Notes under the pieces: model-generated | Seen by the model: the letters and a program-made list of their open reading frames with translations, nothing else | The model's database searches: none | What the model was told of the DNA's origin: nothing | Program-made: the position numbers and the translations under genes | Shown: positions 1-54,641 of the stretch, piece after piece | How the letters are laid out: each line of letters begins with the position of its first letter | Numbering within the stretch: position 1 is the first letter of the stretch | Source of the DNA: Verrucomicrobiota bacterium | GTDB taxonomy: Bacteria > Verrucomicrobiota > Verrucomicrobiia > Verrucomicrobiales > DEV007 | Assembly (NCBI GenBank): GCA_024277195.1 | Contig: JAJRVS010000316.1 | Location: forward strand, 1-54,641 | Direction of reading: 5' to 3' | Length of the DNA stretch: 54,641 bases

Positions 1-98
1 GGGTGGCGAAGTGTACCCGGCAATTGGCGGAGACGGGAACTTTGTCTGCGAGCGCGGTGCGTTTGATGCCAACCTTTGTGGCGGGGGAAACGGTTTAG
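1..98 (+). CDS. C-terminal end of an unidentified protein (partial)
   Basis: A frame open from base 3 ends with TAG at 96-98 and encodes 31 residues ending in LMPTFVAGETV. The composition is protein-like (Ala, Leu, Thr, Val, no low complexity) and the frame stops just before a tandem repeat and the next gene on the same strand. The rest of the gene lies outside the window. I do not recognise the family from this tail. Confidence 0.5.
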   Translation, partial: VAKCTRQLAETGTLSASAVRLMPTFVAGETV

Positions 99-107
99 GG
101 AAGAAGC

Positions 108-148
108 TAGAAAATAGGAGATAGGAGATAGGAGATAGAATTAGGAAT
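108..148. repeat. Heptad tandem repeat, consensus TAGRAGA
   Basis: Successive units read TAGAAAA, three exact copies of TAGGAGA (115-135), then TAGAAT and TAGGAAT. The array fills the short gap between the upstream stop codon and the LD-carboxypeptidase start, and the last unit may double as its ribosome binding site. A second degenerate array of the same heptad is at 53355-53389. Confidence 0.75.
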
Positions 149-153
149 TGTTT

Positions 154-1050
154 ATGTTTGATTGTTTTGCAGCAGCTCGGGTTATTGGTGAAGGATCTGT
201 TTTAGCGGTGGTGGCTCCTTCGGGTGCGTTTGACCGGGTGTCTTTTGATTTGGGGGTGGCGTGGTTGAGGCAGCGTTATGAGCTGAATTTTGATGAGGGG
301 ATTTACGCGCAGCAGGGATATTTTGCCGGCTCGGATGAACGGCGCTTGCAGGAGCTGCAGCATGCGATCCGAGACCCGCAAGTGGATGCGATACTGTGTG
401 CTCGTGGCGGTTTTGGTGCGACACGTTTACTGCCGGATTTAGCGGTGGAGGAAGTGCGGGAGGCTAACAAGTTACTTGTGGGCTTCAGTGACGTGACGGC
501 TTTGCATGCTTTGTGGTCGAGGGCGGGAGTGCGCTCGTTGCATGCTCCGATGGTATCGGTACTGGGGCGGATGGATGAGTTGCAGAGGGATGGTTGGTGC
601 CGAGCGCTGGAGGGGGAAGTTGGGGGAATGCAGTGGCAGGGACTAGAGACGGTCACGTCTGGTGCTGCGGAGGGTAGATTGATCGGGGGGAATCTGTCGG
701 TATTGTGCGCTTTGTTGGGAACGCCGTATTTCCCATCACTGGATGGGTGTATTTTGTTTCTCGAAGATGTGGGGGAGAGGCCTTACCGGGTGGACCGGAT
801 GTTGACGACGCTGTTGCAGTCGGGCTGTTTGCAGTCGTGTGCCGGGCTGGTGCTGGGGGCTTTCACCGATGGCAAAAAAGGCAAGGACGGGGTGTCGATC
901 GACGATGTATTGTTCCAAAGGTTGGGAGCATTGGGGATACCTATGGTGACGGGATTTCCTGCCGGACATATTAAAAATAATGAGCCGCTGTTTTTTGGCA
1001 GGGGGGTGCGCTTGGATGGAGCAGGTGGCGTGGAGTTTGTTAGAGATTAA
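154..1050 (+). CDS. LD-carboxypeptidase, peptidase family S66 (LdcA/MccF type)
   Basis: Serine peptidase of the S66 family. Characterised members cleave the L,D bond to the terminal D-Ala of murein tetrapeptides in the cytoplasm during cell-wall recycling, or inactivate microcin C-like compounds. Visible family motifs are the N-terminal VVAPSG, CARGGFGATRL, the nucleophile block GFSDVTALH, the acidic block FLEDVGERPYRVDRML and the late histidine block GFPAGHIKNNEP. Together these give the Ser-Glu-His triad. The length of 298 residues is normal. I chose ATG 154 with TTAGGA upstream over the TTG at 148. It converges on the kinase gene, with only four bases between stops. A recycling role fits the presence of Mpl at 45976 but is inferred. 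Confidence 0.9.
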   Translation: MFDCFAAARVIGEGSVLAVVAPSGAFDRVSFDLGVAWLRQRYELNFDEGIYAQQGYFAGSDERRLQELQHAIRDPQVDAILCARGGFGATRLLPDLAVEEVREANKLLVGFSDVTALHALWSRAGVRSLHAPMVSVLGRMDELQRDGWCRALEGEVGGMQWQGLETVTSGAAEGRLIGGNLSVLCALLGTPYFPSLDGCILFLEDVGERPYRVDRMLTTLLQSGCLQSCAGLVLGAFTDGKKGKDGVSIDDVLFQRLGALGIPMVTGFPAGHIKNNEPLFFGRGVRLDGAGGVEFVRD

Positions 1051-1054
1051 AAAA

Positions 1055-1429
1055 TCACCTCAAATTCATTATTAGTGGGGTGAAAATCAAGCCGCCGAGT
1101 ATCACTGCTCCCAGTGCTGAAATCAGCACGGCCGCAGCGGCGACATCTTTGGATTTTTTGATCAGGGGATGAAATTCCGGATGGGCGACGTCGGCGAGAA
1201 ATTCAAGTGAGGTATTGAGCGCTTCAGTGATCCATACCGCCATGATGGCCAGCAAGATCAGACACCATTCGATGCGTGACAGATCAGAATAAAAACCCAG
1301 AGCGCAGACTGCTCCGGTTGCAAGTAGGTGGATCCTGGCGTTGGGCTGTGATTCCAGTAGGGTGTGGATGCCAGAGAAGGCATGTTTGAAGCTGTGTAAA
1401 CGGGTAATAATTTTAAAGGGCGAGCTCAT
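1055..1429 (-). CDS. dgkA: Diacylglycerol kinase / undecaprenol kinase, DgkA family
   Basis: Small integral-membrane lipid kinase of 124 residues, the usual length. It phosphorylates diacylglycerol or, in many non-proteobacteria, undecaprenol. Residues around 30-45 carry the N-A-R-I-H-L motif. The conserved acidic block ITEALNTSLEFLADV follows, then KKSKDVAAAAVL, and a hydrophobic helix at the C terminus; three membrane segments are visible. ATG start with the PEP carboxylase gene divergent on the other side. The lipid substrate cannot be decided from sequence. Confidence 0.92.
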   Translation of the reverse strand: MSSPFKIITRLHSFKHAFSGIHTLLESQPNARIHLLATGAVCALGFYSDLSRIEWCLILLAIMAVWITEALNTSLEFLADVAHPEFHPLIKKSKDVAAAAVLISALGAVILGGLIFTPLIMNLR

Positions 1430-1496
1430 GGTTTGATTTATCTAGGCGTAGGTTGTAATGAGAGTCCACTGGTTTCAGAACCCTAGATATTATCCT

Positions 1497-4262
1497 ATGA
1501 CCGACAGCAATCCAATTCGAGTTCGTTTACGTAATGCAGGCTTTGATCTTTTAGATGAGAATCTTTCGACGCTCATTGGCTGCCTGGGCGAGGCGCTTGA
1601 GGGCCTCAATGAAGATGAACTGTTGCCGCATCTTCCGTGGAGCGGTCAGGCTCCGGGAGATGCAACCGAGCTTCCCCGCAACCTGCAGCAACTGTATTCG
1701 ATTGGTTTTGAGTTATTGAACATGGTGGAAGAGCGGGTTTCCGCCACTATTCGCCGTGATCGTGAACGCGAACTGGGGGCTGCCTCCATTCGTGGACTGT
1801 GGGAGCGCTCATTGAATGAGATGAAGGCCTTGGGGCTGGATGAGGATGAAATACTGCGGCTATTAGGCGAGGTGCATGTGGAGCCGGTGTTGACCGCGCA
1901 TCCCACCGAGGCCAAACGTTCAACGGTGCGGGAATGTCACCGTGCTATTTATAAGGAACTCGTTCAGGGGGAGCATTTGAAGTTCACCGCGCGGGAAAGC
2001 AAGCGCATCAGGGGACGCATCACGACCGCTTTGGAAGCGCTGTGGCGGACGGGGGAGATCCACTTAACTCGTCCCGATCTAGAGCAGGAATTGCGCACGG
2101 CTCTTTATTATTTGCGTGAAATTTTTCCCAGTGTGGTGCCGCGTTTGAATATTCATTTGATGGAGGCGTGGCAGAGTGTTGGTTTTGATCCTGAAAAACT
2201 CCGCAACAGTAAGCGTTTGCCGCGTCTGACTTTTGCCACATGGATTGGTGGAGATCGTGATGGGCATCCCCTGGTCACTCCGGAGGTGACGAAGCGCCAT
2301 CTTGATCAGTTGCGCTATCATGCGATTGTTCTTTTGCGCAAGGAATTGAAAGAGTTGGCTTTTCACATCACTCTTTCGCGTAATTTTCACGAGCCGACCT
2401 TTGCTTTGGATGAGCGTATTGAGCAGATAGCGGGAGAGATTTCTGATCGCAAATGGGTAGCGACTCTCAAGCATCGTAATTGTGAGGAGCCTTGGCGTCA
2501 TTTGAGTTATCTCATTCGTAGTAAGCTCTATGATAATCTGAATGGTGGATCGTCGGCATACGACCAGCCCGCTGAACTGGATGCGGATCTCGCTATCATC
2601 GAAGAGAGCTTGCGAGAGGCTGGCTGCGAGCGCCTTATTGATCTTCATATCCGACCATTTCGCCAGAAGCTCAGTATTTTTGGTTTTCATTTGGCGGATT
2701 TAGATGTTCGCCAAAATTCTGCGTATCATGATAAGGCAATCGTGCAGTTACTTGGCGCGGCGGGTATTGATGATGGTGGAAATTTCGCTGATTGGAGTGA
2801 GTCGAAGCGTTGTGATTTTCTTAACAAGGAGCTGGAGTCTTCTCGTCCATTTATTCATGGGGACATCTCAGTGGGAGTCGAGGCGGACTCTGTGCTTCAC
2901 ACCTACCGGGTGCTGGCGAGTCACCGTGCGCAGCATGGTGCGGCGGGAGTGGGATCTCTCATTATCTCGATGACTCGTTCGCTTTCGGACATCCTTGTTG
3001 TTTACATTTTGGCCCGCGAGGCGGGATTGATGGTTTCGACAGAGGATGGTTTGGCGTGCCCTTTGCCGATTGTTCCGCTGTTTGAGACGATGGATGATCT
3101 GGATGCCTCACCTCGTTTGCTTGACCTTTTCCTTACTCACCCAGCAACGCTGCGCAGCCTCAAGCTGCGACATGGTGATGGGGGGAAATACAGTCAGCAG
3201 GTGATGCTGGGTTACTCCGATTCTAATAAAGACTGTGGTATTCTCTCTGCGCAGTGGGCTTTGTATCGAGCCCAGCAGGCGATGGCGGAGGTCGCTCGTG
3301 GGCATGGGGTCGACTTACATTATTTTCATGGTCGAGGTGGAACGATTTCCAGAGGGGCTGGTCCGACGCATGCTTTCATGGATGCACTTCCGCATGCCTC
3401 TTTTTCCGGTAACTTTCGTATGACCGAGCAAGGGGAAACGATTGCGCAGAAATACGCAAACCTGACGACGGCGACCTATCATTCGGAGTTGTTGGTAGCG
3501 TCTTCCGCTGAGGCTTTGGCCAAACACCGTTATGGCAAGGAGGGCGAAGAGCCGAGCATGGAGGTGATGGATGAACTTTCGGCGCAGAGTCAAAAATGTT
3601 ATCAAGAGTTGCTTAATGCGCCTAGGTTTATTGAGTTTTATCGGCAAGTTACGCCGATTGATGCCTTGGAGAACTCGCGTATTGGTTCGCGACCGCCACG
3701 TCGCACAGGCATCAAGGATTTTGCCATCGAAGACCTGCGCGCCATTCCCTGGGTGTTTTCCTGGACCCAGGCACGATTTTATTTGCCTGGTTGGTTTGGG
3801 GTGGGCAGTGCTTTGGATGATTTGCAGAAACAGCAACCCGAACAATTTCAGCTCATTCGCGAGGCTCTGTCGAGTTCGCCTTTTTTGCGCTATGTGTTGA
3901 CTAACGTTGAGACTAATCTTGCTAGTGCTAATTTAACGTTGATGCAAACTTATGGAGATTTGGTGGAGGATGTGGAATTACGCAAGCGTTTCATGGATAT
4001 CATTCTGGCAGAGTTTAAGCTCACACGTCTGCGTTTGGCTGATGTTTTTCAAAGTGACATGGGGCAGCGTCGTCCGCGTATGGTCAAGACTTTAGGCATG
4101 CGCGAAGAGCCCTTGCGGGTGCTTCATCAGCAGCAGGTTGTGTTGCTGCGAGAATGGCGAGCGTTGCGTTTAGCTGGTAAGGATGTCGAGGCAGAAAGTG
4201 TGTTTCCTGAGATTCTGTTGTCAATAACTGCTATTTCATCAGGCTTGCGAACGACGGGCTGA
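1497..4262 (+). CDS. ppc: Phosphoenolpyruvate carboxylase
   Basis: Cytosolic anaplerotic enzyme: PEP plus bicarbonate gives oxaloacetate plus phosphate. About 921 residues, normal for bacterial Ppc. The catalytic blocks are visible: VLTAHPTEAKR (active-site His), GGDRDGHPLV, MLGYSDSNKDCG, FHGRGGTISRG and the C-terminal tail SGLRTTG, the almost invariant end ending -NTG in most members. The frame also has an ATG at 1458 adding 13 residues, MRVHWFQNPRYYP. I prefer 1497 because the family-like sequence begins there, but neither start has a convincing Shine-Dalgarno, so this is uncertain. No partner genes are nearby. Confidence 0.96.
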   Translation: MTDSNPIRVRLRNAGFDLLDENLSTLIGCLGEALEGLNEDELLPHLPWSGQAPGDATELPRNLQQLYSIGFELLNMVEERVSATIRRDRERELGAASIRGLWERSLNEMKALGLDEDEILRLLGEVHVEPVLTAHPTEAKRSTVRECHRAIYKELVQGEHLKFTARESKRIRGRITTALEALWRTGEIHLTRPDLEQELRTALYYLREIFPSVVPRLNIHLMEAWQSVGFDPEKLRNSKRLPRLTFATWIGGDRDGHPLVTPEVTKRHLDQLRYHAIVLLRKELKELAFHITLSRNFHEPTFALDERIEQIAGEISDRKWVATLKHRNCEEPWRHLSYLIRSKLYDNLNGGSSAYDQPAELDADLAIIEESLREAGCERLIDLHIRPFRQKLSIFGFHLADLDVRQNSAYHDKAIVQLLGAAGIDDGGNFADWSESKRCDFLNKELESSRPFIHGDISVGVEADSVLHTYRVLASHRAQHGAAGVGSLIISMTRSLSDILVVYILAREAGLMVSTEDGLACPLPIVPLFETMDDLDASPRLLDLFLTHPATLRSLKLRHGDGGKYSQQVMLGYSDSNKDCGILSAQWALYRAQQAMAEVARGHGVDLHYFHGRGGTISRGAGPTHAFMDALPHASFSGNFRMTEQGETIAQKYANLTTATYHSELLVASSAEALAKHRYGKEGEEPSMEVMDELSAQSQKCYQELLNAPRFIEFYRQVTPIDALENSRIGSRPPRRTGIKDFAIEDLRAIPWVFSWTQARFYLPGWFGVGSALDDLQKQQPEQFQLIREALSSSPFLRYVLTNVETNLASANLTLMQTYGDLVEDVELRKRFMDIILAEFKLTRLRLADVFQSDMGQRRPRMVKTLGMREEPLRVLHQQQVVLLREWRALRLAGKDVEAESVFPEILLSITAISSGLRTTG

Positions 4263-4289
4263 GTCATTGAAAATTCTGTTTGGGCGGGT

Positions 4290-5567
4290 TCAGGGTTTGT
4301 TAGCGGTGTTTTCGTCACAGCAAGTAATGTCAGCTAGGACTTTTCCTTCCGCATGTTTTTTACTGCCTTCGGTGTAGCGAAAGGTTTGGAACTGGCCTTT
4401 GATGAGGACGGGGGTGGCTTGATCCAAGGGCAATACGGCTTTTTGATGGTGATTGTTTTCCAGCCAGGTGACGAGCAGGGCGGAGTTGAGATTGTTTATA
4501 TCCTTTGTATTAGTTTTTTGATTAGTCTTAATTTGTTGCCATTTGACCACGGCGCGGGCGCGATTGCGGTGCTGCAGGATCTGCAGGGTCTGATCTCCCA
4601 CTTTCAGCTCAGCTGGCAGGGAATCGATTTTGTGACTGCTGAATTGATTGTTTTGGTGATCCCAGATGAAAGCGGTGAGGTGACCGGTTTGATCGTCATT
4701 GGCACTGAGCAGTAGCCGGTTTTTATCATTGCCTGACATCTTGATCGGATCGCGGGCGGTGAGGCGGGATTGGCTGGCACTGTTTCCTTTCAAGCGGGTG
4801 GCCGGTAGCAGTGCGGGGTGGATGCCTTTGGTGAGTTCGGGGTGATCGAGGAAGCAGAGATGACGCTCGGTGGTGCCTTCGTCGGAAGCCAGGGTGACTT
4901 CGATGGCACGGTTGGCGAAGTCGCTGTCGTTGCTCTCTTTGATGTTACCGTTCTCTTCCAGTAAGGCGTGTTCGTAGCTGCGGATGTTTTTGATTGTCCA
5001 ACCGGGGAAGATTTCAGATCCTACTTTGGGTAGCGCATAAAAATGCCCTTGGTGTTCAAATTGAACCGTATCTTTGGAGGCCTTGAGCCATTGTCCGGGA
5101 GCTGAGGGCTGGCTGCCTGCGGGCAGCACACGAACTTGGACGTCGAGCTCTTCAAGCAGGCCGGCAGGGCCGTCCTCTTTGCTTTGGTAGATCCATTGTT
5201 GTTGTTTTGTTTTTTCGTCAGCAGGGGCATTTTTTGTCCAACTGATTTCGACCGCATGGGATTCCTTATTACTTTGATTATCGGTTTCCGGCATGGCCTT
5301 TGCCTGCGGCCAGTATTCGAGGATGCGTAACTCGGTATCGGCGAGCTTCAAATTTTGTCCGAGATGATCCGCTGTCACGCTGTCTGATACGGCGAGTCCT
5401 TTGTCATCATGAGTCAAGAGTTCGATTGTCACATCAATGGGATCATGACCTTCTTCTACCAGTGACGTTTTTTGCGTGCTTTTGCTGCAAGATAGAGAAA
5501 ACAGAATCAAGGGTAGGCATGACAGAAATAAACGGGTGGTAGCAGAGCAGTGGATTGGAGCATTCAT
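4290..5567 (-). CDS. Lipoprotein of unknown function with threefold internal repeat
   Basis: 425 residues with a lipoprotein signal (hydrophobic stretch then lipobox LFSLSC, Cys near residue 28). It is the last gene of the octaheme cytochrome operon, 11 bases after the preceding stop. By eye it contains three related modules. Each has a G-x-x-(L/W)-x-I core (TELRILEYW, GWTIKNIRSYE, QTLQILQHRN), an alanine (AKAM, ALLE, ARAV), a polar Asn/Lys-rich linker and a closing beta strand (HAVEISW, RAIEVTL, ALLVTWL). The modules faintly recall the extracytoplasmic part of ResB-type cytochrome c maturation proteins, but I would not assign that. Position suggests a periplasmic-face role linked to the cytochromes. 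Confidence 0.8.
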   Translation of the reverse strand: MNAPIHCSATTRLFLSCLPLILFSLSCSKSTQKTSLVEEGHDPIDVTIELLTHDDKGLAVSDSVTADHLGQNLKLADTELRILEYWPQAKAMPETDNQSNKESHAVEISWTKNAPADEKTKQQQWIYQSKEDGPAGLLEELDVQVRVLPAGSQPSAPGQWLKASKDTVQFEHQGHFYALPKVGSEIFPGWTIKNIRSYEHALLEENGNIKESNDSDFANRAIEVTLASDEGTTERHLCFLDHPELTKGIHPALLPATRLKGNSASQSRLTARDPIKMSGNDKNRLLLSANDDQTGHLTAFIWDHQNNQFSSHKIDSLPAELKVGDQTLQILQHRNRARAVVKWQQIKTNQKTNTKDINNLNSALLVTWLENNHHQKAVLPLDQATPVLIKGQFQTFRYTEGSKKHAEGKVLADITCCDENTANKP

Positions 5568-5578
5568 GGTGTGAGGCC

Positions 5579-6064
5579 TTATTTTAAAGAATCGGTAATT
5601 TGACAGAGTTGTTGATAGTAGTCTTCGGTTTCCATTCCCATCAGGGTGGCTCCGAATGCCTCGGCAGCATCGGATCCGGCGATGTCGCCGTAGTTGACAC
5701 AGACGAGGTGGTAAGCGACGAGCATTGGCAGCACGGCATCGTTGCCCTCGAAAGCCGGATGAACCGTCAGGACAAAACCACTGGCGGGATTGCCGCTTTC
5801 TACCGCTTGGATGAAAGCGAACTCGCCTTCCAGTAGGGGTTCACCAGCAAAAAACAGTCGCAGTGGGTAACGTACAAAACGGCGGTCTTCGAGCAGGGCG
5901 TAAAGCGACTCAAGAGGTAGTCCGGGTAATAGGCGGATGCCGTACTCCTGACGTGCCTCGTAGGCTTTACCCGCAGCATGCTCGACGAGGGAGCGTTTGC
6001 CGTCTTCCTCGGTCGGGCGGATGCGGGCAGGCATACGGTTGGGTTTAGCAGCAGCAGTGGGCAT
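5579..6064 (-). CDS. Hypothetical protein in the octaheme cytochrome operon
   Basis: 161 residues, no signal peptide, no heme or metal motif. The frame extends upstream, but that extension would overlap the octaheme gene in another frame and is basic low-quality sequence. The ATG at 6064, 13 bases after the octaheme stop, is therefore the likely start. The first 35 residues are basic and Pro-rich, followed by a compact mixed alpha/beta region with the stretches YPLRLFFAGEPLLEGEF and MLVAYHLVCVNYGDIAG. I do not recognise the family. Tight spacing on both sides places it in the same transcript as the cytochrome genes, so an accessory or assembly role is possible. Confidence 0.75.
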   Translation of the reverse strand: MPTAAAKPNRMPARIRPTEEDGKRSLVEHAAGKAYEARQEYGIRLLPGLPLESLYALLEDRRFVRYPLRLFFAGEPLLEGEFAFIQAVESGNPASGFVLTVHPAFEGNDAVLPMLVAYHLVCVNYGDIAGSDAAEAFGATLMGMETEDYYQQLCQITDSLK

Positions 6065-6077
6065 GGTTTTGTCAGGT

Positions 6078-7541
6078 CTATTTGTTGTAGCGCGCTTTGA
6101 ATTCCGCCGAGGCTTTTTCCCGGGCAGCTTTCTCTTCGGGATCCATGTCGCCGATGAACCAGCGGTGGTTTTCACTTTGGAGGGTTTTGTCGAGCACTGC
6201 CTGCAAGTTCTGGGCGGCTTTTTGTTTTTCTGGATCTTTATTGGCCATTCCTTTTTCGATCAGGTGCTCGAGTTCGGGGATGAACTTCACGTAGAAGTGC
6301 TGGGCGACTTCATAGGTGCCGTGCCAATGGGTGTAGTCGGGTCCCATCATCGATGCGCCGTGGCGTGCGCGACGACCTTCGTGATGCCAGATCTCAAACC
6401 AGATGAAGTCGAGTTTGTTGCCGAACTTGATGGGTTTCATCAGTGGTTTGGCGGCGGCATAGAGGGCGAGTCCCGGTTTGGCAAACTTCTCGTTGTAGAG
6501 ATCGATCAGCGAGTCGTATTGCACATACCAGTTTTTCACCCAATTTTCATTGTGGCAGTTTGAGCACACGTCCTGCATGTTGGCGCGCCGTTGGGTCCAT
6601 GGGACGTCTTTGCCGGGCAGTCCCATTTTGGCATCCGAGACTTCGGGTCTGACCGAAACGGCAGGCCGGTTGTTCCACGAAATGCGCATGCCGACGTCAT
6701 GGGTAACCGCTTGGTTTTTGGTCTGCGACATGTGACAAGTGGCACAGGTGGGGGCGGCTGAATAATCCTCGCCGACGATCCACTTGGGAGAGTCGAGATT
6801 CATTTTGTTGATATTGGCAAAAAAGGCGATGCCGTGTTTAGACTCTTCGTAGATTTCCTTTTGCGGATGGTCGGGACCCATGTGGCATTTGCCGCAAGTG
6901 TCCGGATGGCGTGCCTGGGCCGCTGAGAAGGTGTGGCGACTATGGCAAGCCGAGCAGGATCCTTCCGAGCCGTCAGGGTTGAGTCGGCCGATACCGGTAT
7001 TGGGCCAGGTGGCGGGATCGAGCAGCCCTTTGCCACCTTCGAGCACTTTGACTTCGGTGCCGTGACACTGCCAGCAACCGTTGACGGCGGCAGCAGAAAC
7101 TCCACCGGGGAAGGCTTTGGTTTTCATGCCTTTGCTTCCTTCGACGACTTCGGCGAGCACGTTGTCGAGTGATCCGAGGATGCGCCCTGCCTTGGAGTGA
7201 TGGGATCCTGCGAATTCCTTGACTTCCTGATCGTGACAGCGGGCACAATCCTTGGGCGTGACCAGCACGGCGATGAGTTCTTCGTAGTGAGGGTAAGCAT
7301 CTTTGTCGCCTTTCTCTGCGTGATGGCACTCGAAACAGCTTACCTTGGCACGGTAGTGTTTGCTGTCACCCCATTGCTCATAGAGAGCGGGATTGAGTTT
7401 CTTGTGACACTCGATGCATTTTTTGCTTTGCTCGCTGACTTTACTGAGTCCAAACGGACCGGCAAAAGTATTGTGAATCCCGAACAGCAAAACGAGAGCT
7501 GTGATCCACGGGATGAGTAGGGATGTTCGGTGTGTTTTCAT
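6078..7541 (-). CDS. Octaheme cytochrome c, hydroxylamine oxidoreductase (HAO) family, probably reductive
   Basis: 487 residues with an N-terminal Sec signal (about residues 8-27). Exactly eight CXXCH motifs sit at residues 42, 69, 99, 156, 196, 216, 266 and 326. The HAO-family blocks CGKCHMGPDHPQKEIYEESK (216-235), NEKFAKPG and HHEGRRARHGASMMGPDY (386-403) identify it as HAO family rather than tetrathionate reductase or NrfA. Classical HAO oxidises hydroxylamine and cross-links a tyrosine to its P460 heme. Here the corresponding segment reads GPDYTHWHG, with His where I recall Tyr in oxidative HAO. That would favour reduction of nitrite or hydroxylamine to ammonium, but it is inference from memory. 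Start at ATG 7541 has GAAAGGA upstream; longer in-frame starts lack a signal peptide. Genes for quinol oxidation lie directly upstream. Confidence 0.9.
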   Translation of the reverse strand: MKTHRTSLLIPWITALVLLFGIHNTFAGPFGLSKVSEQSKKCIECHKKLNPALYEQWGDSKHYRAKVSCFECHHAEKGDKDAYPHYEELIAVLVTPKDCARCHDQEVKEFAGSHHSKAGRILGSLDNVLAEVVEGSKGMKTKAFPGGVSAAAVNGCWQCHGTEVKVLEGGKGLLDPATWPNTGIGRLNPDGSEGSCSACHSRHTFSAAQARHPDTCGKCHMGPDHPQKEIYEESKHGIAFFANINKMNLDSPKWIVGEDYSAAPTCATCHMSQTKNQAVTHDVGMRISWNNRPAVSVRPEVSDAKMGLPGKDVPWTQRRANMQDVCSNCHNENWVKNWYVQYDSLIDLYNEKFAKPGLALYAAAKPLMKPIKFGNKLDFIWFEIWHHEGRRARHGASMMGPDYTHWHGTYEVAQHFYVKFIPELEHLIEKGMANKDPEKQKAAQNLQAVLDKTLQSENHRWFIGDMDPEEKAAREKASAEFKARYNK

Positions 7542-7554
7542 GTTAGTTTCCTTT

Positions 7555-8817
7555 CTATTGATAATTGATGGCTGTGAGATCTTCTTCTTTGGCAAAATCG
7601 AGGCGTCCTCCGTCAAAGGAATCGGCATCGACGGTGAGGCGCCCACTGAGCACGGGTACGGTGATGCGGACGAGGATGGTGTAGATGAGAAATCCGGTGG
7701 CCCAGATGCCGAGCGAGACCAGAGTTTCGTTCAGGGTGGGGGTGTATTCGACGATTTCGCCGAGCGGGGTGGGGATGAATCCTGGGATGATGAGACCCAT
7801 GCCCTTTTCGATCCAAATGCCGATGAAGAGCATGGAGCAAGCGACGTTGAGGACGCGCAGGCGACGACTGATGGGGAGCACCAGAACGATCAAAGCGACC
7901 ATATTGAGTATGAAAGAAGTGCGGATCCAGGGGACAAGTGCGGATTTGCCATCCAGACCGAGATAGAGATACTTGGCCGAGGCGACGTGCACGGAGTCGG
8001 TGTAAAATTCGGTGAACCATTCACTTCCAAGCAGGAACATGTTGATGAACATTGCCACGGTGACGATGCTGCGCAGGGTGAGCAGGGCCTGGCGTTCTAC
8101 TTTCCAGTGGGTGAAATGACGAATCATCTGCAGGGTAATGATGAGCAAAGCTGGTCCCGCTGCGAAGGCTGAAGCAAGGAATCGCGGGGCGATGACGGCG
8201 GAGTTCCAGAAAGGTCGTGCGCCCAGACCGGAGTAGAGGAAGGCGGTGACGGTGTGGATGCTGATCGCCCAGGCAATGGCGATGAAAACAAAAGGCACGA
8301 CGAAATTTTTGTGCGGTTTGCGTTTGTTATAAGCACAATAAATGAGGTAGCCCGGTATGTGTAGGTTGAGCAATAAATAGCCGTTGAGCGCAATCACGTC
8401 CCAAGTCAGGATCGATACGGGGAAATGGAAGCGCAACATCATGTGATGCATTTGGTCGGGACGGCCGAGATCGACGACGATGAAAAGCAGGCACATGATG
8501 ATGGCTGAAACGGCCAACAGTTCGCCGAAGATGACCAAGTGATGCAGCTCTTCGCGTTTGTAGATGTAAACGGGAATGACCAGCATCACCGCCGAGGCAG
8601 CGACGCCGACGAGAAAGGTGAAGTTGGCGATGTAGACTCCCCACGAAACTTGATCAGTCATGCCGGTGGTGCCTAGGCCGTAAACATACTGACGGCAGTA
8701 GGCGTTGAGGCCGACCAGGGCAATGGTGAACAGAAAGCCTAGCCACAGGTGGTATTTCCATCCGCCGACAAAGCTGCGTTTAAAACAGCGATAGAGAAAT
8801 TTGAGGTAGGCCTTCAT
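7555..8817 (-). CDS. NrfD/PsrC-family membrane quinol oxidoreductase subunit
   Basis: 420 residues with about eight to ten hydrophobic transmembrane segments, as in NrfD, PsrC and ActC proteins, which bind (mena)quinol and pass electrons to a four-cluster FeS partner. Family features include WGVYIANFTFLVGVAAS near the N terminus, the conserved acidic VVDLGRPDQ region after the fourth helix, and the WTEFY-like segment around SEWFTEFYTDS. The ATG overlaps the TGA of the FeS gene as ATGA, a sign of translational coupling, and 13 bases separate it from the octaheme gene downstream. It is the predicted entry point for quinol electrons into this complex. Confidence 0.93.
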   Translation of the reverse strand: MKAYLKFLYRCFKRSFVGGWKYHLWLGFLFTIALVGLNAYCRQYVYGLGTTGMTDQVSWGVYIANFTFLVGVAASAVMLVIPVYIYKREELHHLVIFGELLAVSAIIMCLLFIVVDLGRPDQMHHMMLRFHFPVSILTWDVIALNGYLLLNLHIPGYLIYCAYNKRKPHKNFVVPFVFIAIAWAISIHTVTAFLYSGLGARPFWNSAVIAPRFLASAFAAGPALLIITLQMIRHFTHWKVERQALLTLRSIVTVAMFINMFLLGSEWFTEFYTDSVHVASAKYLYLGLDGKSALVPWIRTSFILNMVALIVLVLPISRRLRVLNVACSMLFIGIWIEKGMGLIIPGFIPTPLGEIVEYTPTLNETLVSLGIWATGFLIYTILVRITVPVLSGRLTVDADSFDGGRLDFAKEEDLTAINYQ

Positions 8818-9875
8818 GAGGTTTGGGAAATTTTGTCAGCCATGGCTTCATCGGAGCCGGGGTAACGTTCGTCGAAGTAATAAAAAAACCGAGGCAGGGT
8901 GCCGACTTCTTCTTTGAGCACAAAAACGCGGTTGGTTTTGAGAATTTGAGAAACCTCGCTGTTGGGGTCGAGCACGTTGCCGAATTTGCGTGCGCCGGTG
9001 GGACAGACTTCGAGACAGGCAGGCATTTTACCTTCGCGTGTGAGGTGCAGGCAGAAGGTGCATTTTTCCACCACTCCCTTGGGTCGTGGACGGTTGGAGA
9101 GGTAGGCCATGTTGGGATTGAGATCCTTTTTTGGCAGCTTGGGTTTGGTGAAATTAAAACGCCGGGCCCAGTAGGGACAAGCGGCTTCGCAATAGCGGCA
9201 ACCGATGCACCAGTCGTAGTCGATGACGGTGATGCCGTCGGCTTCCTGCCAAGTGGCTTCTACCGGGCAGACTTTGACACAGGGAGGTTGGGCGCATTGA
9301 TGGCATTGCACCGGCATGTAGAAGTGATCGTTGTCAGGAACCTTGGGGCGATCATAGTGATGGTTGCCTTTTTCGATATTGGTGGTGCCGCGTGGCATTT
9401 CGAGCACGCGGATGTATTGGATCTCGGGCGAGCGACTCTGGTTGTTTTCTGCCACGCAGGCGTGCACACATTTGCGACAACCAATGCAGCGGGTCAGGTT
9501 GAGCGCATAGACAAACTCTACTCCGTCCATTGGTTTGATGTCCCGGATATCGGGGCGTTGGTCAAAGCGTTTTTCGACTTCGCCGGAGATGCGGGTGAGT
9601 GCTTTTTGCATCTCCTCTGCGTCCATTTCCTTGTAGTGTTTCTGGAGGAATTTTTCGACGGTGGGGAGGTCTTCGCTTTCCAATTCCATCAGAGGTTTGA
9701 GCGCAGCCATGGCTGCGGCAAGACCGCCAGCGGCGACCGCCGAGGTGCGCAAAAAGCTGCGCCGGGTGGGAGCGGAACCGCTACCACCACCTCCACAAGA
9801 GCCTCCCGCACACCCTCCCTGCGGAGACGATGTCTGTTTGTCCTGATCGGAGTGCTGTTTATTTTCCGGGTTCAT
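8814..9875 (-). CDS. NrfC-like 4x[4Fe-4S] ferredoxin subunit with Tat signal
   Basis: 353 residues. Four cysteine groups are visible in order: CIGCRKCVHAC, CHQCAQPPCVKVCP, CIGCRYCEAACP and CTFCLHLTREGKMPACLEVCP. This is the four-cluster pattern of NrfC, PsrB, DmsB and HybA. A twin-arginine motif TRRSFLRT (residues 37-44) and a following hydrophobic stretch indicate Tat export. An unusual Cys/Gly-rich stretch (GGCAGGSCGGGGSG) precedes the signal. The gene overlaps the tetraheme gene by 17 bases and the NrfD gene by 4, so the three are almost certainly co-translated. Role: electron wire between NrfD and the multiheme cytochromes. Confidence 0.93.
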   Translation of the reverse strand: MNPENKQHSDQDKQTSSPQGGCAGGSCGGGGSGSAPTRRSFLRTSAVAAGGLAAAMAALKPLMELESEDLPTVEKFLQKHYKEMDAEEMQKALTRISGEVEKRFDQRPDIRDIKPMDGVEFVYALNLTRCIGCRKCVHACVAENNQSRSPEIQYIRVLEMPRGTTNIEKGNHHYDRPKVPDNDHFYMPVQCHQCAQPPCVKVCPVEATWQEADGITVIDYDWCIGCRYCEAACPYWARRFNFTKPKLPKKDLNPNMAYLSNRPRPKGVVEKCTFCLHLTREGKMPACLEVCPTGARKFGNVLDPNSEVSQILKTNRVFVLKEEVGTLPRFFYYFDERYPGSDEAMADKISQTS

Positions 9876-10593
9876 TTTTCGACGAATCAGAAGGGTGCGG
9901 GTCTTGGTGTTTGGGTGTGTTTAGGAAAAGTAGTGGGTTTTTGTTGTGGCTCTGATGGAGGGAGGAAGTGTCGTTTTCCTGATCACCCATGCGCAGGGTA
10001 TGAGGGCCGGGCAGGGGTGGGATCGGATCAAAGCGCGGGTGATGCGGGTCGTGACACTCAGTGCAGCTGAGTTTTTTTGACTGACCCATTTTGGCATTCC
10101 AGAAACCGAGGGTTTTGCCATGGATGCCTCGTTGCCACTGTCGATAGAGCGGGCCGTGGCACTGGGCGCAGAGCTGGGAGGCCTGCGCGTAGTCGAAAGT
10201 CTTGTTATCGAGGGTAGCCAATTTATTGCGGTCCTTGGCATCGTGGCAATTCACGCAGCGGGTATTGATGCCGTGTTGCAGTTTGATATTGGCGTGTTGG
10301 TGAAGATCGGTGGAGCGAGGTTGGGAATCGATGATGATGTGGCAGTCCATGCAGGTGCGTTCGAAGCCGTTGACCATGGATTTGGGAGGATCGGAGAGCG
10401 GAGTGAAGCGTGGGGCGGGATTGATATCCGCAGCGCTGATGGTGATCGGATCCGGAATAGGGATGCTGCTTCCTGTTGGTGAAAAGAGGAAGCCCACTGC
10501 GGTGGCAAAAAAAACCAAAGTGAGCCCCCAGATCACCGAGCGATCCAGTGATTTGGTAGTTTGATCTTTGTTTTTTCGTGGGAATTCATTCAT
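9859..10593 (-). CDS. Tetraheme cytochrome c, NrfB-like electron carrier
   Basis: 244 residues with one N-terminal membrane helix (VIWGLTLVFFATAVGFLF, about residues 20-37) that could be an uncleaved anchor. It has four CXXCH motifs: CMDCH, CVNCH, CAQCH and CTECH. Several extra histidines (HQHANIKLQHG, HGKTLGF) could be distal heme ligands. It is the first gene of the operon and by position replaces NrfB of nrfABCD: it should carry electrons from the FeS subunit to the octaheme enzyme. The C terminus is a polar His/Pro/Asn-rich tail without hemes. It could also be classed as a doubled-CXXCH or NapC/NirT-like protein, but family membership is not clear from motifs alone. Confidence 0.85.
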   Translation of the reverse strand: MNEFPRKNKDQTTKSLDRSVIWGLTLVFFATAVGFLFSPTGSSIPIPDPITISAADINPAPRFTPLSDPPKSMVNGFERTCMDCHIIIDSQPRSTDLHQHANIKLQHGINTRCVNCHDAKDRNKLATLDNKTFDYAQASQLCAQCHGPLYRQWQRGIHGKTLGFWNAKMGQSKKLSCTECHDPHHPRFDPIPPLPGPHTLRMGDQENDTSSLHQSHNKNPLLFLNTPKHQDPHPSDSSKNEPGK

Positions 10594-10597
10594 CGAA

Positions 10598-10622
10598 GTA
10601 ACCTGTTTCCAACATGGGTTAC
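10598..10622. promoter_or_regulatory. Inverted repeat GTAACC-N13-GGTTAC upstream of the cytochrome operon
   Basis: Perfect 6-base arms at 10598-10603 and 10617-10622 lie immediately before the tetraheme gene start. It could be an operator for the operon or a 5' UTR hairpin. No known regulator consensus is matched. The whole 312-base gap (10594-10905) otherwise holds only the divergent transposase promoter and a GGATCC-centred imperfect palindrome near 10796-10811. Confidence 0.3.
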
Positions 10623-10823
10623 GGCTACCAGTGGCTTTGAGTTGAGTTTGGATGTTTTAAAATTGGAGAGATGGAAAGGAAGTGGCAAAATGCGGGTAAC
10701 GCAGCACAAGATAAGCTCAGGAGGGGGGCAAGGATGATAGATGGTGCTCTTTTCGGAGGCGATGTGTTTCAGTGATTCGGTGATTTATAATTTTTAAGGG
10801 AGGATCCCCTTATTAAAAAGTTC

Positions 10824-10851
10824 TTGTGTGTGGTGGGTGTTGTTGTATTAT
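10824..10851 (+). promoter_or_regulatory. Possible sigma70-type promoter of the RAYT transposase
   Basis: TTGTGT (10824-10829) and TATTAT (10846-10851) with a 16-base spacer, 55 bases before the ATG. Reasonable match to bacterial housekeeping promoters but unproven. Confidence 0.35.
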
Positions 10852-10905
10852 GGGGGGCGAGGGAATTATTCGGGGGAGTCGAAGCACTTAGGAAAGGGAT
10901 CAATT

Positions 10906-11991
10906 ATGAGGAAAATACGGGAATTTTTATTGGGGCCGGAGGGGCAGGCGAATTATTATCATGTGGTGAGCCGGACGACGGGGCGGGATGTTTTGTTTGA
11001 GGATGATGAGAAGGAAACTTTTCGGATTTTGATGCTCAAACAATTGAAATTCAGTGGGCTGCGGGCACTGGCATGGTGTTTTATGGGCAATCATTTTCAT
11101 TTGCTGTTGGAGGTGCCGGACAGGGAGTTGGCGACAGAGGGGTGGAAGGATGAGGATTATATTAAGCGTTTGGAGGTGTTTAAGAATGAGTGGTCGAGTA
11201 AGTTGGTGTTGGATGAGGTGGAGATGTTTAGGGGAAATGGGGCGACGGAAAAGGTGAGCGAGATTGCGGAATCGGTGAAGGTGCGCTTGTTTGATCTTTC
11301 GATGTTTATGAAGGAGTTGAAGCTGAAAATGACATTGGCTTACAACCGGAAACACGGCAGGGTGGGGACTTTGTGGGAGGGGCCGTTCAAGAGCTTATTG
11401 TTACAGGGGGCGGGTGAGGGTGAAAGTAGTGATGCTCTGCGGATGGTGGCGGCATATATAGACCTGAATCCGATTCGCGCGGGGCTGGCGCAGGAGCCGG
11501 AGGGATACCGTTGGTGTTCGTATGCGGCGGCGGTGGCCGGGGTGCGTGGGGCACGTCAGGGCCTGTGTTATGCGGTGACGGGGCGTAGTCGGGTGGCGTG
11601 GAAAAAGGTGGAGCAGGAGTATAGGTGTTTGCTGTATACTAAAGGGCAAACGGTGAAGGCGGGTCAAAACCTCCGTCGCCAAGGCTATGGCGGTCAAGCG
11701 GTGGGCGGTTATGATAAAGGTAGGGGAGGGTTTAGTCGGGCGGAGATCAAAGAGGTGTTGGAATCAGGGGGGAGATTGTCGGTGGCGGAGGCATTGAGAT
11801 GTAGGGTGAGGTATTTCACTGATGGGTCGGTGTTGGGGAGTCAGCGTTATGTGGATGATTTTTTTGAGAGCAAGAGGGAGTGCTTTGGCGCGCGGCGTAA
11901 GGATGGGGGAAGGCGGATGCGTGGAGCGCAGTGGGGGGAACTGCGGGTATTGCGGGATTTGAAGATGGATGTGGTGTGCAAAGGGGGCTAA
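10906..11991 (+). CDS. REP-associated tyrosine transposase (RAYT), Y1/HUH family
   Basis: 361 residues from the ATG at 10906, which has GGAAAGGG seven bases upstream; the longer TTG-type frame start is unlikely. Domain order is typical of TnpA_REP (IS200-like) proteins. It starts with NYYHVVSRTTGRDVLF, then the metal-binding block WCFMGNHFHLLLEV (HFH in place of the usual HVH). Next come a linker and a family segment LAYNRKHGRVGTLWEGPFKS, and the catalytic tyrosine region MVAAYIDLNPIRAG. RAYTs act on dispersed palindromic repeats rather than on themselves. The gene has no recognisable flanking inverted repeats, consistent with a domesticated RAYT. The C-terminal third is longer than in most members and contains a copy of a dispersed repeat (11670-11698) read in frame. 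Confidence 0.88.
   Translation: MRKIREFLLGPEGQANYYHVVSRTTGRDVLFEDDEKETFRILMLKQLKFSGLRALAWCFMGNHFHLLLEVPDRELATEGWKDEDYIKRLEVFKNEWSSKLVLDEVEMFRGNGATEKVSEIAESVKVRLFDLSMFMKELKLKMTLAYNRKHGRVGTLWEGPFKSLLLQGAGEGESSDALRMVAAYIDLNPIRAGLAQEPEGYRWCSYAAAVAGVRGARQGLCYAVTGRSRVAWKKVEQEYRCLLYTKGQTVKAGQNLRRQGYGGQAVGGYDKGRGGFSRAEIKEVLESGGRLSVAEALRCRVRYFTDGSVLGSQRYVDDFFESKRECFGARRKDGGRRMRGAQWGELRVLRDLKMDVVCKGG
11670..11698 (+). repeat. Dispersed 29-base repeat inside the RAYT gene
   Basis: The segment translates in frame as part of NLRRQGYGGQA and has a CGCCA...TGGCG stem. It matches 33989-34017 at 24 of 29 positions. It sits in the non-conserved C-terminal linker, suggesting an in-frame insertion of a mobile repeat. 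Confidence 0.7.
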
Positions 11992-12086
11992 GAAGAGGTG
12001 GAAGTATTTTAACGAGTAGGGAGAAGTGGTTTGTTAAGGGCAGTTCAGGTTGGTTCTTATGAGTCGCGTGTCGAGTGCTCCCTGCA

Positions 12087-13322
12087 TCAGTCTTCGATGT
12101 TGATGTCGGGGATGTGGTTGAAGGCGATTTTAGCGTGCACGCTGTCGATCGCATCATGGGCACCGCCTAAGTATAGGGCTTGTTTGCCGTATTTCGAGTT
12201 AACGGCATCGAGGGTTTCGTTGAGTCGGTTGATCTTTTCGTTTTGGGCCGGGGCAAAAAGTGAGGGGGTGAATTGACCTTCTGCAACGAGCTTTGCTAAA
12301 ACGATATTTACTTTGTGGATGGGGATGCCTAGATGGGGGCGTTGTTTCCAGAGTTTTTTTACGCTGCTGCTTAGGAATAAGGAATCCATGGTTTCGGGAA
12401 AAATTGCTCTGCCTGACCAGCTTGTCTGATTGAGAAAACGTAGATGCAGCTCCAGAGAGCTGGTTAATAATCCATGATGACGCATGCGGGTGCCGGCTTT
12501 TTGGGTCAGGCGGTGAACCACTGCGATGGCACGAGCGGGATGGCGCAGGTCGGGTGGCAGTACATGTCCGTGACTGATGGAGCGTTTGACCGGCTTGTCG
12601 CCATAGTCGTCGATATGATCACCGCGCAATTTGTGCCACAACCGATTGCCTTCCACGCTGTTCCAGATCGCCCGTAGGGTGGGTTTTGGGGTGGCGCAGA
12701 GCTCACGCACACTATGGATGCCGTGTGAATGCAAACGCAATTCCATGTTGGTTCCGATTCCGTGCAGATCGCTTAGTTTCAGAGTATACAACTTTTCAGG
12801 TAAGTCATTTGCTTCGATGATCACAAAACCGTCGGGCTTTTCCATTTTGGAGGCGGTTTTTGCCAACCAGCCGTTGCAGGCAACGCCAATTGAGCAACGT
12901 AGAGCATCACTGAAGGTGTGTTTCATTTTTTCTTTAATCTGATCGGCGACTCTGCTTACGGTTTCCCGGCTGCGCCAATTGTTTGGCAGCCAACAGATCA
13001 TTTCGTCGATTGATAGAACATGATCCACATGAATGCAGGATTCGACCAGTTCGATGATTTGGTGGTGTACTTCGACATAGAGTGGTGGTCGGGCGGCAAT
13101 AATTTGGATGCCTGGGCACAGACGGCGCGCTTCGGCCACCATGGTTCCGGTTTTGACCCCGTAGGCCTTGGCTTCATAACTGGCGGCAATGCAGCAGGTG
13201 GTTTCGGCCAACATCGGGGCGACGCCGACCGGGCGCCCTCTTAAATGAGGTTGGACGTGTTGCTCTACGGAAGCGAAATAGCTGTCCATATCGATGAATA
13301 GAGCGCGTAAAGGATGGGTCAT
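12087..13322 (-). CDS. Y-family DNA polymerase (DinB/UmuC type), SOS-controlled
   Basis: 411 residues from ATG 13322; an upstream TTG start at 13364 falls inside the operator palindrome and is rejected. Translesion polymerase. Catalytic carboxylates are present: DMDSYFASVE at residues 11-20 and SIDE at 104-107, so it is not the inactive ImuB type. The steric-gate region SYFA, the fingers motif SYEAKAYGVKTG and the helix-hairpin-helix LHGIGTNMELRL of the thumb are visible, followed by a little-finger domain after about residue 230. No beta-clamp peptide was confidently identified. No UmuD, ImuA or DnaE2 gene is adjacent. Control by LexA is supported by the operator at 13355-13398. Confidence 0.92.
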   Translation of the reverse strand: MTHPLRALFIDMDSYFASVEQHVQPHLRGRPVGVAPMLAETTCCIAASYEAKAYGVKTGTMVAEARRLCPGIQIIAARPPLYVEVHHQIIELVESCIHVDHVLSIDEMICWLPNNWRSRETVSRVADQIKEKMKHTFSDALRCSIGVACNGWLAKTASKMEKPDGFVIIEANDLPEKLYTLKLSDLHGIGTNMELRLHSHGIHSVRELCATPKPTLRAIWNSVEGNRLWHKLRGDHIDDYGDKPVKRSISHGHVLPPDLRHPARAIAVVHRLTQKAGTRMRHHGLLTSSLELHLRFLNQTSWSGRAIFPETMDSLFLSSSVKKLWKQRPHLGIPIHKVNIVLAKLVAEGQFTPSLFAPAQNEKINRLNETLDAVNSKYGKQALYLGGAHDAIDSVHAKIAFNHIPDINIED

Positions 13323-13354
13323 GGGCTGATCAGCATGGCACAAGGGTAAAATAA

Positions 13355-13398
13355 ATTCAATCAAATAACTGTTCTTTTGAACAGTTATTTGATTGAAT
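13355..13398 (-). promoter_or_regulatory. LexA-type SOS operator in a 20-base perfect palindrome
   Basis: Arms 13355-13374 and 13379-13398 are perfectly complementary around a TTTT centre. The core TGTTCTTTTGAACA (13370-13383) fits TGTTC-N4-GAACA, which I recall as the LexA motif reported for Verrucomicrobia. It lies about 50 bases before the polymerase ATG, and about 190 bases before the divergent glycosyltransferase. Confidence 0.75.
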
Positions 13399-13450
13399 GG
13401 ACTTCCTTTGGGGAAATGCTGCCTGTAGAAACTGAGGCTGGCATAGGGGC

Positions 13451-13463
13451 AGCCCTTCGGGCT
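13451..13463. other. Small UUCG-type hairpin between the polymerase operator and the glycosyltransferase
   Basis: AGCCC-TTCG-GGCT: a short stem closed by the stable TTCG tetraloop. No T-run follows. It may be a 5' UTR structure of the glycosyltransferase mRNA; the rest of 13399-13589 shows nothing clear. Confidence 0.3.
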
Positions 13464-13589
13464 TTGGAGGAAGGGGTTTTTGGTTGTTGAAAGTTGAGGG
13501 GATGAGTTACTAGATGAAGAGGGCTAATTTTTTGAAGCGACAGGGTCGAAAGTTGGTGTCGCAAAAAATATTCTGAATCACATACAGCT

Positions 13590-14348
13590 ATGCAAGTATC
13601 GATTATTGTTCCAGTCATTGATGAAGCGAAACAGATACAGGCTTTTTTGTTGCATTTGAAGGAACGGGCACCAGGCGCTGAGGTGATCGTTGTTGATGGA
13701 GGTAGTTCTGATCATACGGTGGATTTGGCGAGGGGCTTGTGCGATCAACTTCTGGAGAGTTCCCGTAGTAGGCCGTTGCAAATGAATCTCGGGGCGGAGC
13801 ATGCAAAAGGAGAGGTTTTGTGGTTTTTGCATGCAGACAGTGAGATTCCCAAAAACAGTTTGGAGGAGATCAAAAGTGAATTGTTGAATGATGAAACTGC
13901 AGGAGGTTGTTTCCGGATCAGGTTGCTGAAAGGTGAATGGATTTATCGTATTCACGATGGTCTTGCTCATTATGCGGGAAAGATGCTGCGTGTTCGCTGT
14001 GGGGATCACGGATTGTTTGCCCGGCGCAGCGTTTTTGAAGCTGTCGGAGGGTATCCAAATGTTCCTTTGATGGAAGATGTTGAATTTTTTCGTGCGATTC
14101 AACGAGTGGGCAAAGTGGTTTGGTTGCCTTCTCGTTTAATCATCAGTTATCGTCGACACGAGCAAATTGGTATTTATCGTTATACTTTTATCTGTGCATT
14201 GATGATTGCTCTTTATTGTTGTGGAGCCAATTCCAATTTCCTTGCGAATTTGTATGTGAAGTTAATTCCGTTGAGGAATGATCACGATCATGTTGCCGAA
14301 CTGCCGCCGGTGGAAGCGATGATTTTTTCTGAGTTCAGGGGGGAGTGA
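13590..14348 (+). CDS. Family 2 glycosyltransferase (rSAM/selenodomain-associated transferase 2 type)
   Basis: 252 residues. GT-A fold glycosyltransferase: N-terminal VSIIVPVIDEAKQI, VIVVDGGSSDHTVDLAR, the metal-binding HADSEIP (DxD-like) near residue 82, then GDHGLFARRSVFEAVGGYP and LMEDVEFFRAIQ, and a C-terminal hydrophobic segment. The GDHGLFARR...PLMEDVEF layout is the signature of the TIGR04283 group. That group is often next to a second transferase, but none is seen here. The substrate is unknown. It stands alone between the SOS polymerase and the RNA-repair operon. Confidence 0.87.
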   Translation: MQVSIIVPVIDEAKQIQAFLLHLKERAPGAEVIVVDGGSSDHTVDLARGLCDQLLESSRSRPLQMNLGAEHAKGEVLWFLHADSEIPKNSLEEIKSELLNDETAGGCFRIRLLKGEWIYRIHDGLAHYAGKMLRVRCGDHGLFARRSVFEAVGGYPNVPLMEDVEFFRAIQRVGKVVWLPSRLIISYRRHEQIGIYRYTFICALMIALYCCGANSNFLANLYVKLIPLRNDHDHVAELPPVEAMIFSEFRGE

Positions 14349-14458
14349 AACACAATGATCGAGTTGATTATGGTAGGTAGTGAAACAGGCCTTGTTTATT
14401 CATTTTTATCGCCCTTGAATTTATTGTGTGATTGAGGGATTGTCTAGATTAAGGGGTT

Positions 14459-15091
14459 ATGATGAAAAATGCAGTTAAGTATCCGCGCACACCTCATTTG
14501 CCGTGGTCTCCAGGGGTAAGTAAGGATGATGTGTTTACCGAAAATTTACAGATTTTTGAAGGACTAGAAGTTGTGGTGACTGAGAAAATGGATGGTGAAA
14601 ATACCAACTTATATAGAGATGGTATGCATGCACGCTCCATTGATGGTCGGGCGCACCCGTCGCGTGATTGGGTGAAGCGTTGGCATGCGGGAATTGCCCA
14701 TGAACTTCCGGATGGGTGGAGGTTTTGCGGAGAGAACGTGTTTGCGCGGCATTCGATAAGTTATGGAAATCTGGCGCATTATTTTTATTTATTTTCGGTT
14801 TGGACGGATGAAAATGTTTGCTTGAGTTGGCGCGAAACCGAGGAGTGGGCGGACTTATTGGCATGCGCGAGACCTCATATTTATTATCAGGGCAGGTGGG
14901 ATGAGGCTTTTATTAGAAATATTGCTATCGACGAGTCCAAGGAGGAAGGTTATGTGGTGAGAACGTGTGAAGGCTTTTCTTTTGCTCAATTCGGAACTCA
15001 TATAGCTAAGTGGGTGAGGCCGAATCACGTGCAAACGGATCAACATTGGATGGATAGTAAAATAGTTCCTAATAAGCTGAGGCAATCATAA
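14459..15091 (+). CDS. RNA ligase, Rnl2-like nucleotidyltransferase
   Basis: 210 residues, a compact ATP-dependent RNA ligase. The nucleotidyltransferase motifs are in order: motif I EKMDGEN with Lys43 as the AMP-accepting lysine, GENVFAR (91-97, motif IIIa-like), YFYLFSVW (108-115, motif III), EGYVVR (163-168, motif IV) and AKWVRP with Lys184 (motif V). The N-terminal KYPRTPHLPWSPG block is shared with other bacterial ligases of this type. The stop TAA overlaps the ATG of HD-Pnk by one base (TAATG), so the two form an operon. Role: sealing 5'-phosphate and 3'-OH RNA ends after the partner has healed them. It lacks a C-terminal specificity domain, so substrate choice may depend on the partner. 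Confidence 0.9.
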   Translation: MMKNAVKYPRTPHLPWSPGVSKDDVFTENLQIFEGLEVVVTEKMDGENTNLYRDGMHARSIDGRAHPSRDWVKRWHAGIAHELPDGWRFCGENVFARHSISYGNLAHYFYLFSVWTDENVCLSWRETEEWADLLACARPHIYYQGRWDEAFIRNIAIDESKEEGYVVRTCEGFSFAQFGTHIAKWVRPNHVQTDQHWMDSKIVPNKLRQS

Positions 15092-16317
15092 TGAAGGGTA
15101 AAGGTGAGGGGGCATTATTGATTGATAGAATCAAGGAGGGGAATAAAACAACTTTTTCTGAACTGAAAAATGCCTTTTTAGCGGTTTTCCCTTTGCTGGG
15201 TGAATTGGATGAAACTCAACAAGACTCTGAATGGCATGGGGAGGGGGACGTGGCGATTCATACGTCGATGGTGTTGGATGAAATATGGAAGGATGTGGCA
15301 GGAGCCTCACCGGAGCACCGGGTGGTGTTGGTTTTGGCGGCTTTGTTCCATGATATAGCCAAGCCATTGGTGACCCGTGAAACTGAAGTGAGGGGCAGGA
15401 TGCGTATTACAGCGCCACGTCACGCAGAAAAAGGGCGGAACTACCTAGCTTTACGTTTGCCAGTGTTAGGATTGAGTGGGGAAATGCAGGACCAGGTTCT
15501 TGCTCTTGTTGGGTATCATCATCACCCGCGTAAGTGGGTGCTAAGCGAGGCGGATGGTGCTTCGTATGCTCAATTAGCTCGGATGGTAGATTTCACTTCG
15601 ATAATAGCTTTGGAAAAAGCGGATTTACGTGGGCGAATTTGCCCGGATTTAGAACAACAGTTGGAGCAGTTAGAATGGTTTAAGCTTCAGGCTGACGAAT
15701 ATGAGATAGGTTTGTGGAGGGATGAAATATGGTTGTCTGCAATGCAAAATGCTTTTGCTGGTAGGAATGAATCTTTTCATCGTCATGCAGCTGCCCACGG
15801 AAGAAAAGACTTTGAAGAAGGGTGCATTAAATCTGTAGAAGAGGCTGTTGCCCGGGCTTACCAATTACGTGATAACCCTGCAGTGCTAACCATTTTGGCC
15901 GGCCCTAGTGGGTCAGGTAAGTCGACTTGGGTTGAAGGATTTGCAGCCGACGTTGACGTGGTATCGCTCGATGACCTTCGTCAACGCATTGCGGGGAAAC
16001 GGAGTGATCAGTCGAAAAATGGCCTAGTGATGCAGGCGGCAAAAGAAGAATTAAAGGTTTTTCTACGCGCAGGAAAATCCGTGGTGTGGGATGCAACGAA
16101 TACTCGTCGGGATGGCAGGTCTTGGGTTTCCCGGCTAGGTTTTGATTATGGTGCTTACGTGCGTATCGTGGCTTTTCGCAACTCTGTGGATACTCTTTAT
16201 CAAAGAAATAGGAAAAGAGAGGAATCGATACCAACAGCAGTGCTGACTAAGCAAATTGATGCTTTTGAGTGGCCTACATTGGATGAATCTCATGAGTTAA
16301 TAGTTGCAGATACTTAG
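15091..16317 (+). CDS. HD-Pnk: HD phosphoesterase fused to polynucleotide kinase
   Basis: 408 residues. The N-terminal half is an HD-domain phosphohydrolase: an early histidine (IHTSMV), LAALFHDIAKPLVT with the HD doublet, PRHAEKG and GYHHHPRKW. The C-terminal part (from about residue 264) is a P-loop kinase with AGPSGSGKSTW (Walker A), VVSLDDLR and the Pnk-like VWDATNTRR. Architecture and length match the Runella HD-Pnk studied biochemically. In that enzyme the HD domain removes 2',3'-cyclic or 3' phosphates and the kinase adds a 5' phosphate. Translationally coupled to the RNA ligase, it completes a heal-and-seal RNA repair pathway. Function here is by analogy. Confidence 0.9.
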   Translation: MKGKGEGALLIDRIKEGNKTTFSELKNAFLAVFPLLGELDETQQDSEWHGEGDVAIHTSMVLDEIWKDVAGASPEHRVVLVLAALFHDIAKPLVTRETEVRGRMRITAPRHAEKGRNYLALRLPVLGLSGEMQDQVLALVGYHHHPRKWVLSEADGASYAQLARMVDFTSIIALEKADLRGRICPDLEQQLEQLEWFKLQADEYEIGLWRDEIWLSAMQNAFAGRNESFHRHAAAHGRKDFEEGCIKSVEEAVARAYQLRDNPAVLTILAGPSGSGKSTWVEGFAADVDVVSLDDLRQRIAGKRSDQSKNGLVMQAAKEELKVFLRAGKSVVWDATNTRRDGRSWVSRLGFDYGAYVRIVAFRNSVDTLYQRNRKREESIPTAVLTKQIDAFEWPTLDESHELIVADT

Positions 16318-16398
16318 TAGATCGATTTTTGGGATTTGTTTGCTTCGGGAAAACTATCCTACTTGAAATTTACCTGTGACGGTAGCAAGGTGGGATTG

Positions 16399-16860
16399 AT
16401 GACAGACAAATTGACACATATCCGGGCAGATGGTTCGGCGGCGATGGTGGACGTATCTGGAAAGCCGGTTTCCCGTCGCGAAGCCAGGGCTAGCGGTTTT
16501 ATTTGCTTGCAGCAAAAAACGGTGCAAGTGATTGCGGATGGGCAGATGCCCAAGGGCGATGTGTTGTCGGTGGCGCGGATTGCCGGGATTCAGGCGGCCA
16601 AACAGACTTCGAATTTGATTCCTCTTTGCCACGCTTTGCCTCTGAGCAAGGTCGCGGTGGATTTTGAGATAGAAGAAGACGGGGTCAGGATCACGGCGCT
16701 GGCACGAACGGATGCCAAGACCGGTGTGGAGATGGAGGCTTTGGCGGCGGTCAGTGTGGCTGCACTGACAATCTATGATATGTGCAAGGCCATCGACAAA
16801 ACGATGGTGGTCGAGAAAGTCGAATTATTGCAAAAAACCAAGCAGGTTTTGGAGCAATGA
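16399..16860 (+). CDS. moaC: Cyclic pyranopterin monophosphate synthase MoaC
   Basis: 153 residues, typical for MoaC. It converts 3',8-cyclo-dihydro-GTP (made by MoaA) to cyclic pyranopterin monophosphate in molybdenum cofactor synthesis. Signature blocks: [17 protein letters not shown], the active-site [10 protein letters not shown], and [26 protein letters not shown] use ATG 16399; an in-frame TTG at 16336 would add 21 non-conserved residues. Other moa/moe genes are not in the window, though a ModF-like protein is at 32046. Confidence 0.95.
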
Positions 16861-16865
16861 ACAAA

Positions 16866-16896
16866 GAAGGGCAGGGAAAGTTTTTCCCCGCCCTTC
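16866..16896. terminator. Hairpin between convergent moaC and DUF1501 genes
   Basis: 14-base arms (16866-16879 and 16883-16896), one mismatch, GC-rich with A and T runs at the loop side. It lies between two convergent stops and probably acts as a bidirectional terminator. Confidence 0.65.
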
Positions 16897-16926
16897 ATGT
16901 TACGATTAGTGTTAGTAGTCCTGCTC

Positions 16927-18252
16927 TTATTTCAGAAAAGAGCGGCTTTTCTTTCTGGTGTCGGGTAGGAAATCAAGGTGTTTGTATTCCTTCTTCAGCA
17001 CTTCTTGCGAATTGGTGTCCAACCAGCGATCAAGTATGGTCGCATAGAGTTGACGGAAATCGGTTGAAGTTTCGTCTGACCAGGGGGCATCACTGCGTCC
17101 ATCCGAGGGGATGATTGGATGGGTGCCGTATACGCCGCCTTTGAGCCCTGAGCCGACGACGTAAAAGGTGGACATGGTGCCGTGATCGGTGCCGCCGGAA
17201 CCATTTTCATAGGGGCGTCGACCGAATTCGGAATAAGGCATGACGATCACCTTGTCGGATAGGTTTTTAGCTGCCAGGTCTTTAACGAAGGCGTTGATGC
17301 TGCTGGACAGTTCCTCGTGCAGATCTCCGTGGCGGGCGAGCTGACTGCCGTGGGTATCAAATCCTCCGATATCCAGTGAATAAACCCGGGTTCCCATTTC
17401 GGCGCTTACCATGGCGGCGACCGCTTTGAGGTCCCTCGCCATCCGATGATCCGGATATTCGGAGTCGGCTTTGTAGGAAGAAATGGTTTCCCTGACTTTT
17501 TCCTCGGTGATGAGTGCGTTCATGTAGGCCATGTTGAGGTAGTTGACCTTGGGATTTTTCTCATGTTCTGCAGCATTGATGGCCGTTTTTAATAGCTTCG
17601 AAGTTTCATCATTGGCATCGAGGGTTCGACTTGCCTGGGACTTTATATCCGAAGATAACATGCTGAACACTGGCTGCGGGCTTTTCGAGCGCAGCGTGAT
17701 CGGTAGGTTGCGGCTGATGTGGGTGGCGACCGGGTAGTTGATCTTGCGCACTTGATCCTGTGGGCATTCTGAATCCAGGTAGCGTCCCAGCCAACCGGTG
17801 CCCGAGAACTCGAGTCCGCCTCCGCGTTCGTAGAAATCCTGTCCCGAAAAGTGACTTCGGGTGCTGTTGGGATAGCCTACGTCCAGCATGACTGCCATGT
17901 TGCCTTCTTTGAAGAGTTCTTCGTAACCGGGAGCCTGAGGGTTAAAACCGAAGTTCTCGTCGATCATCAGCGCATCCTTTTTAGGAATGGCGATCTTGGG
18001 GCGGTTTTTGTAATATTGGTCGTCATGGGTCGGTGCGAGCATGTTCATGCCGTCGTTGCCGCCGCCTAACTTGATCAATACCAGTATTTTTCCGTCTTTG
18101 TCCAATGCTGCCGATCCAGCTGCGTTGACGGTGTCAACGAGGAAGGAAGGGGCAAAAGAACTGAGAGCCATCAGTCCCACGCCTGCGCCTCCGGTTGATA
18201 AGAACTCGCGTCGTGTGGTGAGTGATAATTTTTTGCTGCGATTTGTTTTCAT
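16927..18252 (-). CDS. DUF1501 secreted protein (sulfatase-like fold), Tat signal
   Basis: 441 residues. It has a twin-arginine signal TTRREFLSTGGAGVG near residue 12. The DUF1501 hallmarks follow: ILVLIKLGGGNDGMNMLAP, FSGQDFYERGG, VYSLDIGGFDTHGSQ and FGRRPYENGSGGTDHGT. DUF1501 proteins are abundant in Planctomycetes and Verrucomicrobia. They are related to the alkaline phosphatase/sulfatase superfamily, but no reaction is established. It lies 49 bases downstream of the DUF1800 gene on the same strand, the usual pairing, and probably shares its transcript. Confidence 0.93.
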   Translation of the reverse strand: MKTNRSKKLSLTTRREFLSTGGAGVGLMALSSFAPSFLVDTVNAAGSAALDKDGKILVLIKLGGGNDGMNMLAPTHDDQYYKNRPKIAIPKKDALMIDENFGFNPQAPGYEELFKEGNMAVMLDVGYPNSTRSHFSGQDFYERGGGLEFSGTGWLGRYLDSECPQDQVRKINYPVATHISRNLPITLRSKSPQPVFSMLSSDIKSQASRTLDANDETSKLLKTAINAAEHEKNPKVNYLNMAYMNALITEEKVRETISSYKADSEYPDHRMARDLKAVAAMVSAEMGTRVYSLDIGGFDTHGSQLARHGDLHEELSSSINAFVKDLAAKNLSDKVIVMPYSEFGRRPYENGSGGTDHGTMSTFYVVGSGLKGGVYGTHPIIPSDGRSDAPWSDETSTDFRQLYATILDRWLDTNSQEVLKKEYKHLDFLPDTRKKSRSFLK

Positions 18253-18301
18253 GGCAGATAAGGTTGGTTGTGATTGTTCGGTTAAGTTGATGTTTATAAG
18301 T

Positions 18302-19963
18302 TTAGCAAACCTGGTAATATTGAGATTGCAGGATGGCTTGAATGATTTGTTTTAATCTGGCGATGCGATCAGCTTCACCGTCGGCTTTGGCAAAATGTTC
18401 CTGTAATGGAACGGTGTATTCATCGTTAGGAGTGATGGCCAGCAGGTAGGTGATGAAATGATTGACGATTTCAACATCCGAGCGGTCTTCGGCAGCCTTG
18501 AGATATTCGCCGATGGATTCACTGGATACGGTGTAGTTACCTGTTCCTGTTTTAGACATTTTCATGCCACGGCGATGTCCGTCTTCGGAGAAAAGGCGAT
18601 CAACCACGATGCGTCTACCGTTGATGGTTCCGTTGTTCATCCAGAAAGCGCCTCCGTTCCAACCGTTGACGTCCGGAGGATCGGCATAGGCTTGACCGAG
18701 GAAATCGAGTTCTCCCACGATGCTTGGGGTGGGTTCCACTTGCAGTCCCAAATCCTGCAGGGCGCCTATGTAGAACTGGAAGGGGCTTTTGTAGAGCTGG
18801 CCACGAAAGGCGAGATCATAAAACAGCCGGCTTTTGAAAAAGGTTTCAAACAACCAGTAAACATTGAAATCGGCTTTTCTCCAGGCTTTGCCGAGTGGTG
18901 CGAGGTATTCCTCTGGTAAGCCGCCCTCGACGAGGAACTCGTGGCTCAATTCTTTTGCCAAATGGGTTTCGGCTTCCTCTTTGGAGAAAATCAGATCGAC
19001 AATAGCGTCGCCATCGTAGTTGCGTGCGCGTCCGTAGACTCGCTTGCGGCTGTCATCGTGCAGTTTGGGATTCAGGGTGAGTTCCTCGGCATCTTTTTCC
19101 AGGGTGTAAGGGTTGAGTTCGGGGTTCGGAACATAACCGGTGAATGCTTTGGCCGCTTCCTTGATGTCATCTTCGTCATAACCACGATCCACTCCTAAAA
19201 CGAATAACTCCTGGACCTCCCGGGCAAAATTTTCATTTGGATTGGCTTTGGTGCTGCCGATGATATCCAGCATTTTCCCCATGCCATGGGTTTTATACAT
19301 TTTTTTGATCATGTCCGGGTAGCTGCCAAAAAAATTATCGCGTAATGCACGGTGATGATTATGAATGTCCGCCATGTAGTCGGTTTGAGTCCGGACCGAA
19401 CTGAAGTTGACCACGCAGATGTTTTGCAAAAAGAGATTGAGCTTTTCGAATGCTGAATTCTGCGGGCGGCTGGCGATTTTCAACCATTCGTGCCCGTAGT
19501 CTGCCCAGTATTTGCGTTGTGCCATGTCGGGTCGACTAACAAACATGGTTGTAAACTTTCCGGTAGCCTTACGGGTTTCATTGCGCTGGTAGGCGTGATG
19601 GGCGATAACGATTCTGCGAGCATAAGGATCGCGGAAGGACATGTTTTTTATCTTGCCGGCCTGATCTTTCCATTTGGCTTGGCCTTTGGCCCATTCAACA
19701 GCGGTTTCGAATTCAGCAGAGAGTGCTTTGTCTGCATTGTCCGCATAAGAATCGATCACTGGATGGGGTTGAGGGTAAGCCGCTCGTTTGAAAAGGTATT
19801 CCATGGCACCATCGAGGCCTGTGCGTTTGAGGCGGGTGACATCTGCAGGGCGCGCGGTCCAAGAGGCTCGTCGCAGCAGGTGGCGAATTTTGTCTTCGCT
19901 CCACTCGGAAGCATCAATGGGTTTCCAGGCGTCTCGTGGATTTACGGCAGGTTTTACATTCAT
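18302..19963 (-). CDS. DUF1800 protein
   Basis: 553 residues from ATG 19963 (MNVKPAVNPRDAW); the frame stays open upstream to 20050 but that part lacks family sequence. DUF1800 features are visible: HLLRRASWTARPADVTRL near the N terminus, FFGSYPDMIKKM, NENFAREVQELFVLGVDRGY, and a late region PDVNGWNGGAFWMNN. Members are usually encoded with DUF1501, as here, and both are thought to be exported, though no clear signal peptide is visible in this one. Function unknown. Confidence 0.92.
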   Translation of the reverse strand: MNVKPAVNPRDAWKPIDASEWSEDKIRHLLRRASWTARPADVTRLKRTGLDGAMEYLFKRAAYPQPHPVIDSYADNADKALSAEFETAVEWAKGQAKWKDQAGKIKNMSFRDPYARRIVIAHHAYQRNETRKATGKFTTMFVSRPDMAQRKYWADYGHEWLKIASRPQNSAFEKLNLFLQNICVVNFSSVRTQTDYMADIHNHHRALRDNFFGSYPDMIKKMYKTHGMGKMLDIIGSTKANPNENFAREVQELFVLGVDRGYDEDDIKEAAKAFTGYVPNPELNPYTLEKDAEELTLNPKLHDDSRKRVYGRARNYDGDAIVDLIFSKEEAETHLAKELSHEFLVEGGLPEEYLAPLGKAWRKADFNVYWLFETFFKSRLFYDLAFRGQLYKSPFQFYIGALQDLGLQVEPTPSIVGELDFLGQAYADPPDVNGWNGGAFWMNNGTINGRRIVVDRLFSEDGHRRGMKMSKTGTGNYTVSSESIGEYLKAAEDRSDVEIVNHFITYLLAITPNDEYTVPLQEHFAKADGEADRIARLKQIIQAILQSQYYQVC

Positions 19964-20161
19964 GATATCTTTTGGTTGTGTCTCTATGGGGAAATAACAA
20001 GCCCGCGCGGCTTTGTTACACAGTTCATCGGATTTGAAGCCGAATGTCAAAGCGTCGACAATTGATGCGCAGTGAATGACAATTGGTGCGCAAACCGGCT
20101 TAAAAGCGGTTAAATTTCTCTTAGTGGTTGCTTTTAAAGCTAAGCGAAGAGAGCGTCCTGC

Positions 20162-21205
20162 TCACAGCTTATTTCCGCTGCGAGCGTCGTACCAATGGGC
20201 GACTTTTCCGTTGAGCAGGGCGCACTTGATCTCTTTTTCGTTGAGACCAAAAGCGGTCTCTGATTCGATAACCACGTAGGCGGTGTCATACTCGACGCCG
20301 TCGATGGTTTCTTTGCCCATCCACTTCCATTTTACCGCAGATTCCAGCTCGATGGTCGCACCGGCTTCGCCTTTGCGTAGGCTGTTTTTCAGAGGATCAA
20401 AGCGGGGGTCGCTGCCATCATTATAAACGGCTAGAGCTTCTTCGTTGGCAATGGCTTTAAGAATACGTTTGCGCTCGGCATTGCGTTGGGATTCGAGACC
20501 TTCCATTTTTTTTCTCACAAAAGAGTCGTAGCGAGCCTGGATGCGTTCTTTCAGATCGGTTTCGTCGATTCTGAGAGCTGCGGTAACAGGCATGCTGCTG
20601 CCTGCGGACAGACTAAGCACGCCGTTGTCCAATTTACGAACTGACATGGTGGCACCGATTGGAAGTTTACCCGTGGCTATGATTTTGCCGCCTTCTTTGA
20701 TCTCAAATTCCACTGGCACCCGGATCGCGACCATTTTAGGAACGGCTTTGGGCGGGATGTTTTGCCAATTGGATACGATTTCGAGCAGCGGGGTGATTTT
20801 TGGATCGGGGTATTGAGCCAGGATTTGCTTTTCGACTTCGATGCTATTGTCGGGTTGGGTTTTGGCAGGTTTGCTGGTTTTAACAAGCGGCTTTTTTTCT
20901 TCCGGTTTTTTGGGGGTAGGAGCAGTGGCAGCTTTCTTTTTTGCTACTTCTGGAGCTGGAGTTTTTTTTGGTGCCGTCTTTTTTTCTTCAAGTGAGGGGG
21001 CTGCAGTGGTTTCAGATAATAGCGGTTCATTGTTCTGGGGGCTTGCCAAGCGGAGCATGTAAACCGCAAAAACAACAGAGAGGGTGAGGGCGGAGTATAT
21101 GCCGAAAAACAACCACATCGACGACTTATGCCGTCGTGTTCGTATGGTTCCTTTTTTTTTAGGGCGGCGAGCTTTGCTTTGCCTTCTTCTTGCGGGTTGT
21201 GTCAT
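20162..21205 (-). CDS. Single-pass membrane protein with Lys/Pro/Ala-rich linker, unknown
   Basis: 347 residues from ATG 21205 (MTQPARRRQSK). A strongly basic N-terminal tail of about 30 residues is followed by one membrane helix (MWLFFGIYSALTLSVVFAVYML). Next is a 90-residue Lys/Pro/Ala/Glu linker and a folded extracytoplasmic domain (from about residue 125 on). A coiled-coil-like stretch, LKERIQARYDSFVRKKMEGL, lies in the middle. The positive-inside tail puts the domain outside the membrane. The linker length would allow it to cross the cell wall. I do not recognise the domain. No operon partner is evident. Confidence 0.75.
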   Translation of the reverse strand: MTQPARRRQSKARRPKKKGTIRTRRHKSSMWLFFGIYSALTLSVVFAVYMLRLASPQNNEPLLSETTAAPSLEEKKTAPKKTPAPEVAKKKAATAPTPKKPEEKKPLVKTSKPAKTQPDNSIEVEKQILAQYPDPKITPLLEIVSNWQNIPPKAVPKMVAIRVPVEFEIKEGGKIIATGKLPIGATMSVRKLDNGVLSLSAGSSMPVTAALRIDETDLKERIQARYDSFVRKKMEGLESQRNAERKRILKAIANEEALAVYNDGSDPRFDPLKNSLRKGEAGATIELESAVKWKWMGKETIDGVEYDTAYVVIESETAFGLNEKEIKCALLNGKVAHWYDARSGNKL

Positions 21206-21364
21206 CGTGTTTAACCGGTCATGTTTAGCAGCAGACAGTAAATACGATTCTATCAAACTTTTAAGCTATGGGGATCCGTTTTGTCAAACAAATCACGTTG
21301 CAGTTAAAAATAAGTGAGCATATTTTGTTGTCCATAAGCTCAAAAGTGGGCTTAGATTGGCTAT

Positions 21365-22558
21365 GTGAATGATGAATTGATCTATCTTGATAACAACGCC
21401 ACCACACGAGTGCATCCGGAGGTGTGCGCGGCGATGGAGCCGTATTTGTCGGGAGCTTGTTATGGTAATCCGTCGGCAGGTTATCGTTTTGGTAAACAAG
21501 CGAGGCAAGCGGTGGAGCGGGCGAGGGAGCAGGTAGCGTTGTTATTAAATGCACAAGCGGAGGAGATTGTTTTTACCGGTTGCGGCACGGAATCCAACAA
21601 TACTGCGCTCGAATCGGCTTTGCGCTGCTATCCGCAGCGGCGGCATTTGGTGATCAGTGCCACCGAGCACAGTGCGGTGGAAAAGCCTTGTGAAGCTTTG
21701 CAGGCTCGTGGTTATCGGGTGACCCGGGTGGCTGTGGATGGAGAGGGTATGATCGATTTAGAGGAATTGGAGTCGGTTGTGGATGGGGGTGATACGGTTT
21801 TGGTTTCGTTAATTTGGGCGAATAATGAAACGGGTGTTTTGGCTCCGATTGAAGAGGCCGCAAAAATTGTCAAAAATAAAGGCGTGTTGTTTCACAGTGA
21901 CGCGGTTCAAGCGGTGGGTAAGGTGGATTTGGATCTGAGTGATAGCGCCGTATCTATGTTGTCAGTGTCGGGACATAAGCTGCATGCGGCCAAAGGAGTC
22001 GGTGTGCTTTATGTGAACCGACAGGTGCGCTTTGAAGCAAGTATGCTCGGCGGTGGGCAGGAGGGGGGGCGTCGTTCGGGCACAGAAAATGTGGCTGGTA
22101 TCGTGGGTTTGGGCAAGGCAGCGGAATTGCTGCAGTCATCGCTGGTGGGTGGAGGGCATCAGCAAGCTATGCGGCAGTTGCGAGATCGTTTTGAGCAAAC
22201 TTTGATCGAACGGATTCCCCATACGCTGGTGAACGGTCACCGTGAGCAGCGTTTGCCCAATACTTCGAATTTATGTTTTAGGGGGGTGGACGCGGAGGGG
22301 CTTTTGATCTTGTTGGACAATGCGGGCATTTGTTGTTCGCCGGGATCGGCGTGCAGTACGGGTGCAGTCAAGCCATCGCGGGTACTGACCGCGATGGGGA
22401 TGTCAGCGGCCAGAGCACGTAGCAGTGTGCGCTTTTCGCTGTCGATGTTTACTACGGAAGAAGAGATCGACCGAGCAGTTGATCTGGTCGAACAGGCCGT
22501 GGGCAAGTTGCAAATTGTCCTGCCTGCGGGTGGGGGTCCGGTGGTCAGGCATACCTGA
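21365..22558 (+). CDS. Cysteine desulfurase, NifS/IscS family
   Basis: 397 residues, PLP-dependent. It takes sulfur from cysteine as an enzyme persulfide for FeS clusters or thio-cofactors. Visible: YLDNNATTRVHPEV at the N terminus, the PLP-binding FTGCGTESNNTAL and HSDAVQ, the Schiff-base lysine in SVSGHKLHAAKG, GGGQEGGRRSGTENV, and the persulfide cysteine in CCSPGSACSTGAVKPSRVL. The SACSTG loop with a long flexible region indicates a group I (NifS/IscS) enzyme. The start is GTG 21365. There is no scaffold protein, IscR or tRNA thiolase next to it. The last 15 residues (LPAGGGPVVRHT) are Gly/Pro-rich and lie outside the conserved domain. Confidence 0.94.
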   Translation: MNDELIYLDNNATTRVHPEVCAAMEPYLSGACYGNPSAGYRFGKQARQAVERAREQVALLLNAQAEEIVFTGCGTESNNTALESALRCYPQRRHLVISATEHSAVEKPCEALQARGYRVTRVAVDGEGMIDLEELESVVDGGDTVLVSLIWANNETGVLAPIEEAAKIVKNKGVLFHSDAVQAVGKVDLDLSDSAVSMLSVSGHKLHAAKGVGVLYVNRQVRFEASMLGGGQEGGRRSGTENVAGIVGLGKAAELLQSSLVGGGHQQAMRQLRDRFEQTLIERIPHTLVNGHREQRLPNTSNLCFRGVDAEGLLILLDNAGICCSPGSACSTGAVKPSRVLTAMGMSAARARSSVRFSLSMFTTEEEIDRAVDLVEQAVGKLQIVLPAGGGPVVRHT

Positions 22559-22608
22559 TTGCTGCCCCGATTTTGCAGGTTTGATGGAGCGCCCTTGCGG
22601 TGGCCGGA

Positions 22609-23055
22609 TCAATGGAAGGCCTTGAGGTTTTGCTGGGTTTGTTCAGCATCAAAAACTGCCATTGTTTGGATTTTAGGCTCTTTTTTGAACAAGCGGATAT
22701 CGCCGTGGATTTTGGGTACGTGATGGTCGGTGGCGGCGACGCTTCCCGGAGGGTAGTTGGGATCACCGGGACGGGTTACCCAGGTGCGGTTTCTATTGAG
22801 AACGATGAAATAACGGTAACCTTCGTTGAGCACTACGGTGGAAATACGCTGACCAACGATGTTTTCCGCCTGGGCATGAGTCATGCCGGTGGTGCCAGTG
22901 TAGCTGACGGTGTAGAGGTCGTTCTGGGTTTTGTGCAGGTTAAATTTGCCCGGCATATTGGAAAAGTCCGGTTGCGGGGCTGAAGCGCAGCCGATGGAAA
23001 AAAGGATGACCGCAAGGGCGGCGGTGAATAGTGAGCGGATGACAAGTGAGTTCAT
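22609..23055 (-). CDS. Small lipoprotein, possibly CC0125/CC1285-like
   Basis: 148 residues with an N-terminal hydrophobic helix and a lipobox SIGCAS (Cys about residue 23). The mature part has YTVSYTGTTGMTHAQAEN and NEGYRYFIVLNR, which loosely resemble a family of small lipoproteins described in Caulobacter. The resemblance is weak. It stands alone between the convergent cysteine desulfurase gene and the VapBC pair. Confidence 0.75.
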   Translation of the reverse strand: MNSLVIRSLFTAALAVILFSIGCASAPQPDFSNMPGKFNLHKTQNDLYTVSYTGTTGMTHAQAENIVGQRISTVVLNEGYRYFIVLNRNRTWVTRPGDPNYPPGSVAATDHHVPKIHGDIRLFKKEPKIQTMAVFDAEQTQQNLKAFH

Positions 23056-23157
23056 GGGTTTTTATTAAAGGATTCGAGCCTGACTGTAAAGTGAGATGTG
23101 GGGAAATTTGGAGGTTAATAGGTGGGGGGACGTCCAATCAATTGGCGGGTTGTGGGT

Positions 23158-23583
23158 TTAAGAAAGAACAGTCAACGCGGTAGCTCCACCTGGAACCCGA
23201 TCAGTATTGATACGGTGGTCAAGGGTGAGAAATTTGGCTTGGTGTTTCAAAGCGAGCGCCAGTAGGTAGATGTCGGTGAGTTGTGCCGGGGTGACACCAT
23301 TTAGCGAAATAGAGGGAGTAAGCAGAGAGAGGTTTTCTGCCAAAAAACGGTGACCTACTATGGAACTAATCATGCCTTTTAAGGCGAGAGCTGCCATTCT
23401 GGGGCTTTGGGCTCCATTGCCAGGGTATTTGGGATTACCCAATATGCGTAACAAGCCATTTTCAGTGATGGCGCAGGTTGCCCATCCATCCGTATTTGAA
23501 TACATCCAATCTTTTGTAAGCTGATGATGGGGGTGACTGGTGTCGGCGCGGGCGATCAGTATATTAACATCGAGTAAGTGCAT
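23158..23583 (-). CDS. VapC-type PIN-domain toxin
   Basis: 141 residues. PIN-domain ribonuclease of a type II toxin-antitoxin pair. The acidic active-site residues are visible: the first Asp in MHLLDVNILIA, a Glu in CAITENGLLRI, Asp in LTDIYLLALA and the final LTLDHRI with an Asp. It follows its antitoxin by three bases. Known VapCs cut tRNA or rRNA at single sites. All acidic residues are intact, so it looks active. Confidence 0.92.
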   Translation of the reverse strand: MHLLDVNILIARADTSHPHHQLTKDWMYSNTDGWATCAITENGLLRILGNPKYPGNGAQSPRMAALALKGMISSIVGHRFLAENLSLLTPSISLNGVTPAQLTDIYLLALALKHQAKFLTLDHRINTDRVPGGATALTVLS

Positions 23584-23586
23584 CCT

Positions 23587-23862
23587 TTACGCTCCAAGCT
23601 CTTCTCGTAGTTGATCGATTTGGGACAGGAATTCATCGCGAGCAGGAACCTTACGATTTTTTAACACAGGAACACCGAATTCATCGATAAGGTAGATTTT
23701 GGCTTCTTCCGGGCTGAGTTGAATAGGTTCATGAGGGTGGGGACTCGGCATGATTTTTTCCAACCCGTCGATGACGAGTTGTTTTAACGTGATTTGGCGT
23801 TGGGCGCTCACTACCTTGGCTTGATGAAACAAGGCGTCGGGGAGTTCGATAGTGGTTTTCAT
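23587..23862 (-). CDS. VapB-type antitoxin
   Basis: 91 residues from ATG 23862 (MKTTIELPDAL); a longer frame to 23886 adds eight non-conserved residues. The N terminus is a ribbon-helix-helix DNA-binding segment (KTTIELPDALFHQAKVV), and the acidic C terminus (SQIDQLREELGA) would wrap the toxin. Antitoxin first, toxin second, four-base spacing: the standard vapBC layout. Autoregulation is expected; AATATTAGTATACCCATAAA upstream is AT-rich but has no clear palindrome. Confidence 0.88.
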   Translation of the reverse strand: MKTTIELPDALFHQAKVVSAQRQITLKQLVIDGLEKIMPSPHPHEPIQLSPEEAKIYLIDEFGVPVLKNRKVPARDEFLSQIDQLREELGA

Positions 23863-23923
23863 AATTGTGAATATTAGTATACCCATAAATATGGGTCGAT
23901 AGCTTCAGTGAGTCAAGAGGGAG

Positions 23924-26776
23924 TTATTTTCGCGAGAGGTGGACGAGGGTGCGTTCGATGGTGTTGAGTATGTCTTCGAGGTGACTGCTGATGTCTTCTG
24001 CCAGGAAGCGTAGGATGAAATAGTTGGATTCCTGCAGCAGAGCATCTTTGCGGCGGTCGCGGCGATAGGCTTTGCTGCTATCGAGGTGTTGATGGCCGTC
24101 GAGTTCGATCACCAGTTGATATTTTTTGCATAAAAAGTCGACTTCCATCTGGCTGGTTTGGTCGAAGGGAATACTTAGTTTGGCATTGAGTTGGAATAGG
24201 TCGGTGGTATCGGGCAGGGATTGTAGGCGCTGATAAAGGAAGGCTTCGGAGGCGCTGCGCGCGCGTTTGGCTCCGGTGGCATCTGGTTCGGGTTTTTGGC
24301 TGGCGTGAAGGAATGCGCGTGCGAGGGGAGGATCGATACCGTCACGGATCAGACGTTGCACGCTGGCGCTGTAGTCGTTTTTCCATTGGGCGTCGAGCGG
24401 TAGAGGTACGTCGGTGGGCCAGCCGGGCAGAGCGCTGGCGGGTAGTAGGAGGGTATAACCGACGGCTTCGTAACCTTGGCATCGACGATCGAACATGCGC
24501 GATAACATCGGCACATCGAGGTCGGCGTAATCATAGACACGCACTTCTTTTTTGTCATGATGCAGTCGGTGCAGGCGACCGACGTATTGGGCGATGGTGC
24601 CGCGCCAGGAAACGGGTAAGCTGAGAAACAGGGTGTCGAGGCATGGGTCGTCGAAACCTTCGCCAACAAAACGTCCGGTGGCGATGATGACACGGGAGCT
24701 TAGTTCGCGGGTTTCTTCAAGAGTGGCGAGGGATGCCGTCAGGGCTTTTTTGCCCATGCCGCCTCGCAGGGTGATGACGTGTTTGATGTAGGGGCGTAGC
24801 TGGCCGGCAAGCGTTTCCAGATGTTGGGTGCGCTCGGTGAGCACTAGTGGGGATCTGCCGTCTCGAACAGCGGCGATCACGTCGTTGCAAATGAGTTGGT
24901 TGCGAGCTTCGTTGATTAAAAGTTCGCTGTAGAGTTGTTGGAACTCGATGCGCTGATCAGGATCGGAGGGGGAGCTTGGTTGGAAGCCTGTGGGGCGGAC
25001 GATGACTTGGTGGTTGAAGGGGCGGGTGGCGGCTTGCTCGCGGGCATCGACTCGGTAGCGAATAGGGCCGCATTGCATGAATACGATGGGGTGGTGACCG
25101 TCTTTGCGAATAACAGTGGCGGAGAGCCCGAGGATATAGCGGGCTTTGCTACGTCGAATGGCGAGTTCAAAACTACGGGCGGAGATGTGGTGGCATTCGT
25201 CGACGATAACGTGACCGTAATCGGCTACTCTGTCATCTACGACGCCTTTGCGCACGAGGCTTTGGATCAGAGCGACATCTAGGTTTCCGGTCATATTTTT
25301 GCGTCCGCCGCCCAGTCGGCCGATTTTTTTGGGATCGATATCGAGGAACTGGGAGAGGCGCTCTACCCACTGCTCCTGTAGTTGCTGGCGATGCACCAGG
25401 ATGAGGGTATTGACGCCGCGTTGAGCGATCATCCAGGCGGCCAATACGGTTTTACCAAAAGCGGTGGTGGCGGCGAGTACTCCGGTGTCGTGCCGTAGCA
25501 TGGCGGCGGCGGCTTTTTCTTGATCGGGACGCAGTTTGCCTTGGAAGCTTAGGTCGAGTTTTTCACCTTTGAGCTGTTTGTTTTGAATGCGGTTTTTTAT
25601 TTTTAATTTTTTGAGCAGCTTACGCAAATCATCGAGGCATCCACGAGGCAGGGCGAGATGTTGGGGGAGGTCTTCGGCGCAGTCGATGATGCGGGGTTTG
25701 TCATAGGTGGGCAGGCGCATGGCCTGGGCGCGATAAAATTCGGGGTTCTGGAAGGCTGCCAGTCGAATGAGTCGATTGAGCAGGGGCGGTGGTAGATCTT
25801 CTTTGGGAATGTAGAGCTGGTCGGCGAGCACGATTTTGAGCTGAGCGGGAAGCTGTCCGTTGATGGCGGGCTCTTTGTATTTTCTTGAGGGCAAGGCGGT
25901 CCACGGTTGGGAGTCATCTTCGTCGCTGGAGGCGAAGCGGACGCCGATGATGCTCCCGCGTTTGCTCGCTTCGTCAGTGAGTTGATTCACCTCGTCAGGT
26001 GAGATTTTTTTTATCGAATTAAGAAAGACCCACTGATCGACGTAAGGCTTGAGATTTTGATCAACAAAGACGCTGTTGTCCTGTTCACGGGCTTTACCTT
26101 GTAGCGGCAGGGCAATGAGATTACCAAAGCCTCCTTTGGGTAAGGTGTCCTGATTGGGAAATAACCGGTCATACGAGCGCAGGCCGATGCCGGGATGTTG
26201 CTCCATGGTGTGGGTCAAAAGGTAGGAGCCGAGCTGGCGGGCTTTGATGGCGGGCAGGGCTTCGGAAAAGAAAAGCCAAACGTGGGCACCGCTGCCGGAG
26301 CGGGAGCGTTCGAGAGCGCAGGGGATTTTGACTTGTTTGCAGGTGGCGACAAAAGCGAGAGCGTCTTCCTGCCAGCAGTCGCGGTCAAAATCGACGGCGA
26401 GAAAGTAACAGCAGTCGTCGAGCAGCATGGGATAAAGGCCGATGACAAAATCATGACCTTGTGGATCATGGCCGGACAGATGTGAGTAGATTACTTCGTC
26501 GGTGACGGGAAGGAAGCTGCGGTTGGTGCAATCAAAACATTTGATCCGGGGTTTGTCGCAAAGTAGGCGCACCCATTCGTTGGCGCAGGCGGGTTGGTAG
26601 CCGGAGCGTCCGGTGCGTTGGCTCTCGAAACGTAGAGGATAGACATCGCTGCGACCTTTGAAGAGGGAGCGGAAGAGCTCGACTTTATTGTAGGCGGGGG
26701 AGTGGTGGTTTAGTGAGGCGGGTGCGGCTGTAGGGAATGGAAGGACGTTGTCGTCGGATGAGCTTGTCTTATCCAT
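23924..26776 (-). CDS. TOTE-type primase-helicase-nuclease fusion
   Basis: 950 residues in three parts. Residues about 30-270 form an archaeo-eukaryotic primase of the TOTE conflict-system type: FLAVDFDRD (125-133, catalytic Asp pair), ERSRSGSGAHVW (156-167) and YDRLFPNQD (202-210). A CxxC pair (C80-C83 FDC) may bind zinc. Residues about 410-780 are an SF2 helicase: TTAFGKT (Walker A, 437-443), VDECHH (525-530), SAT, GEGFDDP and QYVGRLHR. Residues about 840-945 resemble a DUF559/Vsr-like restriction-fold nuclease, with E846, EVDF (878-881) and VIELDGHQH (889-897). TOTE proteins are predicted to act in conflict with mobile elements. Here all activities are in one chain. It lies between VapBC and a broken RelE module. 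Confidence 0.88.
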   Translation of the reverse strand: MDKTSSSDDNVLPFPTAAPASLNHHSPAYNKVELFRSLFKGRSDVYPLRFESQRTGRSGYQPACANEWVRLLCDKPRIKCFDCTNRSFLPVTDEVIYSHLSGHDPQGHDFVIGLYPMLLDDCCYFLAVDFDRDCWQEDALAFVATCKQVKIPCALERSRSGSGAHVWLFFSEALPAIKARQLGSYLLTHTMEQHPGIGLRSYDRLFPNQDTLPKGGFGNLIALPLQGKAREQDNSVFVDQNLKPYVDQWVFLNSIKKISPDEVNQLTDEASKRGSIIGVRFASSDEDDSQPWTALPSRKYKEPAINGQLPAQLKIVLADQLYIPKEDLPPPLLNRLIRLAAFQNPEFYRAQAMRLPTYDKPRIIDCAEDLPQHLALPRGCLDDLRKLLKKLKIKNRIQNKQLKGEKLDLSFQGKLRPDQEKAAAAMLRHDTGVLAATTAFGKTVLAAWMIAQRGVNTLILVHRQQLQEQWVERLSQFLDIDPKKIGRLGGGRKNMTGNLDVALIQSLVRKGVVDDRVADYGHVIVDECHHISARSFELAIRRSKARYILGLSATVIRKDGHHPIVFMQCGPIRYRVDAREQAATRPFNHQVIVRPTGFQPSSPSDPDQRIEFQQLYSELLINEARNQLICNDVIAAVRDGRSPLVLTERTQHLETLAGQLRPYIKHVITLRGGMGKKALTASLATLEETRELSSRVIIATGRFVGEGFDDPCLDTLFLSLPVSWRGTIAQYVGRLHRLHHDKKEVRVYDYADLDVPMLSRMFDRRCQGYEAVGYTLLLPASALPGWPTDVPLPLDAQWKNDYSASVQRLIRDGIDPPLARAFLHASQKPEPDATGAKRARSASEAFLYQRLQSLPDTTDLFQLNAKLSIPFDQTSQMEVDFLCKKYQLVIELDGHQHLDSSKAYRRDRRKDALLQESNYFILRFLAEDISSHLEDILNTIERTLVHLSRK

Positions 26777-26791
26777 GATAGTATTGGTGAA

Positions 26792-27052
26792 TCATGCATT
26801 ATCGGCGAGGCGAATATCCGTTACTTTTACTTCGCACGCCGCGCGGTCTGTCCAATAGCTGATCGCGTATTTTTCGATTAGCTTAATCTCAATCTGACGT
26901 TGACTGTTGTCTTACTCAGAATAATCACCTTCTTGAAAAGGGTTTGTTGCCAATGATTCAATGAAACTCGCAAGCGAGAACTGTATTAGGGAATTTACTG
27001 ATCTCAAAGTGTTGGCTGCTTCGAGGCTCAGGAATGTTTTGTAAGAGTCCAC
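26792..27052 (-). pseudogene. RelE/ParE-type toxin broken by an in-frame stop
   Basis: Translating the gap from GTG 27052 gives an 86-residue RelE-like protein with one internal TAA at 26912-26914 (codon 47). Before the stop the frame encodes MDSYKTFLSLEAANTL... and NPFQEGDYSE; after it, IEIKLIEKYAISYW and EVKVTDIRLAD. GDYSE-x-D followed by the KYAI-YW and EVKVTDI strands is the typical RelE/plasmid-stabilisation pattern, with the stop in place of a variable residue. AGGAGG lies directly before GTG, and the start is seven bases after the antitoxin stop in the same reading frame. The remainder is uninterrupted, so the inactivation is recent, or a sequencing error. Confidence 0.8.
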
Positions 27053-27058
27053 CTCCTC

Positions 27059-27262
27059 TTACTTGGGTTCTTCAAAATCAAAATCAGATTTGATATCATC
27101 CCACGAAATCCAATTTGAAGGGTTTTTATCGTTAAGTCGTTGTTGTATTTCTTCCAGTGTGCCATCTCTTTTCATACGTAGAGCTGTTAGGAACGCGGCA
27201 ATCTGATCTTGTTGCGTTTCTGGCAGAGTTTTGATCTCTTGTTGAAGGCTTGTCAGGTTCAT
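27059..27262 (-). CDS. Antitoxin of a RelBE-like module (toxin is a pseudogene)
   Basis: 67 residues from ATG 27262. The pattern is acidic with amphipathic helices (SLQQEIKTLPETQQDQIAAF) and an acidic, tryptophan-containing C terminus (NWISWDDIKSDFDF), as in antitoxins that precede RelE/HigB-like toxins. The partner toxin follows after seven bases but carries a nonsense codon. The inverted repeat at 27283-27298 may be its own operator. No DNA-binding fold was identified with certainty. Confidence 0.75.
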   Translation of the reverse strand: MNLTSLQQEIKTLPETQQDQIAAFLTALRMKRDGTLEEIQQRLNDKNPSNWISWDDIKSDFDFEEPK

Positions 27263-27282
27263 CTCAACATAATATATCGTTT

Positions 27283-27298
27283 TTGCCCGATAGGGCAA
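27283..27298. promoter_or_regulatory. Inverted repeat TTGCCC-GATA-GGGCAA before the antitoxin
   Basis: Perfect 6-base arms with a 4-base centre, 21 bases upstream of the antitoxin ATG. Candidate autoregulatory operator, a common arrangement in toxin-antitoxin loci. Confidence 0.45.
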
Positions 27299-27410
27299 GT
27301 ATCGAGTGGTTTGCGCTTTTAAAAGTGGGTGATTTTAGGATTTGACCAAATGGAGGCTTGCTATCACCGTAGCGCTCGCTTTTGAACAAGGAGTTACCCG
27401 CAATAGAATC

Positions 27411-27926
27411 ATGACTGACCAGACCATTATACCGCGCCATACGATCTCAGTGCTTGTAGAAAACAAGTTTGGAGTGTTGGCGCGTGTCGCGGGCATGTTC
27501 AGTGGTCGTGGTTACAATATCCATTCTTTGAATGTGGCTCCGAGCCACGACCCCGGGCTGTCACGGATGACGATCACGGTGCGTGAGCGGGAGGACAAAC
27601 TCGATCAGATCATCAAACAATTGCACAAATTGGTCGATTCGCTTGAGGTGGTGGATTTTCGTGAGGGAGATCATGTGTTTCGTGAGTTGGTATTGATCCG
27701 GATTAAGGCGGACAAGGAGACTCGTCCGGCGATCATCGAAATGTGCGATATTTTTAGAGCAAAAATCGTTGATGTCAGTCCTGACAAAATCACCGTCGAG
27801 GTGACCGGCAATGAAAGTAAGATCAACAAATTCATCGCTTTGATGGAGGATTACGAAATCCTTGATCTCACTAGAACGGGGAAAATTGTATTGCCGCGGG
27901 CGAGTCAGGAACGGGTGGGCGAATAA
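27411..27926 (+). CDS. ilvN: Acetolactate synthase small (regulatory) subunit
   Basis: 171 residues, the ilvN/ilvH length. It has two ACT-type domains: an N-terminal one with RHTISVLVENKFGVLARVAGMFSGRGYNI split over residues about 9-37, and the C-terminal FRAKIVDVSPDKITVEVTG region. It activates the large subunit and binds valine for feedback inhibition. ATG 27411 has CAAGGAG 18 bases upstream. The catalytic subunit gene is not in the window, although ilvC and ilvY follow 1.5 kb away. Confidence 0.95.
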   Translation: MTDQTIIPRHTISVLVENKFGVLARVAGMFSGRGYNIHSLNVAPSHDPGLSRMTITVREREDKLDQIIKQLHKLVDSLEVVDFREGDHVFRELVLIRIKADKETRPAIIEMCDIFRAKIVDVSPDKITVEVTGNESKINKFIALMEDYEILDLTRTGKIVLPRASQERVGE

Positions 27927-28079
27927 AGCCAGTAGGGTGAGCTTGTGACACCCAGCAGGCAACAGCTATTTCAACGGACAGATTACCAGAGGCTGAGTGG
28001 GCTTCGATCTGAGTGGGCAGCGAGTTTTTTTGATGATTCTATCTGGCTTTTGTAATCAATAGCTTAGGATACTAAAACG

Positions 28080-28835
28080 ATGAAAAAAAAGGGATACGCA
28101 TTGTTTGATCTGGACCACACCTTGTTGCCTTTTGATACCCAGGTGCTGTTCTGCAATTTTGTGTTGCAGCGTCAAGCCGTTCGGCGGCGCCTCTATGTGT
28201 TTCTGTTTGCGCTGTTTTTGCCTTTAGCTTTGTTGCGGATTAGTAGTTTACGCAAGATGAAGCGGGTGTTTTCATCTTATCTCTGGAGGCTGCCTGAGCC
28301 GCGCTTGAGGCAGTTAGCACGGGAATTTGCCGAGCAAGAGGTGCCAAGGGTGGTTTACCCGGAAGTATTGGCTGAGTTAAAAAAACATCAGCAGGCGGGA
28401 CGGGTGACCATTTTGAATAGTGCGAGCCCCGATGTTTATGCTAAAGAAATTGCCCGAGTGCTCGGCTTTGATCACTGTGTGGCCACACGCTTGCGGATCG
28501 AAGATCCGATGCCTTTGATTCCTCACATTGATGGTCCGAATAATAAACATGGTGCCAAAATTCCACCAATGATCGAGCGGGGGATGTTGCCTGAGGGTTT
28601 TGATCCAGAGCGAGGAGATCAATTGCCGGATAGTTACGGGTATTCCGATAGCAGAGCAGATGTGCCTTTGCTTAGTATTTGTGAGAAGGGTATTATGATT
28701 CATCCAAGCGAAGCTTATGCGACGATTGGCAAAGAGCGTGGATGGACGACGATGGTGCCGCAGCAACCTTACGAGGGGAAATGGGGTGGACGTTGGGCGT
28801 CGATTCAGCAGGCGCTGGGGATTTATCGAGTGTGA
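28080..28835 (+). CDS. HAD-IB family phosphatase (SerB-like)
   Basis: 251 residues. The HAD motif I is FDLDHTLLPFD (nucleophile Asp), motif II is ILNSASPDVY, and the late acidic motif is YGYSDSRADVPLL. A long hydrophobic segment (LYVFLFALFLPLALL, about residues 38-52) follows motif I and is common in the HAD-IB group related to phosphoserine phosphatase. The substrate cannot be told. It sits between ilvN and ilvC on the same strand as ilvN, but 153 bases downstream of it, so co-transcription is possible and not shown. Confidence 0.85.
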   Translation: MKKKGYALFDLDHTLLPFDTQVLFCNFVLQRQAVRRRLYVFLFALFLPLALLRISSLRKMKRVFSSYLWRLPEPRLRQLAREFAEQEVPRVVYPEVLAELKKHQQAGRVTILNSASPDVYAKEIARVLGFDHCVATRLRIEDPMPLIPHIDGPNNKHGAKIPPMIERGMLPEGFDPERGDQLPDSYGYSDSRADVPLLSICEKGIMIHPSEAYATIGKERGWTTMVPQQPYEGKWGGRWASIQQALGIYRV

Positions 28836-28853
28836 TGACTTCTTCTACTTTGT

Positions 28854-29024
28854 TTAAGAGGCCAGCTTGTCGCAGATTTCTTCCAGCGTGAATCGCTTCT
28901 CTTGCAGCTGGAGGATTCGTTTTGCTTGCTGTGCCATGGCGGGGGAATAAAGTTGGTAGTTTGCTTCGGTGATTTCTGCCACTTCGAGTGAGTGCTTTTT
29001 TTGCGTCAGAATTTTATCAGTCAT
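28854..29024 (-). CDS. Small ORF of 56 residues, unknown
   Basis: A complete frame from ATG 29024 to TAA 28854, convergent with the HAD phosphatase gene (18 bases between stops). The product, MTDKILTQKKHSLEVAEITE..., is helical and charged: QQAKRILQLQEKRFTLEEIC is amphipathic. It is too short for default ORF calling. Paired inverted repeats lie immediately upstream (29031-29064). It might be a small DNA-binding or antitoxin-like protein, but there is no partner gene and no recognised family. Confidence 0.5.
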   Translation of the reverse strand: MTDKILTQKKHSLEVAEITEANYQLYSPAMAQQAKRILQLQEKRFTLEEICDKLAS

Positions 29025-29030
29025 TTCGTA

Positions 29031-29064
29031 AAACCATAAACTGTAACCTTATGGTTTACAGTTT
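29031..29064. promoter_or_regulatory. Two interleaved inverted repeats, candidate operator
   Basis: AAACCATAA (29031-29039) pairs with TTATGGTTT (29049-29057), and AAACTGTAA (29038-29046) with TTACAGTTT (29056-29064). The two perfect 9-base palindromes overlap and start six bases before the small ORF. This looks like a tandem binding site for a dimeric regulator. Confidence 0.5.
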
Positions 29065-29234
29065 GTTTGTTTGGTTTTGGAATTATCATGGAAGGCAGGT
29101 GATCTAGTTTAAATTCTCATGGTTAGAGCAGAAAAATTTAAATATTCGGGTGTTAAAAACAGGGAGGATGTTGAGGGGTAATGGATGTGATAACGCACAA
29201 AGGCGCGGGGGGCGCTGTGTCACTGAGGCTTTGC

Positions 29235-29322
29235 CGGACAGGAGCCGAAGACGGACGGTAGTCAATGTCCGCTACTAAAGGCGAGTTGATGCCATTCAGG
29301 TTTCGTCGGACAGGAATGTCCG
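29235..29322. repeat. Two copies of a CGGACAGGAATGTCCG palindromic element
   Basis: The second copy (29307-29322) is a perfect CGGACA-GGAA-TGTCCG hairpin. The first (29235-29271) has the same ends but is split by about 21 inserted bases. The 382-base gap 29025-29406 holds these, the small ORF's operator and the ilvC terminator; no gene is seen between 29065 and 29342. Confidence 0.6.
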
Positions 29323-29342
29323 CCCTCCTGTATGAGCAAAAA

Positions 29343-29375
29343 ATAGCCCCATGCACAGCAAGTGCATGGGGCTAT
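29343..29375 (-). terminator. Intrinsic terminator of ilvC
   Basis: A perfect 14-base stem (29343-29356 with 29362-29375), loop AGCAA. On the minus strand it is followed by TTTTTT, downstream of the ilvC stop at 29407. Confidence 0.9.
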
Positions 29376-29376
29376 G

Positions 29377-29402
29377 AAAGTTAAAGGTAAGTCTTTAACT
29401 TT
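29377..29402 (-). other. Second hairpin after ilvC
   Basis: A perfect 10-base AT-rich stem, AAAGTTAAAG with CTTTAACTTT, loop of six, immediately before the terminator on the minus strand. It may protect the 3' end or assist termination. Confidence 0.5.
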
Positions 29403-29406
29403 TCAA

Positions 29407-30888
29407 TTAAGCTTGTGCGGTGGCGATGGGCTTCATGGCGGTCATGTAGCCTCGTAGCTCGGCACCAATGATTTCAACCGGGTGGCTGTAAATCGCTTGG
29501 TTGACTTCGGTCAGGCGGCTGTTGTCCACTTGGTTGTCTCCAGTATTGAAGGCGGTGCCGATCACGCTGGTATCCACTTTGTCCATGAAGTCTTCGAGCA
29601 AAGGCACGCAGGCGTGGTTGAAAAGGTAACAACCATATTCAGCCGTGTCTGAAATAACCGCGTTCATTTCATACAATTTTTTGCGTGAAATCAAATTGGC
29701 GATCAATGGGGTTTCGTGCAGAGACTCATAATAAGCGCTGGCATTGATGATGCCGGCAGCGGTCATGGTTTCGAAAGCGAGTTCGACACCAGCTTTGACC
29801 ATAGCCACCATCAAGACGCCATTTTCGAAATACTCCTGTTCGCTGATCGCCATGTCTCCAGCACTCGATTTTTCAAAAGCTCCCTCATTGGTCGCTTCGC
29901 GCCAAGTGAGCAGGTCTTTGTCATCATTGGCCCAGTCTGCCATCATGGTTTGCGAGAAGTGACCGGTCATGATGTCGTCCTGATGTTTTTCAAACAGTGG
30001 ACGCATGATATTCTTGAGTTCTTCTGCCAAGTCGTAGGCTTTGATTTTTGCCGGATTGCTCAAGCGATCCATCATGGTGCTGATGCCGCCATGTTTCAAA
30101 GCTTCGGTCACGGTTTCCCAGCCGTATTGAACTAGCTTGGATGCATAACCTGCATCAATGCCGCCAGTGATCATTTTGTTGTAACAGTGGATGGATCCAG
30201 TTTGCAGCATGCCGCAGAGAATGGTTTGCTCGCCCATCAGGTCAGATTTTACTTCGGCGACGAAGGAGGACTGCAAACAGCCAGCTAAATGTCCGCCGGT
30301 GCCAGCCGCGTAGGCTTTGGCGATTTCCCAGCCGTCACCGTTGGGATCGTTTTCGCGATGAACGGCGATCAGGGTAGGAACTCCAAAACCGCGTTTGTAT
30401 TCTTCGCGCACTTCGGTGCCGGGTGATTTGGGTGCTACCATGACGACAGTTAGGTCTTCACGGACCTGCATGCCTTCTTCGACAATGTTGAATCCATGTG
30501 AGTAAGATAGGCAAGCGCCTTTTTTCATCAAGGGAACCACGGCTCCAACCACTGGGCTATGTTGTTTGTCCGGGGTCAAGTTGATCACCAAGTCGGCAGT
30601 GGGAAGCATTTCTTCGTAGGTGCCGACGGCAAAACCGTTTTCGGTAGCATTTTTCCAACTCTGACGTTTTTCTGAAATCGCAGCTGCGCGTAAGGTGTAA
30701 GACACATCCAAACCAGAATCGCGCAGATTCAAACCTTGGTTGAGGCCCTGTGCGCCACAACCGACGATGACAATTTTTTTGCCTTTGAGTTTTTCGACGC
30801 CATTGAACTCGTCCAATTGCATGAAGCGACATTTGCTGAGTTCTTCGAGTTGAAGGCGAAGAGGTAGGGTGTTGAAATAATTAGCCAT
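29407..30888 (-). CDS. ilvC: Ketol-acid reductoisomerase, class II (long form)
   Basis: 493 residues. It isomerises and reduces acetolactate or acetohydroxybutyrate with NADPH in branched-chain amino-acid synthesis. The length and the two tandem helical domains identify the class II type found in enterobacteria and plants, rather than the short class I form. Visible: the nucleotide-binding [20 protein letters not shown], the loop [33 protein letters not shown] and [11 protein letters not shown]. It is divergent from ilvY, with a candidate IlvY operator in the 131-base gap. Confidence 0.97.
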
Positions 30889-30984
30889 GTGGTATTTTCC
30901 TGTTTTTGTTAATGAGTCACTGTTGCGAGAAGCTCATCATAGGAGTCGTTTGTCTTGCGTAAAGTGATTTATTTGGCATACTGT

Positions 30985-31001
30985 ATTGCGTATTATGCAA
31001 T
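30985..31001. promoter_or_regulatory. Candidate IlvY operator
   Basis: ATTGC-N7-GCAAT (30985-30989, 30997-31001), containing a LysR-type T-N11-A core, lies 19 bases before the ilvY ATG in the ilvY-ilvC divergent gap. Location and symmetry fit a LysR-family site controlling both genes. Confidence 0.55.
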
Positions 31002-31019
31002 TAGGGTTAGTTTTTTTGA

Positions 31020-31934
31020 ATGGAGCTGGAGCAGTATCGGCATTTTCTCGTTTTAGCACAAACTTTGCATTATGGGCAAGCGGCTCAGAATTTGGGTGTG
31101 AGCGCGTCGACCCTCACGCGTTCGATTCAGAAGATTGAGAGCACGCTGGGGCATGCGCTTTTTATTCGTGACAAACGCAGTGTGCGTCTGAGCCAAGCGG
31201 GGCATGTTTTCCGTGCGCACGCTTTGGAGGCGGACAAAGGGTGGGCGGAGTTGAAAGATCATCTCGCTCAGGAAAATGATTCGCCGACGGGGGATTTGAA
31301 AATATTCTGCTCAGTCACCGCTTGTTATAGTGTTTTGCCCGATTTGCTCGCGCCGTTTCGTCACGCCTATCCTGGTGTGCAAATTCATTTGCAGACGGGC
31401 GATGCGGCTGATGCGATGAGCAAGGTTCTCGATGGGGTTGCAGATTTGACCATCACTGCGGTGCCGGACCATTTGCCGAGTCGCTGTGTTTTTAATTCCA
31501 TTCTTAAAACCCCGCTGGTTTTCATTCATTCAGCTAACGATCCTGATGCTGATCTATATCGAGAGGACCAAGCGCTTGATTGGTCGAAGATCCCCATGGT
31601 TCTGCCTGAGCGAGGCCTTGCGCGTGAGCGGATTGACGGCGGTTTTGCAGAGCTAGGGATCCGGCCGAAAATTTACGCTGAGGTTAGTGGTCATGAAGCC
31701 ATTTTGGCGATGGTGAATCTGGGTTTTGGAGTTGGTGTGGTCCCTGCTTTGGTGTTAGAAAAGAGTCCGTATCATAATATGCTCTCTATTCTACCTTCGC
31801 CAAAATTCAGCAAGCCGCTCGCGCCTTATGATGTGGGGCTTTGCATGCTCAAGCGAGACATGAGCCGTAGTCCGCTCAAGCAGTTTTGGGATTTGGTTTT
31901 ATCGCTCGGGAATGGGGGGATGGATGAAATTTAA
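31020..31934 (+). CDS. ilvY: LysR-family regulator IlvY
   Basis: 304 residues. The N-terminal helix-turn-helix is LEQYRHFLVLAQTLHYGQAA then NLGVSASTLTRSIQKIESTLG and LFIRDKRSVRLSQAG. This is close to what I recall of E. coli IlvY, including the short His-Tyr/Phe-Gly spacing. A co-inducer-binding domain follows from about residue 95. It is divergent from ilvC, the same arrangement as in enterobacteria, where IlvY activates ilvC on binding acetolactate or acetohydroxybutyrate. That function is inferred from position and similarity. Confidence 0.9.
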   Translation: MELEQYRHFLVLAQTLHYGQAAQNLGVSASTLTRSIQKIESTLGHALFIRDKRSVRLSQAGHVFRAHALEADKGWAELKDHLAQENDSPTGDLKIFCSVTACYSVLPDLLAPFRHAYPGVQIHLQTGDAADAMSKVLDGVADLTITAVPDHLPSRCVFNSILKTPLVFIHSANDPDADLYREDQALDWSKIPMVLPERGLARERIDGGFAELGIRPKIYAEVSGHEAILAMVNLGFGVGVVPALVLEKSPYHNMLSILPSPKFSKPLAPYDVGLCMLKRDMSRSPLKQFWDLVLSLGNGGMDEI

Positions 31935-32018
31935 CCACTGCTTATCACTGATAAGCACTGATAGAAGAGAAGTATTTAAGTTGTAAAAATTAATATAAAT
32001 CAGTGTTGATCAGTGGTT
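31933..32018. repeat. ACCACTG/CAGTGGT inverted-repeat block after ilvY
   Basis: AACCACTG (31933-31940, overlapping the ilvY stop) pairs with CAGTGGTT (32011-32018); CACTGAT (31956-31962) pairs with ATCAGTG (31999-32005); and CTTATC-ACT-GATAAG (31941-31955) forms an inner hairpin. It resembles simple intergenic repeats built on ATCAGTG. It may end the ilvY transcript or be a mobile relic. Confidence 0.55.
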
Positions 32019-32045
32019 ATAAAAATGTCGTATAGTGTGTGAATT

Positions 32046-33488
32046 ATGAATCCTTGGCTTATTCGCTTACAAAATGCTCAAGTAAGATTGGGTTCGGAGA
32101 TCTTGTTGAAGAATACAAGCTTGCGGATCGATGCTGGGCAGCACTGGGCGGTTTTAGGCAATAATGGTTCAGGCAAGAGCACCTTGGCGCGATTGTTGTC
32201 GGGGGAGTTGATCGCATGTGGCGGCACGGTGGATTATCAATCTGGTAAAAGTCCAGAGGATGTAGCTATTGTTTCTCTTGAATCACAAAAAGCTCTCATC
32301 GACCACGATCGTCGTTTTGATAGTTCTGAAGAAGGGGATGGCAAGCCAGATACTGGTAGATCGGTGCGGGCTGCGATTCTGGATGGTGGGGCAGATCAAC
32401 AAGCCTTGCAGTATTGGGTCGAGGTATTTGCTCTGCAAGATTTACTGGATCAAGGGATTTGCACTTTGTCGACGGGGGAAGGGCGGAAAATGATGTTATG
32501 TCGTGCTTTGGTGAAATCTCCGAAGCTGCTTATCTTGGACGAACCCTATGCGGGTCTCGATCAAGCCAGTCGAGATGAACTCACCGAGATTCTCGCTGAT
32601 ATCGCGGCTAAAGGAATCTCGCTGGTGCAGGTGGCGTGCGCAGAAGACGAGTTGTTGCCTTGTATCAGTCATGTGGCTTTGCTCGAAAATAGTCACCTGG
32701 TGCAAAACGGTGAACGATCAAAGGTGCTGGAGTCGAAAGGTTTTGCAGCCATTTCACAAATTGATGCTGATGAGAAGTGGCAATTACCCAAAGCCGGAGA
32801 TGAAAATAAATCGCTGCAGTGGAATCAACAATGCCCTCTGATTGAGTTGACGGATGTCAGCGTCACCTATGATGGGAAAGTAGCTTTGCCTCCAACAAGC
32901 TTGACCATCCGCCCTCAAGAACACTGGCAAATCGAAGGGCCTAACGGAGCGGGGAAAACGACTTTGCTTTCAATGATCAGTGGCGACAATCCACAAAGTT
33001 ACGCTAATGACGTTAAGTTGTTTGGCCGGCAGCGCGGCAGTGGTGAAAGTTTGTGGGACATTCGGCAACGCATCGCAGTGGTCTCTGCGGCTTTTCAAAT
33101 GGATTATCGTTTGCCGGTGAAAGGTCGTGATGTGGTGATCTCTGGTTTTTTTGATTCCATCGGACTTTACAAAAATTACAGCGGGCAGCAGATGGCGATT
33201 GCCGATGAATGGTTGGCAGCTCTCAATATTGAGTACTTGGCAGAGAGTCGTTTTACGGAGTTATCTTACGCTCAGCAACGCATGCTTTTACTCGCAAGAG
33301 CTATGGTGAAACATCCTACGCTTTTACTCATCGATGAACCTTGCTTGGGATTGGATGCGCCCAATACACGACGCATTCTTAACTTGCTGAATAGCATCGC
33401 CAGGCAAACGCATACCCAGCTTATTTATGTTTGCCATGATCCTGAACAGAAGCTAGATTGCATCACGCACAGACTCACTTTGATGTGA
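32046..33488 (+). CDS. Double ABC ATPase, ModF-like
   Basis: 480 residues with two ATP-binding cassettes in tandem and no membrane segments. Cassette 1: LGNNGSGKSTLAR (Walker A), the signature LSTGEGRKMMLCRAL (STGEG in place of SGGQ) and LLILDEPYAGLD (Walker B). Cassette 2: IEGPNGAGKTTLLS, LSYAQQRMLLLARAM and LLLIDEPCLGLD. The degenerate signatures and length match ModF/PhrA proteins, which are linked to molybdate metabolism in E. coli without being the transporter itself. There are no modABC genes nearby; MoaC is 16 kb away. Molybdenum involvement is therefore inferred from family only. Confidence 0.85.
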   Translation: MNPWLIRLQNAQVRLGSEILLKNTSLRIDAGQHWAVLGNNGSGKSTLARLLSGELIACGGTVDYQSGKSPEDVAIVSLESQKALIDHDRRFDSSEEGDGKPDTGRSVRAAILDGGADQQALQYWVEVFALQDLLDQGICTLSTGEGRKMMLCRALVKSPKLLILDEPYAGLDQASRDELTEILADIAAKGISLVQVACAEDELLPCISHVALLENSHLVQNGERSKVLESKGFAAISQIDADEKWQLPKAGDENKSLQWNQQCPLIELTDVSVTYDGKVALPPTSLTIRPQEHWQIEGPNGAGKTTLLSMISGDNPQSYANDVKLFGRQRGSGESLWDIRQRIAVVSAAFQMDYRLPVKGRDVVISGFFDSIGLYKNYSGQQMAIADEWLAALNIEYLAESRFTELSYAQQRMLLLARAMVKHPTLLLIDEPCLGLDAPNTRRILNLLNSIARQTHTQLIYVCHDPEQKLDCITHRLTLM

Positions 33489-33509
33489 TTCCGAGATAGA
33501 AGAAAGTTT

Positions 33510-33911
33510 ATGAGGCAGGTTAAATTAGTCTGGTGGTTTATTTGGGGGGCGTTGACGATGTCAGCGCTCATTTATTTGATGCTGTTGAAAATGAGAGAGG
33601 GGGAGGCTGACTCAGATTATTCTGACTCAGGTTTGCGTTCCATTCTGATGATAGTTTCGTTGGTGAGTGTGACGATTAGTTTTGCGGTTCATTTTTTTGT
33701 CACCAAGCGTATGGTCGCTAAACGGGAGGGGGTTGACGTGATGAAGGCTGTGCCATTTTTTATTATCTCACTGGCACTTGCGGAATCGGTGGCTATATAC
33801 GGCTTGAGTTTAGGGTTAGAGGGGGAGGATTTCACCAATTGTATGCCTTTTTTTGTGATCTCAGTTATCACATTGTTGTTAGTGGCGCCTGTTTATTTGC
33901 GCCATAAATAG
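33510..33911 (+). CDS. Four-helix membrane protein with proteolipid-like motif
   Basis: 133 residues with four hydrophobic segments (about 7-25, 44-63, 78-97, 108-127). The third carries FFIISLALAESVAIYGLSL, which strongly recalls the ALAES-x-AIYGL helix of F/V-type ATPase c subunits, including the membrane-buried Glu. Unlike a c subunit (two helices, about 80 residues), it is four-helical with a charged loop. No ATPase genes are adjacent. It follows the ModF-like gene by 21 bases, so co-expression is likely. It could be a small unrelated membrane protein with a chance match. Confidence 0.75.
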   Translation: MRQVKLVWWFIWGALTMSALIYLMLLKMREGEADSDYSDSGLRSILMIVSLVSVTISFAVHFFVTKRMVAKREGVDVMKAVPFFIISLALAESVAIYGLSLGLEGEDFTNCMPFFVISVITLLLVAPVYLRHK

Positions 33912-33988
33912 GCCGCGGGTTAGTGCTTATGCTGCACAAGTTTCTAATGGTAAGGGCCGCGGCAAAAATAAAATACCCCAAACTACTT

Positions 33989-34017
33989 CCTCCTTCGTCA
34001 AGACTACGGCGGACAAG
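33989..34017 (+). repeat. Second copy of the 29-base dispersed repeat
   Basis: Matches 11670-11698 at 24 of 29 positions and ends with GGCGGACAAG. It lies in the intergenic gap before the convergent SGNH hydrolase gene. Confidence 0.7.
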
Positions 34018-34072
34018 TGTCTTTTTGATATCCATCTACGTTCAAATTCTCTCAAATAGCTTGAGATCCACT

Positions 34073-35404
34073 TCAAAGAGCTTCGATTTTATCGCCGAGG
34101 AACTGGATGCCACCGATGCGTAGGCGGGTGCCTTGAAATTTTTCGCCTTGCAGTTCCTTTTCCGGATCCTTGAGCCGGTGGGAGACCGCTTTGCGGTCGG
34201 GTTGTTCTGGATGAACTTCGATTTTGATGGTGTGAAATTTTTCCGGATCCAGACCGCTGGCTACTTTGAGTGTGGCGATGCGATGATAGGTGCAGTAGGA
34301 ATCAAAACGGGGGATAAGTTTTTTCTGTCGCACTCCATCGACGGTGATGATTGCCTGCCCGCCATCGGGGCCGAGCAGGTCGTAGAGTTTTACTGTGGAG
34401 CCGCGAAAGCGGAAAGAGATACTTTGTCCAGGTTGATCGGCTTCCCAAATTTGTCCCAGACGTTTGCCGAACTTCTTCATGAGAACGTCTTCGGGAGGGA
34501 GATTTTTCCAGTCACCGTGCAGCATCGCAGGATCAACCGCGACCATTTGGGCGGCTTGCCAGTGATCGGGGACAAACGTGGTGGCCAGTTTTTTGGAGTG
34601 ATCGATGGGCGTGTTTTCACTTTGGCTCCAGTCTTTCAAGGCCTTACTGATCACTTCGGTGTAGATGCGGTGGCCGGCTTCGACAGGATGAACACCGTCT
34701 TTGCTGAAGACGATCTGTCCTTTAGTTTCGGCAGTCTTCGCTTCGGTCGAGTCGGGATCCGCTTTGTAAATGAGTTTCCCTTCGTCCGCTATTTGCACGG
34801 TGCGCAGTGCCATGTTGATGGAAGGGATGCGATAATGCTCGGCGAGTTTTTCATCAGCTGAGGCGGCGCGTGGTAATAGACCCTGAGACAGTTCTTTTTC
34901 GTATCCGACACGGAAGGTGTAAACAAAACAGATGTCGCATTTAGGGAGGCGGACCCAAGTTTGGCGCACAATGCCTTCCATTGCTTTCCAGATTTGCTCG
35001 GGAGCTGCCCCTCCGTCATTGACCGCGAATTCGACAAACATCAAATCGGGCTGGTGCTGTAAGACATCGCGGTCGAGGCGATAAACTCCAAGGTCGGAGC
35101 CGGTTCCACCGATGGCGGCGTTGATTTCGCTGAACTGGGTTTGTGGGAATTGTTTGGCGAGCCATTCGCGGGTGAAGATCCGCCAGCCTCGGGCGGCAGT
35201 GATGGAGCCGCCGAGGTAGGCTACTTTCACAGCGCCCCCTTTTTTTACTTTGGTAAAAAAATTGGGCAGGCCGTCTCGTTGGATTTGCAGTTGGGCTTTT
35301 GTCGGTGGCAGCTCTGTTGCGGGCTCCGCAGCTAGAGCGGAATGTTGGGTGGCGAGAAAGAGGGCGAGGGCGAGTAAGATTACAGGTCGAGCAAGGAATG
35401 TCAT
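34073..35404 (-). CDS. Secreted SGNH/GDSL-type hydrolase
   Basis: 443 residues with a Sec signal (cleavage near HSALAAEP). SGNH blocks are visible: [14 protein letters not shown] (block I, nucleophile Ser), [12 protein letters not shown] (block II Gly), [12 protein letters not shown] (block III Asn) and [10 protein letters not shown] (block V, Asp and His). A C-terminal beta-rich domain (from about residue 290) follows, with [15 protein letters not shown]. Such proteins in this phylum are usually esterases or deacetylases acting on polysaccharides; the substrate is not known. It is downstream of and on the same strand as the MFS pair, with 62 bases between, so it may be expressed with them. 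Confidence 0.88.
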
Positions 35405-35466
35405 GATGGGTGGAAGTCGGGGGCTTGTTTGGTTAGGGAAATAGTTGAGTTGGGAATTTACGGTGT

Positions 35467-36759
35467 TCAGACGCCGAGACTAGTGGATTCGGATTTTTTA
35501 AGCATCGAAGGCACTAGCCCCAGGGTGGCGACGAGGATCAGGGTCATTAGACTGAAGGCGAGTAAGATGCCGTCGAAGGAGCTTAATTGTTGGGCAGCGC
35601 TGAGCCCCCAGCGACTTTTCAGGATGCCGATCTTCAAGAACCAGGCGGGCAGCAAACCAGACAGGGCGGTGCCTGCCATTTGGTAAATGATGAACATGGA
35701 GGAGGCGACGGATTTGTTTTTATTTGGCAGGATGGCTAAGAGTTCGGTGGTCATGGCGATGCCGACGGCACCGAGGGCTGCTCCGAGCATGAAATGAAGG
35801 ATGCCTAGATAAAATGGCATGAAGGATAGTGGAACAAACACCCTGAGCAGGAAGGCGACCATGGTTTGTGCTAGCATGATGTGGCAGCCGGCAAAAACCG
35901 AACGCGTTCCGTGGCGATCGATGATGCGGCCACCCATGAACATGCCGAACATGCTGCCGACTAGAGTGATGTTGGATAACAGAATAATGCGGGAATCTGA
36001 AAAGGCGAGCACTCGGTTTTCGACCAGAGCAAAGAGGGTGGCGGCTCCGGCGGTGAACAGGCTGAGGAGGAACATGTAGGAGCAAAAAGCGGCGAAATTT
36101 TTGGTGCGGAATACTTTGGCAAAAATTTGGGAAAAGGTTTGGTCTCCGGCTTTTGCCACCGGGGGCTCTAGCTCGGGGATGCGGCGATAGGTGAACCAGC
36201 GGGCGATATAAGCGAGTGTGGCGATGCCGTAGATGCCTTGATACATGGCGATGCTGTTATGGAGGGACAGTAGCCAGGCAAAAACCACCGAGAGGCTGAG
36301 CGAGACGATGCCGACGGTAAGCCGCAGTTGGCCAAAAAAACGTCCACGGCTTTCCGCGGGCACGATCGGACTGAGCAGGGAGAACCAGCCAGAGCCAAAC
36401 ATGGCAATGCTGCAGGAGGCAAAAATAATGCCGATGACGACAATCGTTTCGGAGGATTCCTGGCTGAAGGCGGCGAGCGCGACGATGCCCCAACCGATGA
36501 TGCCGACGGTGATGCCTGCCTGGCCGATGAGCTTTTTACCATAACGATCCGCTAGGTAGGCGGCGGGTAGCAGCAATAGGGCGTTGAGCAGGGATGGCAG
36601 CGCCAAATAGATCATGGTGCGCACGGCAGAGGCACCGATCGAGGTCAAGTAGAGCAAGAGAGTGCCATTGATGGTGGTGCCCAGTGCGATGATCTCAAGA
36701 CATTGTGTCAGGAGGATGTTGCGCATCGCGGTTTTTTCTTCTACTGGATTTAAAGTCAT
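35467..36759 (-). CDS. MFS transporter, paralogue 1
   Basis: 430 residues, 12 predicted membrane segments. The major facilitator loop between helices 2 and 3 reads [14 protein letters not shown], and the mid-protein repeat reads [15 protein letters not shown] use ATG 36759; the frame continues to a TTG at 36837 without family sequence. It is closely related to the next gene (about two thirds of the first 100 residues identical by eye). The substrate is unknown. Near the SGNH hydrolase, a sugar or sugar-acid substrate would fit but is speculative. Confidence 0.9.
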
Positions 36760-36850
36760 TGGCGGAGCCGATCCGGCGGAAGAATAGGTATGGATCGAGA
36801 GTATTCTAGTGGGATGAATATTGAATGACAAGGACAAGATGCAAAAGATC

Positions 36851-38149
36851 TCATAGGCGGTTTAAGCCCAGGCTGGCAGCTTCTGACTTCCGTAACATGG
36901 AGGGAACCAATCCCAAAGTTGCTACTAGAATGAGGGTCATCAGGCTGTAACCCGCTAGGATCGCGTCGAAGGAGCTGAGTTGGTGACTGCCGATTTGCCA
37001 AAAGTCACGCAGGATTCTGGCTTTTAAAATCCACGCGGGGATCAAGCCGGAGAGAGCTACTCCCGAGGTTTGAAAAATAATAAATATGGATGCCGCGACG
37101 GATTTATTCTTCTGCGGCAGGATGCCGAGCAGTTCGGTGGTCATGGCGATGCCGATGGCACCCATGGCGGCTCCAAAGAGGAAGTGCAGGCTGCCGAGAT
37201 AGATAGGCTGTGAGTTAGGGGAAACTAGAACTCTGAGTAAAAAAGCCATCAGGGTGAAAGCGAGCATGATGTGGCAAGCGGCAAATACCAGACGGGTGCC
37301 GTGGCGATCGACGATGCGGCCACCGATGAACATGCCGAACATGCTACCAACCAGAGTGGCATTGGAGAGCAGGATGACTTGGGTGGCAGAAAAATCGAGC
37401 ACCCGTTTTTCGATCAGGGCAAAAAGGGCAGCGGCGCCAGCGGTGAATAATCCGAGTAGGAACATGTAGGAGCAAAAGCCGGCAAAATTTTTCACTTGAA
37501 ATACTTTGGAAAGAATTTTGAGGAAAGAGCTGTTGTTGCTTTTTGCTGTAGGGGGTTCGAGTTCGGGGATACGGCGGTAGGTGAACCAGCGGATGATGAA
37601 AGCGAGCGTGGCCATGGCGAAGATTCCTTGATAGACAATGATTTCCGAGTGCATTGATAGGATCCAGGCATAGGTGATCGAGAGGACGAGGGATACCGTG
37701 CTGAAGCTTAGGCGCAGACGGCCAAAGAAACGGCCGCGGGATTGCTCAGGGATGATGGGGCTGAGCAGGGAGAACCATCCGGCGCCCATTAAGGATGAGC
37801 AGATAGCGGCCAAGATCAGGCCGAGCACAACTAGGGATTGGGAGGCGTTGCCAGCGAAAGAACCGAGCGAGATGGTGCCCCAGCCAAAAATGCCGATGGT
37901 GAGCCCGATTTGTCCGATGCGTTTTTTGCCGTAACGATCCGCTAAGAAAGCGGCAGGCAGGAGTAGGGTGGCGTTGCAGAGCGGCAGGATGGCCAGATAA
38001 ATCATGGTTCTGGCGGCGCTGGAGCCGATGGCGGTGAGGTAGAGCAAAAGGGTGCCGTTGACGATGGTGCCGAGGGCGACGATGGCCAGGCATTGCGTCA
38101 GGATGATGTTGCGCAGGGCGGACTTTTCTTCGGCGGGACTCAGGGTCAT
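36851..38149 (-). CDS. MFS transporter, paralogue 2
   Basis: 432 residues, 12 predicted membrane segments. [14 protein letters not shown] and GGRIVDRHGTRLVF mark the two halves. ATG 38149 is preferred over the TTG 21 bases upstream. It is first of the tandem pair on the minus strand with a 91-base gap. Identical runs such as NGTLLLYLT and [14 protein letters not shown] show a recent duplication. The divergent neighbour is the bufferin-like cluster; no functional tie is evident. Confidence 0.9.
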   Translation of the reverse strand: MTLSPAEEKSALRNIILTQCLAIVALGTIVNGTLLLYLTAIGSSAARTMIYLAILPLCNATLLLPAAFLADRYGKKRIGQIGLTIGIFGWGTISLGSFAGNASQSLVVLGLILAAICSSLMGAGWFSLLSPIIPEQSRGRFFGRLRLSFSTVSLVLSITYAWILSMHSEIIVYQGIFAMATLAFIIRWFTYRRIPELEPPTAKSNNSSFLKILSKVFQVKNFAGFCSYMFLLGLFTAGAAALFALIEKRVLDFSATQVILLSNATLVGSMFGMFIGGRIVDRHGTRLVFAACHIMLAFTLMAFLLRVLVSPNSQPIYLGSLHFLFGAAMGAIGIAMTTELLGILPQKNKSVAASIFIIFQTSGVALSGLIPAWILKARILRDFWQIGSHQLSSFDAILAGYSLMTLILVATLGLVPSMLRKSEAASLGLNRL

Positions 38150-38371
38150 GGTTTGCTGGTGGCTATCCAAAAGGTGCGTTTCGAAAGGTGCTTATGAGAT
38201 GAGGAAAAGGGGAATTGGTAAAAAACTATTAATGAATGTAAGTAATTGGGTTTCGCTCGCGTCCGTGTTGTAGTCGTCAGGTTAGGTGGGAGTGGCTCAA
38301 GTTGCTCTGCGTTGCTGAGACTGACAAGGTCTGAACCATAAACTGGAATAAGTAAATAACTCAAAAAAAAC

Positions 38372-38803
38372 ATGAAACAAAAACAAGAATCATCGATTCA
38401 AGATCAATCACGTCGCGATTTTTTTAACAAACTGGCGGTTGCTGCCGGAGGCGGAGTGCTTTTGGGCGCTGCGGGAGTGGCTCGTGCTGCTGATGAAAAG
38501 AGCCTGTTGCTCAGCGAGCCTCACACTTGTAAGGGCTTGAACACCTGTAAGGGCAAGGGCGCTGGTGGAAAAAATGACTGTGCCGGACAAGGGGCTTGCG
38601 CCACGGCTGAAAAACACAGCTGTGCTGGGAGTAATGCGTGTAAGGGGCAGGGGGGGTGTGGATCGGAAGCTGGTCAGAATTCTTGCAAAGGAAAAGGTGA
38701 GTGCGGAGTTCCTTTGAAAAAATCGACTTGGAAAAAAGCGCGTAAGGCGTTTGAGAGAGAAGCTAAAAAAGCAGGCATCAAAGTAGGGCCTGCACCTAAA
38801 TAA
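38372..38803 (+). CDS. Bufferin-like RiPP precursor: Tat-exported cysteine-rich protein
   Basis: 143 residues. It has a twin-arginine signal QSRRDFFNKLAVAAGG (from residue 12) and a likely cleavage after ARA (residue 39). The mature part (53-111) has nine cysteines at 53, 58, 70, 76, 84, 90, 96, 105 and 111, in repeated C-K/A-G and C-x4-5-C patterns (HTCKG, NTCKGKG, HSCAG, NACKGQGGC). A Lys-rich C-terminal helix follows (STWKKARKAFEREAKKAG). It is followed by an MNIO (DUF692) enzyme and a DUF2063/BufC protein, the context of bufferins, copper-binding peptides whose cysteines are oxidised by the MNIO enzyme. The protein is not a standard DUF2282 bufferin; classification is by context and composition. 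Confidence 0.85.
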   Translation: MKQKQESSIQDQSRRDFFNKLAVAAGGGVLLGAAGVARAADEKSLLLSEPHTCKGLNTCKGKGAGGKNDCAGQGACATAEKHSCAGSNACKGQGGCGSEAGQNSCKGKGECGVPLKKSTWKKARKAFEREAKKAGIKVGPAPK

Positions 38804-38819
38804 GCAGGGTGTTTAATTT

Positions 38820-38861
38820 TTCCGTTGTTGGATGGTGAACATCCAACAACGGAATTTTTTT
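38820..38861 (+). terminator. Strong hairpin with T-run between precursor and enzyme genes
   Basis: A perfect 15-base stem (38820-38834, 38840-38854), 5-base loop, followed by TTTTTTT. It ends 16 bases before the MNIO start. Inside an operon it probably acts as a partial terminator, so the precursor is made in excess over the enzymes. Confidence 0.85.
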
Positions 38862-38876
38862 CGATTAGAGTGAGCG

Positions 38877-39812
38877 ATGAAAGTTTCCAAACGATTAGGT
38901 CATCCGAATCTCGGACTCGGACTGGGGCTCCGCACACCGCATTTTGAGTATATTCTCGAACACCGGCCGCCGGTGGATTGGTTTGAGATTATTTCAGAAA
39001 ATTTCATCGACAGTCAGGGGCGCCCGCGCCATGTGCTCGATCAGATTGCGGAACATTATCCACTGGTGATGCACGGGGTGTCGTTATCGATTGGCAGTAC
39101 CGATGTTTTAAATTTTGATTACCTGAAAAAGCTCAAGACCCTGGCTCAAGAGATCGATGCCAAGTGGGTGTCTGACCATTTGTGTTGGACGGGAGTGGCG
39201 GGGCAGAACTCACACGACCTGCTGCCGATCCCCTTGACGGAAGAGTCCTTGGCTCATGTCATTGCGCGCATCGATGTGGTGCAGGACGTGATGGAGCGGG
39301 CTTTTGTATTTGAGAACCCGAGCAGCTATGTTGGTTTCACTGGCTCGACGATGAGCGAGTGGGAGTTCCTGTCACGCATGACGGAGGCGACCGGCTGTGG
39401 ATTGTTGTTGGATGTGAACAATGTGTATGTGTCGGCGCGCAATCATGATTTTGATCCCGAGGAATATATCCGTGCCATTCCCCATGATCGGGTGGTGCAA
39501 TTTCATTTGGCCGGGCATACCGATTGCACCACGCATTTGATCGATACCCATGATCACCCGGTGATCGCCGAGGTGTGGGCTTTGTATCGTCTGGCTCATG
39601 AGCTGACTGGTGGGGTTTCGACTTTGTTGGAATGGGATGCGAATATCCCTCCGTTCGAGGAATTGCACGCCGAGGTATTAAAATCTAAAAAATATCTACA
39701 AGGCGAGGGAGTGCAAGGACCGGTGGTGGAGGAAGCGTGTGAGTGCGCGCCGGTGGAAGAAGGCTGTGTGTCGCCACATCCCTTGCATCATTCTGTAGTG
39801 GAGGTCGAATGA
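38877..39812 (+). CDS. MNIO-family (DUF692) iron-dependent modification enzyme, BufB-like
   Basis: 311 residues, a TIM-barrel family now called multinuclear non-heme iron-dependent oxidative enzymes. Visible: [70 protein letters not shown] and [19 protein letters not shown], giving the Glu, Asp and His residues that bind iron. Known members modify cysteines or backbone of small peptide substrates. The C-terminal 40 residues carry two CxC/CxxP-type cysteine groups (ECAPVEEGC) absent from most family members I recall. The stop overlaps the next ATG (ATGA). Confidence 0.93.
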
Positions 39813-40726
39813 AGAGTGAGCCAATAGAAACAGCACCGGAACTGGACCGGGTGCAGCGGTGGATGCAGGCGGTAATCACTCACCCGGACGGGGTGTTGAG
39901 TGGAGCTGACGGAGAGGCTGCGCGTGAGTTGATTGATGCGGGACGTGGGAATCTGGAATCGGTGGTGACCCGTTCACGGGCATTGAGAGCGGCGGATCGC
40001 CTGGCGATTTATGCCAATGCTTATTATGCGAGATTGATCGAATGCATCGGTGATGTTTTTCCCGTTTTGAAGCGGGTGCTGGGAGACGATGTGTTCGACA
40101 GTTTTGCTTTTGATTATTTGCAGGCCTATCCATCAAAGAGATACACATTGAATTATCTAGGTGATAGTTTTGTCGACTTTCTGCGCGAGACACGACCTGA
40201 TCCCGAGGAGGAAAAAGACGAAGCTGACTGGGCGGATTTATTGATCAATCTAGCAATTCTGGAGTGGAGTATTTATGAGGTGTTCGACGGGCCGGGCAAT
40301 GAAAAGACGGCGATGCTGGAAGAGCGGGACGTGGTCGGAGTGGAGGCGTCAGCCTGGGTGCAGATCCGTTTGCAGACGCCGCCTTGTTTGAAACTGTTGG
40401 AATTGGCTTATCCGGTGAACCCGTTTTATACCACGGTGCGTGCTTCGCAAGATGAGTTGGAAGTGGGCTATCCTGATACGGTGACCTCCTACGTGGCGAT
40501 TTCCCGGCGGGATTACATTGTCAGGCGCTATGACTTGAGCCGTCCGCAGTATGAACTGCTGAAAGTGCTGCAAGCGGGCGGCACGATGGGCGAAGCCCTG
40601 GAGGCTTGCATGGATGTCGTGCCGGATGATGAATTGGATCAGTTGCTGGTTGATGTGCAGCAGTGGTTCAGCAACTGGACGGCGGAGAGATGTTTTTTCC
40701 AGGCCGTGGGCACAAAAAAACCCTGA
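39809..40726 (+). CDS. DUF2063/BufC-like partner of the MNIO enzyme
   Basis: 305 residues from ATG 39809, overlapping the MNIO stop. The N-terminal DUF2063 domain has the pattern [12 protein letters not shown] and ARELIDAG followed by [26 protein letters not shown], and then [21 protein letters not shown]. The C-terminal part contains a WH-like region. DUF2063 proteins (BufC/HvfC) accompany MNIO enzymes and are thought to present the precursor to the enzyme. The Asp/Glu-rich middle ([17 protein letters not shown]) is a plausible docking segment. Translationally coupled; ends in the terminator at 40719-40747. Confidence 0.9.
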
Positions 40727-40747
40727 CCTCATGATGAGATCAGGGTT
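40719..40747. terminator. Bidirectional terminator between the bufferin-like operon and fusA
   Basis: 14-base arms with one mismatch (40719-40732, 40734-40747) and a T-run on each strand (AAAAAAA before, TTTTAGATTTTTT after). It overlaps the stop codon of the DUF2063 gene and serves both convergent units. Confidence 0.85.
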
Positions 40748-40770
40748 TTAGATTTTTTAAGCTCGCTTGA

Positions 40771-42858
40771 TTATTTGCCAGCGGCTTTTTCGGCTGCAAC
40801 GGCTGCAATGATATCTTCCGATACATTGCGTGGGCATGGAGCGTAGCGTTCGAACTCCATTGAGAACTGACCACGGCCGGAGGTCATGGTGCGTAGGTCA
40901 CCGATGTATCCGAACATGTCGCTCAGCGGAGCGTCGGCTTTCACCCGGATGCCGGTTGGCGTTTTCTCCTGCGACTTGATCATGCCACGACGACGGTTGA
41001 GGTCACCGATCACATCACCGACGTTATCTTCTGGTGTGAAGACGTCGAGTTTCATGATGGGTTCGAGCAACTGCGCACCGGCTTTTGGCAAACTTTGGCG
41101 ATAGGCTGATTTAGCTGCGATTTCGAAGGCCACAGCTGAGGAGTCCACTGCGTGGAAACCACCGTCAAGTAAGGTGACTTTGAAGTCCTGACAAGGGTAA
41201 CCCGCAAGCACACCTTTTTCACAAGAGAGTCTGAAGCCTTTTTCAATCGCGGACCAGAATTCTTTCGGAACTTTACCGCCGACCACTTTAGATTCGAATT
41301 CGAAGCCTGAGCCTGATTCGAGAGGTTCGATGATGTAGTCGATTTTGGCGTATTGACCAGAACCACCCGATTGTTTTTTGTGAACGTAAGTATCTTCGAT
41401 CGTCTGAGTGACGGTTTCGCGGTAGGCGACCTGAGGTTTGCCTACTTCTACTTCGCAGCCATGGGTGCGTTTGAGGATGTCTACTTTAATATCGAGGTGC
41501 AATTCGCCCATGCCTTTGAGGATGGTTTCACCACTTTCCTGATCCGTTTCCACGTGGAAGGAGGGATCTTCTTGGACCATTTTGCCAATCGCGACACCGA
41601 GTTTTTCAGAAGCTCCTTTGTCTTTGGGCGAAATAGCAATGGAGATCACCGGATCGGGGAAAACCATAGGTTCCAAGGTCGCTGGGTTTTTTGGATCACA
41701 GAGAGTGTGTCCCGTCTGCACATTTTTCAGACCTACTAGTGCGATGATGTCACCAGCGCTGGCAACATCGACGTCTTCACGGTCATCCGCATGCATTTCT
41801 ACAATACGACCAACACGTTCGGTTTTGCCGGTGAAGGTGTTGAGGATCGTGGTGCCTTTTTGCAAGGTTCCAGAGTAGATACGAGTGAAGGTCAGGGCGC
41901 CGTATTGGTCGTCCATGATCTTGAATGCCAAAGCACGCAGTGGCGCGTCAGCTGTCACAACGGCAAAGTTGCCAGTCGGGGTGCCTTCGAGATCCACTTC
42001 AGGCTGTGGTTTGACTTCAGTCGGGCTAGGCAAATAATCGATCACTGCGTTGAGGATCAACTGGATGCCTTTGTTTTTGAAAGCCGAACCACAATAGGTT
42101 GGGAAAAAGTCAAGGTTGATGGTGCCTTTGCGGATGCATTTTTTGATAGTCTCGATATCGGGTTCTTCACCTTCGAGGTATTTTTCCAAAGCGTCGTCGT
42201 CTTGTTCAACGGCGGTTTCAATCAATAGCTCACGATATTTTTCGACTTTGTCCACCATGTCGGCAGGCACGTCTTCGATTTTGTAGTCGGTGGGGTCATC
42301 GTTGCCTGCCCAGATCCAGGCTTTGCGGGTCAGCAGATCTACCATGCCGACCATGTCGTCTTCGATACCGATGGGCAACACCATGACGAGAGGGTGGGCT
42401 GCGAGCACGCTTTTGATCTGGTCGATGACGCGATAAAAATCAGCGCCGATACGATCGAGTTTGTTGATAAAAATGATACGAGCGACTTCCGATTCGTTGG
42501 CGTAACGCCAGTTGGTTTCGGATTGGGGCTCCACTCCGCCGGATCCACAGAAAACGCCGACGCCGCCGTCGAGAACTTTGAGTGAACGATACACTTCGAT
42601 AGTGAAGTCAACGTGACCGGGTGTGTCGATGATGTTGAAACGGTGATCGTCCCAGAAACAAGTGGTGGCCGCTGATTGAATCGTGATGCCACGTTCCTGC
42701 TCTTGATCCATGAAGTCGGTGGTAGCTGCGCCGTCATGCACTTCACCGATTTTATGGATTTTTCCGGTGAGCTTGAGGATACGTTCAGTGGTCGTGGTTT
42801 TGCCTGCATCGACGTGAGCAAAAATGCCGATGTTTCTGTATTTAGATAGATCTTTCAT
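40771..42858 (-). CDS. fusA: Translation elongation factor G (type 2 subfamily)
   Basis: 695 residues. GTPase that drives translocation on the ribosome. G motifs: [12 protein letters not shown], the RGITI switch, DTPGHVD and NKLDR. Domain II and the C-terminal domains III-V are complete. Phrases such as [26 protein letters not shown] and [17 protein letters not shown] match, from memory, EF-G2 of Vibrio/Alteromonas-type bacteria more closely than the housekeeping EF-G. It is not in a str operon: no rpsL, rpsG or tuf nearby. This is probably a second copy with the main fusA elsewhere. The 286-base upstream gap shows no other gene. Confidence 0.93.
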
Positions 42859-43144
42859 AGTGAATTTTCTTAGTTTCCCGACGCACCGAGCTTGCGGTTG
42901 ACAGGCAGTTTTTGTTGTGTGGCACTCCGTTTAAGGCGATTTGCCAACATCGCAATTCCTTTTTTCCGAAAGTTTGGAATTTTTAGTCAAAATAAAGGAA
43001 AATGGCAATTTCCGCCCGATGGGTTCCGTTTTTGCCGCTTTACTCGACAAAATTCGCCGCTGTCAGGTGAAGGCCACGTAAAGTGGCGATTTTGAGGACA
43101 AAGTCAAGTGCTTGAAGCGGATGAAGTTGGGAGAGCTGAATTCT

Positions 43145-44326
43145 TTAGATCAACCACAGCAGAGTGAGCACGATCACGGTGAGGGTGACCCACGAAAGCA
43201 TCGCGGCGATAATGGCTTTTTTGCCAGCGGTCAGCATTGATTTGAGGTTCACTTGCAGGCCGATGGCGGCCATCGCCATGGCCAGCAGCAACTTGCCGGC
43301 GGTGCGGATCATTTGGGTGCTGTCGATAGTCAACGGTTCTGTGGAAAAAACGGTCGAGGGAAAGGAAATTTCAGGTAGCAGTCCGAGGCTACTGGTGAGC
43401 GCCATCAGGGCAAAGCCCCAGACAAACCACGGGATCAATTTGGTGCCACGGCTGAGGAGGGATGAGCTTTTTGTCCCGTTGCTGGAGGTCGTGGCATTGA
43501 GTTGGCGGTGTTTGACCAGGGCGATGATAATAATCAGGGGCACCAGCATGGCTACTCGTCCGAGTTTGACCAGAGTGGCGATTTCTCCCGCTTCCATACT
43601 GTGATCAAAGGCCGCTGCGGCCACAGTGGGCACGGCATGGATGGTGGCTCCGGTCCAGATGCCGAAGGTTTGTGCATCGATGTGGAAAGACGCCCCGATG
43701 GAGATACAAATGAACATCGCCAGGATGCCGATCAGATTGATCGCACCAACGGAGACGATGATGTCTTCCTCGTCGGACTTGAGGATGGGGGCGATCGCGA
43801 GGATGGCCGAGCTGCCACAGACGCCGGTGCCGCAACCGATTAGCAGGGCGGTTGATTTTTTGAGTTTCAGTAGTTTTCCCAAAAACAGGGCGCTGGCGAT
43901 CGAGACGCTGATGGCGGTGATGATAAAAAATAAATAACGCAGGCCACTACTGGCGAGCACGGATAGATCCAGCCCGGCGCCTAGGGCAACGATGGCGATG
44001 GGAATCAGGCGGGTGACGATCCAGCGGCACCCACTTTGAATGACCGAGGGCAGGGTGAGCAGATTTTGCAGGGCAATGCCAACGACCATGGCAAGGGCGG
44101 TGCTGCCGAGCGGTATGCCGGCGGGTTTGAGCAGATAGTGGTGACTGGCTATTGCCGTTGCGGTGATGGCGAAGGCCAGCAGCAGGCCTTTGAGGATGGA
44201 GGGGGATTTGCTTTGCGGAAGGGTGTCCCAATCCATGGCTTCCATCGAGCCGAGTGAGGCAAAGGTGCCTTCGCTCATCAGTTCGAGGCCTGAGAAGGGA
44301 TCGCGGGTGAGTGAAGAAGAGGGCAT
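43145..44326 (-). CDS. YeiH/UPF0324-family putative sulfate (anion) exporter
   Basis: 393 residues, about 10-11 hydrophobic segments after a 45-residue soluble N terminus. Family blocks: LLIGCGTGVCGSSAILAIAP (central) and ATIHAVPTVAAAAF with a later LVKLGRVAMLVPL. The YeiH family is annotated as putative sulfate exporters; the transport substrate is not firmly established. The long N-terminal extension (MPSSSLTRDPFSGLELMSEG...) has alternative ATGs at residues 17 and 29, so the true start is uncertain. Divergent from the GNAT gene. Confidence 0.85.
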   Translation of the reverse strand: MPSSSLTRDPFSGLELMSEGTFASLGSMEAMDWDTLPQSKSPSILKGLLLAFAITATAIASHHYLLKPAGIPLGSTALAMVVGIALQNLLTLPSVIQSGCRWIVTRLIPIAIVALGAGLDLSVLASSGLRYLFFIITAISVSIASALFLGKLLKLKKSTALLIGCGTGVCGSSAILAIAPILKSDEEDIIVSVGAINLIGILAMFICISIGASFHIDAQTFGIWTGATIHAVPTVAAAAFDHSMEAGEIATLVKLGRVAMLVPLIIIIALVKHRQLNATTSSNGTKSSSLLSRGTKLIPWFVWGFALMALTSSLGLLPEISFPSTVFSTEPLTIDSTQMIRTAGKLLLAMAMAAIGLQVNLKSMLTAGKKAIIAAMLSWVTLTVIVLTLLWLI

Positions 44327-44469
44327 GGGACGGTGTCGAAGGGAGAAGGAGAAGTATGTGTGGCAATAATTACGAAAACATAATAAAGGGAAGTTTTAAG
44401 AAAATCAAGTGGAAGGCGGAAGTTTTCTGCCATGCGGGCTGGGGATTGGGGTGTAGGATGGGTGGAGTT

Positions 44470-44997
44470 ATGGCAGATAAGGAAATAAGTAATAAAGGGG
44501 AGCAGGGGATCCAGGTGCGACCTGCGCTGCAGGCGGATGTGGTTTTTATTCACGCTTTGATTTCCGACTTGGCTGATTTTGAGAGCTTACAGCATCAGTT
44601 TGTGGCGAGTGTGGCCGATTTGGAGCAGGGCTTGATTGGGGTGGATCGTGCGGCGGAGGCTTTGGTGGCGGAGGTCGAGGGGCAGGTGGTGGCTTATGCG
44701 ATCTTTTTCCCTTCGTATTCGACTTTTATTGGGAAAGCAGGTTTGTGGTTGGAGGATTTGTATGTGAAGCCGGAGTTTCGTGGGCGCGGAGTGGGCAAGG
44801 CTTTGATCACGGCGGTGGCGGGCTTGGCAGAACAACGTGGCTGCCAGCGTTTTGAGTGGTCGGTGCTGGATTGGAATCAGCGGGCGATAGATTTTTATCA
44901 ATCGTTGGGAGCAGATGTGATGCCGGATTGGAGGACGGCGCGCTTGGATCGTGAGGGGATAGAGACCTTGGCGGGATGTGAGGGAGAGGGGGATTAG
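44470..44997 (+). CDS. GNAT acetyltransferase, polyamine/thialysine N-acetyltransferase-like
   Basis: 175 residues from ATG 44470; the longer frame upstream is basic and lies in the divergent gap. Acetyl-CoA dependent. The motif A block LWLEDLYVKPEFRGRGVGKAL holds the Q/R-x-x-G-x-G/A signature. The blocks FFPSYSTFIGKAG and FEWSVLDWNQRAIDFYQSLG match the spermidine/spermine or thialysine acetyltransferase group (SAT1-like). The Tyr near the C-terminal half fits a general acid. Substrate is not proven. It stands alone. Confidence 0.85.
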   Translation: MADKEISNKGEQGIQVRPALQADVVFIHALISDLADFESLQHQFVASVADLEQGLIGVDRAAEALVAEVEGQVVAYAIFFPSYSTFIGKAGLWLEDLYVKPEFRGRGVGKALITAVAGLAEQRGCQRFEWSVLDWNQRAIDFYQSLGADVMPDWRTARLDREGIETLAGCEGEGD

Positions 44998-45120
44998 GGA
45001 AATGATTCAAATGGGAGGGGCCACACAACAAGTAAAATAAATGAGGCCTGACCCTTTGTAAAACTTTGGTCGGCGTGGACAGATTTGGAAATCTATCCTA
45101 CGGGGGAATAACGGCGCAAA

Positions 45121-45151
45121 AAAAATGCCGGGCGTGATGCCCGGCATTTTT
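45121..45151 (-). terminator. Intrinsic terminator of the peroxiredoxin gene
   Basis: A perfect 13-base stem (45121-45133, 45139-45151) with loop GTGAT. It is GC-rich in the middle, flanked by A and T runs, and lies 22 bases past the peroxiredoxin stop on the minus strand. Confidence 0.9.
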
Positions 45152-45172
45152 GGAAGGATGGGTAAGTCTTTC

Positions 45173-45772
45173 TTACAAATCGTTGGAGTGGGATGCCAGG
45201 TAATCGGCAACTCCACTGGCGTCGGGTTTCATGGCGTCGTCGCCTTTTTGCCAGCCAGCAGGGCAGACTTCGCCGTGTTCTTCGGTGAACTGAAGGGCGT
45301 CGATCAAGCGCAGCATCTCGTCGATGTTGCGGCCGAGTGGCAAGTTATTGACCACTTGGTGCTGGACGATGCCTTCTTTGTCGATCAGGAAAGAAGCGCG
45401 TAGGGCGATGCCGGCGGCGTGTTCGACTCCGTAAGACTGGGTGATCGAGTGGCTGAGGTCAGCGACCATGGGGAACTTCACTGGGCCGATGCCACCTTTT
45501 TTGATGGGGGTCTCACGCCAGGCGTGGTGAGTGAATTGCGAATCGATCGATACACCGACGACTTGCACGCCGCGTTGTTCGAACTCAGCGATGCGTTTGT
45601 CGTGGGCGATGATTTCTGTCGGACAGACGAAGGTGAAATCCAGTGGCCAGAAAAACAGCACGACGTGCTGTCCTTTGAGAGAGGAAAGGCTGAAATCTTC
45701 TTTGATCGAGCCATCGCCCATGACGGCGGCTGCGGTGAAATCCGGGGCTTCTTGATTGACTAGTACGCTCAT
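45173..45772 (-). CDS. 2-Cys peroxiredoxin, AhpC/Prx1 type
   Basis: 199 residues, normal for a typical 2-Cys peroxiredoxin. It reduces hydrogen peroxide, organic peroxides and peroxynitrite. The peroxidatic cysteine is in FTFVCPTEI and the resolving cysteine in GEVCPAGW. The GGIGPVKFP and YGVEH blocks are characteristic of the group. No AhpF or dedicated reductase is adjacent. Divergent from the mpl gene through a 200-base gap with no clear OxyR or PerR site by eye. Confidence 0.95.
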   Translation of the reverse strand: MSVLVNQEAPDFTAAAVMGDGSIKEDFSLSSLKGQHVVLFFWPLDFTFVCPTEIIAHDKRIAEFEQRGVQVVGVSIDSQFTHHAWRETPIKKGGIGPVKFPMVADLSHSITQSYGVEHAAGIALRASFLIDKEGIVQHQVVNNLPLGRNIDEMLRLIDALQFTEEHGEVCPAGWQKGDDAMKPDASGVADYLASHSNDL

Positions 45773-45975
45773 AATTACAGTGTGTTGGTATTTTTCTTTT
45801 GATGGGTGCTGAATTCAGACGACACCCGATTGATGAGAGAGATTTAAGCGGGTTTGAGTGACCTTGCAATGGATTTTGCAGCTATGGGTGGAAGGATATT
45901 GCGTTTTTGTTCTGTTAGTGAGTTGGAATGTGGTTTATGCAAAGCCAAGTAATTGAAAAAAACGAAGGGTCAGAG

Positions 45976-47364
45976 ATGGACGATCAAGCAAAACATTTTT
46001 ATTTTATGGGGATCTGCGGCACGGCGATGGGATCGGCGGCGGTGGCACTGAAGGAGCGTGGTTACCGGGTCACGGGTTCGGATGCGTCGGTTTACCCTCC
46101 GATGTCCACATTTTTGACCAGTCATGGCATTGAACTGAAGGAAGGCTATCAGGCGGAGCATGTGCCTGAAGATGCGGATTACATTGTGGTGGGCAACGCA
46201 CTTAGCCGAGGCAATGCGGAGGTTGAGACGGTGCTCAATCGCAAGCTGCGTTATTTGTCGCTGCCGGAGTTGTTGAAGGAGTTTTTTCTGCGTGGCAAAC
46301 GCAATTTTGTTATCAGCGGAACCCATGGCAAAACCACGACGTCTTCGATGTTGGCGTGGCTGTTGCAGCACGCGGGTTTGCAGCCGGGATTCATGATCGG
46401 TGGCATTCCGAGGAATTTCGGGGAGGGGGCTCGTTTGATGGATTCGGATTTTGTGGTGATGGAGGGGGATGAATACGACACAGCTTTTTTTGACAAACGT
46501 TCGAAGTTCTTGCACTACCTGCCCGAGTTTGTGGTGGTGAATAACATCGAATTTGATCATGCGGATATTTTTGACAGCATCGAGGACATCAAGCTGTCGT
46601 TTCGTCGGATGCTGAACATCGTGCCGTCTAATGGTTTGGTATGCATCAATGGTGATGATGCCAATTGCCTTGAAGTGGCGGAGAATTGTCCGGCTCCAGT
46701 GAAGAGGGTGGGGATGGGTGAAACTTGTGATGTGAGGATTGAAAAAGTAGAATATCACGGTGGAGCGTCATCATTTGTGATTGACGGGGAGTCCTATCAA
46801 ATAGGTATGGATGGAGAGTATAACGTGCGCAACGCAGCGATGGCTGTATCCGGTGCGCTTTTTGCGGGAGTGGAGCCTGGGGTAATTCGGGCGGGATTGC
46901 TGAAATTTGAAGGCATTGCACGGCGTCAGGAAGTGCGTGGAGTGACGGATAGTGGCATCACTGTGGTCGATGATTTTGCTCATCACCCGACAGCGATTCG
47001 CGAGGCCTTGAAAGGTATGCGTCGTCGTTTTGAGGGGGCTCGATTGTGGGCGGTATTCGAGCCGCGCTCGAATACCACTCGGCGTAAAGTGTTTCAGAAT
47101 GAATTGCCGGAAGCTCTGGGTGAAGCCGATGCGGTGTGTGTGTCCGCGGTGGAGGATCCAGGTAAGGTGGCGGAGGAAGATAGGCTTGATCCTGAGTTGG
47201 TGATGGCGACCTTGAGAGAAAAAGGGGTGCCGGCTTTTTATGAAAAGGGAGCCGATGCGATTGTTGAGCGCCTGAAAAAGGAGAGCGGCGAGGGGGACGT
47301 GGTGATTGTGTTGAGCAATGGAGGTTTTGGCGGCATTCATGAAAAACTGTTATCGGCCTTGTAG
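45976..47364 (+). CDS. mpl: UDP-MurNAc:tripeptide ligase (Mpl)
   Basis: 462 residues from ATG 45976, which has GAAGGG upstream; two earlier ATGs (45928, 45937) lack support. Mur-ligase fold: N-terminal FMGICGTAMGSAA (nucleotide binding), then SGTHGKTTTSSML (P-loop), MEGDEYDTAFFD and the C-terminal VVDDFAHHPTAI. The GICGTAMG and DEYDTAFFDKRSKF features separate Mpl from MurC. It attaches the recycled tripeptide L-Ala-gamma-D-Glu-mDAP directly to UDP-MurNAc. Together with the M14 gene downstream and the S66 enzyme at 154 it points to a working murein-recycling pathway. Confidence 0.95.
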   Translation: MDDQAKHFYFMGICGTAMGSAAVALKERGYRVTGSDASVYPPMSTFLTSHGIELKEGYQAEHVPEDADYIVVGNALSRGNAEVETVLNRKLRYLSLPELLKEFFLRGKRNFVISGTHGKTTTSSMLAWLLQHAGLQPGFMIGGIPRNFGEGARLMDSDFVVMEGDEYDTAFFDKRSKFLHYLPEFVVVNNIEFDHADIFDSIEDIKLSFRRMLNIVPSNGLVCINGDDANCLEVAENCPAPVKRVGMGETCDVRIEKVEYHGGASSFVIDGESYQIGMDGEYNVRNAAMAVSGALFAGVEPGVIRAGLLKFEGIARRQEVRGVTDSGITVVDDFAHHPTAIREALKGMRRRFEGARLWAVFEPRSNTTRRKVFQNELPEALGEADAVCVSAVEDPGKVAEEDRLDPELVMATLREKGVPAFYEKGADAIVERLKKESGEGDVVIVLSNGGFGGIHEKLLSAL

Positions 47365-47402
47365 TTTGTCATTTTGGCGGCTGTGTATTTTTGGGGAAAA
47401 TC

Positions 47403-48179
47403 ATGAAAGCTACAGATCAACAGTGGTTGCACCATCATTCGTGCCATGACTATGATTTGCTGACGGCAAGGTGGAAGCATTTGGCGCAAAAAACTGGTTT
47501 GGAAATTGTTGTATTGGCTAACCAATCAGGTTATGAAATTTTTGCTTTGCGTGGAGTAGGTAAAGTGCAGGGAGGTGGGTTGTATCTGTCGGCGGGGGTG
47601 CATGGGGATGAGCCGGCGACGGTGTGGGCTTTGTTGCAGTGGGCGGAAGCGAATCAAGAGCGCTTGGCGGGAGAGTCGATCATTATCCTACCTTGTGTCA
47701 ACCCTTGGGGCTTGGTCAATAATTTGCGTTGGGATGAGCAGGGGCGCGATTTGAATCGTATGTTTCAGAATGAATCGTTGCCGTTTTTTTTGTCATGGCG
47801 AAAATTACTAGGCAAGCAGCAATTTCTATTGACCTTGAACTTGCACGAGGACTATGATGCGCAGGGGATTTACGTGTATGAGTTGGCTCCGCCTGATGTC
47901 AATGTATCGGATCAGGTTTTCACCCGCATAGAATCTATTATCCCACGTGAGAGTCGTGAGGAGGTTGAAGGCAGGCCGGTTAGAGCTGGCATGGTTCATC
48001 GCAGCAAGGATCTTCGGCGGGTGGTGGAAGAGGAGCTTGAAGGAGGTTACCCCGAAGCGATATATCTCTACTTGAATCACACCCGGTTAGCCTTGACGTT
48101 CGAGACTCCTTCGGAGTTTGCTTTTCACGAACGGGTGCAGGCGCAGGTGGGGTTTATCGAGGGGGTGATGACTATCTAA
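47403..48179 (+). CDS. M14-type zinc carboxypeptidase, MpaA/aspartoacylase-like
   Basis: 258 residues. Zinc ligands and catalytic Glu are visible: the first pair in SAGVHGDEPAT (His and Glu), the Asn/Arg block DLNRMF, and the second His in LNLHEDYDAQG. M14 members of this length include MpaA, which cuts the gamma-D-Glu-mDAP bond of murein peptides, and succinylglutamate desuccinylase-like proteins. It begins 38 bases after mpl on the same strand, and Mpl uses murein tripeptide, so a peptidase for murein peptides is the best guess. ATG 47403 is preferred over the TTG at 47391. Confidence 0.83.
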   Translation: MKATDQQWLHHHSCHDYDLLTARWKHLAQKTGLEIVVLANQSGYEIFALRGVGKVQGGGLYLSAGVHGDEPATVWALLQWAEANQERLAGESIIILPCVNPWGLVNNLRWDEQGRDLNRMFQNESLPFFLSWRKLLGKQQFLLTLNLHEDYDAQGIYVYELAPPDVNVSDQVFTRIESIIPRESREEVEGRPVRAGMVHRSKDLRRVVEEELEGGYPEAIYLYLNHTRLALTFETPSEFAFHERVQAQVGFIEGVMTI

Positions 48180-48187
48180 ACTGTTAA

Positions 48188-48874
48188 ATGCAAAGGCTAT
48201 TTATTCTGTGTTTTCTTATTTCCCCTCACCTGTTTTTGGCAGGGTGTAAGCAAAGCGTTCGTCAAATTCAGAGTGTAGATCCAATAGTTGGTGCATGGAT
48301 CACTTTTGATGAAACTAGGATTATTGTTAATGCTGATGGTTCCGGTATTCAAAAATTTGAAAGGGAAATGTATTATGAGCTAAACAAAACATATGCTGGT
48401 ATAGAAACGAAGTTGAGTTGGAACAGTGTGGGAGATAGCAAATATACTATTTTCTATGAGGGTAGTAAATCACCAGAATTATGCGTGATTGAGAATGGAC
48501 AGTTAATTTTTGATCAAGGTGATTATAAAAATGTTCTAGAGCGAATTGAATTAGTCGAGGGGAAGATTGTGTCAATTTCGGGTAGGAAATATTTAGGTAA
48601 CGACTATTCTACGAAAGGATCCTTAGTGTTCTTTAGGGGGGCTGTAATTAGGGGGGCGGATGCGGGAAGTATTAAGTTAATAAAGGGACCGAAATATTTC
48701 TATTCGGTTGCAGATAATCAAGGCGTTTATATTTATGGGAAGCTTTTGAAGGGAGCTGATCCAAAAACATTTACAATTGATGAGAGTGAACCCGATACCG
48801 AGATATATACCATGATGGATGCTAATCATAAATGGAAGTTTGATCCCCCGGCATGGCCTCAATTAGTCCAGTAA
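48188..48874 (+). CDS. Lipoprotein with lipocalin-like N terminus and DKNYY-like repeats
   Basis: 228 residues with a lipoprotein signal (lipobox LAGCKQ, Cys about residue 20). The start IVGAWITFDETRIIVNADGSG has the lipocalin-like opening. The C-terminal half has KYFYSVADNQGVYIYGKLLKGADPKTFTI, which looks like a DKNYY-family repeat. It follows the M14 gene by eight bases and may be co-transcribed. Codon use is more AT-rich than in most neighbours, suggesting acquisition, but this is only an impression. Function unknown. Confidence 0.75.
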   Translation: MQRLFILCFLISPHLFLAGCKQSVRQIQSVDPIVGAWITFDETRIIVNADGSGIQKFEREMYYELNKTYAGIETKLSWNSVGDSKYTIFYEGSKSPELCVIENGQLIFDQGDYKNVLERIELVEGKIVSISGRKYLGNDYSTKGSLVFFRGAVIRGADAGSIKLIKGPKYFYSVADNQGVYIYGKLLKGADPKTFTIDESEPDTEIYTMMDANHKWKFDPPAWPQLVQ

Positions 48875-49003
48875 CATGAAGGATTTAAATATCGAGGATT
48901 CGACGCAGGTGAAAAGTGAAATGGGAGTCGTGGTTGATTTTGTGAATGGGCAAAGTATGGTTTTAATAATCCTTGGATATTTGTGTATCTTACTTTATTG
49001 ATT

Positions 49004-49738
49004 ATGCCTAATCATTCTCATCCCAATAGTCGCATCGCTTTGTTTATTGATGCGGATAATGCACCTGCGGTAAAGATAGAGTTTATTATTTCGGAACTTG
49101 CTACTTACGGAGTGGTGAATATCCGGCGTGCTTATGGGAACTGGAAAAAACAGGCGCTTTCAGGATGGGAAAAGGTATTACATGAGTACGCGATTAAGCC
49201 GATTCAAACTTTTGATATCGTAAAGGGGAAAAATGCTTCGGATATGGCCTTGTTGATTGATGCCATGGACACTCTGTATACAAAAGAGGTGGAGATATTT
49301 TGTTTGGTTTCATCTGATAGTGATTTTACTCCGCTGGTATTGCGGCTTCGTGCAGAGGGCAAGCAGGTAATAGGTTTTGGTAAACAAAGCACTCCGGCAC
49401 CTTTTGTGAATGCTTGCAGTAAGTTTTTGTTTCTCGATGAGAGTCCTGCAAATAAGAAGTCAAAGAAGAAGGTGGCGGTCAAACAGCTCAAAGGCAATTC
49501 CAAGTTGATAACCACTTTGAAAAATGCCGTTAAAGAGGCAGCGGGGGACGACGGGTGGGCGGTGCTTGGTCCGGTGGGTTCGCATATTTCCAATCAAGGG
49601 CCATTTGATCATCGAACTTATGGCTTTAAGAAATTGAGTGATCTGTTTGCGTCGATTGATATTTTTGAGGTGGAGCAGGTTCAGCGCGAGCAACAAAACG
49701 TGATACGGGTGCGCTTAATAGGGCCGCATCCTGCTTGA
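49004..49738 (+). CDS. NYN (LabA-like PIN) ribonuclease with OST-HTH/LOTUS domain
   Basis: 244 residues from ATG 49004. The NYN domain has acidic residues in the PIN arrangement: ALFIDADNAP (first Asp pair), KGKNASDMALLIDAMD (Asp), and FCLVSSDSDFTPLVL with the last Asp pair. A short basic linker (NKKSKKKVAVKQLKG) leads to a C-terminal OST-HTH/LOTUS-like domain (residues about 175-240, HRTYGFKKLSDLFASI). The family is widespread and tied to RNA turnover. It stands alone and converges with the diheme cytochrome gene. Confidence 0.88.
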   Translation: MPNHSHPNSRIALFIDADNAPAVKIEFIISELATYGVVNIRRAYGNWKKQALSGWEKVLHEYAIKPIQTFDIVKGKNASDMALLIDAMDTLYTKEVEIFCLVSSDSDFTPLVLRLRAEGKQVIGFGKQSTPAPFVNACSKFLFLDESPANKKSKKKVAVKQLKGNSKLITTLKNAVKEAAGDDGWAVLGPVGSHISNQGPFDHRTYGFKKLSDLFASIDIFEVEQVQREQQNVIRVRLIGPHPA

Positions 49739-49755
49739 ATATTGAAGCGACCATT

Positions 49756-51189
49756 TCACAGAGTCTTCAAATATTCGATCAAGGCGGTGCGTTCTTGATC
49801 ACTGAGCTCATCGGCGAAGTCGTGGCCTTGGTTGCCGTAACCGGGCAGGGTGGTGTCGTAGATTTTGCTATCGCCTCCGCTGGCGCGTTTTTGATAATTC
49901 CAACCGACGGTTTTAAAATTGTAATCAGAGGTGTTGAAACTGCGTTGCCAGAATTTGGGGCGTAGTTTGCTGTTGAGCAGGGTGAGCAAGTCGGGCACGG
50001 AGCCGTTGTGCAAATAAGGGGCGGTGGCCCAGATACCATCGAGAGGGGGCGCGATGTAACCGTCACCGGGCTCTAGTCGGGCGGCGTGTGGGCCCTTGCC
50101 GAACCAGCTGTTGGCGTAAGTGTGACTGTCCACGCTGCGTTGCCAATCCGATAACATGGCATCGGTTTTGATGGTATTCAGCTTGATCATGTAATTGGGG
50201 TAGTCGGCTTGTGGACCGTGTTTGCCATGACAGCGGACACATTCCTCGGCAAAAATCTGTTCGCCTTGTTGGGCCAGAGCGGTGTTGATGTTGTCTGGCC
50301 AGCTGGGGGCTTGCAGGGTAAGCAGGTAGGCATGCACATCGGCGAATTTTTTATCGATTTCGACGGCTTCGCTGCTGTCCTTGAGAGTCAATAAGCTGGA
50401 GGCCATCATCAAACGGGCAAAATCCCCACGTCCGGATCCGGTGTAGTAGAGCGCGTTTTTTTTCTTTAACAACCACAGCGCAGGTACATCGGTGGGGATC
50501 ACCGTTTGTTTTTTGTTTTCCTTTATTGCCGGGGGATTTTCGATCCATTCTAGGGTAAGAGGATTGCGGTGGCGTCCGAGTACAAATGCGAGGTTGTCGG
50601 CGGGATTGACACCGCGCACGCGGGTTTGAATCAAGGGAGAGACGAGCAGAAAACGATCATGCAGGGTTTTGTAGGCCTGACGCTGGGGGGAGTCGGCTCC
50701 GTGCATGGCAAGGATCATTTTGTCGACCATGTCCACTGTGGAGGTGCGGTCGGCGCTGAAGTCGACGATTGAATTGCCTAGCCCAATGATAAATTTGCCG
50801 TTAAGGGTCTGGGCGTGGCAGCGCAGGCAGTTGGAAGTCACTACGCGCACGCCGTTGGGCGCGGTGACGGCGGTGTAGTGGTAGGCCAGAGCGGCTTGAT
50901 CCCCTTTACGCTTGAGTTGGTTTTTGCCCGCCGGGCGAGCCATAGTGAAAAGGTCGATCGGAATGCCGCTGACGATGTAGTCACCTTCGACCAGGTAGCG
51001 GTAACCTTTTTTGGGATCCCCGGGGCGTTGTTCGGAGACTGGGATGCGGGTGCGGTAGCGTGATTTAGGGGTGTCTTTGTTAGATGAAGGATCGTCTGCC
51101 GCCAGCATTGCAGATGAAAGTGAAACAGCAGCTAGGGCGGCTATTAGGAGGAGTGATAAGCTCGGCCATTTTGGGAGGGTGAATTGCAT
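49756..51189 (-). CDS. Diheme c-type cytochrome, peroxidase-like
   Basis: 477 residues from ATG 51189; the frame upstream lacks a signal. It has a Sec signal (LLLIAALAAVSLSSAMLA), two CXXCH heme motifs (CLRCHAQT around residue 122 and CVRCHGKH around 322) and a C-terminal block ATAPYLHNGSVPDLLTLL typical of the diheme cytochrome c peroxidase/MauG-related superfamily. The long region between the hemes (LRTRVRGVNPADNLAFV onward) is unusual. Function is not known; a periplasmic electron-transfer or oxidation role is likely. It lies just downstream of acs on the same strand, 186 bases apart. Confidence 0.83.
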   Translation of the reverse strand: MQFTLPKWPSLSLLLIAALAAVSLSSAMLAADDPSSNKDTPKSRYRTRIPVSEQRPGDPKKGYRYLVEGDYIVSGIPIDLFTMARPAGKNQLKRKGDQAALAYHYTAVTAPNGVRVVTSNCLRCHAQTLNGKFIIGLGNSIVDFSADRTSTVDMVDKMILAMHGADSPQRQAYKTLHDRFLLVSPLIQTRVRGVNPADNLAFVLGRHRNPLTLEWIENPPAIKENKKQTVIPTDVPALWLLKKKNALYYTGSGRGDFARLMMASSLLTLKDSSEAVEIDKKFADVHAYLLTLQAPSWPDNINTALAQQGEQIFAEECVRCHGKHGPQADYPNYMIKLNTIKTDAMLSDWQRSVDSHTYANSWFGKGPHAARLEPGDGYIAPPLDGIWATAPYLHNGSVPDLLTLLNSKLRPKFWQRSFNTSDYNFKTVGWNYQKRASGGDSKIYDTTLPGYGNQGHDFADELSDQERTALIEYLKTL

Positions 51190-51288
51190 CGGGTAGGTAG
51201 GCGTGGGGCTAGCTGTTTTTTGAGAGAAGAAGCGTGTAGCTCTGATAAATAACATATCGAAACTGAAAGGGGTTGACAACAGAAAACG

Positions 51289-51309
51289 GGGCAGGCGGAG
51301 CGCCCGCCC
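51289..51309 (-). terminator. GC-rich hairpin after acs
   Basis: Arms GGGC-A-GGCG (51289-51297) and CGCC-C-GCCC (51301-51309) pair with one mismatch. On the minus strand it is followed by CGTTTTCTGTTG. Downstream of the acs stop at 51376, so a terminator is likely; it may also be a dispersed repeat. Confidence 0.55.
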
Positions 51310-51375
51310 TGCAACTGATCCAACGCTAACCGCATTGTAAGGCGAGCGCTTCGTTTGCCCGTAGGGTTCGCTGAA

Positions 51376-53349
<1,974 letters not shown>

Positions 53350-53354
53350 GGTTC

Positions 53355-53389
53355 TAGGAGTTAGAAGGTAGAAGTGAGGAGATAGAATA
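53355..53389. repeat. Second TAGRAGN heptad array
   Basis: Units TAGGAGT, TAGAAGG, TAGAAGT, GAGGAGA, TAGAATA fill most of the gap between acs and the pseudouridine synthase. Same heptad as at 108-148. Confidence 0.7.
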
Positions 53390-53428
53390 TTCGGTAGGGC
53401 GGGACGGTAACAAGAATTGTGGTGGGGC

Positions 53429-54199
53429 TCAAATCTTTTTCTGCGCCCGTGCCCGTTTTGTTTTTTTCGGCAAGTTGTTTTGCATCATGGCGGCTTCGAT
53501 TTCCTGATGGCTGAGGATTTTCCATTTCCCCGGCAAGAGGTCGTGAGCCATGAGGTTGCCGATGCGGATGCGTTCGAGGTTTTTTACTCGGTAGCCGAGT
53601 TTGTCGAACATGTTGCGGATCTGGCGTTTGTATCCTTGAGTGAGGACGACACTGACCCGTCTCACACTGAGCGGTTTGACGCTTTTGGCCACGGCCAGGC
53701 CGTCCTCCAGACGAATGCCTCGGGTGAGGCGTTCGATGTGGTCGTGGTTGAAATTTTGATTGAGAGTGACGTGGTATTCCTTCTCAATTTGATGTTTGGG
53801 ATGTGAGAGATGCTCGGAGAGCTTGCTGGCGTTGCTGAGTAGGATGAGTCCGCGGCTATCTTGGTCGAGGCGACCGATGTGCGGCAGGTGATGAAAGGCG
53901 GGCGGTATCAGGTTGTAAATGGTGTCGCGCCCCTGTGGGTCTCCGCGAGAGCAGAGGAAGTCTCTGGGTTTGTTGAGCAAGATGGTGGTCTCGCGTGCCT
54001 GCTGCAGGATCATGCCGTTGTGGCGAACGGTGTCACCGGGCAGTACCCGGGCGCCCATGTTTTTGCAGGTTTCGCCGTTGATCTGGATTTGTCCGGCGGC
54101 GATGAGATTCTCGCAGCCACGTCGCGAGCCAAGTCCGCAGGATGCTAGAAAGCGGTTGAGGCGGATGCCTTCACGTGATGTCGATGATCGGGAAGGCAT
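53429..54199 (-). CDS. rRNA pseudouridine synthase, RsuA/RluB/E/F family
   Basis: 256 residues from ATG 54199 (a GTG at 54262 would add 21 residues). The N-terminal S4 domain is [21 protein letters not shown] with VLPGDTV. The catalytic part has [10 protein letters not shown], the active-site aspartate in [15 protein letters not shown], and EKEYHVTL. The Lys/Arg-rich C terminus ([13 protein letters not shown]) may bind RNA. It modifies 16S or 23S rRNA; the exact site cannot be predicted. Confidence 0.92.
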
Positions 54200-54295
54200 G
54201 AGATCGAGGATCTGTTTTTGAGGGCGTGTTGTTTTCTTCGCCGAAGGGGCGTGAAAAGGCACTCTAAGTTAACTAATCATGGACAGGTTGCCCAT

Positions 54296-54319
54296 GCTAC
54301 GCAGGGATGCCTGCGTGGC
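54296..54319. other. Inverted repeat between small basic protein and pseudouridine synthase genes
   Basis: GCTACGCAGG (54296-54305) pairs with CCTGCGTGGC (54310-54319) over ten bases, one as a G-T pair, with a GATG loop. No T-run follows on either strand. It may be a weak terminator or a dispersed palindromic element. Confidence 0.5.
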
Positions 54320-54324
54320 GGACT

Positions 54325-54480
54325 TTAGGCGTCGGGTTTGGTTTTTGGCAAGCCAAGAGGCGTGGTGCCTTCTTTCCATTCGCCGCGTTCGCGCATCAAT
54401 TTGATGCGTTCAAAACGTTTCAATACGCTGCGTTTAGAGCCAACGCTTTTTGAACCTTTAAGACTGGGATGTTGAGACAT
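54325..54480 (-). CDS. Small basic protein, Verrucomicrobia/Chlamydiae type
   Basis: 51 residues from ATG 54480. MSQHPSLKGS, then GSKRSVLKRFERIKLMRERG, ending LGLPKTKPDA. About a quarter of the residues are Lys or Arg. It matches the small basic protein family known from Verrucomicrobia and Chlamydiae (TIGR04137 from memory), thought to associate with RNA or the ribosome. This is the strongest taxonomic marker in the window. A good promoter lies upstream. Confidence 0.9.
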   Translation of the reverse strand: MSQHPSLKGSKSVGSKRSVLKRFERIKLMRERGEWKEGTTPLGLPKTKPDA

Positions 54481-54529
54481 AATACCAAGAATTGAATGTT
54501 TTTTACTGAGCCCTCGTGGAGGGGCGGCG

Positions 54530-54558
54530 AAAGTAGACGCAGTATGAGGGAATTGCAA
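54530..54558 (-). promoter_or_regulatory. Sigma70-type promoter of the small basic protein gene
   Basis: On the minus strand TTGCAA (54553-54558) and TACTTT (54530-54535) are separated by 17 bases, 50 bases before the ATG. The gap to the ATG is AT-rich and GAGGG-containing. Good spacing, unproven. Confidence 0.6.
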
Positions 54559-54641
54559 GCGATGCTTCAAATTTACTTGCGGGGAGGATTTGCAGGTGTG
54601 AATGCAGAAAATCGCAGCAGGAAAAAGTCAGCAGGAATAAA

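Follow-up and report, generated by a model that had tools for sequence, protein, structure and literature searches.

Described relatives of the operon

Among the closest described systems is a locus of Thermosulfurimonas and Dissulfuribacter, linked to nitrite reduction in 2017 in a single paragraph without activity data (PMC5276818). By its published description, it holds the same gene types in the same order as the operon considered here (an octaheme Hao homologue, an NrfD-family protein, a 4Fe-4S protein and a membrane cytochrome c), it is clustered with napMADGH and lacks NrfA, and P0005, the extra gene reported below, is not mentioned (PMC5276818). BOGUAY_0691, the octaheme protein of orange Guaymas Beggiatoaceae, has napAB upstream and homologues in Thiomargarita and SUP05, and reduces nitrite in vitro, slowly, at 0.003-0.3 umol/min/mg; in its native form it oxidised both hydroxylamine and hydrazine as well (PMC6449678). 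The epsilon-Hao proteins of Caldithrix, Nautilia and Deferribacter are likewise HAO-family octaheme enzymes and proposed nitrite reductases (PMC5317091, PMC3701875, PMC6896113). Nap adjoins the enzyme in Caldithrix and Deferribacter, and for Caldithrix it has been stated that the cross-link Tyr is missing and NrfAH was not found (PMC5317091, PMC6896113). The likeness to Nautilia is one of published description, and the electron donors of these enzymes differ from the one proposed here or have been left open.

Other relatives include enzymes of different chemistry. HAOr of the anammox bacterium Kuenenia (Kustc0458), which also lacks the cross-link, yields NO and not ammonium (PMC12485887), while MccA, an octaheme enzyme that reduces sulfite and has a partner of NrfD type, is listed together with MccCD (PMC8076601). 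IhOCC of Ignicoccus hospitalis (PDB 4qo5) is archaeal and its function is unsettled (PMC4429474).

Layout of the operon

The window, a 54,641-nucleotide stretch of contig JAJRVS010000316.1 from a Verrucomicrobiota bacterium (GCA_024277195.1), carries at 4290-10593 the six consecutive minus-strand genes noted in a preliminary description. All six open reading frames are present and tightly packed, with neighbours overlapping or 11-13 bases apart:

9859-10593, minus strand: P0001, predicted membrane-anchored periplasmic tetraheme cytochrome c (244 aa)
8814-9875, minus strand: P0002, predicted Tat-exported 4x[4Fe-4S] electron-transfer protein, DsrO-like (17-base overlap with the P0001 gene)
7555-8817, minus strand: P0003, predicted NrfD-superfamily integral membrane quinol-binding subunit, DsrP-like (4-base overlap with the P0002 gene)
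6078-7541, minus strand: P0004, octaheme cytochrome c of HAO fold, predicted nitrite (N-oxide) reductase (13-base gap to the P0003 gene)
5579-6064, minus strand: P0005, conserved protein with a predicted zincin-like fold (13-base gap to the P0004 gene)
4290-5567, minus strand: P0006, secreted or lipoprotein-like, lineage-restricted (11-base gap to the P0005 gene)

The arrangement is beyond chance, because the core P0001-P0004 is found again in dozens of loci from seven or more phyla.

The octaheme enzyme

P0004 has eight CxxCH motifs and a Sec-type signal, and its best PDB matches are 4qo5 and HAO. The AF2 model (pLDDT 87) gives Z 27.3 against IhOCC, the closest solved structure at 33% identity, 18.6-20.5 against HAO, HDH and HAOr (19.2 for HAOr), and about 9 against NrfA and ONR. 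Motifs, sequence matches and modelled fold thus agree with the octaheme HAO-family enzyme first proposed, and by its predicted fold P0004 belongs to that family. Where NrfABCD has the pentaheme NrfA, the catalytic gene here encodes an octaheme enzyme of HAO fold. Tetrathionate reductase (OTR) is missing from the sequence and fold matches listed, an absence that by itself rules nothing out. The octaheme subunit of the MccACD sulfite reductase carries a CX15CH active-site heme motif; neither this motif nor the CXXCK active-site motif of TvNiR/ONR occurs in the P0004 sequence.

In oxidative (P460) HAO, Tyr467 is cross-linked to heme 4; in 4fas, chain position 467 falls on the Tyr of GGWTYTEGW, the cross-link residue of N. 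europaea HAO (NeHAO). When P0004 is aligned to it, W406 stands in this column, as does a Trp in all 85 relatives aligned there (85/85); L116 and L117, HAO-type controls from Scalindua, have the Tyr. The segment GPDYTHWHG had been taken to carry a His in place of the cross-link Tyr. The Tyr is indeed absent, but the alignment rules out replacement by His, the residue in question being Trp406 and not His405 or His407. This invariant Trp offers a clean target for mutagenesis. D224 and H225 of P0004 align with D267 and H268 of NeHAO, the catalytic Asp/His pair following heme motif 6.

At the level of family, P0004 shares with epsilon-Hao and the orange protein its HAO-type relationship, the missing cross-link Tyr and a nap neighbourhood among relatives, a comparison made with Thiomargarita (L082) and Calditrichota (L067) relatives. 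The Thiomargarita member, from a genus with BOGUAY_0691 homologues (PMC6449678), shares 62% identity with P0004. Its C-terminal residues, RYGGKTDK, are similar to YGEQTDR, the end of BOGUAY_0691 as encoded by a published primer.

The membrane module

P0001 contains four CxxCH motifs (at 81, 113, 142 and 177), confirming the tetraheme cytochrome, and a single hydrophobic helix near the N-terminus, at about 20-38; it matches Pfam Cytochrome_C7 and, weakly, an NrfB-like model, and by position is the counterpart of DsrJ or NrfB. The Tat-exported 4x[4Fe-4S] protein was also correctly recognised at the outset: read from its sequence, P0002 has the twin-arginine signal TRRSFLRT and 16 cluster Cys in four 4-Cys motifs. 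Its best NCBIfam model is DsrO, at 175.4 bits under a cut-off of 200, compared with 107.5 bits on the NrfC model (cut-off 377.6). P0003 scores 423.8 bits on the NCBIfam DsrP model, above the cut-off of 350, and 28.9 bits on NrfD (cut-off 347.6); the genuine DsrP of a Desulfobacteraceae genome scores higher on the DsrP model, at 499.1 bits. Because the HMM scores favour DsrO/DsrP over NrfC/NrfD, the pair P0002/P0003 is, judged by sequence, DsrO/DsrP-like and not NrfC/NrfD. The order had been said to match nrfBCD, and the layout of a tetraheme cytochrome, a 4x[4Fe-4S] protein and a multi-helix membrane protein is indeed analogous, but the scores rule out homology to NrfCD.

P0003 is 45% identical to the DsrP of a genuine dsrJ-dsrO-dsrP locus, with which it shares D116, S135, D140, R201, R212, S216, E266, H277 and K338. 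Conserved polar residues of the DsrP-type subunit match those proposed for ion half-channels. The module resembles the DsrJOP part of DsrMKJOP in its gene order and in combining DsrO/DsrP-like subunits with a multiheme cytochrome anchored in the membrane. It differs in that P0001 has four hemes where DsrJ is triheme, and in that the window's operon has no DsrMK, its genome has no detected dsrA, and an octaheme enzyme is present instead.

Distribution and genomic neighbourhood

Neighbourhoods of octaheme genes were mapped by tblastn, and 80 loci were counted. P0001-P0003 homologues lie next to the octaheme gene in 41/80, including 9/10 loci of Verrucomicrobiota and 17/24 of Planctomycetota, so the synteny of the core is conserved; P0006 is not widely kept. 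The four-gene core occurs in at least seven phyla and is common, among others, in Planctomycetota, Bdellovibrionota and Thermodesulfobacteriota, whereas the Pseudomonadota loci show no DsrOP-like partner beside the octaheme gene, which sets BOGUAY_0691 apart. It had initially been suggested that the pairing may be undescribed or specific to Verrucomicrobia. Neither holds, given the matching four gene types reported in 2017 (PMC5276818), the listing of MccA with MccCD (PMC8076601) and the occurrence of the core across seven phyla or more. The enzyme type and the gene pairing have been noted before; the literature searched did not yet describe the spread over many phyla, the DsrO/DsrP-like membrane partner or the conserved extra gene P0005.

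A napA gene lies within about 9 kb of the octaheme gene in 20/80 loci, against roughly 0.3-1 expected. Co-occurrence was assessed by family searches of carrier genomes, with NrfA, NirS and NirK as the enzymes surveyed: among 24 napA-bearing genomes, NrfA was found in 4, NirS in 2 and NirK over cut-off in 2, and all three were undetected in 16. In many uncultured bacteria, Planctomycetota and Verrucomicrobiota among them, Nap thus occurs with no detected NrfA, NirK or NirS, and nrfA-based surveys would therefore miss these possible ammonifiers. Two further neighbourhoods bear on function. A related operon with an NrfH-type partner (L014) is accompanied by an ammonium transporter and napA/napG-like genes, and a plasmid-borne relative in a sulfate reducer adjoins genes for an NO reductase and a hemerythrin-domain protein as well as norR.

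No nap gene lies beside the window's own operon. Its genome has two napG-like genes and one napA-like gene, the latter on another contig and below the NapA cut-off, and NirK over cut-off. Full-length NrfA was not found in it, only partial matches of 25 and 23 bits, the better of which lies in an 809-aa protein with 8 CxxCH; dsrA had no match.

Proposed function

On balance, we favour an operon for quinol-driven reduction of N-oxides in the periplasm, most likely of nitrite to ammonium; in this reading, a quinol module of DsrJOP type supplies an octaheme reductase of epsilon-Hao type. The genes present, their families, the fold, the missing Tyr, the synteny and the napA neighbourhood are observed; the direction of the reaction, its substrate and product, and the path of the electrons are what we infer. 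The DsrP-like P0003 would oxidise quinol, and electrons would pass through P0002 (DsrO-like, 4x[4Fe-4S]) and the membrane-anchored tetraheme P0001 to P0004. Nitrite would be reduced at the non-cross-linked heme 4 of P0004 (motif C156-C159-H160), where Asp224 and His225 are predicted to occupy the positions of the HAO catalytic pair, and the product would most likely be ammonium, formed with six electrons. P0004 would in many hosts act after periplasmic nitrate reductase (Nap), in place of NrfA. The support comprises the Trp at the cross-link position in every relative aligned there, the nitrite reduction by BOGUAY_0691 in vitro (PMC6449678), the Caldithrix enzyme beside nap (PMC5317091), the L014 operon, the napA-like and napG-like genes of the window's own genome with no NrfA, the DsrP-like subunit with its conserved polar residues, the synteny, the recurrent napA neighbour, which also speaks for the quinol-linked reductive role suggested at the outset, and the 16/24 genomes above. 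We know of no activity for any octaheme enzyme with a DsrO/DsrP-like partner module. Papers on NrfA-less epsilon-Hao ammonifiers leave the electron donor open; here there is a defined, conserved quinol module, and the donor question therefore becomes a concrete biochemical test.

Several observations count against nitrite ammonification. The rate of BOGUAY_0691 is slow, Ca. Thioglobus autotrophicus carries a homologue yet does not grow on nitrite (PMC6449678), and in Deferribacter desulfuricans, where nap-hao is present, reduction stops at nitrite (PMC6896113). The NO-forming HAOr also belongs here, as do the NirK of the window's own genome and its sub-cut-off napA-like gene on another contig. 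It is unlikely, though worth weighing, that P0004 reduces nitrite only to NO for an NO reductase: HAOr shares its fold and likewise lacks the cross-link (PMC12485887), and NO reductase adjoins the plasmid-borne relative, but P0004 lies far from HAOr-like Scalindua proteins in the tree, the L014 neighbourhood with Amt is of DNRA type, and the genome already has NirK. The same plasmid neighbourhood, together with SUP05 and D. desulfuricans carriers that do not respire nitrite (PMC6449678, PMC6896113), could point to detoxification of hydroxylamine or NO instead of nitrite respiration. This seems quite improbable, since a dedicated quinol-oxidising module is conserved, the recurrent neighbour is napA and not stress genes, and most of the napA-bearing genomes surveyed have no other periplasmic nitrite reductase among NrfA, NirS and NirK.

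Sulfur chemistry, with sulfite, thiosulfate or tetrathionate as substrate, was raised for TDIS_0606-0609 (PMC5276818), and would suit the DsrO/DsrP-like subunits and the precedent of MccA (PMC8076601). We regard it as very unlikely: the genome has no detected dsrA and P0004 no CX15CH heme site, which disfavours sulfite or tetrathionate, the fold is nearest to IhOCC/HAO, and nap genes are the neighbours. Most improbable is an oxidative role, in which hydroxylamine or hydrazine would be oxidised and electrons enter the quinone pool; the native orange Beggiatoa protein did oxidise both in vitro (PMC6449678), but the cross-link Tyr is absent in every relative aligned and the napA neighbours imply a nitrate-reducing context.

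Beyond quinol-driven nitrite reduction as such, a doubtful but possible extension is that this is an energy-conserving, horizontally spread and widespread form of nitrite ammonification, with DsrP-type ion translocation coupled to quinol oxidation and P0005 representing a new family of maturation factors dedicated to this system.

The genes at the end of the operon

The two last genes had been described together as conserved unknowns, which is true of P0005, widely conserved, and not of P0006, confined to near relatives. P0005 has no Pfam or NCBIfam match and no signal peptide, and its homologues occur in 27 loci, next to the octaheme gene or to the napA gene near it. Its AF2 model (pLDDT 93) gives VIA Z 8.1-8.4 against IrrE/PprI and abylysin; the Foldseek match was not significant. 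P0005 is thus a real conserved family with a predicted zincin-like fold lacking HExxH, a motif absent from P0005 and its homologues. An active metalloprotease is unsupported on these grounds; P0005 probably has an accessory or maturation role, perhaps that of a maturation factor. P0006 matches no Pfam or NCBIfam family, and with its non-canonical lipobox is only a probable lipoprotein. It is ruled out as a conserved subunit, its copies being limited to L019 (65% identical) and L031 (a weak, partial match at 29%).

Operon organisation

The six open reading frames lie exactly where the preliminary description placed them, overlapping by 17 and 4 bases and then separated by gaps of 13, 13 and 11 bases. 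In order of transcription they are:

9859-10593, minus strand: P0001, first, a membrane-anchored tetraheme cytochrome
8814-9875, minus strand: P0002, second, a Tat-exported Fe-S protein with four cluster motifs, each of four Cys
7555-8817, minus strand: P0003, third, a multi-helix protein of the NrfD superfamily
6078-7541, minus strand: P0004, fourth, a cytochrome with eight CxxCH and a Sec-type signal
5579-6064, minus strand: P0005, fifth, a conserved protein of 161 aa, starting with ATG at 6064
4290-5567, minus strand: P0006, sixth, 425 aa, secreted or lipoprotein-like, with a non-canonical lipobox

The operon is genuine and conserved, a variant of a general kind that is already known. The partner module, distribution and accessory gene of this variant are set out here. 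Upstream, the adjoining divergent ORF (10828-11991, plus strand) resembles by eye a REP-associated (IS200-type) transposase.

The octaheme enzyme

P0004 is recognised by the Pfam multi-haem profile; in a sequence search of solved structures, IhOCC of Ignicoccus (4qo5) ranked first, followed by HAO. Its AlphaFold2 model (mean pLDDT 87.1) aligns to IhOCC with Z 27.3 over 389 residues and to HAO, HDH and HAOr with Z 18.6-20.5, against only ~9 for NrfA and ONR, and a sequence scan found neither CXXCK nor CX15CH. P0004 is therefore an HAO-family protein, as first proposed, and neither NrfA nor TvNiR.

An alignment between the N. europaea chain and an HAO from Scalindua placed Tyr467, the cross-link residue of HAO, in GGWTYTEGW, and residues were compared among 86 relatives, including the window sequence, plus Scalindua controls. 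At this column the HAO-type controls L116 and L117 have Tyr, whereas each of the 85 relatives with a residue there has Trp (W406 in P0004), as does L113, a Scalindua protein of the HAOr-like type. The His originally read at this position corresponds to H405 or H407, which only flank W406 (H405 is variable), so the absence of a cross-link holds, though through a different residue. D224 and H225, at the HAO catalytic Asp/His positions, are nearly invariant, and Arg292 lies opposite HAO residue 334, which we take to be the active-site Tyr334. Two HAO relatives of 718 and 715 aa with nine CxxCH (L017:5980-8136 and L018:7638-9785) occur in two genomes of one class (2.2-2.3 Mb); that of L017 keeps a Tyr in the context HANPGGFTYS, as in N. 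europaea HAO.

The DsrJOP-like membrane module

Partners of the nrfBCD type had been proposed, but P0003 scores 423.8 bits against the NCBIfam DsrP model (cut-off 350) and 28.9 against NrfD (cut-off 347.6), while P0002 scores 175.4 against DsrO and 107.5 against NrfC, both below cut-off (200 and 377.6). In a Desulfobacteraceae genome with both types, the octaheme-linked copy reaches 402 bits and the genuine DsrP, which belongs to a dsrJ-dsrO-dsrP run, 499; the latter shares 45% identity with P0003. The conserved polar residues of P0003 (Y62, D116, S135, D140, R201, R212, S216, E266, H277, K338) lie, by position offsets alone, at a near-constant distance (9 to 12) from D. vulgaris DsrP residues listed as candidate quinone-binding and ion half-channel positions (PMC8076601). 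On sequence grounds, the P0001-P0003 module is best called DsrJOP-like, although its cytochrome has four hemes and that of DsrJOP three. A family search found no dsrA in the window's own genome.

The suggestion that this pairing is undescribed does not stand. TDIS_0606-0609 and DBT_2326-2329 encode a Hao homologue, an NrfD-family protein, a 4Fe-4S protein and a membrane cytochrome, clustered with napMADGH, and action on nitrite was proposed (PMC5276818, 2017); in MccACD, a multiheme sulfite reductase has a partner of the NrfD type (PMC8076601). Octaheme enzyme and membrane module have thus been paired before.

Distribution and possible transfer

Of the best 80 loci found by scanning 84,980 species genomes, 44 have a DsrOP-like pair no more than about 2 kb from the octaheme gene, and 41 of these also have the tetraheme gene there, so the expected synteny is borne out. 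The pair is found in 10/10 Verrucomicrobiota and 19/24 Planctomycetota, and also in Bdellovibrionota, Thermodesulfobacteriota, Myxococcota/Delta, one acidobacterium, one cloacimonad (in divergent orientation) and one Scalindua; within the flank examined it is in 0/15 Pseudomonadota and 0/7 Nitrospirota loci. Some more distant relatives (L014-L016, two sulfate-reducer plasmids) have an NrfH/NapC-type tetraheme protein instead, and the enzyme therefore has more than one donor. Both plasmids, from Desulfosarcina ovata and Desulfobaculum bizertense (L143, L144), carry a NapC/NirT and octaheme pair; its neighbours in Desulfosarcina are norR and genes for a NO reductase and a hemerythrin-domain protein.

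The tree places the window sequence and L019, a relative's locus, within a mainly planctomycetal group, apart from most Verrucomicrobiota. This position suggests horizontal transfer, with moderate confidence because the joining branches have SH-aLRT of 84-95. Besides the Scalindua octaheme protein with a DsrOP-like module (L061), a second of the P0004 group lies at L110:1294-2955 (59% over the best segment). The Epsilonproteobacteria label of L077 (QNFX01000012.1) is doubtful, as a search of its phylum gave the genomes that carry L058 and L062, two loci from Bdellovibrionales.

The last two genes

Of the two conserved unknowns proposed, P0006 has relatives only in L019 (65%) and, weakly, L031, whereas P0005 is borne out: 27 loci have a homologue, which comes directly after the octaheme gene or else follows napA-napB (L024, L029, L086). 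P0005 has no family match in Pfam or NCBIfam profiles; its family has nine invariant columns across 27 aligned sequences, and the C-terminal tail is Cys-rich in several homologues. VIA-align places the P0005 model (pLDDT 93.1) near small zincins, with Z of 8.1-8.4 to IrrE/PprI and abylysin, although scores of this size can reflect a common arrangement; a Foldseek search returned nothing significant, and a motif scan found HExxH in no homologue. A maturation or assembly role is our guess.

Nitrate and nitrite context

napA lies in the examined flank of 20 of the best 80 loci (three being near-duplicate Sedimenticola loci), against 0.3-1 expected if relatedness is ignored. Across 50 carrier genomes, NapA (E up to 1e-60) was found in 24 and NrfA in eight; the 24 include four with NrfA, two with NirS and two with NirK over cut-off, and 16 have none of the three, absences that are soft because most are MAGs. 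In the window's own genome, contig C289 (L123:2301-6984) has a napA-like gene that scores under the NapA cut-off, two napG-like genes after it and, upstream, a four-CxxCH cytochrome of CcoP-like similarity; NirK is on C372, and a family search found no NrfA.

In Caldithrix, an epsilon-Hao next to nap was held responsible for nitrite reduction, with the lack of the Tyr as an argument (PMC5317091). The orange Beggiatoa protein BOGUAY_0691, with napAB upstream and homologues in Thiomargarita and SUP05, reduces nitrite slowly, and the native protein oxidises hydroxylamine and hydrazine (PMC6449678). P0004 shares 62% identity with the Thiomargarita protein of L082, whose C-terminus reads RYGGKTDK; the reverse primer for BOGUAY_0691 encodes YGEQTDR at that point. 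The product of Kuenenia HAOr is NO (PMC12485887), Deferribacter desulfuricans stops at nitrite despite nap-hao (PMC6896113), and nitrite does not support growth of Ca. Thioglobus autotrophicus (PMC6449678). The enzyme probably uses quinol electrons to reduce nitrite or another N-oxide; that the product is ammonium we hold slightly likelier than the contrary.

A single-strand run at L014:8472-16684 (G270:C27) joins napA-like, napG-like, ammonium transporter, NrfH-type tetraheme and octaheme genes, and from its gene content may be a nitrate-to-ammonium operon without NrfA. Regulator-like genes, recognised by eye, precede or follow the octaheme gene in L053 and L081 (Crp/Fnr-type) and L058 (TetR-type).

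Follow-up and report, generated by a model that had tools for sequence, protein, structure and literature searches.

The 54,641-nucleotide stretch of verrucomicrobial DNA analysed here, which we call the window, carries at 38372-40726 a three-gene bufA-bufB-bufC-like set. We believe it is probably a RiPP cassette of the bufferin/captophorin type that forms a subfamily of its own, and whose product would be matured to thiooxazoles, exported by the Tat system and bind copper in the envelope. In the cytoplasm the MNIO, to which the DUF2063 partner would present the nine-Cys precursor, would oxidise several precursor Cys to 5-thiooxazoles. By its twin-arginine signal the modified product would next enter the Tat system and, once in the envelope, would bind excess copper, the lipoprotein homologues being presumably anchored in the membrane. 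Owing to a terminator-like hairpin 3' of bufA, more precursor than enzyme would be made. The sequence-only reading had announced a nine-Cys Tat-type protein followed by a DUF692 (MNIO) gene and an overlapping DUF2063/BufC gene, and reading of the open frames finds all three at the positions it gave. The features of the locus are the following.

38238..38263, + strand: candidate ECF (extracytoplasmic-function)-sigma-like promoter GTAAGT-N16-CGTC upstream of bufA; position kept in the genus
38372..38803, + strand: bufA-like precursor, 143 aa, nine Cys; open reading frame, NF050166 BufA2 28 bits (cut-off 60)
38372..38488, + strand: Tat-type signal peptide by motif, residues 1-39; twin Arg codons at 38411-38416, predicted cleavage A-R-A/A
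38528..38704, + strand: nine-Cys core, residues 53-111, likely modified region; Cys columns and alignment to 12-Cys Buf2
38720..38770, + strand: C-terminal Lys-rich helix, residues 117-133 (W..AR..FE); AF2 pLDDT 85-91, W120 and R124 invariant
38820..38861, + strand: terminator-like hairpin with T-run in the bufA-bufB gap; 15-pair stem, z -4.4
38877..39812, + strand: bufB-like MNIO maturase (DUF692); PF05114 365 bits, NF050167 MNIO_BufB 364.7 bits
39699..39809, + strand: MNIO C-terminal extension with P-x-P end, from family comparison; PHPLHH at 39774-39791
39809..40726, + strand: bufC-like DUF2063 partner with RRE-like C-terminal domain; PF09836 72.4 bits (cut-off 27.2)
40718..40752, no strand: inverted repeat and T-run where bufC and fusA converge; visible in the sequence itself

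The assignment to a bufferin-type A-B-C cassette is borne out by the MNIO and partner genes and by the Cys-rich gene lying directly 5' of the MNIO gene. The MNIO exceeds the BufB equivalog cut-off (NF050167, 310 bits), and the metal-site-region motifs aligned with 3BWW, namely HGVSLS, SDH, ENPS, LDVNN, HLAGH, DTHDH and LLEWD, are all intact. The partner most likely starts at the ATG at 39809, which overlaps the MNIO stop, and not at the mechanically assigned GTG at 39743; its homologues start at the same place. It carries the DUF2063 domain and, judged by predicted fold only, the RRE-type C-terminal domain of PME-type 1: its AF2 model (pLDDT 92.4) retrieved TglHI (8hci, 8hi7; TglI) and NGO1945 (3dee) with Foldseek. 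The HvfC model NF050145 gave it 46 bits, under the cut-off of 142, and PADLOC gave no match.

The precursor begins with MKQKQESSIQDQSRRDFFNKLAVAAGGGVLLGAAGVARA/ADEK..., the slash marking the predicted cut, and is Lys-rich at its other end. Its signal contains S-RR-DFFNK (SRRDFFNK), a hydrophobic stretch and the A-R-A/A site, after which the nine Cys run from C53 to C111; the window's precursor has no lipobox-like Cys. As a predicted Tat substrate it thus unites a twin-arginine motif, a hydrophobic stretch, a signal-peptidase site and a host with a Tat system, TatC (PF00902) being encoded in the genome; the TIGR02811 Tat model gives it 21.6 bits, under its cut-off. The CKG/CAG repeats described earlier account for six of the nine Cys, four in CKG and two in CAG, and the Lys-rich C-terminal helix, also described earlier, is predicted by AF2 at residues 117-133 and conserved across the family. 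Export of a folded peptide, which the sequence-only reading had deduced from the twin arginines, is not what the structure prediction suggests for the unmodified protein: AF2 gives its Cys core no fold (pLDDT about 42), and modification or metal would be needed for it to fold.

We took MNIO homologues from 80 contigs and inspected the open reading frames 5' of each for precursors. The family was then searched with a profile restricted to what follows the signal peptide (the core HMM), whose seeds were chosen by eye among loci with RR; since this profile held no signal sequence, the twin arginines were not selected for by the search. By this search a nine-Cys protein lies 5' of the MNIO in most of the loci from Planctomycetota, Verrucomicrobiota and Hydrogenedentota. 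Among the 42 non-identical homologues scoring above 100 bits, RR is present in all 42, Phe stands two residues after it in 41, and exactly nine core Cys occur in 39; these counts rule out a chance origin of the precursor's features. RR recurs in 24/24 further loci from whole genomes, 23 of them above 100 bits. In the family alignment R14, R15, W120, R124 and most Cys are invariant, eight of the nine Cys columns being invariant or nearly so. A lipobox-like Cys follows the signal in 15 of the 42 homologues, which may be Tat lipoproteins. Apart from these, an acidobacterial locus (Blastocatellia, L067:4424-4921) encodes 5' of its MNIO a Tat-type precursor in which CKGEKAS is repeated in tandem about fifteen times.

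A comparison with the known bufferin classes, proposed with the original observation, gave a divided answer. The precursor is distinct from the DUF2282 type, as had been said, and its 28 bits against NF050166 leave it well below the BufA2 cut-off, as do the scores of its relatives L026 (19.8 bits) and L089 (32.3 bits), whereas L084, a 12-Cys protein with an RR signal, exceeds it (67.9 bits). BufA2 proteins have six or twelve conserved Cys and a Sec-dependent signal peptide; this family has nine, and by motif its signal is invariably of Tat type. On the other side, profile alignment places the nine-Cys core on the 12-Cys Buf2 core minus three Cys (E 9e-25); E-values are inflated for such Cys-rich profiles, and the residues between the Cys and the final VP nonetheless agree. 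The precursor therefore stands apart by score and is at the same time a diverged, duplicated Buf2/BufA2-like protein, resembling a 12-Cys Buf2 after the loss of three Cys. The sequences place the nine-Cys family as a distinct subfamily of the bufferin/captophorin kind and not as a member of BufA2.

The same core occurs in two other kinds of protein. Signal-less proteins of about 200 aa in Bacteroidota and others match it through the C-terminal helix (E 9e-34); these relatives, with the same Cys core and helix, were found at L069, L072, L077, L079, L090 and L091, and their product would stay in the cytoplasm. The match to the end of 500-700-aa PF12902 ferritin-like proteins is weaker (E 5e-17). 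Proteins of 500-750 aa joining a PF12902 ferritin-like part to a C-terminal Cys module akin to the nine-Cys core lie 5' of the MNIO in Bacteroidota, Pseudomonadota and Acidobacteriota (L061, L063, L065, L068, L070, L073, L074, L076, L078, L080-L083, L085-L088, L092 and L093) and are possible large MNIO substrates. With a Tat signal, without a signal or fused to ferritin-like domains, the nine-Cys core would be a single MNIO substrate module placed in different cellular contexts.

By homology, the nine-Cys core would be the substrate of the MNIO, and the distribution of the two genes is in keeping with this. Conservation of the Cys-rich protein without the enzyme, which had been named in advance as a reason to abandon the cassette, is not what the genomes contain: across 388 Verrucomicrobiota and 294 Planctomycetota genomes, 46 of the 47 with a precursor match also hold an MNIO. 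In Verrucomicrobiota the precursor is matched in 6/388 genomes and adjoins an MNIO in all six, five of the matches being weak and Buf2-like. In Planctomycetota it is matched in 41/294 genomes, 40 of which have an MNIO, the exception (G662) carrying its precursor at a contig edge; an MNIO is present in 28 of the 253 genomes without precursor. Strong matches adjoin the MNIO in 15/17 cases in the sampled Planctomycetota. The cassette is also present in a culturable relative, Blastopirellula marina DSM 3645 (L021). The precursor could instead be an unmodified, secreted metallothionein-like protein, the MNIO acting on something else, and the two genes are indeed unlinked in some genomes: five have a sampled bufBC locus without an adjacent precursor and the precursor elsewhere. 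We hold this reading to be very improbable, as the occurrence of the precursor follows that of the enzyme almost perfectly and the cassette has no further conserved gene. Bordering on this, the Planctomycetaceae bufBC loci without adjacent precursor are L045, L049, L051, L052, L054 and L055; the L049 and L054 genomes have their precursor at another place. In the window's own family the close form of the MNIO is found in the window's genus only, so the distribution of the cassette is patchy; the other genera have no MNIO or one about 30% identical, except for one fragmentary 58% match.

In a maximum-likelihood tree of 111 MNIOs, picked by similarity to the window enzyme so that the wider Buf2 diversity is under-represented, the Buf2-type enzymes are separated from a single group (99/95) that unites those whose substrates are nine-Cys, signal-less or ferritin-fused. 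Together with the conservation of the precursor and its co-distribution with the MNIO, this upholds the distinct subclass first proposed. The C terminus of the enzyme is longer in this group, with a median of about 60 residues from LEWD against 32-42. The P-x-P tail motif, defined after viewing the sequences so that its counts are descriptive, is present in 57/59 MNIOs of the nine-Cys Tat class and 0/14 Buf2-type MNIOs of the tree set, and absent from the MNIOs of nine further Sec-Buf2 loci. The extra Cys that had been pointed out in the MNIO C terminus do not survive comparison even inside the genus (one Cys in L015, none in most homologues); we rejected them as a functional feature, what is conserved being the extension itself and its P-x-P end.

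The MNIO-DUF2063 pairs of the systems solved so far, for fontiphorin, oxazolin and gonophorin, yielded 5-thiooxazole (PMC13097082), and the same chemistry would be expected here. Which Cys would be processed is harder to predict: FonBC left Cys followed by a charged residue unprocessed (PMC13097082), and for this reason its specificity is not transferable to the nine-Cys precursor. A modification other than 5-thiooxazole, set by the separate clade and the C-terminal extension, would fit the position of these enzymes apart from the sampled Buf2-type MNIOs, in which the conserved extension is absent, and the authors leave open whether 5-thiooxazole is the sole product of such pairs (PMC13097082). 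We regard it as distinctly unlikely, since a score above the BufB equivalog cut-off and a type-1-like partner, both found here, are linked to 5-thiooxazole.

As a mark of the subclass the Tat signal holds within the nine-Cys group, where it is invariant, and fails outside it, as some 12-Cys Buf2 proteins of Planctomycetota also carry RR. Tat transports proteins without unfolding them and is able to take finished ones, so the nine-Cys branch could finish its chemistry before export; the pathway can also be blocked genetically. A further step, in which Tat proofreading would gate export on completed MNIO maturation and the P-x-P tail of the MNIO would dock the C-terminal helix of the precursor, seems to us rather doubtful; if true, gating would be one answer, in the nine-Cys branch, to how MNIO substrates with export signals avoid premature exit. 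The signal may also be nothing other than a lineage habit of Planctomycetota/Verrucomicrobiota without mechanistic link to maturation, a reading to which we give slightly less than an even chance. The RR signals of the Planctomycetota 12-Cys Buf2 proteins speak for it, but in these phyla other Buf2 precursors have signals of the Sec or Sec/lipoprotein-like kind (L005, L006, L096-L099, L129, L134, L138), and the choice of Tat, not universal there, is invariant in the nine-Cys group. Such a habit would be compatible with the cassette we propose and contrary to gating.

Upstream of bufA, a GTAAGT-N15/16-CGTC block lies 117-134 bases 5' of the gene in three congeneric species (the window, L142 and L143); its longer form has no shuffled match in the window and is unique in the genome. 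The block was not found in other genera, where no shared motif rose clearly above shuffles, and it would function as a promoter in the genus. Between bufA and bufB a hairpin of at least 12 kcal/mol before a T-run is present in 20/38 homologous loci against about 1% of shuffles, its sequence differing between loci; the natural reading is that partial termination there would yield more precursor than enzyme. The inverted repeat at 40718..40752 is the probable end of the operon. In L142 and L143 the bufA terminator is followed, before bufB, by a further inverted repeat, GGAACAGCTT...AAGCTGTTCC, which resembles a small mobile repeat and is absent from the window. On the other side of bufA, two MFS transporter genes in tandem (window 35467-38170, - strand) point away from it, an arrangement kept across the genus.

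Around the homologous loci we found no neighbour beyond A-B-C conserved in at least three loci with a plausible link, no copper or other metal gene conserved beside the cassette, and no conserved DoxX or sigma/anti-sigma group as in Buf1. A YHS-like metal-associated protein occurs 2-3 kb upstream of the cassette in L047 (near 1-677) and other Gimesia loci, and only in these. Copper would be the metal of the nine-Cys product by default, on the analogy of characterised bufferins; a related Microbulbifer cassette showed no copper induction (PMC12538549), which counts against it. The product might serve for another soft metal, or for sulphur or oxidative stress in the envelope: Buf2-like MerC fusions and gold-induced operons are recorded for bufferins (PMC12452194), and the lack of a conserved copper gene near the cassette points the same way. 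We judge this unlikely, because the characterised thiooxazole peptides cited in PMC12452194 and PMC13097082 all bind or protect against copper. Against the copper-binding, Tat-exported bufferin that we favour stand the precursor's score under the BufA2 cut-off, the missing conserved copper gene and the unfolded Cys core in AF2.

Modification of bufferin precursors takes place in the cytoplasm although they bear export signals, and the paper on the MNIO landscape states that there must be a mechanism against premature export (PMC12452194); a Tat-using branch makes this question of modification before export directly testable. The bufferin and captophorin papers that we read give Sec or lipoprotein export for MNIO substrates, and Tat is unmentioned in the main texts of PMC12452194, PMC13097082, PMC12636315 and PMC8692599. 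Our literature search returned nothing pairing twin-arginine with a RiPP precursor and, with bufferin, only unrelated uses among the matches listed. PMC12452194 refers to hundreds of unclassified signal-bearing ORFs in a supplement, so some nine-Cys members may already be catalogued there without comment.

Among known systems, Buf2/BufA2 (Buf_6/12Cys, NF050166) shares with the present cassette the repeated CKGxN and CKGxGGC motifs, the A-B-C order and the targeting to the envelope; the present cassette differs in its nine Cys against 6 or 12, its W..AR..FE helix, its invariant Tat signal and its MNIO, which has a C-terminal extension and falls in a separate clade. The Cys-Lys group of captophorins (PMC13097082) has in common the MNIO, the DUF2063 partner and a Cys-rich precursor with Cys-Lys motifs, whereas the Tat signal and the nine-Cys architecture are unmentioned there and the chemistry here is predicted from sequence. 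DAG-RiPPs, which are lipidated MNIO products (PMC12636315), recall the nine-Cys homologues with a lipobox-like Cys and differ from the window's precursor in that feature; Tat is not mentioned for them either. The putative MNIO substrates adjamnio-I/adjamnio-1 (PMC12452194) are likewise Cys-rich and 5' of an MNIO, and they have no signal; the ~200-aa and ferritin-fused relatives described above may be among them, a likeness drawn by description only. They are paired with type-2 partners, unlike the nine-Cys cassette. The nine-Cys Tat family is a variant within the known bufferin kind, an unnamed side branch.
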